Of a stretch of 49,829 nucleotides of DNA, positions 1-49,829 are shown in pieces. This DNA is from Candidatus Sumerlaeota bacterium (GTDB lineage: Bacteria; Sumerlaeota; Sumerlaeia; JAFGJS01). How positions within the stretch are numbered: position 1 is the first letter of the stretch; each line of letters begins with the position of its first letter. The stretch lies in NCBI GenBank assembly GCA_016928995.1, contig JAFGJS010000050.1:1-49829 (forward strand). Direction: 5' to 3'. Under the pieces are notes generated by a model. That model ran no database searches. It was not told where the DNA came from and saw nothing but the letters and a program-made list of their open reading frames with translations. The position numbers and the translations under genes are program-made.

Positions 1-89
1 CGCTTGGCTTCGCCACGCCAGCAGTTGTATTCTCAAAGAACACGTGACCACCCCGTGGGGGGGGCACTTGGAAGTTGAATCCGGGAACT

Positions 90-3000
90 TCATTTTTTCA
101 TCCTCTTTCGTTTTTGTGCAACGGTATTCCCTTTCAAGGATTTGCCGCCGTTGTAGTCCTGGATAGTATGATGTTCAAGGGTGCGGTGGATAAATTCGCC
201 GGTGGCGGATTTTTTGATTTGGGCGATTCTCTCCGGGGCGCCGGTCGCGATGACGCGGCCGCCGGCTTCGCCGCCTTCGGGGCCGAGGTCGATGATCCAG
301 TCGGCGCTTTTAATCACATCTAAATTGTGCTCGATCACGACGACCGTGTTGCCGGCATCCACGAGTCGATTCAGCACGCCGAGCAATTTCTTGATGTCGT
401 CGAAATGCAGACCGGTGGTTGGTTCGTCGAGCACGTAGAACGTGCTGCCGGTTTCGCGTTTGCTGAGTTCCTTGGAGAGTTTCACACGCTGCGCCTCGCC
501 GCCACTGAGCGTGGTGGCTTGCTGGCCGAGGTGGATGTAGCCCAGACCGACGTCAAAGAGGGTTTGTAGTTTGGCCTTGATGCGCGGAATCCTGCTGAAG
601 AACTCCAGCGCCTCTTCCACGCTCATGTCGAGCACGTCGGCGATGTTCTTACCGCGATACAGCACTTCCAGCGTCTCGCTGTTGTAGCGCCGTCCGTTGC
701 ACACGTCGCAGGTGACGTACACGTCGCTGAGAAAATGCATTTCGATGCGCTTCACGCCGTCGCCCTCGCACGCCTCGCAGCGTCCGCCTTTCACATTGAA
801 CGAAAAACGTCCGGGTGTGTAGCCGCGTTTGCGCGCCTCGGGAAGTTTGGCGAATAGATCGCGGATGTAACTGAAGACCTGGATGTAGGTGGCCGGATTG
901 CTGCGCGGTGTGCGGCCGATCGGTGATTGATCGACGTCGATCACCTTGTCGATGTGCTTGACGCCTTCGATGCATTGATGCTTGCCGGGCTGTTCCTTGG
1001 ATTTATAGAGTTCGCGGGCGAGCGCGCGATACAGAATGTCGTTCACGAGCGTGGATTTTCCCGAGCCGCTGACGCCAGTGACGCAGGTGAAAATGCCCAG
1101 CGGAAATTCCACGTCGATGTTTTTCAGCGTATGCTCCGCGGCTCCGCGCACGATGATCGACTTGCCATTGGATTTGCGGCGCGTCTCGGGCAGAGGAATG
1201 CTTTCCAAGCCGCACAAGTAGCGTCCGGTGATTGAATCCTTGCTGCGCTTGATTTTCGTGGGCGAACCGCAGACCACGACTTCGCCACCAAGCCGTCCGG
1301 CGCCCGGTCCCATGTCCACGATAAAGTCTGCCGCCTCCATTGTCTCTTCGTCGTGTTCCACGACGATCACCGTATTGCCCCGGTCACGTAGAGTCAGGAG
1401 GGTTTTGATTAGTTTTTGATTGTCGCGTTGGTGCAAGCCAATGCTTGGCTCGTCGAGCACGTAGAGCACGCCCATGAGCATCGAGCCGATCTGCGTGGCG
1501 AGGCGGATGCGCTGCGCCTCGCCGCCGGCGAGCGTGCCGGCAATGCGGTCGAGCGTGAGGTAATCCAACCCGACGTTTTGCATGAAACGAAGCCGCTCGC
1601 TGATTTCCTTCAGCGGTTGTTGGGCGATTTCCTGTTGCTGCTTGGTCAGTTCAAGTTTCTCGATGAACTCGAGCGCGCCGCCGACGGTGAGGGCGCAGAA
1701 TTGCATGATGTTCCGCCCGCCGATGGTCACGTGCCGCGCGAGTTCGTTGAGCCGCTCGCCGTTGCACACCTCGCATTTATGGTTGCTGTAGAAACTCAAA
1801 ATCCAGTCGCGGATGCCGGTCGAGACGGTCTGCGTCAACCTGCGTCGCAGATTGTTCACGCAGCCCTCGAACTGAACGGCGTTCTCATATTTCGCGCCGC
1901 CCTTCGATTTCAATTTGATCTCCACGCGCTGTTCAGTGTTGCCATAAAGCATAATTTCCTGTGCGCGGCGAGGGAGTTTGTTCCACGGTTTGTCGAGATC
2001 GATCTTGAATGTCCGGGCGGCGGAGCTGATCAAGTTGAAGTTCCAACTCGTCACCGTGAAGCCCTCGGGCGTTTCAGATCGCTTGAAGAAATTCGCCCAA
2101 GGCTTAATCGCGCCCTCTCGCACGCTGAGCGATTTATCCGGCACGATCAAGTCTTCATCGATCTCCTGCTTCGTCCCCAACCCATTGCACGAGGGGCATG
2201 CGCCAAAGGGATTATTGAACGAGAAAGTGCGCGGATGCACCTCCTCATACGACACGCCGGTGGCGGGGCTATACAGTTTCTCGCTGAACATCAACGACTG
2301 CGGCTCTTCGTCCGAGGTGATCTTGCGCTTGGTCGTCTGGATACGTCCTTTGTAGTGCTCCTTGCGCACCTGGTCGTAGATTTCTTTTTCGTAGAAATAG
2401 ACGCAGACCAGCCCCTCAGCCTTGGCCACGGCGAGTTCGAGCGCATCCACGAGGCGCGTGCGCACATCGGGCCGCACAACGATGCGGTCGATCACGATGC
2501 TGATGTTGTGCTTGAAGTTTTTCTTCAGGCGGATCGGCTCATCGCCCAGGCGCATCATCTCTCCGTCGATACGGGCGTGAACATAGCCTTCCTTCACGGC
2601 TTGCTCGAACAGCGCGGCGTACTCGCCTTTGCGTCCGCGCACCACAGGCGCCATGATCGCCAGACGCGCGCCCTCGGGGAATTGCATGATCCGCGCGGCG
2701 ATTTCCTGCACGGATTGGCGCTGCATGGGCAATCCGCTGACCGGGCAATGCGGCACGCCGATCGAGGCATAGAGGATGCGCAGGTAGTCGTAGATTTCGG
2801 TGACGGTGCCCACGGTCGAGCGCGGATTATGGCTCACATTACGCTGCTCGATGCTGATGGCAGGTGAGAGACCAGTGATGTGATCCACGTGCGGCTTCTG
2901 CATCTGGTCGAGGAACTGCCGCGCATAGGACGACAGCGATTCGATGTAGCGCCGCTGCCCCTCGGCGTAGATCGTGTCAAAGGCCAGCGACGACTTGCCC

Positions 3001-3110
3001 GATCCGCTGGGACCGGTGATGACGGTCAGGGAATTGCGCGGAATCTGCACATTGATGTTCTTCAGATTATGTTCGCAAGCGCCATAGACGCTGATATATT
3101 TTTCGCTCAT
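90..3110 (-). CDS. uvrA: UvrABC excinuclease subunit A
   Basis: UvrA recognises DNA lesions as an ATP-dependent dimer and loads UvrB in cytoplasmic nucleotide-excision repair. The 1006-residue product has both ABC ATPase halves: Walker [10 protein letters not shown] at residues 33-41 and a second one (GVSGSGKST) around residue 650, the ABC signature GGEAQR in both halves, Walker B/D-loop [10 protein letters not shown] and [10 protein letters not shown], and zinc modules with CPSC, CEVC and the C-terminal CEACEGDG...CDVC pair. The frame stays open 65 codons upstream, but those codons read through a dispersed repeat and are not UvrA-like. The ATG at 3110, giving [18 protein letters not shown], is the family start. 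The last ~25 residues, lysine-rich and ending KRKRMKK, extend beyond the usual UvrA end and may be a read-through tail. It is transcribed alone. Confidence 0.97.
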
Positions 3111-3208
3111 CGAATGATCCTGTTCAAACTCTCGTAAACAAGGCGCCAAATTAGCGGGGCGTGGTCCAATTAGCAAGTGAGGAAAAATGGATAAACCATA
3201 AAACCGCC

Positions 3209-3368
3209 TTTTTTTGACAGGATCGACGGGATTGACTGGATTAGGATGAGATTCTTTTTTTGCGGATAAGCCTCGTTTAATCAGTAATATACAGTTCAAT
3301 GCCATTTATTAATAATGTTATTTTGCTGTATGCATCTCGTTAATCCTGTTCATCCTGTCAAAAAAATT
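3209..3368. repeat. Inverted pair of a dispersed intergenic repeat; gap 3111-3565
   Basis: The 455-bp gap between uvrA (minus) and the transketolase-like gene (plus) holds no convincing gene. It contains two inverted copies of a degenerate repeat with the core TTTTTTGACAGGAT followed by GGATT units, one at about 3209-3250 and the other, on the opposite strand, at about 3336-3368. Translated, such repeats give NPVNPV-like strings, which is why open frames run through them. The arms could fold into a long hairpin with a ~90-base loop. Similar repeats occur between genes in many unrelated bacterial genomes; function is unknown. I saw no clear promoter for uvrA here. Confidence 0.7.
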
Positions 3369-3565
3369 ATATGCCAGATTCACATCAGTGATGCAGGATG
3401 TACGGTGAAGAAGCGTCAAATTTCACGTAATTTGCCGCATTTATTCTTGATCATCGCTTCATACCGGCATAACTTGCGGCAGTCATCGCGTGAGGTCTTC
3501 TCGCAGCGCTGACGAAGGCAAACTGAATTGCTGATATCCCCCCTTATAATCAAAGGAGCAGACCG

Positions 3566-5830
3566 ATGGCGTTTGATGCTTGGATGGAACAACAGGCGCG
3601 CAATGATGAATTGTTGAAAAGCTGCCAATATTTGCGGCCCGAGATCGAGTCGCGGGCGCTGCCATTTACGCTGGACGTAAACGCTCAACAAGACCTGAGC
3701 GCGGAGGAAGAGCAGATTCTGAACGCGCTGAGCATCGACGCGGCGCGCACTGCGATCCGTACGCTGGCCTCGCTGGCGAAAATCAACGAGCTGGACCACC
3801 TGGGCGGCGGACTGGATCTGATTCCGGCGCACTGCCTGACCATGGCCGTGACGGACAACGTAAGCAAGACTTACACCGTTGAGCATGCGCACACAAGCAT
3901 CGGGCATTATGCTACGCTGTCGGCATACGGTTTTCTGGAGCCGGACTGCGTGGTTGAGCAGTTCCGCCGCAGCCTGGACATTCCCGGACACATCTCATGG
4001 GTTCCCGGCGGCACGCAGCTGAACGGCGGACGTCTCGGAATTATGGTGCCGGTCGCCGTGGGGCAGGCGCTGGGCCTGAAGGGGCGCCACGGCAAGGATG
4101 CCTGGACGATCTGCCATATGGGAGACGCGGGCTGGATTTCCGGCCAGGCGCTGAACGGCTTCAACGCCGCGGATTTACACGGCGCGCCGATCACATTTGT
4201 GATGCATCGCAACGGCATTCAGCTTTCCGGTTCCAACAAGCAGATCATGGACAAAGATCCGCGCGGCGTCATCGCGTCGCTGGGCATCGAAATCCTGGAG
4301 ATCACGAGTCTGCTTGATTTCAAAGAGTTGTACAAGGCCTACTGCGAGGCGCACAAGCTGGCGCAACAGGGCCGTCCGGCCATGATTTACCCCGTTGGCT
4401 TGCGCAGCGATGCGAACAATAAAGTCGATTTGGGAACGCTGGGCGAGTTGTACGGCATCGGCGATGAAGTGGCGAAATTCGCCGCCAAGAACGATGTGGC
4501 GATGGACACGGAAATCTGGATTCCCGGTTCGCTGATGGGCTACCGCGACATCGGTCCGATGCTGGAATGCATCTTCCTGGTCAACGATCTACCTGGCGGC
4601 GCGGGACATCACGACGGCCACATGAAGGGCCGCGATGAGGCCGAGGTGCTCGCCGGAACGATGCTGCAGCTGTCGGAACAAGAGCAGGCGCTGCTGCAAA
4701 ACCTGCGCGACTCCGAACCGCGCATCGTGGTGACGAAAGCCCGTCCTAAGCCGGGATCGCCGAACCTCGTGGTCTCGGAAGACGCGCTGAAACTGGTCGA
4801 ACTGCCGCCGGTAGGCAAGAGCGTTTCACCGCGCGCAGGCTCCGAAATCGGTTACCACGTCGTCGCCAAGCAGTTCCCGGAGGCATTTTTCAGCGTGGGC
4901 TGCGATTTGGATCCCTCCACGAAATTCGCCAAGGCGCACAAGGCGCTGCCGAAAGGACATGTGTTCGAAGTGAGTATTGAGGAGCAAGTGGCGGCATTGT
5001 TGGCTGACGGTTTGGCGATGAGCAGCGCGGAGCCGCAACTCAATACAATGGCCACATTCGCGGCCTTCTTCGAGGGCATCGCGCGCGAAGGCTTCGAACT
5101 CTGGCGCTACCAGCGCAATCTGAATGGCGTTAATGAAGGCCTCAACGTGACGCTTCATTTGAGCCACGTCGGCGCCTTCACCGGCCGCGATCATTTCTCC
5201 GGCTGGAGTTTGGATTGGATCACACTCTGCCTGGGGTATCTGCCGTACCTGCATCGCTTCTACGCCCCGGCGGACGCTCGCGCCGCGTTCCTGGCCGTGC
5301 GCGATCTGGCCGCCCATTACGGCGGGCACATCATCTGCATCCCACGCGACAATCTGCCGATTCTGGCCAAGCAGGACGGCTCTGGCGCGCTGTGGGAGGC
5401 GAACTCGCTGTGGGAGGACATCACGGTCTACCGCAAATTCGACGGCGCCAAGAAGGCGATCCTGGCCATCGGCGCCCCGGCGTTCCTGGCGGGTGAGGCG
5501 GCCGAGGAACTCAGCAAGTCCGGCGCGAATCCAGTGGACGCGCTGATCCTGAACAGCCTGCCGCTGCCCGAGGGCGCGCTTGAGAAGTTGTTCGCGCAGT
5601 ATCCGGGCGGCATCGTGACGGTGGAGGACGGCATCATCGGAACGCCGGAGGCTGGCGGATTGCGCGGCATCGCAGGCATGTTCTGCTCTGCCAACAAAGC
5701 GAACATTCCGCTGGCGCACGTCGGTATTGTCGATCCGCGTACTGCACCGAGCCACGGCTGGGAAGAGACTTGGGAACACTTCGGCATCACCCGCGCCAAC
5801 ATCGTGCGCGCCGTGCAATCGCTGAGATAG
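3566..5830 (+). CDS. Transketolase-like ThDP-dependent enzyme
   Basis: The 754-residue protein has the three-domain plan of transketolases. The PP domain contains DHLGGGLDLIP (residues 77-87) and a diphosphate/Mg motif that reads GDAGW at 186-190 followed by RNG at 215-217, where classical transketolase has GDG...DNG. The Pyr domain has the segment SIEEQ, which should supply the glutamate that activates thiamine diphosphate. The C-terminal domain includes a VTVEDGIIGTPEAGG segment. Transketolases move two-carbon ketol units between sugar phosphates in the cytoplasm. The GDA and RNG variants and the ~100 extra residues make the exact substrate uncertain; it could be a divergent transketolase or a relative with another donor. 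An AAAGGAG ribosome site lies 7 bases before the ATG. It stands alone, ahead of a bidirectional hairpin. Confidence 0.85.
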   Translation: MAFDAWMEQQARNDELLKSCQYLRPEIESRALPFTLDVNAQQDLSAEEEQILNALSIDAARTAIRTLASLAKINELDHLGGGLDLIPAHCLTMAVTDNVSKTYTVEHAHTSIGHYATLSAYGFLEPDCVVEQFRRSLDIPGHISWVPGGTQLNGGRLGIMVPVAVGQALGLKGRHGKDAWTICHMGDAGWISGQALNGFNAADLHGAPITFVMHRNGIQLSGSNKQIMDKDPRGVIASLGIEILEITSLLDFKELYKAYCEAHKLAQQGRPAMIYPVGLRSDANNKVDLGTLGELYGIGDEVAKFAAKNDVAMDTEIWIPGSLMGYRDIGPMLECIFLVNDLPGGAGHHDGHMKGRDEAEVLAGTMLQLSEQEQALLQNLRDSEPRIVVTKARPKPGSPNLVVSEDALKLVELPPVGKSVSPRAGSEIGYHVVAKQFPEAFFSVGCDLDPSTKFAKAHKALPKGHVFEVSIEEQVAALLADGLAMSSAEPQLNTMATFAAFFEGIAREGFELWRYQRNLNGVNEGLNVTLHLSHVGAFTGRDHFSGWSLDWITLCLGYLPYLHRFYAPADARAAFLAVRDLAAHYGGHIICIPRDNLPILAKQDGSGALWEANSLWEDITVYRKFDGAKKAILAIGAPAFLAGEAAEELSKSGANPVDALILNSLPLPEGALEKLFAQYPGGIVTVEDGIIGTPEAGGLRGIAGMFCSANKANIPLAHVGIVDPRTAPSHGWEETWEHFGITRANIVRAVQSLR

Positions 5831-5852
5831 GCGAGTTTATCAAAACGTAAAG

Positions 5853-5910
5853 ACGCAGAGAACGCAGAGAGTATTATCAAAACTCTGCGTTCTCCGCGTT
5901 TTTTTATTTT
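5853..5910. terminator. Bidirectional hairpin terminator built from a dispersed repeat
   Basis: Two 17-bp arms (5853-5869 and 5884-5900, one mismatch) flank a 14-base loop, and the second arm runs into TTTTTTTATTTT. The structure lies between the convergent transketolase-like gene, which ends at 5830, and the aspartic-protease gene on the other strand, which ends at 5904, so it can stop transcription from the left. The arms, with ACGCAGAGAACGCAGAG, belong to a widely dispersed class of intergenic palindromes. Confidence 0.8.
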
Positions 5911-6284
5911 GCTTTTCCTGCGGCGTAATTGGGGTTGAGAGGATTCACGACGACTCGTCTTTGATTCGGCACGACAACCAGGTCCATGTCTTCCATCGGA
6001 ATCGCTCCAAGCAGAAACTCATCGCCCATGACGATCGCGCCAACGAACGCGACACGATTGCCGAAGCGAGTTTCGATCGGACCGACATACGGGACCATCT
6101 TCTTAGTGTCATCGGCAAGCGTGATTTCTTTCTGGCTGTGCTCATCCAAATCAAACTGCAACCGGATATGATCCGGTATCGCCAGATAGATCGATCCGGT
6201 GTCGGCCAGCGCTTCCACCGAAACGGGATTGATATCATCGCGCCGAGGATTTTTAAGTGTTAATATGGCTGTCGAATGTCCCAT
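5904..6284 (-). CDS. Clan AA aspartic protease, AF_0612-like
   Basis: This 126-residue protein resembles the small retropepsin-like proteins of the clan AA AF_0612 family. The catalytic-type motif ADTGS lies at residues 27-31, followed by ITLADDTKK and the family-typical stretches VPYVGPIE and GAIPMEDMDLVV, ending VNPLNPN. One such chain would supply one catalytic aspartate, so it should act as a homodimer as retropepsins do. No signal peptide or membrane segment is visible, so it is probably cytoplasmic. The physiological substrate of the family is unknown. No toxin-antitoxin partner is adjacent. Its stop codon falls inside the T-rich flank of the neighbouring hairpin terminator. Confidence 0.85.
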   Translation of the reverse strand: MGHSTAILTLKNPRRDDINPVSVEALADTGSIYLAIPDHIRLQFDLDEHSQKEITLADDTKKMVPYVGPIETRFGNRVAFVGAIVMGDEFLLGAIPMEDMDLVVVPNQRRVVVNPLNPNYAAGKAK

Positions 6285-6402
6285 CAGATTACGATCCCTT
6301 AAAGTTTTATTTCACTTTATAATTTTAACGCCAAACTACAAAGCAACGCAATGGTATATTTCATCATTGCATTCTTTGACGTTCCGCGTTTTACACCGCG
6401 CA

Positions 6403-7005
6403 TTATTGCACCGTAAAACGTACTTTATGTGTATGGCTGCTGGCGGCGCCGGTGACGGCGAACAGGGCGATGTATGTCTTGCCCGATTCCAACTCCACCT
6501 GCTCGAGTTTGTCCGCTTTGTTCTTGTGCGATTTGATGATCGAAACACCCGGCGCAGGCTGGCACAGATTGAAGCCATTGTCAGCCACGATCACTTGCGG
6601 ATCCATGCCGAAATCCGTGATGGCCCAGCTCATGCTTTGATCTTCTGTGCCGTTTTCATTGGTCGGATAGATGTTGATGATGCAACTCTGAAAAGCGCCC
6701 AGTTTCGCGCCGGTGCGAATCACCACGATCGGATTGGCGCTGACAGGTTTCTTGACTTCCCAGAAGATCGGATTGTTCACGTCGATGATCGAATCGGCGG
6801 CGCCGTCAAGCGTCACGCGCACTGGGTTGTCTTCTGTCGGTGTGTTCAGCGGCGTTTGCCCCGAACTCTGTACTCGATCCGTCTCACTCTTCAGGTTTTT
6901 ACTGAGTTTGTCCAGGTTGGCTTGAATCTCCGCGCATCCGCTCCACATCATGCTCATCGCTATCAAGACTGCAAAACAGGCGGTCACTGTCAGATTGCGT
7001 TTCAT
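6403..7005 (-). CDS. Putative lipoprotein, unknown function
   Basis: The 200-residue product starts with MKRN, a hydrophobic stretch, then SMMWSGC with the cysteine at residue 24. This resembles a lipoprotein signal, although tryptophan rather than leucine stands at the -3 position. Residues 25-60 are polar and low in complexity, a likely linker. The rest has the look of a beta-rich domain (about 65-200) ending HKVRFTVQ, with a segment YIALFAVTG typical of carbohydrate- or fibronectin-like folds, but I do not recognise the family. A GGAGAAGG ribosome site precedes the ATG. It is divergent from the CPBP protease gene, with 152 bp between them. Confidence 0.7.
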   Translation of the reverse strand: MKRNLTVTACFAVLIAMSMMWSGCAEIQANLDKLSKNLKSETDRVQSSGQTPLNTPTEDNPVRVTLDGAADSIIDVNNPIFWEVKKPVSANPIVVIRTGAKLGAFQSCIINIYPTNENGTEDQSMSWAITDFGMDPQVIVADNGFNLCQPAPGVSIIKSHKNKADKLEQVELESGKTYIALFAVTGAASSHTHKVRFTVQ

Positions 7006-7157
7006 CGTTGGCCTTCTCCTTTGGCGTCATAGTCTTCCGCGGATCATCGCGGAAAATCATTGTGTTTCCTTGCGCCGGGTCAAGTCAAGCGGGAAAGCAT
7101 TGACGGCGCGCAAGACGATGCGCAAAGTGGCGATGTGACGAAACGGAAAGGGCGGCG

Positions 7158-8003
7158 ATGTTTGTTTGTGGCGATTTATCCTCCGGACGGGCAATGCTGA
7201 TGCAAGCGAAGGACTGGACATGGGCGTTGCAGCCGATGCTCCTGTTGATTGCGGCGCAGGCGCTGTGGCGCTATCGCCGGGCACTGGAGCCGGTTGTGCA
7301 GCGGCGCTGGAAGCACGGCGCATGGATCGGCGTCCTGCTTTTTATCCCGGCCGGAGTGTGCCTGCTGCATGGCGACACGCGTTCGGCCGCATGGATCGGA
7401 AGCGAAGCGGCTGTTCTGACCGCGTTTTTTCCTATTGTGCTGCTGGGCGGTTATGTCTGCGTACGCCGTTCGCCTGGCGTCTGGAATTCCGCACGCCGGG
7501 AGGATCGCGCCCTGCGGTCATGGCTGCGCGAAAAGGCGTCCCGCGCGGGACATCGCCGCTACATCGATCCCTTGCGCGGAGTGCTCGCCGGATTGGTTCT
7601 GCTCTTTGTCTCGCTGTGCTATTTCGCGATTGTCTTTTATTTTTATCCTGATGCGAATATCACTCTCGAAACTTTCCTCCAGATTCCTTTGCGCGCGCTC
7701 GTATATCATGTGCTGTTGTCTGCGGTCTGGGAGGAGTTGCTGTATCGCTGGCTGTTGATGCATTGGTTGCTTGGCCTTTTGCGCCGGGTGAACTACGGCC
7801 GCTGGATCGCCATCGCCCTCAGCGCACTGATCTGGGCCGTTGGACATGCGACGGGCTACGCGGATCCGCCGTGGATCAAAGTGGCGCAGGTTTTTCTGCT
7901 GGGCGTTCTGCTGGGCGCCGCTTATCCCCGGCTGGGGCTCGAAGGTTGCATCGTGGCGCATTTCACCATGAACCTGATCACGATGCTCGCCATGGGACTA
8001 TGA
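7158..8003 (+). CDS. CPBP (CAAX/Abi) family intramembrane metalloprotease
   Basis: A 281-residue polytopic membrane protein with several hydrophobic segments. The CPBP signature is present in the C-terminal half: EELLYR at residues 192-197, a downstream WAVGHA segment, and AHFTMN near the end, which supply the glutamates, arginine and histidines that bind the catalytic metal. Bacterial members are glutamate intramembrane proteases of the Rce1/Abi type with mostly unknown substrates; some protect against bacteriocins. The ATG at 7158 has GGAAAGGG upstream; a second ATG at 7197 is possible and would remove a short polar leader. DnaJ follows 81 bp downstream, possibly co-transcribed. Confidence 0.85.
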   Translation: MFVCGDLSSGRAMLMQAKDWTWALQPMLLLIAAQALWRYRRALEPVVQRRWKHGAWIGVLLFIPAGVCLLHGDTRSAAWIGSEAAVLTAFFPIVLLGGYVCVRRSPGVWNSARREDRALRSWLREKASRAGHRRYIDPLRGVLAGLVLLFVSLCYFAIVFYFYPDANITLETFLQIPLRALVYHVLLSAVWEELLYRWLLMHWLLGLLRRVNYGRWIAIALSALIWAVGHATGYADPPWIKVAQVFLLGVLLGAAYPRLGLEGCIVAHFTMNLITMLAMGL

Positions 8004-8084
8004 AATCCTTGAAGCGGCGAGGAATAAGCTTGGAATCGCCGGTTTGCCGCGCATATGATGTCTTTAAATGGAGCCGGGCGCGTC

Positions 8085-9167
8085 ATGAGCGATATGGATC
8101 TCTATCAGATTCTGGGCGTTACGCCGCAAGCCGATACGGAGACGATCAAGCGAGTTTTCCGCATGCGGGCGCATGAGTTGCATCCGGATCATAATCGTGA
8201 ACATGCTGCGGCTTCCGCGCAATTTCGTCAACTCTACGAGGCCTACACGATTTTGAGCGATCCAGATAGACGCAGGCAGTATGACGCTCTGCGCGCTGAT
8301 TCGCGCAAACCGCTCTCCGTCAACCGGTTGCGAGAAATATTCTCCTTCAAAAAAATCGACGACGGCATCAGCAATATCTGGGACACGATCTTTGGACCGA
8401 TACCGCAAACCTACAGCGCCGGCCGCACGATGCGGCTCAAGCCGCGCCGGGGCGTCGATTGCGAGCAGGAACTAAGCATTCCATTACGCACAACCTTGCT
8501 CGGCGGCCAGGAAGAGCTGACCACCAACTGGGACGGGGCTTGCCCGAACTGCAAAGGGCGCGGATCGCAAACGCCGCTGGAAGGACGCGAGTGCCCCGAT
8601 TGCCGCGGCACTGGCCTGGAGCGCGATCCGCATGCGGGCATCGCGCTGGATGAGCCATGTGAAACCTGCCAGGGGCGCGGCGTTTGCTTCGTGAATCCCT
8701 GCATGATGTGCAAGGGGAGCGGCCGCATCCGCTCCACGCGCAAGGTGATGGTCACAATCCCGCGTGGCGTGCGCGACGGCGAGTCGATCCGTGTGTTGCA
8801 CGAAGGGGCTGACGGGATCAATGGCGGACCGCCCGGCGACTTGTTGGTCCATGTGCATGTGGATCCTGATCCATCCTTTGAACGCGACGGCGAACTGATT
8901 CGTTCCATTGTGCTGCTGACCTTGCAGCAGGCCATCCACGGCTGCACGATCAGCGTGGATACGCTCCGCGGCATGGAAAAACTCCACATTCCGGCTGGTG
9001 TTCAGCCTGGCGCCGAGATCATGCTCGAGGGCAAGGGCATGCCGTTGGATAACGGCGATTGGGGCGATCATGCCGTGCAAGTGCAGGTCAAACTGCCCCA
9101 TGATCTCGATGAACAGCAGCGCAAGGCCTTCGATCATTTTTGGCGGACGATTCGCTCCGACCAGTAG
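8085..9167 (+). CDS. dnaJ: DnaJ-type co-chaperone
   Basis: A type I J-protein that stimulates DnaK ATPase and binds unfolded clients in the cytoplasm. The J domain covers residues 1-70 with the catalytic HPD at 33-35 and the ending LSDPDRRRQYD. All four zinc repeats are present between about residues 153 and 215: CPNCKGRG, CPDCRGTG, CETCQGRG and CMMCKGSG. A client-binding C-terminal domain follows. The usual Gly/Phe-rich linker is replaced by a stretch without glycine repeats (FSFKKIDDGISNIWDTIFG), so it is a divergent paralogue rather than the canonical dnaK partner. The ATG at 8085, behind GGAG, is preferred over the in-frame ATG at 8055, which adds ten residues ahead of the J domain. No dnaK or grpE is adjacent. 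Confidence 0.9.
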   Translation: MSDMDLYQILGVTPQADTETIKRVFRMRAHELHPDHNREHAAASAQFRQLYEAYTILSDPDRRRQYDALRADSRKPLSVNRLREIFSFKKIDDGISNIWDTIFGPIPQTYSAGRTMRLKPRRGVDCEQELSIPLRTTLLGGQEELTTNWDGACPNCKGRGSQTPLEGRECPDCRGTGLERDPHAGIALDEPCETCQGRGVCFVNPCMMCKGSGRIRSTRKVMVTIPRGVRDGESIRVLHEGADGINGGPPGDLLVHVHVDPDPSFERDGELIRSIVLLTLQQAIHGCTISVDTLRGMEKLHIPAGVQPGAEIMLEGKGMPLDNGDWGDHAVQVQVKLPHDLDEQQRKAFDHFWRTIRSDQ

Positions 9168-9222
9168 ACCGGCCGAAAAAAAACGCAACCTTTTCCGCGA
9201 AGCGCAGTCAAACGAAAGAGCC

Positions 9223-9251
9223 TTGCGCGCCAGCGCATAATCCGGTATAAA
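9223..9251 (+). promoter_or_regulatory. Candidate sigma-70 promoter of the moxR operon
   Basis: TTGCGC at 9223-9228 and TATAAA at 9246-9251 are separated by 17 bp. Transcription would begin about 9258, leaving a ~60-base leader before moxR. The -10 box matches the consensus at five of six positions, the -35 box at three. A similar TTGCGG/TATAAT pair precedes hydG. Confidence 0.5.
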
Positions 9252-9316
9252 ATTTACTTGAAGAAAAGCGCGATAGACATCGTCGAATCAATCTTGAAGC
9301 CACCAGGACAGAAAGG

Positions 9317-10294
9317 ATGATTGTGGAAACTGAAAAACGGAATTGGGCTGATGCGGTGCGCACGCGCGTCGGCGAGGTGGTCGTGGGACAGGATACTGTC
9401 GTCGAGCGGACGCTGATCGCGTTGCTCACCGGCGGACATTTGCTGCTGCAAGGCGCGCCCGGCCTGGCCAAGACGCTGCTGGTGAACAGTGTGGCGCGCG
9501 CGATGGACCTGGAGTTCAGCCGCGTGCAGTTCACCATCGATCTGCTGCCGTCAGATATCCTCGGTTCGGAGATTCTGGACCAAACCAAGGGCGAGTTCCG
9601 CGTGCATAAGGGGCCGGTGTTTACTAACCTGCTGCTGGCCGACGAGATCAATCGCGCCGCGCCCAAGGTGCAGAGCGCGCTGCTTGAGGCGATGCAGGAG
9701 CGCAAGGCCACTATCGGCAATCACGTGTTTCACCTGCCGCTGCCGTTCCTCGTCATCGCCACTCAGAACCCGGTGGAGCAGAGCGGCACGTTTGAACTGC
9801 CCGAGGCGCAGCTCGACCGCTTCATGCTGTGCCATCGGTTGGATTATCCAACCGGTGACGAAGAGGAAGACATCCTCAAACGGCAGCTCGACATGGGACT
9901 GCGGCGTGAGAACCGGGGCGCCGTGCCGAAGACCGCGTTCGACATGATTCCGTACGAGCCTGTGGCACGACTTGAAGATTTAGTAGATGCGATGGATGCC
10001 GTGCAGAAGGTGTATGTCAGCGACGTGTTCACCAAGCATGTAGTGGAGCTCGTGCGACGCACGCGGGAGAATCCACGGATCGAACTCGGCGCCAGTCCGC
10101 GCGCCGGACTCGCCATCACCCAGGCGGCGCGAGCGCGGGCCTTCATCTTCGACCGCGATTACGTCGTGCCCGAGGATTTATACGCCCTGGCCGAAGACGT
10201 GATCCTCCACCGCATCCGCCTGACCTACGAAGCCCTCGCCGAAGGCTTCGACGGCAAACATGTGCTCGATGATCTGATGAAAGAGTTAGGTTAG
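9317..10294 (+). CDS. MoxR-family AAA+ ATPase
   Basis: MoxR ATPases work with VWA-domain proteins as chaperones that assemble or insert cofactors into envelope or cytoplasmic complexes. This 325-residue protein has Walker A GAPGLAKT at residues 46-53, Walker B LLLADE at 105-110, sensor 1 ATQNP near 150, an arginine-finger region LPEAQLDRF, and the MoxR-type C-terminal lid. It opens an operon in which a DUF58 protein and two VWA proteins follow, the standard MoxR partners. An AGAAAGG ribosome site directly abuts the ATG; the GTG two codons later would be better spaced, so the true start may be six bases downstream. Confidence 0.93.
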   Translation: MIVETEKRNWADAVRTRVGEVVVGQDTVVERTLIALLTGGHLLLQGAPGLAKTLLVNSVARAMDLEFSRVQFTIDLLPSDILGSEILDQTKGEFRVHKGPVFTNLLLADEINRAAPKVQSALLEAMQERKATIGNHVFHLPLPFLVIATQNPVEQSGTFELPEAQLDRFMLCHRLDYPTGDEEEDILKRQLDMGLRRENRGAVPKTAFDMIPYEPVARLEDLVDAMDAVQKVYVSDVFTKHVVELVRRTRENPRIELGASPRAGLAITQAARARAFIFDRDYVVPEDLYALAEDVILHRIRLTYEALAEGFDGKHVLDDLMKELG

Positions 10295-10299
10295 ATTCG

Positions 10300-10701
10300 A
10301 TGGCAGAAAACGGCAGAATTCATTTCTTTTTCTGGAGCGTCACAAAACGAGAAAACTATCTCGCAGGCATAGCGTTGGTAATCTTGCTTGGCGCATTTGT
10401 ATTGGTTTTTTTGTTGATCGCTGTGCCAATATATCGTGTGCAAATAATGCAACAAAAGTATGAGCAGATATCCAAAGGAATGAGTTATTCAAGCGTCGTG
10501 AAATTGATGGGCGCATCTGATAATGAGGAAAAAGGCGGATTCAATAACGCCTACTGGGATGAAGAACGGTTAGAGAAAAACGAGACCGAAAAAATTACGA
10601 AATGCAGCCGATATGCTTTTCCCAGTGGTTTAATTGGAGTTCAGTTTTCTGTGTATTTTGATGAGAATGACAAAGTCGTGGGCAAACACCGGTCGGACTG
10701 A
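10300..10701 (+). CDS. Small membrane protein with BamE-like domain
   Basis: A 133-residue protein with one strong transmembrane segment (about residues 20-45, rich in L, V and I), then a soluble domain. The pattern KYEQISKGMSYSSVVKLMG, followed by an aromatic beta stretch and VYFDENDKVVGKH, resembles the SmpA/OmlA (BamE) fold. Such domains bind outer-membrane assembly or lipoprotein partners. It begins 5 bp after moxR and ends 4 bp before the DUF58 gene, so it is surely co-transcribed, yet a gene of this type is not a usual member of MoxR operons. Its base composition is more AT-rich than its neighbours, which suggests a later insertion into the operon. Family assignment is by pattern only. 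Confidence 0.65.
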   Translation: MAENGRIHFFFWSVTKRENYLAGIALVILLGAFVLVFLLIAVPIYRVQIMQQKYEQISKGMSYSSVVKLMGASDNEEKGGFNNAYWDEERLEKNETEKITKCSRYAFPSGLIGVQFSVYFDENDKVVGKHRSD

Positions 10702-10705
10702 TTCG

Positions 10706-11569
10706 ATGCAATATACACTCCCCGAAACGCATGATCATCTTGACGAACGGCAGTTTCTGCTGGCGGTGCGGAGGCTGGCGGATAGCTTGTCGTATGGCTC
10801 AGATGCGTCGCCGTTTCTCGGAGCGGGGATCGAGTACGTGCAGTCGCGGCCATACGTACCGGGCGACGCTGTGCGTTCAATCGACTGGCGCATCACGGCG
10901 CGGACAGGCAAATATTACGTGAAGGAATACGAAGCGCCGAAGCGGATGCCGGTGTTCATCCTGCTCGATACTTCGGCGTCGATGTGCGTTTCATCGCAAC
11001 AAATGAGCAAGTACACCTGGGGTGTGCAGCTCGCGGCGGCGCTGGCGCTCGCGGCGCAGATGCGGCTGAGTCCGGCCGGATTGCTGGGCTGCGGCGAGCG
11101 GGAAATCTACGTGCAGCCGACGTTGTCGCGCAGTGTCGTATTGCAATGGGCGCACAAGTTGCGACGCCACCGGATGGACGAACAGACGCGCGTAGGGGCG
11201 AAGTTGCGCGAGTTGGCGCCGCAATTGGAAAACCGCAGCCTGGTGATCCTGATCAGCGACTTGCACGATCCGGATGCGATTCCGGCGCTCAAGTTGATGG
11301 CGCAGGAACACGACACCGCGGCGTTGCAGCTGATCGATCCGGCGGAATTGGGACGGATCGGCGGCGGCATCTTCCGTGCGCGCGAGGCGGAGTCGGACGC
11401 GACATTCGTGGCGCATGGCCGCAGCCGCTGGTTCGATCCGGAGGCCGAGGGACACGCGTTGAATCGCGGCGGCGTGGATCACCTGACATTGCGAATCGAT
11501 GAACCATTTGTGCCGCATTTGCGGCAATGGCTGGCGCGTCGTCATCTCTTCGGGCGCGGCGCGCGTTAA
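10706..11569 (+). CDS. DUF58 domain protein
   Basis: A 287-residue DUF58 protein, the standard partner of MoxR ATPases. The signature Y-VPGDAVRSIDW with TARTGKYYVKEYEA lies at residues 50-77, and a VWA-like segment LLDTSASM begins about residue 86, with aspartate and both serines of a metal site. No membrane segment is apparent, so it is probably cytoplasmic or membrane-associated. The chosen ATG at 10706 lies four bases after the preceding stop. The frame is open upstream for 24 codons, but these overlap the BamE-like gene and do not match the family. Confidence 0.88.
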   Translation: MQYTLPETHDHLDERQFLLAVRRLADSLSYGSDASPFLGAGIEYVQSRPYVPGDAVRSIDWRITARTGKYYVKEYEAPKRMPVFILLDTSASMCVSSQQMSKYTWGVQLAAALALAAQMRLSPAGLLGCGEREIYVQPTLSRSVVLQWAHKLRRHRMDEQTRVGAKLRELAPQLENRSLVILISDLHDPDAIPALKLMAQEHDTAALQLIDPAELGRIGGGIFRAREAESDATFVAHGRSRWFDPEAEGHALNRGGVDHLTLRIDEPFVPHLRQWLARRHLFGRGAR

Positions 11570-11583
11570 AGTTTATTTGGTCC

Positions 11584-11615
11584 AATTATGAATTACGAAT
11601 TCTTAATTCATAATT
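11584..11615. repeat. 32-bp AT-rich palindrome inside the moxR operon
   Basis: The 32 bases centred on GAATTC form a near-perfect palindrome with one mismatched pair, beginning AATTATGAATTA and ending TAATTCATAATT. It fills the short gap between the DUF58 gene and the next gene. A run of dispersed AT-rich palindromes of this kind is common in intergenic DNA of some bacteria. It could weakly attenuate the operon; no T-run follows. Confidence 0.7.
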
Positions 11616-11637
11616 ACACTGCAAAAAACCAAGTGAA

Positions 11638-12489
11638 GTGATTTTCCAGATGCTGCGTTGGAATGGCATTCTATCGAGCGTTCTCCTGCTGCCTGTCATT
11701 TGGGCGGCGTCAGTTTCGCTATGCTTCGGCGCTGAGGTTATGCCGACAGTCGGGATCGAGGGGACGCTTGAGGCGAAGTTGCCAGACGAAAACATCGAGG
11801 CGTTGTCCGCGCATGATCGTTCGGAGTTGATCCTGCATGTGAAGTGCATCGATGTAATTACCACAGGATCCTATCGCTACGATCTGCGTTACATGGGCAT
11901 GGTTCCGGGCGAGTACGACCTGCGCAACTACCTGCTCACGCCGGATGGGCTGACGACGCAAGCCTTGCCGGTATTGCCGGTGACAGTGGCGTCGGCGCTG
12001 CCGGCTGATTTCAAGGGCGAATTGGCGCCGGATCGCTTGCGCAAGCCATCCCTGCTGCGCGGCTATCGCGGTGTGATGCTGGCCGTATTGGCGCTCTGGA
12101 TCAGCGCGCTGTTCGCGCTCATCTTCGCCGGCCGCCGCAAAAAAGAAATCACGGCAGAAAAACCGCGTTTTCCGAGTTTGGCGGATCGGCTGCGACCCTT
12201 AGTGATCGACGCGGCGGAAGGGCGTTTGTCGCTGGACGGCAAAGCCCGGCTGGAACGGATGCTGGTCGGGTATTGGCGTATCAAACTCGGGCTGACCGGC
12301 GACATGGCCCAATGCATAACGGAATTGAAACGGCATCCCGAGGCCGACGCGCTGATACTCACGCTGGAACAATGGCTGCACCGGCCGCCCGGCGCGAAAC
12401 AAGTCAATGTCGCTGAACTGCTCGCGCCGTATCGCGAGATTGCAGCAGAGCATGATCAGGAAGGCGAGGCGGATGGAAAGCATGATTGA
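11638..12489 (+). CDS. Signal-peptide and single-TM protein of the moxR operon
   Basis: A 283-residue protein with an N-terminal hydrophobic signal (residues 8-31), a periplasmic-type domain of about 110 residues, one transmembrane helix at about 145-167 (GVMLAVLALWISALFALIF) followed by RRKK, and a cytoplasmic C-terminal helical domain. Its place between DUF58 and the VWA genes is that of the unnamed BatD-like or TM-anchored members of such operons. It starts with GTG at 11638; an ATG at 11650 would shorten it by four residues. No recognised family. The end overlaps the next gene by 17 bp. Confidence 0.75.
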   Translation: MIFQMLRWNGILSSVLLLPVIWAASVSLCFGAEVMPTVGIEGTLEAKLPDENIEALSAHDRSELILHVKCIDVITTGSYRYDLRYMGMVPGEYDLRNYLLTPDGLTTQALPVLPVTVASALPADFKGELAPDRLRKPSLLRGYRGVMLAVLALWISALFALIFAGRRKKEITAEKPRFPSLADRLRPLVIDAAEGRLSLDGKARLERMLVGYWRIKLGLTGDMAQCITELKRHPEADALILTLEQWLHRPPGAKQVNVAELLAPYREIAAEHDQEGEADGKHD

Positions 12490-13462
12490 ACAATGGATCG
12501 CCTTTGTCGCATCGCTCCAGCAACTGAGTTTTGCGCGGCCCTGGGTTTTGATTTTTCTGACGCTGCCGCTCGTGTATTGCTTCTGGCAATGGGTGCGGAC
12601 GGGGCATCCGGTGACGCTGCCGCTGGATCACAGCGCCCGCCGTCACTCCAGAGGGTTGCGATTTTTCGTCTCTTGCGCGGATTTTTTGCCGGGATTGCTG
12701 CTGGCTGTAGGAATAATCATCGCCGCAGGTCCACAACGCGCCGGTCCTCCGGCGAATGAGCGCGTGATGACCAACATCCTCTTTTGTCTCGACGTATCGG
12801 GCAGCATGGATTCCGGTTTCGGGGGACCGGCGCTGCAAAGCACGGGCGGGCAAACGCGCTATGACGGCGCCATGGCCGCGATTCATGAATTCACCACGCA
12901 ACGCAAGGGCGACGCCTTTGGACTGACGATTTTCGGGAACGAGGTGTTGCACTGGACCCCGGTGACGAAAGACCTCTCCGCCATCCGGCTGTCTACGCCG
13001 TTCCTGCGTCCGGGCAATCTCCCGCCGTGGTTTGGAGGAACGTCCATCGGCGCGGCGTTGCTGGCCTGCAAGGGCGAACTGGCCAAGCATGAGGAGGGAG
13101 ACCGGGCGATCATCCTGGTGACCGATGGAATGAGCAGCGATTTGCACAACGGACGCGACCGTGAGATTGCGATGCAATTGGCGGATAAGCGGATCGTGAC
13201 CTATGTCATTTCCGTAGAGAATGGCAACGTGCATCCGTCGATGTACACCATCGCGCATCTCACCGGCGGCGAGGCGTTTCAAGCGGGAAATCCTGAGGCG
13301 TTGCGGGCGATCTTCAATCATATCGATCAAATGCAAATGACGCGGATCAAAGAGGGGCGGCCGGTGAAACTGGATTTTTTTCAACCGTTTCTTGCAGCGG
13401 GTTTCGTGCTGCTGGGGATGCAATTGGTTTCGATGTTTGGATGGCGTTATACTCCGTGGTGA
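12473..13462 (+). CDS. VWA-domain membrane protein, BatA-like
   Basis: A 329-residue protein with transmembrane helices near residues 24-38 and 70-86 and a von Willebrand A domain facing the periplasm. The metal-binding MIDAS motif DVSGS is at residues 107-111, and the third and fourth MIDAS elements are represented by GGTS and TDGMSS. A C-terminal helix (about 300-322) gives the TM-VWA-TM plan of the Bat aerotolerance proteins. It probably interacts with the MoxR ATPase and the second VWA protein. AGGAAGG lies eight bases before the ATG at 12473, which favours this start. It overlaps the gene before it by 17 bp. Confidence 0.88.
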   Translation: MESMIEQWIAFVASLQQLSFARPWVLIFLTLPLVYCFWQWVRTGHPVTLPLDHSARRHSRGLRFFVSCADFLPGLLLAVGIIIAAGPQRAGPPANERVMTNILFCLDVSGSMDSGFGGPALQSTGGQTRYDGAMAAIHEFTTQRKGDAFGLTIFGNEVLHWTPVTKDLSAIRLSTPFLRPGNLPPWFGGTSIGAALLACKGELAKHEEGDRAIILVTDGMSSDLHNGRDREIAMQLADKRIVTYVISVENGNVHPSMYTIAHLTGGEAFQAGNPEALRAIFNHIDQMQMTRIKEGRPVKLDFFQPFLAAGFVLLGMQLVSMFGWRYTPW

Positions 13463-13463
13463 G

Positions 13464-14483
13464 ATGAGCATGATGGACGCATTGACAGAACCTTTCGTTG
13501 TCGCATGGCTTGCAGGGCTGCTGGCGTTGCTGGCGGAGACGCTGCATCTCAAACGTAGTAAGAAATTGGGACGGCTGGCCTTCGGTCCTGCATCGCGTCC
13601 ACGGAATTGGACCTATGCCGCGCCGGTATTGCGCGCGGTCTGTCTTGGCGGCCTGGCTTGGTCGATGCTGACCTTGTGGAATATCGAGCCGCGTTCCGAT
13701 ACACCGGCCGAGATTCCCGGCTCGCAGCTGCGCCGCATCATCCTTGCGCTGGATGTCTCGCCCAGCATGCAATTGCGCGACGCCGGACCGGATGGCGGAC
13801 TATCGCGCCGGGAACGGGCCAGCGAGGTGCTGGAATCCTTGCTGAGCCGCATCGCCGCCGATCAGGCGCGCTACTCCGTCATTGCGGCGTACAACGGTTC
13901 GCAGCGCGTGGTTGAAGGCGTGCAGGATTTGGAAGTGATTCGCAACATCTTGAACGATTTGCCGATGGACTACGCCTTCAAGGCGGGCAAAACCCGGCTG
14001 GATGTCGCGATCAACGACGCGGCGGCGCTGGCGCACGACTGGCCGAAAGGCTCCGCCACCTTGATCGTGGTCAGCGACGGCGATGCGATTCCCGGCCAGG
14101 GGCTGGAAAGCCTGCCGCCGTCGATCGCTCAAACGCTCGTGGCTGGAGTGGGCGACTCGCGAGCCGGACTGTTCATCGACGGACATCAATCGAGGCAGAA
14201 CGCCGCCGCATTGCGGAGTCTTGCGCGGCGATTGCGCGGCGAATACTACGACGTGAATGAAAAGCATCTCCCTTCCGCCGCGCTGCAATCGCTGGCGAAG
14301 TCGATTCCATTCGTCGATGAGGCGGCGATGGGACGCCGGGAAATTGCAATCACGTTGCTCCTGGGCTGCGGAGCATTACTTGCGTTGCTGCCGGTGTTGC
14401 TGGAACTTTTCGGCAGCGCATGGCGTCCGGTTGTGACTGGGAAGGGCGACGGTTTGACTGTTAAGGAGCGGCATCATGCGTAA
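13464..14483 (+). CDS. VWA-domain membrane protein, BatB-like
   Basis: A 339-residue protein with an N-terminal TM region (residues 10-30 and about 52-72), a VWA domain with MIDAS motif DVSPS at 97-101, a downstream VSDGD segment and a C-terminal TM helix near residue 295-318. It starts right after the stop of the first VWA gene, one base apart, and is clearly translated together with it. Two adjacent VWA proteins with TPR and MoxR neighbours is the Bat arrangement. The overlap with the TPR gene is eight bases. Confidence 0.88.
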   Translation: MSMMDALTEPFVVAWLAGLLALLAETLHLKRSKKLGRLAFGPASRPRNWTYAAPVLRAVCLGGLAWSMLTLWNIEPRSDTPAEIPGSQLRRIILALDVSPSMQLRDAGPDGGLSRRERASEVLESLLSRIAADQARYSVIAAYNGSQRVVEGVQDLEVIRNILNDLPMDYAFKAGKTRLDVAINDAAALAHDWPKGSATLIVVSDGDAIPGQGLESLPPSIAQTLVAGVGDSRAGLFIDGHQSRQNAAALRSLARRLRGEYYDVNEKHLPSAALQSLAKSIPFVDEAAMGRREIAITLLLGCGALLALLPVLLELFGSAWRPVVTGKGDGLTVKERHHA

Positions 14484-15228
14484 ATGGCTTTTATTGATCT
14501 GGCTGCTTGCGCCGGTGGGATTGGCGGCCTTCCATTTCGGTCCGGGCAGCGCATTGCTCGCGCGGGATCTCGCTGCCAGCCGCCTTGCCGCCGCCAGAAC
14601 GGCGACAGACAACGGCGACGATGTAGAAGCCGAGAAGCAATACCAACTAGCGCTGGATCAACTGCCCGCGGACGCGGTCTCGCCGGAGCGCCGCAACCAG
14701 ATCCGGCTGGCCCAGGCGCGAGTAAGAATGGTTAAAGGCGAACTGGTTGAAGCGATCGAGGATTTCCACGGAATTCTCGCCGATGCGGTTGCGGATCCGG
14801 AGCAAGCAACGCTGGAGCAGGAAACACGGAGTTCGCTGGCCCGGGCGCAGTATTATGCCGGTTGGATCATGCGGCTGGAAGGAGCGGCGAAAGAAGATTG
14901 GAAGTTTCAAACAGAGGCATCCCGGCAAAATTATCGCTTGCTCGCGGAAAGCGCGTTGTCGGATAGGGACGACGAAGCCGGGAAAAGCCACCGGCAAAAT
15001 CTGGAGGCGGTGATCCGGCTGGCGCGAATGGATTTGAAGGAACTGCAGGCGATGCCATTGCCACAGGAATGCCAGTGCGTCTGCAAATCCGGTTGCGTGT
15101 CGGAAAAAGTGAAAAAAGGAAAAAAGAAGCGTAGCGGCGAAGGGCAAGGCGCCGGCGAACAGAAGGAAGGCGATGCGCGCGGAAAAGGCGCCGGGACAGG
15201 CAAGCGCCCTGAAGGCGTGGGTTCTTGA
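14476..15228 (+). CDS. TPR-like periplasmic protein, BatC-like, with Cys-rich and Lys/Gly-rich tail
   Basis: A 250-residue protein with an N-terminal signal or anchor (residues 3-19), then helical repeats consistent with two or three TPR units (for example AEKQYQLALDQLP at about 51-63). Residues ~192-200 hold a cysteine cluster CQCVCKSGC, four cysteines in nine residues. The last 45 residues are a basic low-complexity tail of K, G and E. In Bat operons TPR proteins hold the VWA complexes together. The cysteine cluster and the tail are not typical, and the cluster could bind a metal or form disulfides. Confidence 0.72.
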   Translation: MRKWLLLIWLLAPVGLAAFHFGPGSALLARDLAASRLAAARTATDNGDDVEAEKQYQLALDQLPADAVSPERRNQIRLAQARVRMVKGELVEAIEDFHGILADAVADPEQATLEQETRSSLARAQYYAGWIMRLEGAAKEDWKFQTEASRQNYRLLAESALSDRDDEAGKSHRQNLEAVIRLARMDLKELQAMPLPQECQCVCKSGCVSEKVKKGKKKRSGEGQGAGEQKEGDARGKGAGTGKRPEGVGS

Positions 15229-15291
15229 TCTTTCGTCTCAGTATCAAGCGTAATTTTTTCTATGCAATGCATAATAAACAAGGATGCGTTC

Positions 15292-18200
15292 ATGACTAGT
15301 ATCGCAAAACTCACCGGCATGGCTGTCTTGCTATGGGGATGCATATCGCTATCATCAGCGGCTCAAACGTTTATCGCGCCGATGAATACCTCTACGGAAA
15401 CTCAGGCGCCTCGCTCATCGGACACATTGAAAGTCAAATTCGACCGCTCCAGTGTGGCGATCCTGAAGGCGCTGGATCAACAGGCGAACCTGACGGAGTT
15501 AAGCGGAAGGGAACGGCTGCAAGCATTATTGGCGCTGGGGGAGTGGGACGCGCTAAAGGCTGATTTGCGCGCCATGCCGCGGGACGAAGGCGGAAAAATA
15601 TATCTCGAAATTCTGACCGCGCTCCAGCAACAAACGAATCGCCCCGCAGGGGAGATTCAGCAACAGCAGTTATCGAAAATGGCGATTTTCACACTCGAGG
15701 ACGCGCTCAAACTCACGGATTGCACGCCGGTCGCGCTTGACGCGGAACTGATCAAACAGCTCGCGCCGCTCTATACATTCGCGCTCAATAACGGGCAATA
15801 TGTGGATGCGCTGGGCGAGCGGTTGGAGCAAGGAACGGAGCAACTTGGCGGCGATGATGTCAGCAAACGCCGTATGGCGGCTGATTTGCTATATGCCATG
15901 AACCAGCCGCAGCTTGCCGCGCAGTTCCTGCCGTCGCTTCAGGAAGCGCAGGAGCGGAAGGATTTCGAGGCGTTGAACAAGCATCTGCAAAGCCTGAACT
16001 ACGCAGCGCGTGAGAATAAGGACGCTGGCGCGGCGATGCGCGCCTTGGAATTGCATCAATGGCTTATGCGCAACGCCGACGACGATTCATCCCGCGAACA
16101 GGCAAGAATGTTGTCGATGCTCTTCACGTTGCGATGCTTGCCGGACTCCGATGGCGCGCAATGGCTGGCGGAGCGCTTTACGGATGATCCGCAATTGGCG
16201 AATCGATTGCTGGCCGCGCTTGGCGCCCATACACAACAGAATCTCGGCGTTGGTGATCCGGAACAACGCATTGAGAATTTAAAATTAATTCGGCTAGGCG
16301 TCGATGCATTGTTCGCGGCGCAGCTGGAGGAAGAGCCGCATTGGCGCGCGCAACTGGATTTATTCGGCTGGCAATGGGGACTGGAAGCCGGAGTCGCGAT
16401 GGAGCAGTTTGCGAGCCTGAATCCAAACCAGTTGAGGATGTTTTATCAAAACAACAATCCACGTATGCAGATGCAGCAGCAAAACATGCAAGCATCCACG
16501 GGTTTGCTCGAAGCGTTGATCGATTGCGCACCGGATGAAAAGTGGCTGGCATGCATGGATGCCTATCTCGCTACAGAACTGCGCATTGTGTTCATCAAGG
16601 CGACACTGAAAAGCGGCGCGCCCTCGGGCGCCCTGCCGCAAATAGAGCGGCTTGCACAAGCGCATCCGCACCTCGCATCCGATTTCGCGAATGAACTGCT
16701 CGAAGAATGGGTGCGCGGGATGAATCCGGCGTCCTATCTTGAACAGATGAATTATGCGTACAATCAGCCATATGGACTTTACTACAGCCAGGGGACGGTG
16801 CGTGGAGTCCAACCGGCCAATAGCATTCCGCTCACTCGCGCCAGGCAGAAGCGAAATCTGGAGCGTTTGGCGGCGGTGTTGCGGCGGATGGAAGCCCTGC
16901 CATTGCAAAACCTGTCCGATCCGGCGGCGATCAAAGCCTTCGCCGCATGCCATAGCGATGCGGAAGTTTTTCGCATCGAGGACGTTGAAAACGTCCTTGG
17001 ACCGGTGGATCAGCTCTCCGATGCGCGTGTCGTCGCTCTTGTCCAAGTCATGCGCGAACGCCTGGCCGGGGCATGGCGCAAGCCGGATGTGCAAGAGCAG
17101 CAACAAACGCAACGTTCCGTGCGGGAAATGCAGCAGGAAGTGCAACGCGGCTACCGGACGGCGGTCGCCGTGATGGAAAACGCCCTGCCGCGTCATGCGG
17201 ATGAGCCCGCGTATCTTTCGCAGATGGGCGCGGTGTTGTTCGACTCCGCGGAGTATGATTATTCGCTGAACGAAAAACTTGCGGAATACACAAGTCAGCG
17301 CGACCGGGCTTTTGAATTTTACCGCAAAGCCGCTGAATGCTATGGAGCAAAGGCCGCGTCGCTTCAGCCGCATCAGTATCAGATCGATCCATATTTCAAT
17401 TGGTTCGTTGCCACGCTGGGCGCCAGCGACTTGTCCTATCTCACTCGCGGACAGGAGCACAGCCAGCAACGTCTGCTCGATATTCGTCAAGCGATATTGG
17501 ATTTGGGCGAGGCGTCTGATAAACATTTTGCGCTTTTCGGCGAGCTATTGGACACTCTCGTCCCGAATTGCCCATCGCATGTGAAGTTTCGTTTTCTCGC
17601 CGCGGGACTTGCAGTCCTTGGTGATCATCCCGGCGGCGCGAAGGCGCGAAGCCTGCTGGAATCTTACACGGAATTGCTCAGCGAGATCGAATTGCATGCG
17701 GAAATCGACGGCGCCGCCGAAGTCGGCTGCGAAAGAGATTTCGGCGTGTTCATCAGCATGTATCACACACCGGAAATTGCGCGCGAGGGCGGTGGATTCG
17801 CCAAGTACCTGATGAATTCGCAAAGCCAGCAGAATTACTACAATCCCGGCGGAGTGGATTACCGCGACGATTTCGAGGAAAATATTCGCAATGCCCTGGA
17901 GGAGTCGTTTGACGTTCGCAGCGTCACTTTTTGCGATCCGAGTGTGCAGGCGCGCGCCTCAAGCCGTCCTGGTTGGCATGAAACGCCGCTGGCCTATCTG
18001 CAGCTGCGCGCACGGGACGCCGCCGTGGACCGCATTCCGCCGATGCAGATCGACCTGGATTTTGTGGATGCAGAAGGCCAGATCGTGCTTCCGGTTGAAT
18101 CGCCCATCGTGCCCATCGACGCCCGAAGCAAGACAGACACGTCACGTCCGATGCGCGAGCTGAAAATCACGCAAATTCTGGACGAACGCGAAATCAACGA

Positions 18201-18876
18201 CGGCGTATTGAAACTTGAGGTCGAATGCGAAGGGCGGGGCTTGATCCCGGATTTCGACGCGCTGTTTGACGCGGATTTTTCCAGTTTCGCTTCCGCTGAA
18301 ACGGTCGGCCTGGTCAACAGCGTCGCCCGGATTGAGCACAAGGAAGACTTCTTTCCAATCTGCGAGCGCAACTGGATTGTGAACATTCAGCTGCCCGTCG
18401 CGGCATCGAACGCGATGACGTTTCGCTTCCCCGAGGCGCGCATACCGGACGCCGTTATCGAACGCAAGCGCTTCAGCGACGCCGATCTCGTCGAAGCGGA
18501 ACCGGAAGTTCAACTCGCACTCAGGAGCGCGGGCGGCGCGTATTGGCCCGCAATCATCGTCGTATTAACGATCTCCTTGCTGGCAGGCGTCATCATCGGC
18601 GGCCGATGGATTCTCTTACGCCGTCGCGACGCAGTGGAAACGCCAGCGCACGCTTATCGCATGCCTGAGCAGTTGACGCCGTTCACAGTTGCGAACCTAT
18701 TGCATCGCATCGCGGGCGACTCCGGACTCAATTTCCCCAGCGCGCAACGCGATGAACTCGCCGGTGAGATCGTGACGATAGAACAGACTTATTTTGGCCC
18801 TGACGAAAGCGATGACGCGCCGGAACTGGAGCTGGTCGCGCACAAGTGGATTGCCGCCGTGCGAAAGTTGCAATGA
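15292..18876 (+). CDS. Large (1194 aa) envelope-anchored protein of the moxR operon
   Basis: The 1194-residue product starts with a signal peptide (MTSIAKLTGMAVLLWG...SAAQ), continues as a long mainly helical periplasmic part with glutamine-rich stretches (NPRMQMQQQNMQ), changes to a beta-rich region (about residues 900-1080), and ends in one TM helix near 1086-1108 followed by RRRD and a ~85-residue cytoplasmic tail. I do not recognise the family. Size, topology and position match the large protein that often closes MoxR/VWA operons in Planctomycetota-like genomes, where BatD-type beta domains are expected. AAGGA is spaced seven bases from the ATG at 15292, better than for the upstream ATG at 15262. 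Confidence 0.78.
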   Translation: MTSIAKLTGMAVLLWGCISLSSAAQTFIAPMNTSTETQAPRSSDTLKVKFDRSSVAILKALDQQANLTELSGRERLQALLALGEWDALKADLRAMPRDEGGKIYLEILTALQQQTNRPAGEIQQQQLSKMAIFTLEDALKLTDCTPVALDAELIKQLAPLYTFALNNGQYVDALGERLEQGTEQLGGDDVSKRRMAADLLYAMNQPQLAAQFLPSLQEAQERKDFEALNKHLQSLNYAARENKDAGAAMRALELHQWLMRNADDDSSREQARMLSMLFTLRCLPDSDGAQWLAERFTDDPQLANRLLAALGAHTQQNLGVGDPEQRIENLKLIRLGVDALFAAQLEEEPHWRAQLDLFGWQWGLEAGVAMEQFASLNPNQLRMFYQNNNPRMQMQQQNMQASTGLLEALIDCAPDEKWLACMDAYLATELRIVFIKATLKSGAPSGALPQIERLAQAHPHLASDFANELLEEWVRGMNPASYLEQMNYAYNQPYGLYYSQGTVRGVQPANSIPLTRARQKRNLERLAAVLRRMEALPLQNLSDPAAIKAFAACHSDAEVFRIEDVENVLGPVDQLSDARVVALVQVMRERLAGAWRKPDVQEQQQTQRSVREMQQEVQRGYRTAVAVMENALPRHADEPAYLSQMGAVLFDSAEYDYSLNEKLAEYTSQRDRAFEFYRKAAECYGAKAASLQPHQYQIDPYFNWFVATLGASDLSYLTRGQEHSQQRLLDIRQAILDLGEASDKHFALFGELLDTLVPNCPSHVKFRFLAAGLAVLGDHPGGAKARSLLESYTELLSEIELHAEIDGAAEVGCERDFGVFISMYHTPEIAREGGGFAKYLMNSQSQQNYYNPGGVDYRDDFEENIRNALEESFDVRSVTFCDPSVQARASSRPGWHETPLAYLQLRARDAAVDRIPPMQIDLDFVDAEGQIVLPVESPIVPIDARSKTDTSRPMRELKITQILDEREINDGVLKLEVECEGRGLIPDFDALFDADFSSFASAETVGLVNSVARIEHKEDFFPICERNWIVNIQLPVAASNAMTFRFPEARIPDAVIERKRFSDADLVEAEPEVQLALRSAGGAYWPAIIVVLTISLLAGVIIGGRWILLRRRDAVETPAHAYRMPEQLTPFTVANLLHRIAGDSGLNFPSAQRDELAGEIVTIEQTYFGPDESDDAPELELVAHKWIAAVRKLQ

Positions 18877-18993
18877 CGATTGATTTGCATCAAGCAATAT
18901 GCGCAAATACGTCTTGATACTATCGACGGGAAGTTTTACTGACATCATCAGTTTCAGCTTGCGAATGCACAATGGACAAGGAGAGCAGTCATC

Positions 18994-19881
18994 ATGACGC
19001 AAGAAGTCTGGCTCAATGGCGCGTTCATTCCCGCCGACGAGGCGATGGTTCCCGTCGCCGATCGATCCTATCTGATGGGCGACGGCGTTTTTGAAACGAT
19101 GCGCGGGTATGGCGGCGTGATTTTTCTGCTCGAACGTCATTTGAAACGCTTAAGATTCGGTTTGACGCAAACCCGGATCAATCCGCGCAATACCTTGGAG
19201 GAAGCCGGCATGGCGTGCGAGGAATTAATGCGCCGGAACGGCCTGGAAGATGCGCGCGTGCGGCTCACGGTCTCCCGGGGCCTGCCGGATGGACATAACA
19301 CTATGGGCGATTTCAGCCAGCCCTATCTCAGTAATATGCTGATCACGGCAATGCCGATTCCTGCCGCGAAGTCCGGAAAAAATAAAGGTTGGAAACTGAA
19401 AACCATCAGTCTGCCCACGACAGGCGATAGTTTTCCGAATGTGAAGTTCACGAGTTATGGCCCGAATGTGCTGGCGCGCGGTCTGGCAATCGACGCCGGA
19501 TGCGATGAAGCGCTGATCCTGAACGCCAAGGGACGCGCCTGCGAAGGAGCGATGTCCAATTTGTTTTGGTTTAAGGACGGCTGTCTGCACACCCCATCGT
19601 TGAAGGAAGGCTGCCTGGCCGGCGTAACGCGTGAATTGATCATCCGGCTTGCGCGAGATAATAAGATTCCAGTGGCCAAAAAGCGCGGCCGGATGAAGCG
19701 GCTTTACGAAGCCGACGAAATCTTTATGTCTGCGTCCGTGCAGGAAATCGCTCCCGTTCGCACGATTAACGGCAACATCATCGGCGCGGAATTTCCCGGA
19801 CCGATGACCGTACGCATCCAGGAACTTTATCGTCAGACTGTGCAAGAATACTGCGCCTCGCGCAAGAACACGCCCCAATAG
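18994..19881 (+). CDS. Class IV aminotransferase (IlvE/PabC-like)
   Basis: A 295-residue fold-type IV PLP enzyme. The aminotransferase lysine is in NVKFTSYGPNVLAR (K151), and EGAMSNLFWF (E184 onward) holds the glutamate that contacts the cofactor. The N-terminal part has the typical motif GDGVFETMRGYGG and the end has MSASVQEIAPV. Members include branched-chain aminotransferase, D-amino-acid aminotransferase and aminodeoxychorismate lyase; sequence alone does not separate them here. It has its own AAGGAG ribosome site. It precedes hydG with 178 bp between and a separate promoter, so it is probably not part of the maturation operon. Confidence 0.88.
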   Translation: MTQEVWLNGAFIPADEAMVPVADRSYLMGDGVFETMRGYGGVIFLLERHLKRLRFGLTQTRINPRNTLEEAGMACEELMRRNGLEDARVRLTVSRGLPDGHNTMGDFSQPYLSNMLITAMPIPAAKSGKNKGWKLKTISLPTTGDSFPNVKFTSYGPNVLARGLAIDAGCDEALILNAKGRACEGAMSNLFWFKDGCLHTPSLKEGCLAGVTRELIIRLARDNKIPVAKKRGRMKRLYEADEIFMSASVQEIAPVRTINGNIIGAEFPGPMTVRIQELYRQTVQEYCASRKNTPQ

Positions 19882-19955
19882 CGGCGCGTTGTATTCAATA
19901 GCGCTGTTTGTAATTATCCGCGATGCTTCCGCATTCCCAACGGCCATGTTTTTGA

Positions 19956-19984
19956 TTGCGGCTTTATCTTTATTGGGATATAAT
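19956..19984 (+). promoter_or_regulatory. Candidate sigma-70 promoter of the hydG locus
   Basis: TTGCGG at 19956-19961 and a perfect TATAAT at 19979-19984 are separated by 17 bp. Start of transcription would be about 19991, 70 bases before the hydG ATG. This suggests the aminotransferase gene upstream is a separate unit. Confidence 0.6.
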
Positions 19985-20059
19985 GCCGGTTTAATTACAA
20001 CACGACTGAACAGAAAAATCGCCTTTGCATCCCGGGCGTGAATGAAAGGAAGCACCGAC

Positions 20060-21457
20060 ATGAGCGCTGCTAGCGAACTTCGCATCGATGAGACGCGGAT
20101 CGAGCAAATTCTCCGCGATAATAAAAAAACCGACGCCGTGCGCGTTCGCGAAATACTCGCCAAATCCCGCGAACTCAAGGGCGTCACGCCGGACGAGATG
20201 GCGGCGCTGATGAATATCAGCGATCCGGAACTGCTGGGCGAGATGTTTCAGACCGCCCGTTTTATCAAGGAAGAAATTTACGGCCGACGGCTTGTGCTGT
20301 TCGCCCCGCTGTACATCTCCAATTTGTGCTGCAACGAATGCCTGTATTGCGCCTTCCGCCGCACAAACACCGAGGTCAAGCGCCGCGCCCTGACCCAGGA
20401 TGAAATTCGGCGCGAAACCGAAATTCTGATCGAACAGGGACACAAGCGCCTTCTGCTCGTCGCCGGAGAATCCTATCCGCACGAGGGATTCGAATATATT
20501 CTGAAATCGATCCAGACTGTTTACGACACACGCAAAGGCCCGGGCGAAATCCGGCGGCTGAACGTCAACATCGCGCCGTTGACCATCGATGAGTTTAAAC
20601 GACTGAAGGACTCCGCGATCGGCACTTACCAGATTTTTCAGGAGACGTACCACCGCGAGACTTACGCCAAGGTGCACGTCGGCGGACGCAAAAGCAATTT
20701 CGACTGGCGCGCGACGGCGCCCGACCGCGCGATGCAGGCAGGAATTGACGACGTGGGGATTGGGATTTTGTTCGGACTGGCCGACTGGCGCTACGAACTG
20801 CTGGCGCTGATGCAGCACATCGAGCATCTCGATACAAACTACGGTTGCGGACCGCACACAATCAGCGTGCCGCGCATGGAGCCTGCGGTCGGTTCGGACA
20901 TCGCGCTTCACCCGCCGAATCCGGTGAGCGACATCGACTTCCGCAAGCTCGTCGCGATCCTGCGCATCACCGTGCCATACACCGGCATCATCATGAGCAC
21001 GCGCGAAACGCCGAACATTCGCCGCGAAACCTTCGCGCTGGGCGTGTCGCAAATCTCCGCCGGCAGCCGCACCAATCCCGGCGGCTACGCGGAAGGGGAG
21101 GACGTGGACGACATGGCGCAATTCCAACTCGGCGACCATCGTCCGCTCGACGAGGTGATCCGCGACATCGCCACGCTGGGCTACATCCCCTCGCTCTGTA
21201 CGGCTTGCTATCGCCTTGGCCGCACCGGCGGCGATTTCATGGACTTGGCCAAGCCCGGCCTGATTAAATACTACTGCGGCGTGAACGGCCTATCCACGTT
21301 CATGGAGTACCTGCTCGATTACGCCTCGCCAGAAACCCGCGAAGTCGGCGAACGCGCCATCGAAGCCGAACTCGCCCACATGGCCTCCGGCAGCGTCGAA
21401 AAAGCCAAGATGATGATGGAACAAATCAAAACCGGAAAGCGGGATGTGTATATATAG
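20060..21457 (+). CDS. hydG: [FeFe]-hydrogenase maturase HydG (radical SAM tyrosine lyase)
   Basis: HydG cleaves tyrosine by radical SAM chemistry to give the CO and cyanide ligands of the H-cluster. The 465-residue product carries the radical SAM CX3CX2C motif (C90, C94, C97) and the HydG-specific C-terminal second-cluster motif CX2CX22C (C380, C383, C406), with exact spacing. This separates it from ThiH, which lacks the C-terminal cluster. The first ATG is at 20042, but AAAGGAAG at about 20044-20051 lies before the ATG at 20060, which gives MSAASELRID and is preferred. A sigma-70-like promoter lies upstream. An AT-rich gene of unknown function follows. Confidence 0.96.
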   Translation: MSAASELRIDETRIEQILRDNKKTDAVRVREILAKSRELKGVTPDEMAALMNISDPELLGEMFQTARFIKEEIYGRRLVLFAPLYISNLCCNECLYCAFRRTNTEVKRRALTQDEIRRETEILIEQGHKRLLLVAGESYPHEGFEYILKSIQTVYDTRKGPGEIRRLNVNIAPLTIDEFKRLKDSAIGTYQIFQETYHRETYAKVHVGGRKSNFDWRATAPDRAMQAGIDDVGIGILFGLADWRYELLALMQHIEHLDTNYGCGPHTISVPRMEPAVGSDIALHPPNPVSDIDFRKLVAILRITVPYTGIIMSTRETPNIRRETFALGVSQISAGSRTNPGGYAEGEDVDDMAQFQLGDHRPLDEVIRDIATLGYIPSLCTACYRLGRTGGDFMDLAKPGLIKYYCGVNGLSTFMEYLLDYASPETREVGERAIEAELAHMASGSVEKAKMMMEQIKTGKRDVYI

Positions 21458-21514
21458 ATAAATCAAATCGGTTTTATTTGAAAAGTCATATTATCAATAG
21501 TATGGAGATTAAAG

Positions 21515-22354
21515 ATGATAAGAAAAAATTTTCATCTAATTATAATCTATTCGATACTGTTTTGTTCAGGATTTCTACTCTATCATTTTTTATTAATCGC
21601 CCTTAATTTAATGTCATCAAGTTCAACAACAACAATTCTTCTCAATTTAACCGGTGGTTTTTCCGGGGCCTTTTTTGGTTTTCTACTTGTTAAAGGTGGC
21701 AATATGGTTGCGATGATTTATAAACGATATGCCACGAACTATAATTCGTTAGTATGGCTTGAATTGTATATGAATGATATAATTCAAACGATCAATGATA
21801 ACTTATCTCTTTGGCGCGAGCGCAATATGACAATTCAACAAGCTATTGGAAATAATCAGATACCGATTTGCCACGGACATACGGATATTTTGCCAATTGA
21901 AGATAAATCTTTGAATTTATTGAATATCGATCTTAGAAATGACTTACTATCATTTCGTGGAATGATTAAAAAATGTAATCAATCATTAGAAACCATAAAC
22001 GATTCATATGAGTCTTGTCGCGCAGCAGTTTTAAATGGAAATATAACAAAACCAGAATTCAATGCTGCCTGCTCTGGCCTTATTCATGGATCTCAAAAGG
22101 TACTTAAATATTTAGAATTCACATCTGACCGATCTATTTTAATTTTGAGTGCTGTACGAGTTTTATGTAAGCAAAAAGCGTTGATGGGTGTAGTATACAC
22201 AAAAATATTTTCAATTAAATATTCTGAACAAGATAAAGCACTGATTGAACAAGAAGAAAGTAAATTGAGAAGGGAAATTGAGGATATATGGGAGAAGAGC
22301 GCAAAAGAATTGAATGAAATTTATTCTGAGAATGACCATAGTGATATAAAATGA
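21515..22354 (+). CDS. AT-rich membrane protein of unknown function inside the maturation locus
   Basis: A 279-residue protein with two N-terminal transmembrane helices (about residues 5-30 and 38-62), then a long, mostly helical soluble part with charged segments and a coiled-coil-like end (about residues 225-275, ending SENDHSDIK). I do not recognise a domain. Base composition is strikingly AT-rich compared with hydG and aspA on both sides, a sign of acquisition from another source. Even so the stop TGA overlaps the aspA start (ATGA), so aspA is translated in coupling with it. A weak GGAG lies before the ATG. It might be a small membrane effector or sensor; nothing ties it to hydrogenase. 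Confidence 0.75.
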   Translation: MIRKNFHLIIIYSILFCSGFLLYHFLLIALNLMSSSSTTTILLNLTGGFSGAFFGFLLVKGGNMVAMIYKRYATNYNSLVWLELYMNDIIQTINDNLSLWRERNMTIQQAIGNNQIPICHGHTDILPIEDKSLNLLNIDLRNDLLSFRGMIKKCNQSLETINDSYESCRAAVLNGNITKPEFNAACSGLIHGSQKVLKYLEFTSDRSILILSAVRVLCKQKALMGVVYTKIFSIKYSEQDKALIEQEESKLRREIEDIWEKSAKELNEIYSENDHSDIK

Positions 22355-23748
22355 CATCAGACCACGTGGAAAAAGATTCTTTGGGGGAATTCAAATTACC
22401 TAAGGATGTTTTGTTTGGCATCCACACCGCGCGGGCGATTGAGAATTTTACTTTGTCCGGGCGGCGGTGTCATGCGGAGTTAATCCGGGCATTCGGCACG
22501 GTGAAACAGGCGGCGGCGCTGACGAATCAGACACTTGGAGTCTGGAAGGACGACGCCCACAAAGCTGAAGCGATTATTCGGGCATGCTGCGAATTGGCCG
22601 AAGGGATGCTCGATGAACATTTTCCTGTTGATGCCATGCAAGGCGGGGCGGGCACGTCGCTGAACATGAACGTCAATGAAGTGATCGCCAACCGCGCGTT
22701 GCAATTGCTGGGCGATGCGCCGGGCGAGTACGCGCGTGTCTCGCCGCTGGACGACGTGAACCGCCATCAATCGACGAACGACACCTATCCCACGGCGCTG
22801 AAACTTGCGGCGATCCGGTTGCTGTATGCGCTGGAGGAGCGCATCGTCGGACTGCAAGAGGCCTTTCAGACGAAGGAAAAGGAATTCGCGCACATCGTCA
22901 AGGTCGGCCGCACGCAACTGCGTGACGCAGCGCTGACTACGCTGGGACGCGAGATGTCGGCCTACGCCGACGCCCTGTCGCGCGATCGCTGGCGAGTGTA
23001 TAAATGCGAAGAGCGGCTGCGCGTGGTCAACCTCGGCGGCACGGCGATCGGCACCGGTCTGACCGCGCCGAAGCAGTACATCTTCCGCGTCGTCGATCAA
23101 CTGCGCGAACTGACCGGCATCGGCTTTGCGCGTGCGGAAAACCTAATCGACTGCACGCAAAACGCCGATGTGTTCGTGGAGGTGTCGGGGATATTGAAGG
23201 CGCTGGCCGCGACGCTGATCAAGATTTGCGGCGACCTGCGGCTGATGTCGAGCGGCCCCGAGGCGGGGCTGGGCGAATTGATCCTGCCCGCGCGGCAAGC
23301 CGGATCATCGATCATGCCAGGCAAGGTGAATCCCGTAATCCCCGAAGCCGCGACGCAGTGCGCGATGAAGGTCATCGGCAACGATGTGGCGCTCACGCTG
23401 GCTTGCGCGAACGGCAGCCTGGAACTCAATCCATTCCTGCCGCTCGCCGCCGACTGCCTGCTGGAAAGCCTCGATCTGCTCGCCAACGCCTGCGATGCGT
23501 TGCGCAAACATTGCGTGGAAGGCCTGCAAGCCGACGAAGAAAAATGCCGCGCCCACGTCGAAGGCTCCACTGCGATAGCCACCGCCCTGCTGCCGGCCAT
23601 CGGCTACGAAAAAGCCGCTGAAATCGCCAAACAAGCCAGCGAACAAAACTGTTCTGTCCGAGAATTAGTGCTAGAAAAAGAAATCATGACCGAATCAGAA
23701 TTCAATGCATTGATCACCCCTGAGGCGATATGTCGTTTGGGGTATTAA
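22351..23748 (+). CDS. aspA: Aspartate ammonia-lyase (fumarase/aspartase superfamily)
   Basis: The 465-residue protein has the superfamily signature GSSIMPGKVNPVIPE at residues 318-332, in the SS loop that bears the catalytic serine, together with GTSLNMNVNEVIANRA at 101-116 and HQSTNDTYPTA at 139-149. Aspartase deaminates L-aspartate to fumarate and ammonium; class II fumarase shares the motifs and cannot be fully excluded. A link of aspA with hydE, hydF and hydG is known in several anaerobes, which favours aspartase. The first ten residues are unusual (DHVEKDS) and the start overlaps the AT-rich gene by ATGA. The gene was evidently not harmed by the preceding insertion. Confidence 0.9.
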   Translation: MTSDHVEKDSLGEFKLPKDVLFGIHTARAIENFTLSGRRCHAELIRAFGTVKQAAALTNQTLGVWKDDAHKAEAIIRACCELAEGMLDEHFPVDAMQGGAGTSLNMNVNEVIANRALQLLGDAPGEYARVSPLDDVNRHQSTNDTYPTALKLAAIRLLYALEERIVGLQEAFQTKEKEFAHIVKVGRTQLRDAALTTLGREMSAYADALSRDRWRVYKCEERLRVVNLGGTAIGTGLTAPKQYIFRVVDQLRELTGIGFARAENLIDCTQNADVFVEVSGILKALAATLIKICGDLRLMSSGPEAGLGELILPARQAGSSIMPGKVNPVIPEAATQCAMKVIGNDVALTLACANGSLELNPFLPLAADCLLESLDLLANACDALRKHCVEGLQADEEKCRAHVEGSTAIATALLPAIGYEKAAEIAKQASEQNCSVRELVLEKEIMTESEFNALITPEAICRLGY

Positions 23749-23755
23749 AATATAC

Positions 23756-23830
23756 TCACACAAAGGCACGAAGGCACAGAGTTTGAAAAAACATTACATC
23801 GGTTCTTTGTGCCTCTGTGCCTTTGTGTGA
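23756..23830. repeat. Inverted dispersed repeat between aspA and hydF
   Basis: Arms at 23756-23781 and 23804-23830 are inverted copies with a few mismatches, read on one strand as TCACACAAAGGCAC... and on the other as TGTGCCTTTGTGTGA. It belongs to a class of intergenic palindromes in many bacteria. On the plus strand, an A-run, not a T-run, follows, so it should not be an intrinsic terminator for the operon. The A-run is the start of the spacer before hydF. Confidence 0.8.
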
Positions 23831-23849
23831 TAAAAAAATGTGAGATGAT

Positions 23850-25094
23850 ATGACACAAGCGACACCCAAATCATTGCGATTGCACGTTGGTCTGTTCGGT
23901 CGGCGGAACGTGGGGAAGTCTTCGCTGCTGAATGCGATCACACGGCAGGATGTTTCGATTGTATCGGAGCACGCCGGCACGACGACCGATCCGGTGGAGA
24001 AGCCGATGGAACTACTGCCGCTGGGGCCGGTGCTATTCATCGACACGGCAGGCATCGACGATGTCGGCGCATTGGGCGAGCAACGCGTCGAGCGGACGCG
24101 CCGGATCTTTGACCGGACGGACGTCGGCGTGCTCGTTGCGGAAGCAGGCGAGTGGGGTGAATTCGAACGGGCGATTCTGGATGAATTCGAGCGTCGATCT
24201 ATTCCCGCTATTGTCGTGATCAATAAAGTCGATCTTACCGAACCGCAGCAGGATATATTGCAGGAATTGCAGTCGCGAAAACTGAAGCCAGTGATGACAT
24301 CGTTAACGCAAGGCCGGGGAGTGCTGGATTTTCGGCAGGCTCTTCTCGATTGCGCGCCGGATGAGTTCGTCAATAGCCCAGCGATCCTCGGCGACCTGGT
24401 CGGACCGGGCGGGATGGCCGTGCTGGTCGTGCCGATCGACAAGGAAGCGCCGAAAGGCCGACTAATCCTGCCGCAGGTGCAGTCGATCCGTGATCTGCTC
24501 GATACCGATGCGTTCTGTATGGTGGTGAAGGAGCGCGAATTGCGCGAGGCGCTGGGGCGCTTGAAAGAACCGCCAAAACTGGTAGTGACCGACTCGCAGG
24601 CCTTTCTCAAGGTTGCGGCTGATACTCCGCTCGACGTGCAGATGACATCGTTCTCAATTTTATTCGCGCGATTCAAGGGCAACCTGGCGGCGATGGTCGA
24701 AGGCGCGTTGACGATTGACCGTTTGCACGCCAGCGACCGCGTGCTGATCGCTGAATCGTGCAGCCACCACCCGATTGCGGACGACATCGGCCGGGTGAAA
24801 ATCCCGCGTTGGCTCACGCAGTACGTAGGCGGCAAGTTGGAAATCGACTTCGTGCAAGGCCATGATTTCCCGCAAGACCTGACGCAATATAAGTTGGTGA
24901 TCCATTGCGGCGCCTGCGTCACGAACCGCCGCGAAGTGCTCAATCGCCTGCTGCGATGCCGTCAACAGGGCGTTCCGATGACGAACTACGGCCTTACCAT
25001 CGCCTACAGCCTCGGCATCTTCGAACGCGCCTTGGCGCCCTTTCCTGCGGCGCTTGAAATCTATCAACAACGCATGAGCAAAGGGATAGCATAA
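23850..25094 (+). CDS. hydF: [FeFe]-hydrogenase maturation GTPase HydF
   Basis: HydF is the scaffold GTPase on which the 2Fe subcluster is assembled and from which it is passed to apo-hydrogenase. The 414-residue protein has P-loop GRRNVGKSS at residues 17-25, G3 DTAG at 65-68, G4 NKVD at 125-128, and the C-terminal FeS ligand motif CXH...HCXXC (C304, H306, H352, C353, C356). All motifs are intact. It follows aspA after a 101-bp spacer with a dispersed palindrome. The membrane protein gene downstream starts six bases after its stop. Confidence 0.96.
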   Translation: MTQATPKSLRLHVGLFGRRNVGKSSLLNAITRQDVSIVSEHAGTTTDPVEKPMELLPLGPVLFIDTAGIDDVGALGEQRVERTRRIFDRTDVGVLVAEAGEWGEFERAILDEFERRSIPAIVVINKVDLTEPQQDILQELQSRKLKPVMTSLTQGRGVLDFRQALLDCAPDEFVNSPAILGDLVGPGGMAVLVVPIDKEAPKGRLILPQVQSIRDLLDTDAFCMVVKERELREALGRLKEPPKLVVTDSQAFLKVAADTPLDVQMTSFSILFARFKGNLAAMVEGALTIDRLHASDRVLIAESCSHHPIADDIGRVKIPRWLTQYVGGKLEIDFVQGHDFPQDLTQYKLVIHCGACVTNRREVLNRLLRCRQQGVPMTNYGLTIAYSLGIFERALAPFPAALEIYQQRMSKGIA

Positions 25095-25100
25095 ATAAAA

Positions 25101-26852
25101 ATGCAAAAAGCATCTTCGCCTGGAACCATAACTCCATTCGGCGCCTTTGTGGCGGCTTTGATCATATGGCTCTTATTGGCTTGGGGCATCATATCCGTTA
25201 AGTCGGCCCCGCATGACGAACCGGTTCACATCGGCGATGGAATCGCCATTTTATCCGCGCTTGATTTTCGAATGAATCCAGAGCATCCGCCGTTATTCAA
25301 GGCTCTCGCGGCCATTCCCATCAAATTGTTTTATCATCCCGATGTATATGCCCGGTTTCTGGGTGTTTCATCGACAGATCCTCATTCTCCCTGGGCGATG
25401 GGCGTAGCCGCATTGTACGGTTCAGCGCAGATCTATTTGAATCCGGATTACTCGCCCCAATCATTTCTGATCGCGGCACGAATCATTCCAGTATTATTTG
25501 GCCTGCTTGGCGGAATTCTGGCGTTTTACTGGGGATGCGAATTGGGCAAAAATCGGCTGAGCGGATTGCTGTCCGCGATATTGCTATTATATTATTCGGA
25601 ATATCTGGGTCACAGCTGCTATGTCTTATTGGACGTTCCGTCGCTGGTCGCATGCGCATCAGTGGCGACATTCGGCTGGCGTTGCTGGAAACGTTCCACC
25701 TTCGTCAATGGATTATTATTTATTCTCATCACGGCATTGGCTTCACAGATCAAACTTCCCGTCTGTCTATTTATCGTCGCGTTTCTATTCACGCTGCTAT
25801 GCGCTGCGATTCTTCGCAGATCGCGCAAAAAAATCTTTTCCATCCTGCTGCTCGCGCTCTTGACATTTGCAGCCTGTTATTTCGCTTGCTGGCTGACGGC
25901 AGGATTCCGCTTTGAATACACCGCAAGCAATGCCTCATTGCTTCATCGCAGCGCGCATCTGCCGCCGTTTCCGGATTTGCACAGCGGTCTGACGGCGAAT
26001 TTCATCACATGGCTTTGGGAAAAACGCCTTTTGCCTGAAACGGCAATCGCAGTGCTAGGCCATACGCTGTCGTTCTCACATGAGCGCGAGTATTTTTTAT
26101 TCGGCCAAACTTCATCCAAGGGATGGTATCATTATTTCCTGATTACCAGCGTCCTGAAAACGCCGCTGCCTTTTCTGCTTTGTTGCATCGTGTTTCCGGT
26201 GCTGGATTTGTTCAGACCCCGCTTCAAGCATTCAGCAACGCGCAACTTCCGGAGAGAACGCGCATTGATTTTCGGACTGCCCTTTTTCCTGCTGGCGCTT
26301 TGCGTGATTTTTTTTCGCGCGAATCTCGGACATCGTTATTTCTTGTTTGTCTATTTCCCATTGTCCGTTTATGCCGGCGTCTGGCTGGGCAGAATGTTTC
26401 AATCAAAGAACTCCGTAAAACGCGGCATTGTGATCGCCGTCATGGTTTATCATGCCGGCAGTTGTTTGTGGTGGCATCCGCACAATGCGACCTATTTTAA
26501 TTTGATTGGGCGCAATCCGTACGCTTCGCATAAAATTTTAAATGACAGTTCCACCGATTATGGGCAAGACGCATTCCTCTTAGCGTCGGAGCTGGCCTTG
26601 CGGCAAGCGGCCGGCGTGAATCTTAGTTTAGCCGGTTTGAATTATCTTCCCAGCTGCGGCATTGCTAATTACCGTTGGATCGATGATTCAATCGGTTTTC
26701 CGTTGAACATGCGACGAAACGACACGCCGCGTCCGGACTGGCCTTCGGCGATCAGCGTGAATCGTCTGGAGAGGATACGGATGAAATATCCAGAGTTATA
26801 TCAGCGTGAACCGGATCAGATTTTGAATTCGATTGTCATCTATTACCCATAA
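25101..26852 (+). CDS. GT39-like polytopic membrane glycosyltransferase
   Basis: A 583-residue protein with about ten to twelve hydrophobic segments. The first loop has HDEP at residues 38-41 and MNPEHPPLFKAL at about 58-69, motifs of ArnT/PMT-type (GT39) lipid-linked sugar transferases, where the acidic residue in loop one is catalytic. Members move a sugar from a polyprenyl donor to lipid or protein on the outer side of the membrane. Its position between hydF and hydE is not explained by H-cluster chemistry. It has only a weak ribosome site; the neighbours are 6 and 18 bases away, so it is probably co-transcribed with them. Confidence 0.75.
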   Translation: MQKASSPGTITPFGAFVAALIIWLLLAWGIISVKSAPHDEPVHIGDGIAILSALDFRMNPEHPPLFKALAAIPIKLFYHPDVYARFLGVSSTDPHSPWAMGVAALYGSAQIYLNPDYSPQSFLIAARIIPVLFGLLGGILAFYWGCELGKNRLSGLLSAILLLYYSEYLGHSCYVLLDVPSLVACASVATFGWRCWKRSTFVNGLLFILITALASQIKLPVCLFIVAFLFTLLCAAILRRSRKKIFSILLLALLTFAACYFACWLTAGFRFEYTASNASLLHRSAHLPPFPDLHSGLTANFITWLWEKRLLPETAIAVLGHTLSFSHEREYFLFGQTSSKGWYHYFLITSVLKTPLPFLLCCIVFPVLDLFRPRFKHSATRNFRRERALIFGLPFFLLALCVIFFRANLGHRYFLFVYFPLSVYAGVWLGRMFQSKNSVKRGIVIAVMVYHAGSCLWWHPHNATYFNLIGRNPYASHKILNDSSTDYGQDAFLLASELALRQAAGVNLSLAGLNYLPSCGIANYRWIDDSIGFPLNMRRNDTPRPDWPSAISVNRLERIRMKYPELYQREPDQILNSIVIYYP

Positions 26853-26870
26853 AGCGCCACAAATGATACA

Positions 26871-27941
26871 ATGGATGTTGAATTGACCAAACAGGAAATC
26901 GAACAATGGGTGCGCGAAACGAATGAAGCGGCGTTGGAAGAGCTTTGGCGCACAGCGGATGAGATGCGGAGGCGGACGGTGGGCGAGGCGGTGCATCTGC
27001 GCGGGCTGATCGAGATTTCGAACCATTGCGTGCGGCAATGTGGGTATTGTGGTTTGCGCGCGGCAAACAAGGGACTCGAACGCTATCGTATGTCTGAGGC
27101 GGAGATTCTGGAATGCGCGCATCAGGCCGTCTGCTATGGCTATGGAACCGTGGTGATGCAGGCCGGAGAGGATTACGGCATCACGCGCGATTGGCTGGCG
27201 GACGTGGTGCGGCGGATCAAAGCGGAAACATCGCTGGCCGTGACGCTGAGCATGGGAGAGCGTCCGCGCGAGGAACTGGAGACCTGGCGCGAGGCCGGCG
27301 CCGACCGCTATCTGTTGCGTTTCGAAACCTCCGATCCTGAACTTTATAACCTGATCCACCCAACGCCGTCAGCGCGGGCGTATCAGGATCGCATGGCGAT
27401 TCTGCGTGATCTGCGCGAACTGGGTTATGAAGTGGGCAGCGGCGTGATGGTGGGGATTCCGGGACAGAGTTACGCGAGCCTGGCCAATGACATCGACACC
27501 TTCCGCGACTGGGATCTGGATATGATTGGCGTGGGGCCATACATCTCGCATCCCGACACGCCGCTCGGGCGCGATGAATGCCGCAAGGTCATTGCGCCTG
27601 AAGAGCAAACGCCCAACACAGAACTGATGACCTACAAGGTCGTGGCGCTGACGCGGCTGATCTGCCCGGAGGCGAACATACCGAGCACCACGGCGCTGGC
27701 GACGCTCAACCTGAAAGAGGGTCGCGAACTCGGCTTGCAGCGCGGCGCAAACGTGGTGATGCCGAACCTGACGCCCGTCAAGTATCGCGCGCTGTATGAA
27801 ATTTATCCATCCAAGGCATGCATCTTTGAGTCGTCCGACGATTGCAGTCATTGTCTGGCGGGACGCATTCGAGCCATCGGCCGTGAAATCGGCACAGGCC
27901 CTGGCGGACGCCTGCGCAGTAATAAAAAATCATCTCAATAA
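26871..27941 (+). CDS. hydE: [FeFe]-hydrogenase maturase HydE (radical SAM)
   Basis: HydE is the second radical SAM maturase of the H-cluster; it acts on the HydG-derived Fe(CO)2(CN)cysteine synthon in dithiomethylamine assembly. The 356-residue protein has the CX3CX2C motif at C53, C57 and C60, the AGEDYGI segment typical of HydE, and a C-terminal domain with the expected length. Its stop codon TAA lies within the left target duplication of the MITE-like element next to it, so the insertion left the coding region intact. No hydrogenase large subunit lies in this window. Confidence 0.95.
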   Translation: MDVELTKQEIEQWVRETNEAALEELWRTADEMRRRTVGEAVHLRGLIEISNHCVRQCGYCGLRAANKGLERYRMSEAEILECAHQAVCYGYGTVVMQAGEDYGITRDWLADVVRRIKAETSLAVTLSMGERPREELETWREAGADRYLLRFETSDPELYNLIHPTPSARAYQDRMAILRDLRELGYEVGSGVMVGIPGQSYASLANDIDTFRDWDLDMIGVGPYISHPDTPLGRDECRKVIAPEEQTPNTELMTYKVVALTRLICPEANIPSTTALATLNLKEGRELGLQRGANVVMPNLTPVKYRALYEIYPSKACIFESSDDCSHCLAGRIRAIGREIGTGPGGRLRSNKKSSQ

Positions 27942-27942
27942 G

Positions 27943-28096
27943 TGATGTTACGCAGTGAGTGTTTCCTTGGACTGCGCAGGCCATGCCTGCGCCTTGGATC
28001 AGCGAAATTATCTTCTCAATCCGGTGTAATTCAATTATAATGTAATGCGGCGGCATGGCCGCCGCAGTCCAAAACGCCAAGTGTGCGTAACATCAG
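27943..28096. mobile_element. 153-bp MITE-like element with 8-bp target duplication
   Basis: Terminal inverted repeats TGATGTTACGCA (27943-27954) and TGCGTAACATCA (28084-28095) are perfect over 12 bp, and inner arms around GGACTGCGCAGGCCATGCC and GGCATGGCCGCCGCAGTCC continue the symmetry. The octamer TCAATAAG stands directly before it (27935-27942) and again after it (28097-28104), one base off the right end. This is the pattern of a short non-autonomous transposon with an 8-bp target-site duplication. The left copy contains the hydE stop codon. No transposase is in the window. Confidence 0.8.
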
Positions 28097-28131
28097 TCAA
28101 TAAGCGATTCTCGACTCCCAACGAGTCAAAA

Positions 28132-28168
28132 CGATACGTTTATCTAATATCAAAATTGAATCGTATCG
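28132..28168. promoter_or_regulatory. Inverted repeat upstream of clpB
   Basis: CGATACG (28132-28138) and CGTATCG (28162-28168) form a 7-bp inverted repeat with a 23-base spacer, about 175 bp before clpB. This could be an operator, but it does not match CIRCE or any heat-shock element that I can name. No sigma-32-type promoter was seen in the 240 bp before clpB. Confidence 0.3.
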
Positions 28169-28343
28169 ATTTGCCTCAGTGTATGTCGTCATTACGCATC
28201 CACAATGAAATGGCGCACATCTATATCCTTTATTTCCAGTCATATAGATATTCATGCATTTTGGCATATTCTTGGCCTGATAAACAGGCAGGAACATGAA
28301 ATGCGCCTTCGCTGATCGGCGGCGCATATTGCAGGAGACTGAA

Positions 28344-31010
28344 ATGCGACTCGACAAACTGACTTTCAAATCGCAGGAGGCCTTGACCAACGCCGCAGAG
28401 CGAGCGGCGAACCATGGACATCAGGAGATTATGCCTGAGCACTTGCTGCTGTCTCTGATCGAACAGGACGGCGCGGTGAAACCCGTGTTGCAGAAAATCG
28501 GCGTCGATCTGAACACACTCACGCAGCGGCTTGAGGAGCATGTGGAACGCTTGCCGCGCGTGTCGGGGGAGACGCTGGATCAACCGGGATTGAGCCATGC
28601 CTTGCGACGCGCGCTGGATCAAGCGTGGAAGCAAGCGCAGAAACTGAAAGATGAATATCTTTCCAGCGAACATCTTTTGTTGGGCTTGACGCAATCCGGC
28701 ACACAAGCGGCGGAACTCCTGCGCGCGATGGGCGCCGATGAAAAATCGGTGCTCTCCGCGCTGAAAGAGGTGCGCGGCTCGCAGCGTGTGACGGATCAAA
28801 ATCCGGAAGACAAATATCAGGCGCTGGAGAAATACGGACGCGACCTGACGAAGATGGCGCAGGCCGAGAAGCTCGATCCGGTGATCGGACGCGACAATGA
28901 AATCCGGCGTTTAATCCAGGTCTTGTCTCGCCGTACGAAGAACAATCCAGTGCTGATCGGCGAACCGGGCACGGGCAAGACGGCGATTGTGGAAGGCTTG
29001 GCGCGACGCATCGTCAGCGGCGATGTGCCCGAGGGCATCAAGCACAAGCGCCTGATCGCGCTGGACCTTGGCGCGCTGGTGGCCGGCTCGAAATTCCGCG
29101 GCGAGTTCGAAGACCGTCTGAAGGCTGTACTCAAGGAAATCGAAGCCAGCGACGGCGAAATTATTCTCTTCATCGACGAGTTGCACACGCTGGTCGGCGT
29201 GGGCGCGGCGGAAGGCGCAATGGACGCGAGCAACATGCTCAAGCCGGCGCTGGCGCGCGGTATGCTGCGCTGCATCGGCGCCACGACGCTGGACGAGTAT
29301 CGCAAGTACGTGGAAAAAGACGCGGCATTGGAACGGCGCTTTCAGCCGATCCAGGTGAATGAGCCGACCGTGGAAGACTCCATCGCCATCCTGCGCGGTC
29401 TGCAGGAGCGTTACGAGGTGCATCACGGCGTGCGCATCAAGGACGGCGCGCTGGTGGCCGCGGCGCTGCTCAGCAACCGCTACATCAGCGACCGTTTCCT
29501 GCCGGACAAGGCCATCGACCTGATCGACGAGGCCGCCTCGCAGCTGCGCATCGAAATCGACTCGATGCCCAAGGAGATCGACGAAGTTCAACGCCGCATC
29601 ATGCAGCTCGAAATCGAGAAACAGGCGCTGAAAAAAGAATCCGATAAAGCCTCAAAGGAACGCCTGCAGCGCCTGGAGGAAGAACTGGCCGAACAGCAGG
29701 AAAAAGCGAATGAGATGATCGCGCGCTGGCAGAATGAAAAGGAGCGCATCTCGAAAATTCAGGAATACAAAGAGCGTCTGGAGCAAGCCAAGCTCGATCA
29801 GCAACGCGCCGAACGCGAAGGCGATCTGCAACGCGCCGCCGAGCTCAAGTATAGCATGATTCCGCGGATCGAACAGGAAATGGGCGCGATGAAAGAGCAA
29901 CTCGCAGCCGTGCAGAACGGACACCAGCTGCTCAAGGAAGAAGTGGACGAGGAAGACATCGCGGAGATCGTCGCGCGCTGGACCGGCATTCCCGTGTCGC
30001 GGCTGCTCGAAGGCGAAATGGAGAAGCTGGTTCAAATGGAGGACCGGTTGCGCCTGCGCGTGATCGGACAGGAAGCCGCGATCAGCGCCGTGGCGAACTC
30101 CGTGCGCCGCGCGCGCGCCGGATTGCAAGATCCGAACCGTCCCATCGGTTCGTTCATTTTCCTTGGCCCGACCGGCGTGGGCAAAACAGAACTCGCGCGC
30201 TCGCTGGCGCAGTTCCTGTTCGACGACGAGCAGAACATGGTGCGCATCGACATGTCCGAATACATGGAGAAGCACAGCGTGGCGCGGCTCATCGGCGCGC
30301 CTCCGGGATACGTGGGCTATGACGAAGGCGGACAACTCACCGAAGCCGTGCGCCGCAAACCCTACAGCGTCGTGCTGTTCGACGAGATCGAAAAGGCGCA
30401 CCCGGACGTGTTTAACATACTGCTGCAGATTCTCGAAGACGGCCGCCTGACCGACAACCAGGGCCGCACGGTGAACTTCAAGAACACCGTGCTGATCATG
30501 ACCAGCAACGTCGGCTCGCAGTTCATCGAGGAAATGAGCCGCAACTCCGTCAGCTTGGCGGGCAGTGAGTCTGAAAGCAAAAAAAATGTGGCACAGCCGC
30601 CCTCAGCTGTGACCTCTCACGAACAAATGGAAGTGCTGGTGCGCGAAGCCCTGCGCTCGAACTTCAAACCGGAGTTCCTCAATCGCGTGGACGAAATCGT
30701 GATCTTCAACAACCTGGGCCGCGAAGAGCTGAAGTTGATCATCGAGATCCAACTGCAGAACGTGCAGCGCCGCCTTGACGACCGCGAGATCAAATTGCAA
30801 TTGACCGATGCGGCGAAAGAATTGCTCTTGGAGCAAGGCTACGATCCGTCCTACGGCGCACGGCCGCTCAAGCGCGCCGTGCAGAAGCTGATTCTCGATC
30901 CGCTGGCGCTGGAACTGCTGGAGGGCAATTTCGTTGATGGCGACGTCATCGCCGTGGACGTGAATCACAGCAAAGAAATTGTTTTCTCTCGCGCCACGGC
31001 TCATGTATGA
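28344..31010 (+). CDS. clpB: ATP-dependent disaggregase ClpB
   Basis: ClpB is the hexameric AAA+ unfoldase that, with DnaK, resolubilises aggregated proteins. The 888-residue protein has an N-domain with two Clp repeats (residues 1-150), Walker A GEPGTGKT at 206-213, a coiled-coil M domain (about 395-525, EKEKA-rich) that separates ClpB from ClpA and ClpC, and Walker A GPTGVGKT at 608-615. The ATG at 28344 has GGAGACTGAA before it and gives [10 protein letters not shown], the family start; the upstream ATG at 28296 adds 16 non-conserved residues. Between the AAA2 large domain and [13 protein letters not shown] is an extra ~20 residues with [10 protein letters not shown] (748-757) encoded by a short palindrome, not usual in ClpB. 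Confidence 0.96.
30588..30613. repeat. Palindromic repeat inserted in frame in clpB
   Basis: GGCACAGC...GCTGTGAC (30589-30612, seven of eight pairs) forms a hairpin with a small loop. It encodes VAQPPSAVT, a peptide seen where such dispersed repeats enter coding sequence. The codons on both sides keep the ClpB frame. The preceding run of eight A also is unusual for the gene. Confidence 0.65.
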
Positions 31011-31038
31011 TAGCGGCAATGCTCAAGAGGAGAGATTT

Positions 31039-32184
31039 ATGACAACTTTCCCGCAACGGACGCGCAGGGGAAAGATCATGCTCTGCGCGTTCGTTTTCAT
31101 GGTCGCCGTTCAGTGTTTTCCTGCAGAAGAGACTGACATCCGCTGGAAGAGCGGCGCTGGAAACTGCCTGAACCGGTCCGCTGAGTTCTACGGCTCTGAA
31201 ACGGCTTTGCGGATCGCCAATAACGTGCTTCTGCATCAATGCAACAACGGCGGATGGCCCAAAAACTATGACCGTGCACGCATCCTGAGTCCGGACGAAA
31301 AGGAGAAGATTCTCAGCCAGAAGAAGCGCAACGACACGACCTTTGACAATGGCTCCACCCACTCCGAGGTGAGATATCTGGCCAAGGTCTACAACGCGAC
31401 CAGCGACGAGCGCTACCAGGAAGCCTTTCTCCGGGGCGTCGAGTTTATCCTGCAAGCCCAATACGGCAACGGCGGATGGCCGCAGTATTACCCCGATGCC
31501 CGTAAATATGCGAAATACATCACATTCAACGACGGCGCCATGATCGGCGTCATGATCGCGCTGCGCGAAATCGCGCAGGACAAAGCGTCATATCCATTTG
31601 TCGATGCACAGCTGCGTTCACGTTGCGCGAACGCCGTCGATAAAGGCGTTCAATGCATCCTCAAGTGCCAGATCGAAGTGAATGGCAAAAAGACCGCCTG
31701 GTGCGCGCAGCACGATGACGAGAGCCTTGAACCACGAGACGCGCGAAGCTACGAATTGGCCTCCATCAGCGGCAGCGAATCCGTCGGCATTGTCCGGTTC
31801 CTGATGGAAATCGATAATCCATCGCCAGAAATCATCGACGCCATTCAATGCGCGATCGCCTGGTTCGACGGCGCCCAACTCAACGGCATTCGCGTTACCT
31901 ATCAGAAGGTCGTGGTGGAACCTGAAACATGGGACAAAGTCGTCATTCAGGACGACTCCGCGCCGCCGTTGTGGGCGCGTTTTTACGACATCGGCACGAA
32001 TAAGCCGATCTTTTGCGGCCGCGATGGAAAACGCAAAGCGACGCTCGCGGAGATCGACTATGAACGCCGCAACGGCTATAGTTGGCTGGGATCTTATGCG
32101 CAAGACCTGCTCGCCAAGGAGTATCCTGCCTGGCAGAAAAAATGGGCGCCCGATGACGATGTGCTGCGCCGGGAAAACCGATGA
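31039..32184 (+). CDS. Secreted pectate lyase, polysaccharide lyase family 10
   Basis: A 381-residue protein with a basic start and hydrophobic signal (GKIMLCAFVFMVAVQCFPA), so it is exported. The mature part has PL10 features: NNGGWPKNYD near residue 70, TTFDNGSTHSEVRYLAK, GNGGWPQYYPD, YITFNDGAMIGVM, and HDDESLEPRDARSYELASISGSES, with the aspartate/arginine region expected in the active site. PL10 enzymes cleave de-esterified polygalacturonate by beta-elimination. This suggests that the organism feeds on plant or algal pectin. An AGGAGAG ribosome site precedes the ATG at 31039; the frame open upstream overlaps clpB. The next gene overlaps its stop by ATGA. Confidence 0.92.
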   Translation: MTTFPQRTRRGKIMLCAFVFMVAVQCFPAEETDIRWKSGAGNCLNRSAEFYGSETALRIANNVLLHQCNNGGWPKNYDRARILSPDEKEKILSQKKRNDTTFDNGSTHSEVRYLAKVYNATSDERYQEAFLRGVEFILQAQYGNGGWPQYYPDARKYAKYITFNDGAMIGVMIALREIAQDKASYPFVDAQLRSRCANAVDKGVQCILKCQIEVNGKKTAWCAQHDDESLEPRDARSYELASISGSESVGIVRFLMEIDNPSPEIIDAIQCAIAWFDGAQLNGIRVTYQKVVVEPETWDKVVIQDDSAPPLWARFYDIGTNKPIFCGRDGKRKATLAEIDYERRNGYSWLGSYAQDLLAKEYPAWQKKWAPDDDVLRRENR

Positions 32185-32510
32185 TAAAAATAGACTACTC
32201 CAAAAAGAATCTCATCATCGGGTCGATTCTGTTCAGCGTCAGCATCGAATTGTTCACGATCATCTGCCGCTATGTCTATGGCGGCACGGGAGCGGAATTC
32301 GCGGCGAAGCACGATGTCCCGGCTTGGCTCAGAATCCACCATTTCTGGTGGGGATTGCTGCTCATCCTCATTTCATTTTTTCTGCGAAAATATCCAAAAC
32401 TGAAATTCTGGATTCTCGCCATTGGCCTTGGTGTGTTTTTCAGCGACTGGCTTCACCATCTTGTCTATTCGCCGATCGTATTCGGCAATCTCTCCTGGCA
32501 TTGGCCGTGA
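32181..32510 (+). CDS. Small membrane protein coupled to the pectate lyase
   Basis: A 109-residue protein with three hydrophobic segments (about residues 10-30, 55-66 and 75-90) and histidines in HHFWWG and WLHHLVY. Its ATG overlaps the stop of the pectate lyase gene (ATGA), so both should be translated together. I do not recognise the family. Conserved-looking paired histidines may bind metal or haem, but there is no supporting motif. It ends 39 bp before the convergent gene. Confidence 0.65.
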   Translation: MIKIDYSKKNLIIGSILFSVSIELFTIICRYVYGGTGAEFAAKHDVPAWLRIHHFWWGLLLILISFFLRKYPKLKFWILAIGLGVFFSDWLHHLVYSPIVFGNLSWHWP

Positions 32511-32549
32511 TACACTGCAATGCCTAATAATCAGTTCTTCTCAGATGCA

Positions 32550-33983
32550 TCAATTTCCGTTAATCTCCAGGCGCGCATCCGAGTCGCCCTTGGGCGCTAT
32601 GTATGATAAATGGTAATTGTAGGGCTGTTTTGCCTGATGCAGGACTTGTTTCTCGCTGGCGGCGCCGGCGTATTCAAACCAAAGCACATAGCCCACAGGA
32701 ATCCCAGCGAATCGAAACTTGCCGTCCGCGTCGGTCGTTGTGTGCGCCAGCACGCTTGTCGATGGCCATGAATGTTCGCTTTTGATCGACAGACCTTGCT
32801 CGGACAACGAGCGTCCTTTGGCGTCCGTCAGCCGGCCTTCGATGCTAGCGGCAGGCGCCAGCACGAAATCCAACCGTTTCGGCCGGCCCGGCAGGATCAC
32901 ATCCTCCGGTTTTGCGCCCCAGGCATTGTCCGCGGCAGGCAAGATGCTGGCCATCATCAATCCCCCCTGACGATATAAATTCTGTTCGCAATAGCCATCC
33001 TTGGAAACGGATATCGTGGCGGCTTGAAGCGGAGTTTCCTCGCTGCTTAATGATCGCATCCCCGGACCAAAGCGAAGCAAATATTCGCCCTTCGCATCGC
33101 TGGACGCCGATCCGGTCGGCATTAATGTGCCCATCCCGCATGAAGCGCGGATCGTGGCGCATTCAACCGGATTGCCCTCCAGATACGTCACTGTGCCAGA
33201 CACAGCCCACGGCCAACGACGTTCCGCCTCCTCTGTTGTGATCGGCAGCTCCGACAGTTCCAGCGTGATCGTCGCGTCTTCGCCTTTCGTCAGATCGACT
33301 TTGAGCGGGCCTGGGGGATATACATACTCGGGATTGCCGAAGTGAAACGCCTTTTTTTCCGCTTCGAGGGCATACAATCCGGGAGCAAGATGTTTGAAAG
33401 TATACCTGCCATCACGAGCATAAATGATCCCTGATCCACCGCGACTCCACGCAGTGACCGGCAAGCCATCAGGCCGTATCAGCCGGATTGAGGCATATTC
33501 CACTAGCTCGCGCGATGCCTCGTCAATAGCCTGGATATGTAACGCCGGTCCATCCTCGATCACCACGACAATATCAGTTGATTCCTGACTGCCATCCAAA
33601 CGAATCACATCGCTCACGCCCAATGCCGCCGGATCGCCATGCCCACAAAAAGCAGTCGCACGATATTCGCCCGGAACAAGGTTTTCGATGATCGCGCTGT
33701 CACTTGCGCCGAAATGATGGATGGGCTCCCAGATTTTTCCCGTGACGGAATCATGCCACAATTGTCTTGATTCACTCGGCTCGGCGGATAGGCCGGTGTC
33801 TTCGGCTGGGATCGACTTCCAGAACGTGATCATGCATTTCTCCGGCTTTTTACCGTCAACATCAACCACGTGGGCCTGAATGGCCAGCGTCCCGGTTTGC
33901 TCAGGCGATTCCTGAGCGGTTCTGCCGATGGCGATTCCAATCGACAGCATAATAAGGAAATAAAATCGAATGTTCGATGGCAT
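32550..33983 (-). CDS. Secreted protein with carboxypeptidase-regulatory-like repeats
   Basis: A 477-residue protein with a signal peptide (FYFLIMLSIGIAIGRTAQ). It has several ~80-residue beta-sandwich units of the CarboxypepD_reg/SdrD-B type, recognisable by ...GEYRATAF, DGRYTFKHLAPGLYALEA, DAKGEYLLRFGPG and DADGKFRFAGIPVGYVL. Such domains occur in surface or periplasmic proteins and bind no obvious substrate; the job here is unknown. AAAGGA is spaced six bases from the ATG at 33983, better than the ATG at 33998 upstream. It is a lone gene, separated from the flagellar operon by a terminator. Confidence 0.75.
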   Translation of the reverse strand: MPSNIRFYFLIMLSIGIAIGRTAQESPEQTGTLAIQAHVVDVDGKKPEKCMITFWKSIPAEDTGLSAEPSESRQLWHDSVTGKIWEPIHHFGASDSAIIENLVPGEYRATAFCGHGDPAALGVSDVIRLDGSQESTDIVVVIEDGPALHIQAIDEASRELVEYASIRLIRPDGLPVTAWSRGGSGIIYARDGRYTFKHLAPGLYALEAEKKAFHFGNPEYVYPPGPLKVDLTKGEDATITLELSELPITTEEAERRWPWAVSGTVTYLEGNPVECATIRASCGMGTLMPTGSASSDAKGEYLLRFGPGMRSLSSEETPLQAATISVSKDGYCEQNLYRQGGLMMASILPAADNAWGAKPEDVILPGRPKRLDFVLAPAASIEGRLTDAKGRSLSEQGLSIKSEHSWPSTSVLAHTTTDADGKFRFAGIPVGYVLWFEYAGAASEKQVLHQAKQPYNYHLSYIAPKGDSDARLEINGN

Positions 33984-34144
33984 GCTGATTCCTTTCATTA
34001 TAAATCACTGACAATTTATACGCTAGGAAAGCAAACCGGTTAGACCGATGTCAATATTGGCGGTTGGTTTAGGAGATATGGACTTGATGAGGAAGAGCCG
34101 AGGAGGTTGTCGGCTCCAAGGCGTGTAAATAGATAATTCAGTGG

Positions 34145-34210
34145 AAAAAACTGAGCAAACGCGCCCGGGCCGACGGGGGGAGAGGCGACTCCGGCGTCGA
34201 GCGCGTTTGC
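34145..34210 (-). terminator. Rho-independent terminator after fliA
   Basis: On the minus strand the perfect 10-bp arms GCAAACGCGC and GCGCGTTTGC (plus-strand positions 34155-34164 and 34201-34210) pair, and a T-run (34145-34150 as A on the plus strand) follows. It starts three bases after the fliA stop and closes the flagellar operon. Confidence 0.85.
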
Positions 34211-34212
34211 GA

Positions 34213-35079
34213 TTACAGGTCGAGCGTGTTCAACAACCGCGCGCGTAAGCGAATGATTGCCTTGGTGTGTATCTGTGAGACACGCGATTCAGTGATATCC
34301 ATGATAGCGCCGATCTCCTTCATGGTCAGCTCATCGTAATAGTAAAGCGATACGACAAGCCGTTCCTTTTCCGGCAGCTGGTCAATGGAATCCGCTACGA
34401 TCCTGTAAATCTGATCCAGGTGGCTTAATTCGGACGGAAGCTGCTGCTCCGGATCGGCGAGGTATTCCAGCAAGTTTCGCTCGCTGGCCTCGTCATTGTC
34501 CTGGCGCAGTTCGTCAATGCTGATCAGGGCGATGCCGCGCGCCTCCATCAGCATTTGATAAAATTCTTCTTCTTGGATACCGAGATATTCCATCACCTCG
34601 ACGTCATGCGCTGCGCGGCCTCGAATTTGCTCGATATGCTGATAGGCCTTTTCCAGTCGCGTGGCCTTTTGGCGAGTGGAGCGCGGCGCCCAATCCAACG
34701 CCCGCAGCTCGTCCAAAATCGCGCCTTTGACACGGAACTCGGCGTAGGTTTTGAACTTGATCTTGCGGGTCGGATCGAATTTGTTGAAGGCGTCGATCAG
34801 GCCAATGATGCCAGCGTCGATGAGATCGTCGATCTCAACATGCTGCGGAAGCCGGACCATGATGCGTTGCGCGACAAATTTCACCAGCGGCAGATACTCG
34901 AGGATCATCTCGTTGCGCTGATCCACGTCCGAGGCGCTGGATTGAGTTTGTTGTCCATATGTCTTGACAGTGGTCTGTGTCATTGCCCCACACCTCGCTT
35001 TTTTATTGTTATTTTGCTTATTTCGATTTTGTCCGCCGGCCCAGAAACCAGTGTAAGAAGGCAGTGCTAAAGCAGCCAT
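34213..35079 (-). CDS. fliA: Flagellar sigma factor FliA (sigma-28)
   Basis: FliA directs RNA polymerase to late flagellar and chemotaxis genes. The protein shows region 2 (EYLPLVKFVAQRI, DDLIDAGIIGLIDAFNKFDP, FKTYAEFRVKGAILDELRALDW), region 3, and region 4 (LPEKERLVVSLYYYDELTMKEIGAIMDITESRVSQIHTKA). It is the last gene of the operon, before a terminator. The ATG at 35079 has a strong AAAGGAGAGGG and lies 17 bp after flhG; it adds a 32-residue Asn/Gly-rich leader. An in-frame ATG at 34983 (MTQTTVKTYG) gives the usual FliA length and also has a weak GAGG. I keep the longer start because of the ribosome site. Confidence 0.93.
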   Translation of the reverse strand: MAALALPSYTGFWAGGQNRNKQNNNKKARCGAMTQTTVKTYGQQTQSSASDVDQRNEMILEYLPLVKFVAQRIMVRLPQHVEIDDLIDAGIIGLIDAFNKFDPTRKIKFKTYAEFRVKGAILDELRALDWAPRSTRQKATRLEKAYQHIEQIRGRAAHDVEVMEYLGIQEEEFYQMLMEARGIALISIDELRQDNDEASERNLLEYLADPEQQLPSELSHLDQIYRIVADSIDQLPEKERLVVSLYYYDELTMKEIGAIMDITESRVSQIHTKAIIRLRARLLNTLDL

Positions 35080-35096
35080 ATCCCTCTCCTTTTCTT

Positions 35097-35975
35097 TTAT
35101 GCAGTCTGACTCTCAAACATTGTTCGCCAGAAAAACACAGCGTTTCCGGTCGCATGCGGTTGGATCATCAATCCTTGCACGCGTTCCGACAGCGCCCGGA
35201 TCGCCTTGCTGAAGGGGCTTTCCGGCGCAGCGGCGACAGCGGCCTTTTGGCGCATAACACAGCGCTTGAGTTGCGGGTCGTGGGGGATGTGGCCGAGATA
35301 ATTGAGTGAAACGCTCAGATAACGATCTGAGACCGTAAGCAGGTTTTTATAGACATCTAAAGCAGATGTTTCATTTTGAGCTTGGTTAATGAGAATTTGA
35401 AAACGCTTGTGCTGATAATTCTGCGACATGACCTTGATCAGCGCGTAAGCGTCGGTGATGGAAGTCGGCTCAGGCGTCACGACAATCATAGTCTCATGGG
35501 CCGAGGTGTTGAAATACATCACGTTGCCGTTGATCCCGGCGGATGTGTCAATGAGCAAGTAGTCGATTTGCGAACCGACCGCCTCCATCTCGCTCAGCAG
35601 TACGTTTTTCTGCTCATCCGTGAGGTTGACCATCTCCTCGACGCCGGAACTTGCTGGAAGGATCAGAATGCCCTCTGGCCCCTTGGCCAGGATGTCATTC
35701 AGTCGCATCTCGCCGTTGAGCAGATGGGTTAAGTTATAGCGGCAGTTCAATCCCAGCATGACATCGATATTGGCGAGACCCAGGTCGGCGTCGAAGATCA
35801 TGACACGGTTGCCGGATCGAGTCAGCTCGATGGCGAGATTGCTGACGATGCTGGTTTTTCCAACCCCGCCCTTGCCGCTGGTGAACGAGAAAACACGTGT
35901 GCGCATATTGGACACGTTGGGCGCGAGACCGTCCTGGTTCTCATAAAGGGTGCGAAGTGTATTGGCCTGATCCAT
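35097..35975 (-). CDS. flhG: Flagellar number regulator FlhG (MinD-like ATPase)
   Basis: FlhG is a MinD/ParA-type ATPase that sets flagellar number and place and stimulates the FlhF GTPase. The 292-residue protein opens with MDQANTLRTL, the DQAxxLR activator helix of the family, then has the deviant Walker A SGKGGVGKT at residues 33-41 and DADLGLANIDVMLGL, with the Walker B at LLIDTSAG. It lies between flhF (117 bp upstream) and fliA, the standard order. No membrane-targeting helix is evident beyond the usual C-terminal amphipathic stretch. Confidence 0.94.
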   Translation of the reverse strand: MDQANTLRTLYENQDGLAPNVSNMRTRVFSFTSGKGGVGKTSIVSNLAIELTRSGNRVMIFDADLGLANIDVMLGLNCRYNLTHLLNGEMRLNDILAKGPEGILILPASSGVEEMVNLTDEQKNVLLSEMEAVGSQIDYLLIDTSAGINGNVMYFNTSAHETMIVVTPEPTSITDAYALIKVMSQNYQHKRFQILINQAQNETSALDVYKNLLTVSDRYLSVSLNYLGHIPHDPQLKRCVMRQKAAVAAAPESPFSKAIRALSERVQGLMIQPHATGNAVFFWRTMFESQTA

Positions 35976-36091
35976 TGCCCTTTTGCCCCGCCTTGAATTC
36001 GCGTCCTGCCGTTTTCATGAGGGATTAAAAGCAAATTTGAAGCCATCTGTTTCAGGGAACGCTTGTTCAGGTCGCGATTTCAGGCTTAATA

Positions 36092-37537
36092 TTACAGATC
36101 AATGAAATGACTGATGTTAGCTGGATGAATATCTTCGGGCACACGCTGTCCATCGGTGATATATGCGACGGGTATTTGACACTCAAATGCCGCATTTGTG
36201 ACACATAGGGGAACGTATGTTTCGTCTTTTTTGGTCAATATCACTTCCGAGGCGCCAAACGAGCGATAAACGCCCAGCACATCCTGACGGACTTGAGCAT
36301 CGATTGTGAGGTTCAGGCAAAGCGTCAGGCGCGCCTGGATCTGCCGGAGTATCGCCATCTGCTCCTCCAACCGGTCCAGCTGACGCTGGCTATGTCCGGC
36401 CGTATCGATCAGGATGGCATCCATATCGTTCAGCGACTGCATGGCAGCGCCCAATTCGTCTTCATTACGGACGACTTTCAAGGGGAGGTGCATAATGCGG
36501 GCATAAACCGCGAGTTGTTCAGCGGCCGCCACGCGGAAGGTGTCAAGCGTGATCAAACCGACGCGTTGACCTTTGCTGACACGCCGTGCGGCGAGTTTGG
36601 CCAATGTAGTGGTTTTTCCAACGCCGGTCGGTCCGCACAGTGCGCAGACAAACGGCTCGGACTTTGCGCTTTTTTGGCTCTTCTTTTCTTCAGCATGAGG
36701 CTGACAATTGATGCGTTGAGCCAGGGCCGGTTTGAGCCAATCAGCGAAGTGAATCGGATCATCAGGATAGGGCAGATCGGCATCGGCCAGTTCAGCAAGC
36801 CAATTCAACAGATCTTCGGAGGCTCCCTGGCGCTGCATGGACTCCAGGTGTGATTTCAATGCTTTTTTCGCTCGCTCCCATGGCTCACGGGGTTGCGATA
36901 AGTTCGATTTACGGATCGTATTCATCAGATCCTCGATTCGCTCAGACCTTGAGTTATAACTTGAACTTGGTGAGCTTATATCAAACGACGCCAATAAATC
37001 ATGGTTCACATGATTGCTGGCGCGATTCCCGGATTGCTCGACGACAGGCTCCTGTTGATCGCTGATTTGCTGAGGTTCAATTGTCAAATTGGTTGAATGA
37101 TTTGAGATTTCCAGCATATCCTGAAAATCCTCATTCTCATTATCATCCTCATCCGGACGCTCGGCGATAGCGGTTGCGGTTGTCGAATGCGTCTGTTCTT
37201 CCGCCTGCTGGGCAATCTCTTGTTCCGCTTCGGCTTTTTCCGCATTCACACGGGTCAGGATCGCCTCGATATTCCTACGCATTTCCGGTGTGATGCCCTT
37301 GGTTTGCTCCTGGATCAACGCCCCTGAATTTTTCAGTTCCCTGCGCGCGGGCCGCGGCGCGGGATGATAGTCAATCGCAGCCGTAATCTCAGTCAGCGGT
37401 TGCGTACAGCGTTGAATCTGCTCATTTCCTGGACGGAATTTGCGGGATTGCAGAATGACGGCATCCGCTCCAAGTTCACGCTTAACCTGGCTGAGCGCGT
37501 CGGCGATGGTGGTTCCGATAAATTTGCGAATAAACAT
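36092..37537 (-). CDS. flhF: Flagellar placement GTPase FlhF (SRP family)
   Basis: FlhF is a membrane-associated SRP-type GTPase that marks the site of flagellum assembly. The 481-residue protein has the N-terminal start MFIRKFIGTTIADALSQVKRE, typical of FlhF, a long low-complexity acidic B linker (about residues 80-200), and the NG domain with P-loop GPTGVGKTT at 302-310, DTAG in the DAILIDTAGHSQRQL segment, and TKKDE in the G4 position. AAGGA lies nine bases before the ATG. It follows flhA with 20 bp between. Confidence 0.94.
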   Translation of the reverse strand: MFIRKFIGTTIADALSQVKRELGADAVILQSRKFRPGNEQIQRCTQPLTEITAAIDYHPAPRPARRELKNSGALIQEQTKGITPEMRRNIEAILTRVNAEKAEAEQEIAQQAEEQTHSTTATAIAERPDEDDNENEDFQDMLEISNHSTNLTIEPQQISDQQEPVVEQSGNRASNHVNHDLLASFDISSPSSSYNSRSERIEDLMNTIRKSNLSQPREPWERAKKALKSHLESMQRQGASEDLLNWLAELADADLPYPDDPIHFADWLKPALAQRINCQPHAEEKKSQKSAKSEPFVCALCGPTGVGKTTTLAKLAARRVSKGQRVGLITLDTFRVAAAEQLAVYARIMHLPLKVVRNEDELGAAMQSLNDMDAILIDTAGHSQRQLDRLEEQMAILRQIQARLTLCLNLTIDAQVRQDVLGVYRSFGASEVILTKKDETYVPLCVTNAAFECQIPVAYITDGQRVPEDIHPANISHFIDL

Positions 37538-37557
37538 GAGCGTCGTTCCTTATCGTG

Positions 37558-39681
37558 TTAAACGGCCATTCCGGCCGGCTGTGTTTGAACTTGCTGCGCT
37601 GCCACGCGCACGACTCCGAGTGATTCGATATTGGCTTCTGGGGCGATCTCAGCGTGCGACAGCACCACAAGGCCAGGAATGAATTTTTCAGTCAGGTTCG
37701 AGAGCTGCTTGCGCACCTGTGGAATGCAGGCCACGATGGGCGGCGCATTGAGCAGATTGAACCTTTCCACGGCGGACTTGAGCGCATTGAGAATCTGCTG
37801 CGCTCGCCCGGGATCCATCGCGAGGAAGGAGCCGCCCTCCGTATGCCGAATCGACTGCTGGATGGCCTCCTCGATCTCCTGATCGAGGACCATCAGGCGC
37901 AGGCGCCCATCCGGACCGATGTGCTGCTGTGTGATGCCTCGCGCCAGCGCCTGCCGGACATGCTCGGTGATGTCGTCCGGATTCTTAAGCACTGGTCCGA
38001 CCTCGCCGATTGTTTCGGTGATGCTCAGCAGGTCGCGGATCGAGACCTGCTCGCCCAGCAGATTCTGCAGGATGCGATGGAAAGCTGGCAGCGAAATGAC
38101 GCCAGGTATCAAACCATCGACCACTTTGGGGTACTTCTTCGCCAGTTGATCGAGCAGCCCCTGGGCGTCCTGCCGTGTCAGCAGATCCTTCGCGTTGCGC
38201 TTGATTGTCTCGGTCAGATGCGTGGCGACGACGGTGGAGAGATCGACGACGGTGTAACCCAGGGCCTGGGCGCGTTCACGGTCGCGTTCCGTGATCCATA
38301 GCGCAGGCAGCCCAAAGGCCGGTTCCTCGGTCGGGACTCCCTTGATGTCGCCGGATGCGGCGCCCGAGGCATTCATCGCCAGCAAGTGCCCGGTCATCAG
38401 TTCTCCGCGCGCAACCTCGCATCCCTTGATCAGGATTGAATATCCACCGGGCTTGAGTTCCAGGTTGTCGCGAATATGCAGCGGCGGCACCACGAAGCCC
38501 GAATCAAGGGCGAACTGGCGGCGGATGGATTTAATGCGGTCAAGCAGGTCGCCATTCTGCTCGGCGTCCACGAGGGCGATCAATCCATAGCCGACTTCGA
38601 GGGCGATGATGTCAAGCGGGAGCAGCGACTCGACTTTTTCCGGCTCCAGCGGCGGCGCCTGCGCGACTTGCTGTTTGGTCTCGAGCTCAGCCTTTTGCCG
38701 CTGGAAACGAGCGGTGAAGTACGCCGTCACGCCAAGAAAAATGCTCATCATGGCGAACGGAACAAAGGGAAGCGAGGGGAGCAAGGCGAAAAACATCAGC
38801 ACAATCGAGGCGACGCCCAGCGCGCGGGGGCTGAAGAAGAGCTGATGAGCGATGCTTTCGCTTAAATTGGCCTGACTTGCGGCGCGAGTGACGATGATGC
38901 CGGCGGATGTGCTGATAATCAGCGCCGGAATCTGGGAGACCAGACCGTCGCCGATCGTCAGCAGCGTGTAAGATTTCGCGGCTTCGGCGAGGCCCATGCC
39001 ATGATGCAGCCAGCCAATGAGCAAGCCGCCGAAAATATTGACGCCGGTGATGATGAGTCCGGCGATCGCGTCGCCGCGGACAAATTTGGCCGCGCCGTCC
39101 ATCGCGCCGTAAAAATCCGCTTCGCGTTCAATCTCGCTGCGACGCTCCCGGGCCTGTTTTTCATTGATCAAGCCGGAATTCAGGTCGGCGTCGATGCCCA
39201 TTTGCTTGCCGGGCATGGCATCGAGAGTGAAACGCGCGGACACCTCGGACACACGGCCGGAACCTTTGGTGATGACGACGAAGTTGATAATGACGAGAAT
39301 CAGAAAGACAATAATCCCGACGACGTAATCGCCGCCGACGGCGAAATCGCCGAAGGAAAGGATGATTTTACCAGCAGCCTCCGGTCCTGTGTGGCCGTTG
39401 AGCAAAATCAGCCGTGTGGAGGCGATATTGAGCGATAGCCGGAAGAGAGTCACGAGCAGCAGCAATGAAGGAAAGACAGAGAAATCGAGCGGCCGCAAGG
39501 CGTAGATTGCCACAAAGAAAATCAGCAATCCGCTCATGATGCTGCAAGCCAGCATGAAATCGAGCATGAATGCAGGGATCGGAATGACCATGATGATCAG
39601 GATTGTGATCATTATGATCGGCAGCAAAATGTCGCGATTGCGGTTCAGCAGATCCATTAATTGGCGTGTTTGTGGCGGCAT
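37558..39681 (-). CDS. flhA: Flagellar export gate protein FlhA
   Basis: FlhA forms the nonameric export gate ring of the flagellar type III system, with about eight TM helices followed by a cytoplasmic substrate-docking domain. This 707-residue form has the family start MPPQTRQLMDLLNRNRD, TM segments through about residue 320, the FHIPEP-region signature in LDAMPGKQMGIDADLNSGLI, and the C-terminal domain that includes GIPLAIRDLL-like segments. The chosen ATG at 39681 has GAGG eight bases away. The frame is open 18 codons further, but only with a TTG start that lies on the sigma-54-like promoter. It heads the operon flhA-flhF-flhG-fliA; no flhB is visible. Confidence 0.96.
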   Translation of the reverse strand: MPPQTRQLMDLLNRNRDILLPIIMITILIIMVIPIPAFMLDFMLACSIMSGLLIFFVAIYALRPLDFSVFPSLLLLVTLFRLSLNIASTRLILLNGHTGPEAAGKIILSFGDFAVGGDYVVGIIVFLILVIINFVVITKGSGRVSEVSARFTLDAMPGKQMGIDADLNSGLINEKQARERRSEIEREADFYGAMDGAAKFVRGDAIAGLIITGVNIFGGLLIGWLHHGMGLAEAAKSYTLLTIGDGLVSQIPALIISTSAGIIVTRAASQANLSESIAHQLFFSPRALGVASIVLMFFALLPSLPFVPFAMMSIFLGVTAYFTARFQRQKAELETKQQVAQAPPLEPEKVESLLPLDIIALEVGYGLIALVDAEQNGDLLDRIKSIRRQFALDSGFVVPPLHIRDNLELKPGGYSILIKGCEVARGELMTGHLLAMNASGAASGDIKGVPTEEPAFGLPALWITERDRERAQALGYTVVDLSTVVATHLTETIKRNAKDLLTRQDAQGLLDQLAKKYPKVVDGLIPGVISLPAFHRILQNLLGEQVSIRDLLSITETIGEVGPVLKNPDDITEHVRQALARGITQQHIGPDGRLRLMVLDQEIEEAIQQSIRHTEGGSFLAMDPGRAQQILNALKSAVERFNLLNAPPIVACIPQVRKQLSNLTEKFIPGLVVLSHAEIAPEANIESLGVVRVAAQQVQTQPAGMAV

Positions 39682-39718
39682 GCCGGAAACCTCATCAATG
39701 GTTTGTTGGATGGTAAGA

Positions 39719-39735
39719 AGCAAAAATATGACCAA
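39719..39735 (-). promoter_or_regulatory. Sigma-54-like promoter of the flhA operon
   Basis: On the minus strand TTGGTCATATTTTTGCT has the -24 GG and -12 GC dinucleotides with exactly ten bases between, and TTGCT matches the -12 element. The start of transcription would be near 39708, leaving ~27 bases before flhA. The -24 element matches only in TTGG. Class II flagellar operons in many bacteria use sigma-54. Confidence 0.45.
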
Positions 39736-39949
39736 AAGCCATCCAATATTTTGACAGGGCGGATCATGCCTTGATGAAAGGAGCTGATATCACGTTCAGC
39801 GTAAAACAGAGCATGAATAATATGGCTTTAAATATAAATATATCAGATATACGAACACATTGGAATGCTGCATGGCACAAATGGAGCGATGTCATTTCGC
39901 TTTCGCCCGATCCCAGTAAATGATGATGATGGAAGGTTGGATTTTTGTC

Positions 39950-40009
39950 AAAAAGCCACGTCAAAGTGTCATTGACTTGACGGACAGCGCCGGTGTCATG
40001 ACTTTGACG
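39950..40009 (-). terminator. Rho-independent terminator upstream of the flhA operon
   Basis: CGTCAAAGT (39959-39967) and ACTTTGACG (40001-40009) are perfect inverted arms; on the minus strand a T-run follows the hairpin (A-run at 39950-39953 on the plus strand). It overlaps the stop of the small membrane gene and isolates it from flhA. The rest of 39736-39995 has only the sigma-54-like site. Confidence 0.65.
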
Positions 40010-40463
40010 ACGATTCCAAAATGATGGTGAGGAGCGCATCCAACAGGGATATGATGAAGAGAAGCAGGAGCCCGGCGATCAGTAAAAATGGCACGCCGCC
40101 GAGATATACGAAATTCACCAAAGTCAGCAGTGCAACGAGCAATGCAAATTGAACGCCGATAAGATTGATATTCAGGACAGTGGATCGAGGCAGGATTTGA
40201 TCCGGCCGCAGCCAAGCCAGCAGCATAATCTGGAGCAGGAGGAAAACCATGAGTATGGAGAGCATCAGGGAGAGAGGCCAGCCGGGGATGGAAACGCACG
40301 CCATGATCAGTATTTCGGCAGCAATGGAAAAAACACCGGCGGCAAGCGGCAGAGCATGCGGAAAGAGCCGGTTTTCACCTTTGTGGCCCATATCCGGCTG
40401 AATCGCGCCAGAGGGCGCGGATGACGAATCATCCGCAGCTGAATCTTGGTTTTCATGTGTCAT
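39996..40463 (-). CDS. Small polytopic membrane protein, unknown function
   Basis: A 155-residue protein with a polar N-terminus (residues 1-33, rich in S, D and E) and four hydrophobic segments (about 39-60, 62-82, 100-120 and 122-145), of which one is very leucine-rich (LLLLFIISLLDALL). No family recognised. A hairpin and T-run at its stop suggests that it is transcribed by itself, so the position beside flhA need not mean a role in flagella. GTC/CAT codon use is like that of its neighbours. Confidence 0.6.
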   Translation of the reverse strand: MTHENQDSAADDSSSAPSGAIQPDMGHKGENRLFPHALPLAAGVFSIAAEILIMACVSIPGWPLSLMLSILMVFLLLQIMLLAWLRPDQILPRSTVLNINLIGVQFALLVALLTLVNFVYLGGVPFLLIAGLLLLFIISLLDALLTIILESSSKS

Positions 40464-40913
40464 GCTGTCATTTGTATGGAACCGCTAGCGTTGGTGTCCA
40501 GTAAAAATATTGCCAGCTGATAAATAAAAAACTCGACATAAACTGTCGTGATCGCCGTTTCCCGATCGTTTACGACGCCGATGAATATGCAGATAACTTA
40601 AAGCAACTCTTTGGGATGATACTGATCAATATAAACCCCGCAGAAGCCGGGTTAATAAAGCCTTTGCGGGGTTTCGCGGGGAGGGATTTTCAAATTCAAT
40701 GCTTCTGCATGTTGTTCGAACAAGTCCTGACAAAAAACGAAGAGGACTGTATCATAACAAACACTGCTGGTGCCACAATTATTTTAAATAAATTGAAAAA
40801 AAAGATTCCTGCTTTTACGGATGTTTGACGGATTGAATGTTAGAGCGAACCAAATTATCCCTGCGCGGGGCAGTATGGATCATCGGAGCATCAACGGATG
40901 CATGGTACAGCTG
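40464..40913. other. Gene-free interval between the membrane-protein and DUF1015 genes
   Basis: About 450 bp without a convincing gene. It holds the terminator hairpin at 40633-40674 and an AT-rich segment near 40490-40620 where a promoter for the small membrane gene might lie. A 70-residue open frame at 40616-40828 runs through the hairpin and looks fortuitous. Confidence 0.6.
40633..40674 (-). terminator. Terminator-like hairpin downstream of the DUF1015 gene
   Basis: Perfect 10-bp arms AAACCCCGCA (40633-40642) and TGCGGGGTTT (40665-40674). On the minus strand the hairpin ends with GGGGTTTATATT. It is ~240 bp past the stop of the DUF1015 gene, so it may be its distal terminator or a dispersed palindrome. 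Confidence 0.5.
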
Positions 40914-42263
40914 TCAGATACGGATTTGAAGATCGTGAATCGCCACGCCTGAGGCGGGTTTCGGAAAAACACACGTTGATCGCGGCGGGAGACGCATGCC
41001 ATCATCGGCGAGTTGGATGATTTCGTCGAATTTTAACGGCCGGGTGAGAAACGCGACACAGCCTTTCCGGTTGCTGAGCGATTGAATCACGCTTTCGATC
41101 TCGTGGTAATAAACGGAATCGTTATATTCGAGTTTCATCTCCGGATTACCCAGCCAAATGCGCGCGATGATGTTGCTTTCGATGATGATGGAAGTCTGCT
41201 CTTTCAGGCCATCGGGAATCTCATCGTCGTCAATCAGATCCGCGGGCTCAATGCCTTCTTTGATGGTGAGTGCGCTGGCTCGTCCATCGGGAAGCAGCAT
41301 GATGGCGCTGAAGCCCTGTTGAGGCAAGTCCTGCAGCGCTTTTTCCAGTTGTTTCAACGCCTCTTTGGGTTTGCGCAGATCCACCTTGAGATCTTTACGG
41401 TCAAAATAGACTTCCAGGTCTTCGAAGACTTCGTCCAGCTCGACGCCGTCGCCAAGATCGTTGCAAAGAACGCGGTGACTGGGAAGGGTGCTGTCCGGTT
41501 GATGCGAAGCGTCGATGAAAAAAGTCAGGATATGGTCGAACGGTTGATGATAGTCCGCCTGCGGCAATTGCCGGTGCATGTCGATCTGGAATTTCCTGGC
41601 CGCTTCATAGCGATGGTGCCCATCGGCGATATAAAGGCGGCGTTTTCGCATGGTGTTGCGAATTTTCTGAATGATGTTGCTGTTGACGCAGGTCCAGATG
41701 CGGTGCGTGACGCCGCTATCATCGGTGAATTCGTGCTCGGGCGCGCCTTTGGCCGCCTTATCCAGCAGTTTTTCGCAATCGCCTTCAGGATTATTGTAAA
41801 GCATGGTGATGGGGCAAAGATTGGCCTGTACGGCTTTGTATAGCCTCAAGCGGTCGGTTTTGGGCGGAAGAAAGGTCTGCAAATGGGGCAGGATATCGTC
41901 TTTGCCCAGGCTCCCCAGACGGACGAGACCGATGAAGCCGCGCAGTTTGACCGGCGCGCCGCCTTCGCGGGCATGCTCCATCTCGTAGATTTTATAGCAG
42001 ACCTTTTCGTCTTCGAGCAGCACGAGCTTCGCTTTCCACTCATTGAATTCGTTGCTCGCGCGGATATAGCGATTGTGTTCCGCGTCGTCGCCGGCCTGGC
42101 ATTTCCCGTTGACGATGCGAACGATATTGTAAGGGTGCCGCGCGTATAGTATATCGCGCAATTCCGGTGTGATTTCATCATACGGAGGAGCGATGGCTAG
42201 GCCTAAGTCCGGAACATCCCTCGGATTGAAACGCGTGCTGATAAACGGAATAACCTCTGTCAT
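40914..42263 (-). CDS. DUF1015 family protein
   Basis: A 449-residue DUF1015 protein, a widespread cytoplasmic family of unknown function. The start MTEVIPFISTRFNPRDV and IAPPYDEITPE segment match the family, as does the YIADGHHRYEAA motif near residue 210, the most conserved part. The ATG at 42263 is preferred over that at 42275 because family members begin here. The family is often near serine or amino-acid biosynthesis genes in other genomes, but there is no such gene here. It is followed on the same strand by an exported protein. Confidence 0.87.
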   Translation of the reverse strand: MTEVIPFISTRFNPRDVPDLGLAIAPPYDEITPELRDILYARHPYNIVRIVNGKCQAGDDAEHNRYIRASNEFNEWKAKLVLLEDEKVCYKIYEMEHAREGGAPVKLRGFIGLVRLGSLGKDDILPHLQTFLPPKTDRLRLYKAVQANLCPITMLYNNPEGDCEKLLDKAAKGAPEHEFTDDSGVTHRIWTCVNSNIIQKIRNTMRKRRLYIADGHHRYEAARKFQIDMHRQLPQADYHQPFDHILTFFIDASHQPDSTLPSHRVLCNDLGDGVELDEVFEDLEVYFDRKDLKVDLRKPKEALKQLEKALQDLPQQGFSAIMLLPDGRASALTIKEGIEPADLIDDDEIPDGLKEQTSIIIESNIIARIWLGNPEMKLEYNDSVYYHEIESVIQSLSNRKGCVAFLTRPLKFDEIIQLADDGMRLPPRSTCVFPKPASGVAIHDLQIRI

Positions 42264-42356
42264 AAATACATCCAAAACCCGTTTCTTGAATATAGCGCGT
42301 ATTAAAAACGCAATGCATCACTTGGAAAACCCGATCGGCATAACAAAAAAAAAGGC

Positions 42357-43367
42357 TCAAGGCTCGTACAACGGCCACATATCATTAATTATGGCATTTT
42401 CTGCATCAAGCATCAAATATTTTTTTGAAAATAGATCTTCCGGCGTAACAAAGTGCGATTTGGGATTGATGAGTTGAATCGTGTGCAGGTCGCGGACGAC
42501 GCTTTCGATGTCGCCCAGCTTGATGTTGATCTGCGCACGCTGATACAGCATGCATTCTCGCGGAATCGATCCATCGCCGGCGTTCAGCGCTTGTGTGATC
42601 TGCTCGAGAGCGTCCTGATTATCCCCCTTCAGAAAAGCGTAAGCGCTCACGGTGAAGTGCAAATGCGGGGCGTAAAGCGAATCGGGACGCTCCGCGAGCA
42701 ACTTACGAAGATCCTCGATGACAGCGTCTTGCGCACGGCCGGGCTGTTGCAGGGCGAGAGCAGTCTCTGGATAGCAAAGGGAGTCATAGAGAGCCACTTC
42801 ATCATCCGGAGGCGGAAGAATCTCGACTTCGCATGGCGGGAAGACAAATTGCGCCATCCGGCCATCGATGACGATCTGCAAGCCTCCGCTAAAGACATAG
42901 CGCCCGGGTTTGTCGACGATGAATCCCGATATGGTCGCCGGCGAGGCGCAGACTGTCACGGGATAATTCCAATACTCCCCATAATCCAGGATGATGTTGT
43001 ATTTCTGCAGGAGCGTAGCGTCCTGTTCCGGTTCGAAAATAAAACGGCGGACATTGTGCGGCTCATCCTGAGAATAAAACTGAATATTCAAACTCGCGGA
43101 GGGATTTAAGTCGCTGTTGGCATTCATTGTTCTTGGCTTGCCGCCTAACGTCATTCGGTTGATCAAGGTGACGTATAGATAGATCGGCTCGCCAAGATAG
43201 ACTTTTTTCTTCAGCGGTTCAAGAAAGCACTGGGTGTGTCCGAGTTCCGGATTGGCTTTTTTCTCCGGCTCCTCCTGATCCTGAGCGGACAAGGGAAGCG
43301 TCAGCGCAATCACGATGGCGTAAATCGCAAGGTGAAGGGGAATCCACAATCGTTGGTTGATATTCAT
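42357..43367 (-). CDS. Exported protein, unknown function
   Basis: A 336-residue protein with a signal peptide (LWIPLHLAIYAIVIALTLPLSAQ) followed by a charged linker and a beta-rich region, roughly residues 45-200, with segments such as VYLGEPIYLYVTLINR and GRYVFSGGLQI, similar in pattern to alpha-2-macroglobulin or Ig-like modules. The C-terminal third (about 210-315) is helical with TPR-like pairs. It is likely periplasmic or surface-anchored. The ATG at 43367 gives the shortest sensible signal peptide; upstream ATGs at 43391 and 43406 are possible. No family recognised. It is divergent from metG. Confidence 0.65.
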   Translation of the reverse strand: MNINQRLWIPLHLAIYAIVIALTLPLSAQDQEEPEKKANPELGHTQCFLEPLKKKVYLGEPIYLYVTLINRMTLGGKPRTMNANSDLNPSASLNIQFYSQDEPHNVRRFIFEPEQDATLLQKYNIILDYGEYWNYPVTVCASPATISGFIVDKPGRYVFSGGLQIVIDGRMAQFVFPPCEVEILPPPDDEVALYDSLCYPETALALQQPGRAQDAVIEDLRKLLAERPDSLYAPHLHFTVSAYAFLKGDNQDALEQITQALNAGDGSIPRECMLYQRAQINIKLGDIESVVRDLHTIQLINPKSHFVTPEDLFSKKYLMLDAENAIINDMWPLYEP

Positions 43368-43575
43368 TCGTCGGATCTTCTTTCGCGGCATGAAGGGACA
43401 ATACATGACAGGATGCTTTGGTCGTCAAACAAAAAATTCGCCGGCGGGATAAAATCGGAAAAGAAGCCGCATAGTGATTGTCCGGCCAGGTTCGGGGATT
43501 TTTACTTTACTTTGAACTGCCGGCCCGATACAAGCATGTTTCCGAGTTTTAAATTCCGAAGGAAGCGAATCAAAA

Positions 43576-45480
43576 ATGACAAAACGGGCTTATTTTACCA
43601 CTCCGATTTATTACGTCAATGGAAGTCCGCACATCGGACATGCATACACATCGGTGCTGGTCGACATGCTGTCGCGCTATCACAAACTCCTGGGCTATGA
43701 AACTTGGTTTCTGACCGGAACGGATGAGCATGGGGACAAGGTTATGCGTTCCGCGGAAAAGCAGGGCATGACCACAACGGCGTTTGTGGATCAAATCAGC
43801 GGAGAGTTCCGCGCGCTGTTGCCGCAGCTGCACATCGCAAACGATGATTTCATCCGCACAACGGAAGAACGGCATAAGAAAGTCGTGCGTCAGGTGATGC
43901 AGAATTTATACGACAAAGGCGAAATCTACAGCGCGCAGTACGGCGGCCGCTATTGCTTTGGCTGCGAGCGTTTTTACACCGACAAGGAATTAGTGGATGG
44001 AAAATGCCCCGATCACGACACCGAGCCGGAGTGGATCGAGGAAACGAATTATTATTTCCGCATGAGCAATTATCAGGATTGGCTGATCAGCCATATCAAG
44101 GGGCATCCGGATTTCATCCGGCCCGAGAAGTTCCGCAACAAGGCGTTGAGTTTCCTGGAAGCGGAGCCGCTGAAGGATTTATCAATCTCGCGTCCCGCGA
44201 GCCGCTTGTCGTGGGGAATTCCGCTCCCGTTTGACGAAAAACACGTGACGTACGTCTGGTTCGACGCGCTGTTGAACTATTGCAGCGCGCTGGGCTATCC
44301 CGATGGAGAACTCTTTCAGAATTTCTGGCCTGAGGCGCAGCACATCACGGCGAAAGACATCCTGATTCCGCATGGCATCTATTGGCCGTGCATGCTGAAG
44401 GCCGCCGGAATTCCACTCTACAATCATCTGAACGTGCACGGCTACTGGCAGGTGGACGCGGCGAAGATGAGCAAGTCGCGCGGGACGGTGATCAATCCGC
44501 TCGATCTGGTGCAAAAGTACGGCGTGGACGCCTTCCGTTATTACCTGGCGCGGGAGATGCGGCTGGGCAACGATGCGGATTTCAGCGAAGTGGCGCTGGT
44601 GAACTGCATCAACAGCGAGCTCAATGACGACCTGGGCAACTTCGTCAAGCGCATCACCGGCATGGTCGCCAAGTATTGCGACGGCATCGTGCCGGCGCCG
44701 AACGGTCCGGCGCCGGATCAGGAACTGCTGGATGGCCTGGAACGCAAAATCATGGACGCCTTGCAGCGTTGCGCGCAAGAGATCGACCTGCATCCGGTGG
44801 TGGAGTCGTTGATCGAGGTCGTGCGTTCGATGAATAAATACATCACGGATCAAGCGCCATGGACCAAATATAAAAACGGCGATACCGCGACGGTGAACGG
44901 TTTGATGTACGCCTCGGCGCGGATGATCGGCTTGCTGGCGCAGGCGTTGCAGCCGGTGATGCCGGAAAAAAGCCTGGAGATGCTGGCGCTGATTGGAATT
45001 CCGGAGCGTCCGGTTGAAATTGATCCGGACTTGGTCAAACCTGGCGGCAAGGTGAACAGCGAACGCGCGCTGTTTCAGAAGTATGAAGCGCCCGCATTGG
45101 AGGATGCGGAACCGGCGGCGGAAGTTCGCCCGGAAATCACTCCCTTCAGGGATGAAATCGAGTTTGATGATTTCATGAAGCTGGATCTGCGCACGGCGAC
45201 AGTAAAGACTGCGGAACGAGTGCCGAAGTCGGACAAATTGCTGCGTATGGACATGGATGACGGCACGCCGGAAGGACGGCAGATCGTCGCGGGAATCGCC
45301 AAGCATTACACCCCGGAAGAGATGGTCGGCCGTCAGGTCGTGATTGTGGCGAACCTTAAGCCGCGCAAGCTGATGGGCTTGCTCAGCCAGGGCATGGTGC
45401 TCTGCGCCCACGGCGAAGGCGGCGCCATCCGCCTGCTGACTCCCGAAGCGGTCGTGATGAACGGCGGTTCGGTATCGTAG
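43576..45480 (+). CDS. metG: Methionyl-tRNA synthetase
   Basis: MetG charges tRNA-Met. The 634-residue protein has the class I signatures HIGH at 19-22 and KMSKS at 297-301, one zinc-knuckle half with CFGC (C127-C130) and a following KCPDH, the helical anticodon-binding region, and a C-terminal EMAP-like tRNA-binding domain (about 530-634, KLDLRTATVKTAERVPKSDKL) that makes the enzyme dimeric. GGAAGCG lies upstream. It is followed by a nested palindrome rather than another gene. Confidence 0.97.
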   Translation: MTKRAYFTTPIYYVNGSPHIGHAYTSVLVDMLSRYHKLLGYETWFLTGTDEHGDKVMRSAEKQGMTTTAFVDQISGEFRALLPQLHIANDDFIRTTEERHKKVVRQVMQNLYDKGEIYSAQYGGRYCFGCERFYTDKELVDGKCPDHDTEPEWIEETNYYFRMSNYQDWLISHIKGHPDFIRPEKFRNKALSFLEAEPLKDLSISRPASRLSWGIPLPFDEKHVTYVWFDALLNYCSALGYPDGELFQNFWPEAQHITAKDILIPHGIYWPCMLKAAGIPLYNHLNVHGYWQVDAAKMSKSRGTVINPLDLVQKYGVDAFRYYLAREMRLGNDADFSEVALVNCINSELNDDLGNFVKRITGMVAKYCDGIVPAPNGPAPDQELLDGLERKIMDALQRCAQEIDLHPVVESLIEVVRSMNKYITDQAPWTKYKNGDTATVNGLMYASARMIGLLAQALQPVMPEKSLEMLALIGIPERPVEIDPDLVKPGGKVNSERALFQKYEAPALEDAEPAAEVRPEITPFRDEIEFDDFMKLDLRTATVKTAERVPKSDKLLRMDMDDGTPEGRQIVAGIAKHYTPEEMVGRQVVIVANLKPRKLMGLLSQGMVLCAHGEGGAIRLLTPEAVVMNGGSVS

Positions 45481-45560
45481 AGGAGCGTATACCTTTATCA
45501 ACCCGTTGAAAAATACGTAGCGCCGGCATTCTATTTCCCAACAGGCTGTTAGCCCCCAAT

Positions 45561-45734
45561 GGGGCATGACATACCAGCCCAGGGCAACGCCCTATGTTGG
45601 CGTCCCAAATAACGATGCCCTGAAGGGGCATGACATCAATCGCCGGCCCCAAAGCATGTCATGCCCCTTCAGGGCGCATGTTTGTTTTCATCCATTTTCC
45701 CAGGGCGTTGCCCTGGGCTGGCATGTCATGCGCC
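45561..45734. repeat. Nested palindromic dispersed repeat after metG
   Basis: Outer arms 45568-45593 and 45702-45727 match in inverted orientation over 26 bp with one mismatch and can be extended to about 45561 and 45734. Inner arms 45617-45636 and 45656-45675 are perfect over 20 bp, with a 19-base loop. Both arms carry the sequence CCAGGGCAACGCCCT or its complement. This is a member of a common class of large intergenic palindromes. It could act as a transcript-end structure for metG. The rest of 45481-45990 shows no gene. Confidence 0.85.
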
Positions 45735-45990
45735 TTCAGCGCAAACGCCCGCATCCATCGCCGCGAATTATTTTGACATGAAACGGCCTGTTATGCTCTG
45801 TTTCAGGCCAATGCTGATCGATCCTGCAACAACGGTTCGCAGGAACACTGGAAAACTCGATAACATCGCTGATCGGATGAACAACGGTTAAAAAAAGAGC
45901 AAATTGGATGATGTTGCAGCAGCCATGCAGTTGTATTTGTAAAAGGAAATGAAAACCATAGAATATCTTGTTTGGCTACGGAGACATAGC

Positions 45991-46584
45991 ATGGAACCTA
46001 AAGTATTGGAAATCCTCGGACAAGTTGCTGGCGTTGGAGGGATCGTCCTCGGAACATTCCTCTTATTGTTCAAAGACTTGTTGGAGAAGATGGCGTCCTC
46101 AAAACTGGGACCTGAGCAGTTCTATAAGCTTATTCGACTCATGCTCATTCTAACATGGTCAGTAGCGATGGCCGGTCTGGTGGCTTGGGCGGTTGCCCAT
46201 CACGTCGCCCCTCCCCCCGGCAACAGCAACAGCAGCCGTCCTATCTCCGCGAGAGGAATAGGGGGGACAAATGACAATCCGCGCAAGCTGGATGGTAGCG
46301 ACACCTCTCTTGAGTGCAAAGGAAGACCCGTTCAGGCACAGGTTACCGGTTTGTTCTACCACGCGAATGGATCGCCTACCACTTTCTGGGTGTATCGCAA
46401 CGAAAAAGATATCGGTCTGCAGCATAACGTGACGGCTGTTGCGCAAATGTCGCCGCTATCGTTTAGTGTGGTCGACGACTACCCGCCGAAGGGCACGAAC
46501 ACCTACTCCCTGTATGTTGCGGGCACTGACAAGGCCAATCTCGTCAACGTACAGAATGTGCAACTGCGTGTGGTCGAGCATTAA
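45991..46584 (+). CDS. Membrane protein with two TM helices and periplasmic domain, unknown
   Basis: A 197-residue protein with two TM helices (about residues 10-26 and 52-72), a low-complexity region and a C-terminal domain with beta-rich pattern (GLFYHANGSPTTFWVYRNEKD...), likely outside the cytoplasm. The ATG at 45991 has GGAG seven bases away; the in-frame ATG at 45949 is less well placed and would add 14 residues. Composition differs from neighbouring core genes. No family recognised; similar hypothetical proteins with a short TM anchor are seen in gene cassettes and islands. Confidence 0.6.
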   Translation: MEPKVLEILGQVAGVGGIVLGTFLLLFKDLLEKMASSKLGPEQFYKLIRLMLILTWSVAMAGLVAWAVAHHVAPPPGNSNSSRPISARGIGGTNDNPRKLDGSDTSLECKGRPVQAQVTGLFYHANGSPTTFWVYRNEKDIGLQHNVTAVAQMSPLSFSVVDDYPPKGTNTYSLYVAGTDKANLVNVQNVQLRVVEH

Positions 46585-46805
46585 GGTCCACTGGAAACAT
46601 GTGTGCCAAGCCTTGGTGCACACTAGGGACATACCGGATGTGCCCTGTTTTCCCGGGAGCTTTCAACATCCGCAGTTACTCTAGACGAATCGAGTCAAAT
46701 ATGACAATACTAGGAGTGTATGCAGTCTTGTAGCACGACGACCTGTTGGATCAAAGAAAACCGTATGACGTTGCCATATTTCGGTCTACGATCCGGTATA
46801 GGAAA

Positions 46806-46867
46806 GCCCAACCACATTGGCTTCAGGCGACACGGACAAGTTGCGCGCCTGAGCTGCAACGTTAGTC
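46806..46867 (+). other. attC-like recombination element (weak)
   Basis: GCCCAAC (46806-46812) and GTTAGTC (46861-46867) resemble the outer R'' and R' boxes of an integron attC site; inner arms TCAGGCG and CGCCTGA are perfect inverted copies. The 62-bp length fits attC. The GTTAGTC box does not fully match the GTTRRRY consensus, and the nearest plus-strand gene ends 220 bp away, so this remains uncertain. Confidence 0.25.
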
Positions 46868-47004
46868 TGCTCGGTGTGAGGGGGCTGCTCCTGCGGTTGA
46901 CTGGATTTCAGCTTTTTGGATTGGAAAAACGCGCTGTTTGCTATATTCTCCTGATTATGTTGAGGTTATGGCGCTATTTCAAAGGCCGCCCGTTTAAAAA
47001 TCCT

Positions 47005-47067
47005 CTTCAAACGCCTCATTTGAAGCTTCAAACGCCTTATTTGCAGCTTCAGATGCCCCGGATTTGC
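47005..47067. repeat. 21-bp tandem repeat, three units
   Basis: CTTCAAACGCCTCATTTGAAG begins at 47005, with further copies at 47026 and a diverged one at 47047. The spacing is exactly 21 bp. It could be a remnant of a coding or slipped repeat; no gene reading through it is convincing. Confidence 0.75.
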
Positions 47068-47076
47068 TTCCGGGAT

Positions 47077-47118
47077 CATTTGTGGTTGGTTTGTGCGGGC
47101 ACAAATGAACCACAAATG
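47077..47118. repeat. Near-perfect inverted repeat (cruciform)
   Basis: Two 20-base arms, 47077-47096 and 47099-47118, pair with two mismatches around a 2-base centre. CATTTGTGGTT occurs at the start of the left arm and its complement at the end of the right. It is directly downstream of the 21-bp tandem repeat. Confidence 0.75.
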
Positions 47119-47281
47119 AACCCTGGCGTGACAGGGGTTTCGACTGTTGCGCATGATGCTCGCTGGTTTCCAATCTCATTCCGCACAGTCGGGGCGGCTG
47201 AGCCACATTTGGAAAACCGGATCAACCATGCTGATCCGTCTATTTGCGGTGTTTGACCGGTTCGGCAAGCCCCTCAACGCA

Positions 47282-47315
47282 AAGCGCGCCGGACGTTGGT
47301 GTGTTCGGCGCGCTT
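47282..47315 (-). terminator. Hairpin downstream of the tail-fibre-like gene
   Basis: AAGCGCGCCG (47282-47291) and CGGCGCGCTT (47306-47315) are perfect arms with a 14-base loop, 30 bp past the stop of the minus-strand repeat protein. A weak T-stretch follows on the minus strand (CTTTGCGTT). Confidence 0.6.
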
Positions 47316-47344
47316 CGTTTGTCAGGTCTGTCGCTCGGTACTCG

Positions 47345-49829
47345 TCAGCCGTTTTCGTCTTCCTGCGGCAGGCGAGTTTTGACAAATTCAGGAAGTTCGA
47401 GTTTTAATTCGATTTGCTCCAGTATCTCCGGACTCAGTTCCACGTCTTCAAGCGTGCGCTTGCGGTAAAATTTTCCGGTGTTTTCATCAAATCTCGCGTT
47501 GGCCTTGATGCGGCTGATCACGCGTCCCGTTTTCATGGGACTGCCGACAGTCTCCTGTGTGTTATACGGCACAACCTGGAGCGTCTCCAGGTCGAGGCGA
47601 TACTTGATCACGATCTGAAGGGATTGCTCTTCAACAACCTCCTCCACTTGCTCGATCGCCTCTTCGATGCTGATTTCAATCCACGGGTTCTCTTCCAGCA
47701 TGGCGCGCTTGGCGTCGTCAACCAGACGGTTGAATTCAAACTTGCGCCAGATGGCGTAGTCCACGACTTCGCCAGCCGAGAGTTTTTCCACCGAGGTGTA
47801 GTCCTTGCCGGTGATTTCGGCAAGGTCTTCGAGCGCTTGAGCGACAAACAACTGGTATCGCTCGCCGGTGAAGATGTTCTGCGTACTGAGCACAAGACCG
47901 CCGTTTTCGTCAAAGGCGCTTTCCTCGACGATATTGCCGTTTTCCCGCGCTGATGGATTGAGAGTGTTTCCGCTGGCGATGCTTTTCATGCGATACTCCA
48001 GCTTCGCCAGACGTTCGTTTTGCTCAGTGTTTTCATCCGCCAGTTCGCAGATCGCCTTGTAGTTCCAGGAGAAGCCTTGATTCAGGACGACTCCCCATGC
48101 GCCGGGATCCACCTCATCGGGATGTTTGTTATTGGCTTTGAAATTCGCGATATGTTCTTCGATCAACTGCTCCGTGGGAACGTCAATGTCCGCAGAAGCG
48201 ACATTGGAATCCCCGTAAACATTCTCGCGCAGCCAATCCGGATCGGTGTTTTGCTGGTAATTTTCCAGCAGCTGGAAATATCCCGTCAGCTCTTTGGGCA
48301 GGCACATTGGATCCAATTCCTTGGCGTACCGGCCGGCGGATTCGAACTCGGGCTTGGTGGCGTATACGGCGTTTCTCGGCTTGGCGGCAGGCTTCACGCT
48401 GCGCATATGATCCAGAGTGCGCACGTCAGAGAAATCCAGCGGTCCGTTGCTGACCACATTGCTGACATAAAGCGCCCGCCACTTGGACCAGGAGTAACCC
48501 AGATCCTGTGTCGTAGAGCCAGGGGACAAAGTGCCCTCGATATCGCTGATGTACCGGTCGCCGCCGTTGTATTTAACGCGTAAATTGCCATATGCGTCAA
48601 TTCCCATCGCCCAGGCGCGGGCGTCGTTTTTAAGGATCATCGAAGGAAGGCATGCGCCTGCAGCTTCAATATTCAACGTCGTATTACCGCTGTTGTAAAG
48701 ATGCAGATTGGTTTCCGGCTCATTGGTTCCAATGCCGATATAGCCCGAGTCGGCGACCCACAAACCAATGGCGCCTCCATCATTTCTCAGACCAAATCCG
48801 GACGAGCCGCCGGCGATCAATGAGCCATAGACCCTTGCGCCGCTGTATAAGGTGATTTGATCGCGCGTGGTTGATCCGCGGGCCGTCACTTTGGCCAAAG
48901 TGTCCGCCTCGGACGTTAAATAACCCGCGGCGGCGTGGTCGCCCCAGCCGTGTGCGGCATCCCAGTCGCTGATGTTTGCCGCGGCGATTCCTGACGCCGC
49001 AGACGCGGCAAAAAGCGGATCGCTTTCCTCAGTCAGGTAGCCGGCCTCATTATGATCGCCCCAGCCTAACGCAGTGTTCCAGTTGACGATATCCGTCGCA
49101 GCGATTCCTGACGCCGCTGAAGCCGCAAAGAGCGGGTCGCTTTCTTCAGTCAGATAACCGGCAAGCGAGTGGTCGCCCCAGCTAAAGGCGATGTCCCAGT
49201 TGCTGATTTGCGAGGTGGTCACCTGCGCCGCCGGCGATGTGGTGAATAGCGGATCGCTCTCTTCGAGCAGATAGCCAATGAGTGAGTGGTCGCCCCAGGC
49301 GTGAGCGGCGTTCCAATGAGCAATGTCCGTCGCTGCGATTTCCGATGCCGTGGACGCTGCGAAGAGCGGATCACTTTCCTCGGTCAGGTAACCAGCAAGA
49401 GAATGGTCGCCCCAAGTTAATGCAGAATTCCAGTTCTCGATGTCGGTTGCGACGATTCCTGATGCAGCAGAAGCCGAAAAGAGCGGATCACTTTCTTCGG
49501 TCAGATAACCGGCAAGCGAGTGATCGCCCCAGGTGTATGCTGCGGTCCAATTAGCAATATCCGTTGCTGCGATTCCCGATGCGACGGATGCTGCGAAGAA
49601 CGGATCGCTCTCCTCAGTCAGATATCCGGCAAGCGAATGATCGCCCCAATTGAATGCTGAATTCCAATTATCGATGTCCGTTGTGACGATCCCTGACGCT
49701 GTGGATGCTGAAAAGAGCGGATCACTTTCTTCGGTCAGATAACCGGCAAGCGAATGATCGCCCCAGGCATGTGCAGCGTTCCAGTTTGCGATGTCAGCCG
49801 CCGCAATTCCTGAAGCTGCCGATGCTGTA
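47345..49829 (-). CDS. Tail-fibre-like repeat protein, 5' end beyond window
   Basis: The frame has no stop from the right window edge to 47345 (~827 codons); the start is off the window. The N-terminal part (48905 to the edge) holds at least eight 39-residue repeats with the core WGDHSLAGYLTEESDPLF. Then follow a TLYSG...GSSGFGLRNDG region, a VGIGT-like motif (YIGIGTNEPETNLHLY), and a segment of tail-fibre/S74-type character (YVSNVVSNGPLDFSDVRT, SWNYKAICELADENTEQNERLAKLE). The last ~200 residues contain acidic helices. Such architecture is known in phage tail fibres and in large bacterial adhesins. No signal peptide can be seen because the start is missing. No phage genes are adjacent. Confidence 0.8.
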   Translation of the reverse strand, partial: TASAASGIAAADIANWNAAHAWGDHSLAGYLTEESDPLFSASTASGIVTTDIDNWNSAFNWGDHSLAGYLTEESDPFFAASVASGIAATDIANWTAAYTWGDHSLAGYLTEESDPLFSASAASGIVATDIENWNSALTWGDHSLAGYLTEESDPLFAASTASEIAATDIAHWNAAHAWGDHSLIGYLLEESDPLFTTSPAAQVTTSQISNWDIAFSWGDHSLAGYLTEESDPLFAASAASGIAATDIVNWNTALGWGDHNEAGYLTEESDPLFAASAASGIAAANISDWDAAHGWGDHAAAGYLTSEADTLAKVTARGSTTRDQITLYSGARVYGSLIAGGSSGFGLRNDGGAIGLWVADSGYIGIGTNEPETNLHLYNSGNTTLNIEAAGACLPSMILKNDARAWAMGIDAYGNLRVKYNGGDRYISDIEGTLSPGSTTQDLGYSWSKWRALYVSNVVSNGPLDFSDVRTLDHMRSVKPAAKPRNAVYATKPEFESAGRYAKELDPMCLPKELTGYFQLLENYQQNTDPDWLRENVYGDSNVASADIDVPTEQLIEEHIANFKANNKHPDEVDPGAWGVVLNQGFSWNYKAICELADENTEQNERLAKLEYRMKSIASGNTLNPSARENGNIVEESAFDENGGLVLSTQNIFTGERYQLFVAQALEDLAEITGKDYTSVEKLSAGEVVDYAIWRKFEFNRLVDDAKRAMLEENPWIEISIEEAIEQVEEVVEEQSLQIVIKYRLDLETLQVVPYNTQETVGSPMKTGRVISRIKANARFDENTGKFYRKRTLEDVELSPEILEQIELKLELPEFVKTRLPQEDENG
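48905..49829 (-). repeat. 117-bp in-frame tandem repeats coding 39-residue units
   Basis: The marker GCGGAT or close variant occurs at 49015, 49132, 49249, 49366, 49483, 49600 and 49717, a constant period of 117 bp, that is, 39 codons. Copies differ at third positions and in a few residues (SLAGYL, NEAGYL, AAAGYL), so they are old enough to have diverged but keep exact length. At least eight copies of the WGDH core are present up to the window edge. No CRISPR-like spacers are present. Confidence 0.92.

Follow-up and report, generated by a model that had tools for sequence, protein, structure and literature searches.

What is the non-coding segment that begins directly at the stop codon of hydE, and how could it have come to lie there with the gene left whole? 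The window (the whole stretch of DNA analysed, 49,829 nucleotides) contains hydE, the gene for the [FeFe]-hydrogenase maturase HydE, as an ORF at 26871–27941 on the plus strand (TIGR03956 at 323 bits, cut-off 254.6), with its TAA at 27939–27941. We propose that the adjoining segment is very probably a MITE with a REPIN as its cargo, moved by a DDE transposase of the IS701 group (NF049921) through ends of sequence CTGATGTTACGC. By this mechanism an IS701-family DDE transposase would act on the CTGATGTTACGC ends of the non-autonomous element; insertion into the AT-rich TCAATAA that includes the hydE stop codon would have duplicated the target and left the gene intact; and a REPIN (two inverted REP hairpins around a linker, like those beside a gene for a REP-associated tyrosine transposase, RAYT, in the source genome) would have been carried inside the MITE ends, the composite spreading as one unit through these outer ends.

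Structure of the element

The original prediction described a MITE-like element with 12-bp perfect terminal inverted repeats, and these are present (TGATGTTACGCA at 27943–27954 and TGCGTAACATCA at 28084–28095), flanked by the direct repeats TCAATAAG at 27935–27942 and 28097–28104. It was right about a non-coding element between flanking repeats but not about its length of 153 bp: sister copies place the boundaries at 27942 and 28096, giving 155 bp. The terminal base of the left end is G in the hydE copy, where sister copies show C as the family base. The left terminal inverted repeat (TIR) is GTGATGTTACGCA at 27942–27954 (+; family consensus CTGATGTTACGCA), and the right one is TGCGTAACATCAG at 28084–28096 (−).

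The direct repeats also stand, although as 7 bp rather than the 8 bp first proposed. The eighth base, G, belongs to the element on the left and to the host on the right, so that a 7-bp duplication, TCAATAA at 27935–27941 and 28097–28103, is the simplest reading and the one that the sister copies suggest. The left duplication was said to hold the hydE stop codon, and the TAA indeed makes up its last three bases; as read from the sequence, hydE keeps its own TAA and the gene is unchanged by the insertion.

Between the TIRs lie two REP hairpins, A (TTGGACTGCGCAGGCCATGCCTGCGCCTT, a 29-nt unit at 27967–27995, +) and B (AATGCGGCGGCATGGCCGCCGCAGTCCAA at 28044–28072, −), an inverted pair 48 nt apart. 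Comparison of copies shows that the length of the intervening linker (27996–28043) is kept and its sequence is not. The inner arms do pair further, as predicted (MFE −69.8 kcal/mol, z −6.9), but not around a single palindromic core; there are instead two separate GC hairpins, the form of a REPIN. The ORF list has no long ORF inside the 155 bp, and an Rfam scan of window positions 27000–29000 gave no match.

Downstream, clpB runs in the same direction as hydE at 28296–31010 (+; ORF and profile match). At 30588–30611 a weak palindrome, CAGCCGCCCTCAGCTG, encodes an in-frame VAQPPSAV of this gene and may be a repeat within coding sequence.

Copies in the source genome

A DNA search with the element yielded 91 matches in the source genome, the best with 91, 90 and 81% identity over nearly its full length and the others lower. 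The 12-mer CTGATGTTACGC, allowing at most one mismatch, had 84 matches there, whereas its reversed control had 15. Pairing of ends gave 47 candidates, of which 36 remained once overlapping or doubtful ones were dropped. Perfect duplications flank 17 of these 36 curated pairs (14 of 7 bp and 3 of 8 bp); the 19 pairs lacking them are, as expected, older copies or fuzzy matches. The original prediction had proposed a search for more copies that share these ends and are flanked by duplications, and took a lack of duplications or variation of the ends in other copies as the sign of a non-transposing repeat; among young copies neither was seen. The family is short, non-coding, dispersed and multi-copy, with 12-bp inverted ends and a duplicated target, as MITEs are, and this assignment is borne out by the matching transposase family found in other genomes (see below).

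Target sites and stop codons

Targets of 7 bp include TTATTAA, TTATTCA, TCAATAA and TTACTAA, and the duplicated 8-bp targets are TTATTTAA, TTATCTAA and CTATTTAA; all are AT-rich, near-palindromic and of the type TTA-N1/2-TAA. This target set from the source genome is unbiased because the search used the element and its end alone, whereas that from other genomes is biased because the target was part of the search pattern.

Since the target motif ends in TAA, stop codons are natural targets. With ORFs of at least 80 aa, and with flanks rejoined into empty sites, five of the 36 insertions (at hydE and four other ORFs) are flush with a stop codon. As background, 214 kb hold 106 non-interior sites of the same motif, of which 4 are flush (p about 0.02, or 0.008 for the duplication-perfect copies alone). 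For other genomes the figures are 6 of 120 non-interior ends versus none of 411 motif sites (p 1e-4). These statistics rest on naively called ORFs and on background sites near elements. On this moderate evidence the excess over the same-motif background appears real, and selection against insertions elsewhere may add to the bias.

Conservation, folding and a possible regulatory role

In nine duplication-perfect A/B copies, identity is 97% in the hairpins, 91% in the ends, 60% in the linkers and 45–55% in the spacers. Perfect duplications mark recent insertion, so most of the differences between linkers arose before these copies inserted. Over many generations the lineage of the element has probably kept transposing while its ends and hairpins stayed nearly constant. 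The hairpins may have been conserved through recognition by the RAYT, through a structural requirement of the MITE or through selection for insertions that do no harm, three possibilities that fit these data alike; we infer that the hairpins contribute to the success of the element.

A different reading of the same data is that the element is retained for a function at gene ends, as regulatory RNA, terminator or stabiliser, its mobility being past. The strong fold (z −6.9), the greater conservation of hairpins than of linker, and the stop-flush insertions above background all fit this reading. Yet a terminator scan found no terminator-like site, the copies sit in intergenic regions of every arrangement (tandem, convergent and divergent), and the conserved ends and perfect duplications require transposition to have been recent. 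We consider a retained regulatory role unlikely.

A REPIN as the interior

The REP hairpin design has 69 matches in the source genome. Among 68 hairpins examined, 31 lie between two TIRs, 17 have a single TIR beside them and 20 have none, and A–linker–B pairs occur without any TIR. The genome also holds a REPtron, on contig C131 (L140:2140–3150), where a RAYT gene lies between REP A and REP B and is followed by further A/B units. The protein scores above the cut-off of NF047646 (REP-associated tyrosine transposase), and the hairpins flanking its gene have the design and orientation of those in the MITE interior. Inverted conserved REPs, a length-conserved variable spacer, and a RAYT gene bordered by those REPs make up the published REPIN layout (PMC3116915), and the interior shows all of these. 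Such hairpins are also present, without the IS ends, in a genome of the same class (G013). The TIR-less REPINs, the RAYT with its pair of REPs and the hairpins of G013 suggest that the REPIN is the older part, ancestral and framed only later, in this lineage, by the IS ends.

A possible objection is that the REPIN alone is mobile, by means of the RAYT, and that the outer inverted repeat is merely its palindromic landing site. The TIR-less pairs and the REP-flanked RAYT agree with this, and there is precedent in A. variabilis and H. neapolitanus, where REP dimers are reported to lie within long palindromes (PMC3733652). The perfect 7- or 8-bp duplications, however, lie outside the outer repeat, which moreover encloses unrelated interiors in this genome and in other phyla, as well as a transposase gene in full ISs. 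We regard movement of the REPIN alone as very improbable, and return to the outer ends as those through which the MITE with its REPIN cargo would move.

The proposed parent transposase

The MITE ends CTGATGTTACGC are identical to the ends of ISs that encode IS701-family transposases (NCBIfam NF049921); exact ends were found at L182, L300, L301, L302, L303 and L305. The L182 element, from a Neisseriaceae MAG, is a complete IS of 1,070 bp, exact at either end and flanked by duplicated TTATTAA. Its transposase is above the cut-off for Pfam DDE_5; the best NCBIfam match is NF049921 (IS701_2) at 217.6 bits, below the cut-off of 250, the gene being partly masked as N. Other tblastn matches of this transposase among the pattern loci adjoin the same end. 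Seven relatives on plasmids have exact or near-exact ends; all seven transposases exceed the NF049921 cut-off, and four of the ISs have perfect 7-bp duplications. Ends are exact in the plasmid ISs of Polaromonas (TATTTAA duplicated), Acinetobacter (TTATTTA), Thiothrix, Cyanobacterium and Stanieria, and near-exact, with 7-bp duplications, in those of Polaromonas H6N and Moraxella. The Acinetobacter IS (L305, on an A. schindleri plasmid) lies between blaNDM-1 and aph(3')-VI.

A transposase with matching inverted repeats, which the original prediction had proposed to look for, is therefore found in other genomes and not in the source genome itself. No IS701_2 or DDE_5 transposase scored above threshold there (the assembly is 92% complete), and none scored above cut-off in 40 genomes of the phylum; the element is consequently an orphan MITE in this assembly. 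MITEs usually have an autonomous partner in their own genome, although this is not indispensable. The missing transposase counts against our proposal, as do the G at the left terminus of the hydE copy and the 19 pairs that lack perfect duplications. The extended 14-mer end is absent from the other genomes of the phylum searched, where the nearest relatives belong to the same class, and a DNA search of the plasmid collection gave no match to the element. Loss of the transposase, a gap in the assembly or a transient presence would fit its absence equally well, and we infer that it came and went in this lineage.

The ends might instead derive from another family whose duplications are 7–8 bp long and whose ends are CT. 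The ISPepr1 subgroup of IS4 is one such, with 7–8 bp repeats, 5'-CT ends and AT-rich targets (PMC2266710), but the published ISPepr1 end consensus, YT-AA-YTT---A, differs from the MITE ends at two positions, the DDE_Tnp_1 transposases of the source genome all lack these ends and were rejected as partners, and every full IS found with the MITE ends encodes an IS701_2-type transposase, so that we rejected ISPepr1 as the parent and give this origin hardly any weight.

The same ends with other interiors

The IS701-type ends are not confined to REPIN interiors. Elsewhere in the source genome they enclose unrelated self-complementary sequences. When TTANTMACTGATGTTACGC was sought in one genome per species, the matches listed included Gammaproteobacteria, Bacteroidota, Chloroflexi, Verrucomicrobiota, Planctomycetota, Acidobacteria, Latescibacterota, Campylobacterota and others, with about 15 of the matches listed expected by chance (our own arithmetic). 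The interiors of 23 duplication-perfect elements from other genomes are likewise unrelated and self-complementary, and 20 of the 23 fold with z < −3 against mononucleotide shuffles. An Opitutaceae MAG (G061; L192) has very many copies of a MITE with the same ends around a different palindromic interior, GGCCTGACCTTGTGTCAGGCC (480 first-look candidates); no such palindrome was found free of the ends, all 20 loci read having at least one end nearby. TAACTGA heptamers of Beggiatoaceae, considered as further instances of these ends, were mostly tandem arrays before start codons and were not taken.

The window holds a second dispersed repeat at 3208–3363, an inverted pair of TTTTTTTGACAGGATCGACGGGATTGAC and GTTAATCCTGTTCATCCTGTCAAAAAAA without CTGATGTTACGC ends. 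Related pieces occur at about 40 places in the genome, and on contigs C48 and C62 the module is itself cargo within CTGATGTTACGC ends.

Foldback interiors are common in MITEs generally, and for that reason these interiors are only suggestive of capture. Tentatively, and with the balance still tilted against it, we raise the idea that bacterial phyla share, in the CTGATGTTACGC/TTANTAA frame, a near-invariant mobile end that repeatedly captures host palindromes (here REPINs) because efficient mobilisation needs a foldback interior; such composites might then be served by two transposases, a DDE enzyme outside and a HUH tyrosine enzyme inside.

A REPIN nested in an IS701-type MITE joins elements of known kinds in a combination that we did not find described in the literature searched, and a literature search for the end sequence gave no description of such an element among the matches listed. 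MITEs and REPINs are usually treated apart; this tractable nested case links them. The occurrence of the same 12-bp ends in many phyla provides a handle for annotating unlabelled intergenic repeats, the conservation of the hairpins makes a foldback role in MITE mobility testable, and the recurrent targeting of stop codons illustrates a way for such elements to multiply in compact genomes while doing little damage.

Comparison with known systems

The closest likeness of the outer frame is to the NF049921-group ISs, which are annotated near ISAba11: they share with the MITE the identical 12-bp ends and the 7-bp AT-rich duplication of TTA..TAA pattern. They encode a transposase, whereas the MITE does not, and no likeness was seen beyond the ends. 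ISAba11 proper, from Acinetobacter, is more remote. TTACGCA is shared in the ends, but its transposase is distant (about 28% identity), its ends are TAGGACTTACGCA against CTGATGTTACGCA in the MITE, and its duplication is 5 bp (PMC7885321), with CATAT seen, against 7 bp; given this duplication and these ends, ISAba11 is not the direct parent. An IS on a Piscirickettsia salmonis plasmid (L352) also has TTACGCA in its ends, CTCACCTTACGCA, with an 8-bp duplication, where the ISAba11 copy at L351 has TAGGACTTACGCA and 5 bp; duplication length thus varies within this transposase lineage.

The interior resembles the REPINs and RAYTs of Bertels and Rainey 2011 (PMC3116915) in its inverted REPs, its variable spacer of conserved length and its REP-flanked RAYT. 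Unlike those REPINs, that of the window is framed by DDE-transposon ends and spread with them. A counterpart of the composite as a whole is QMITE2 of Coxiella burnetii, a MITE that contains a REP and lies mostly in 3' untranslated regions (review, PMC10969869). It is a different MITE in a different host, and we liken the two by description, ends aside. Truncated copies of QMITE2 look like REPs, whereas the source genome has TIR-less REPINs and a REPtron beside the composite.
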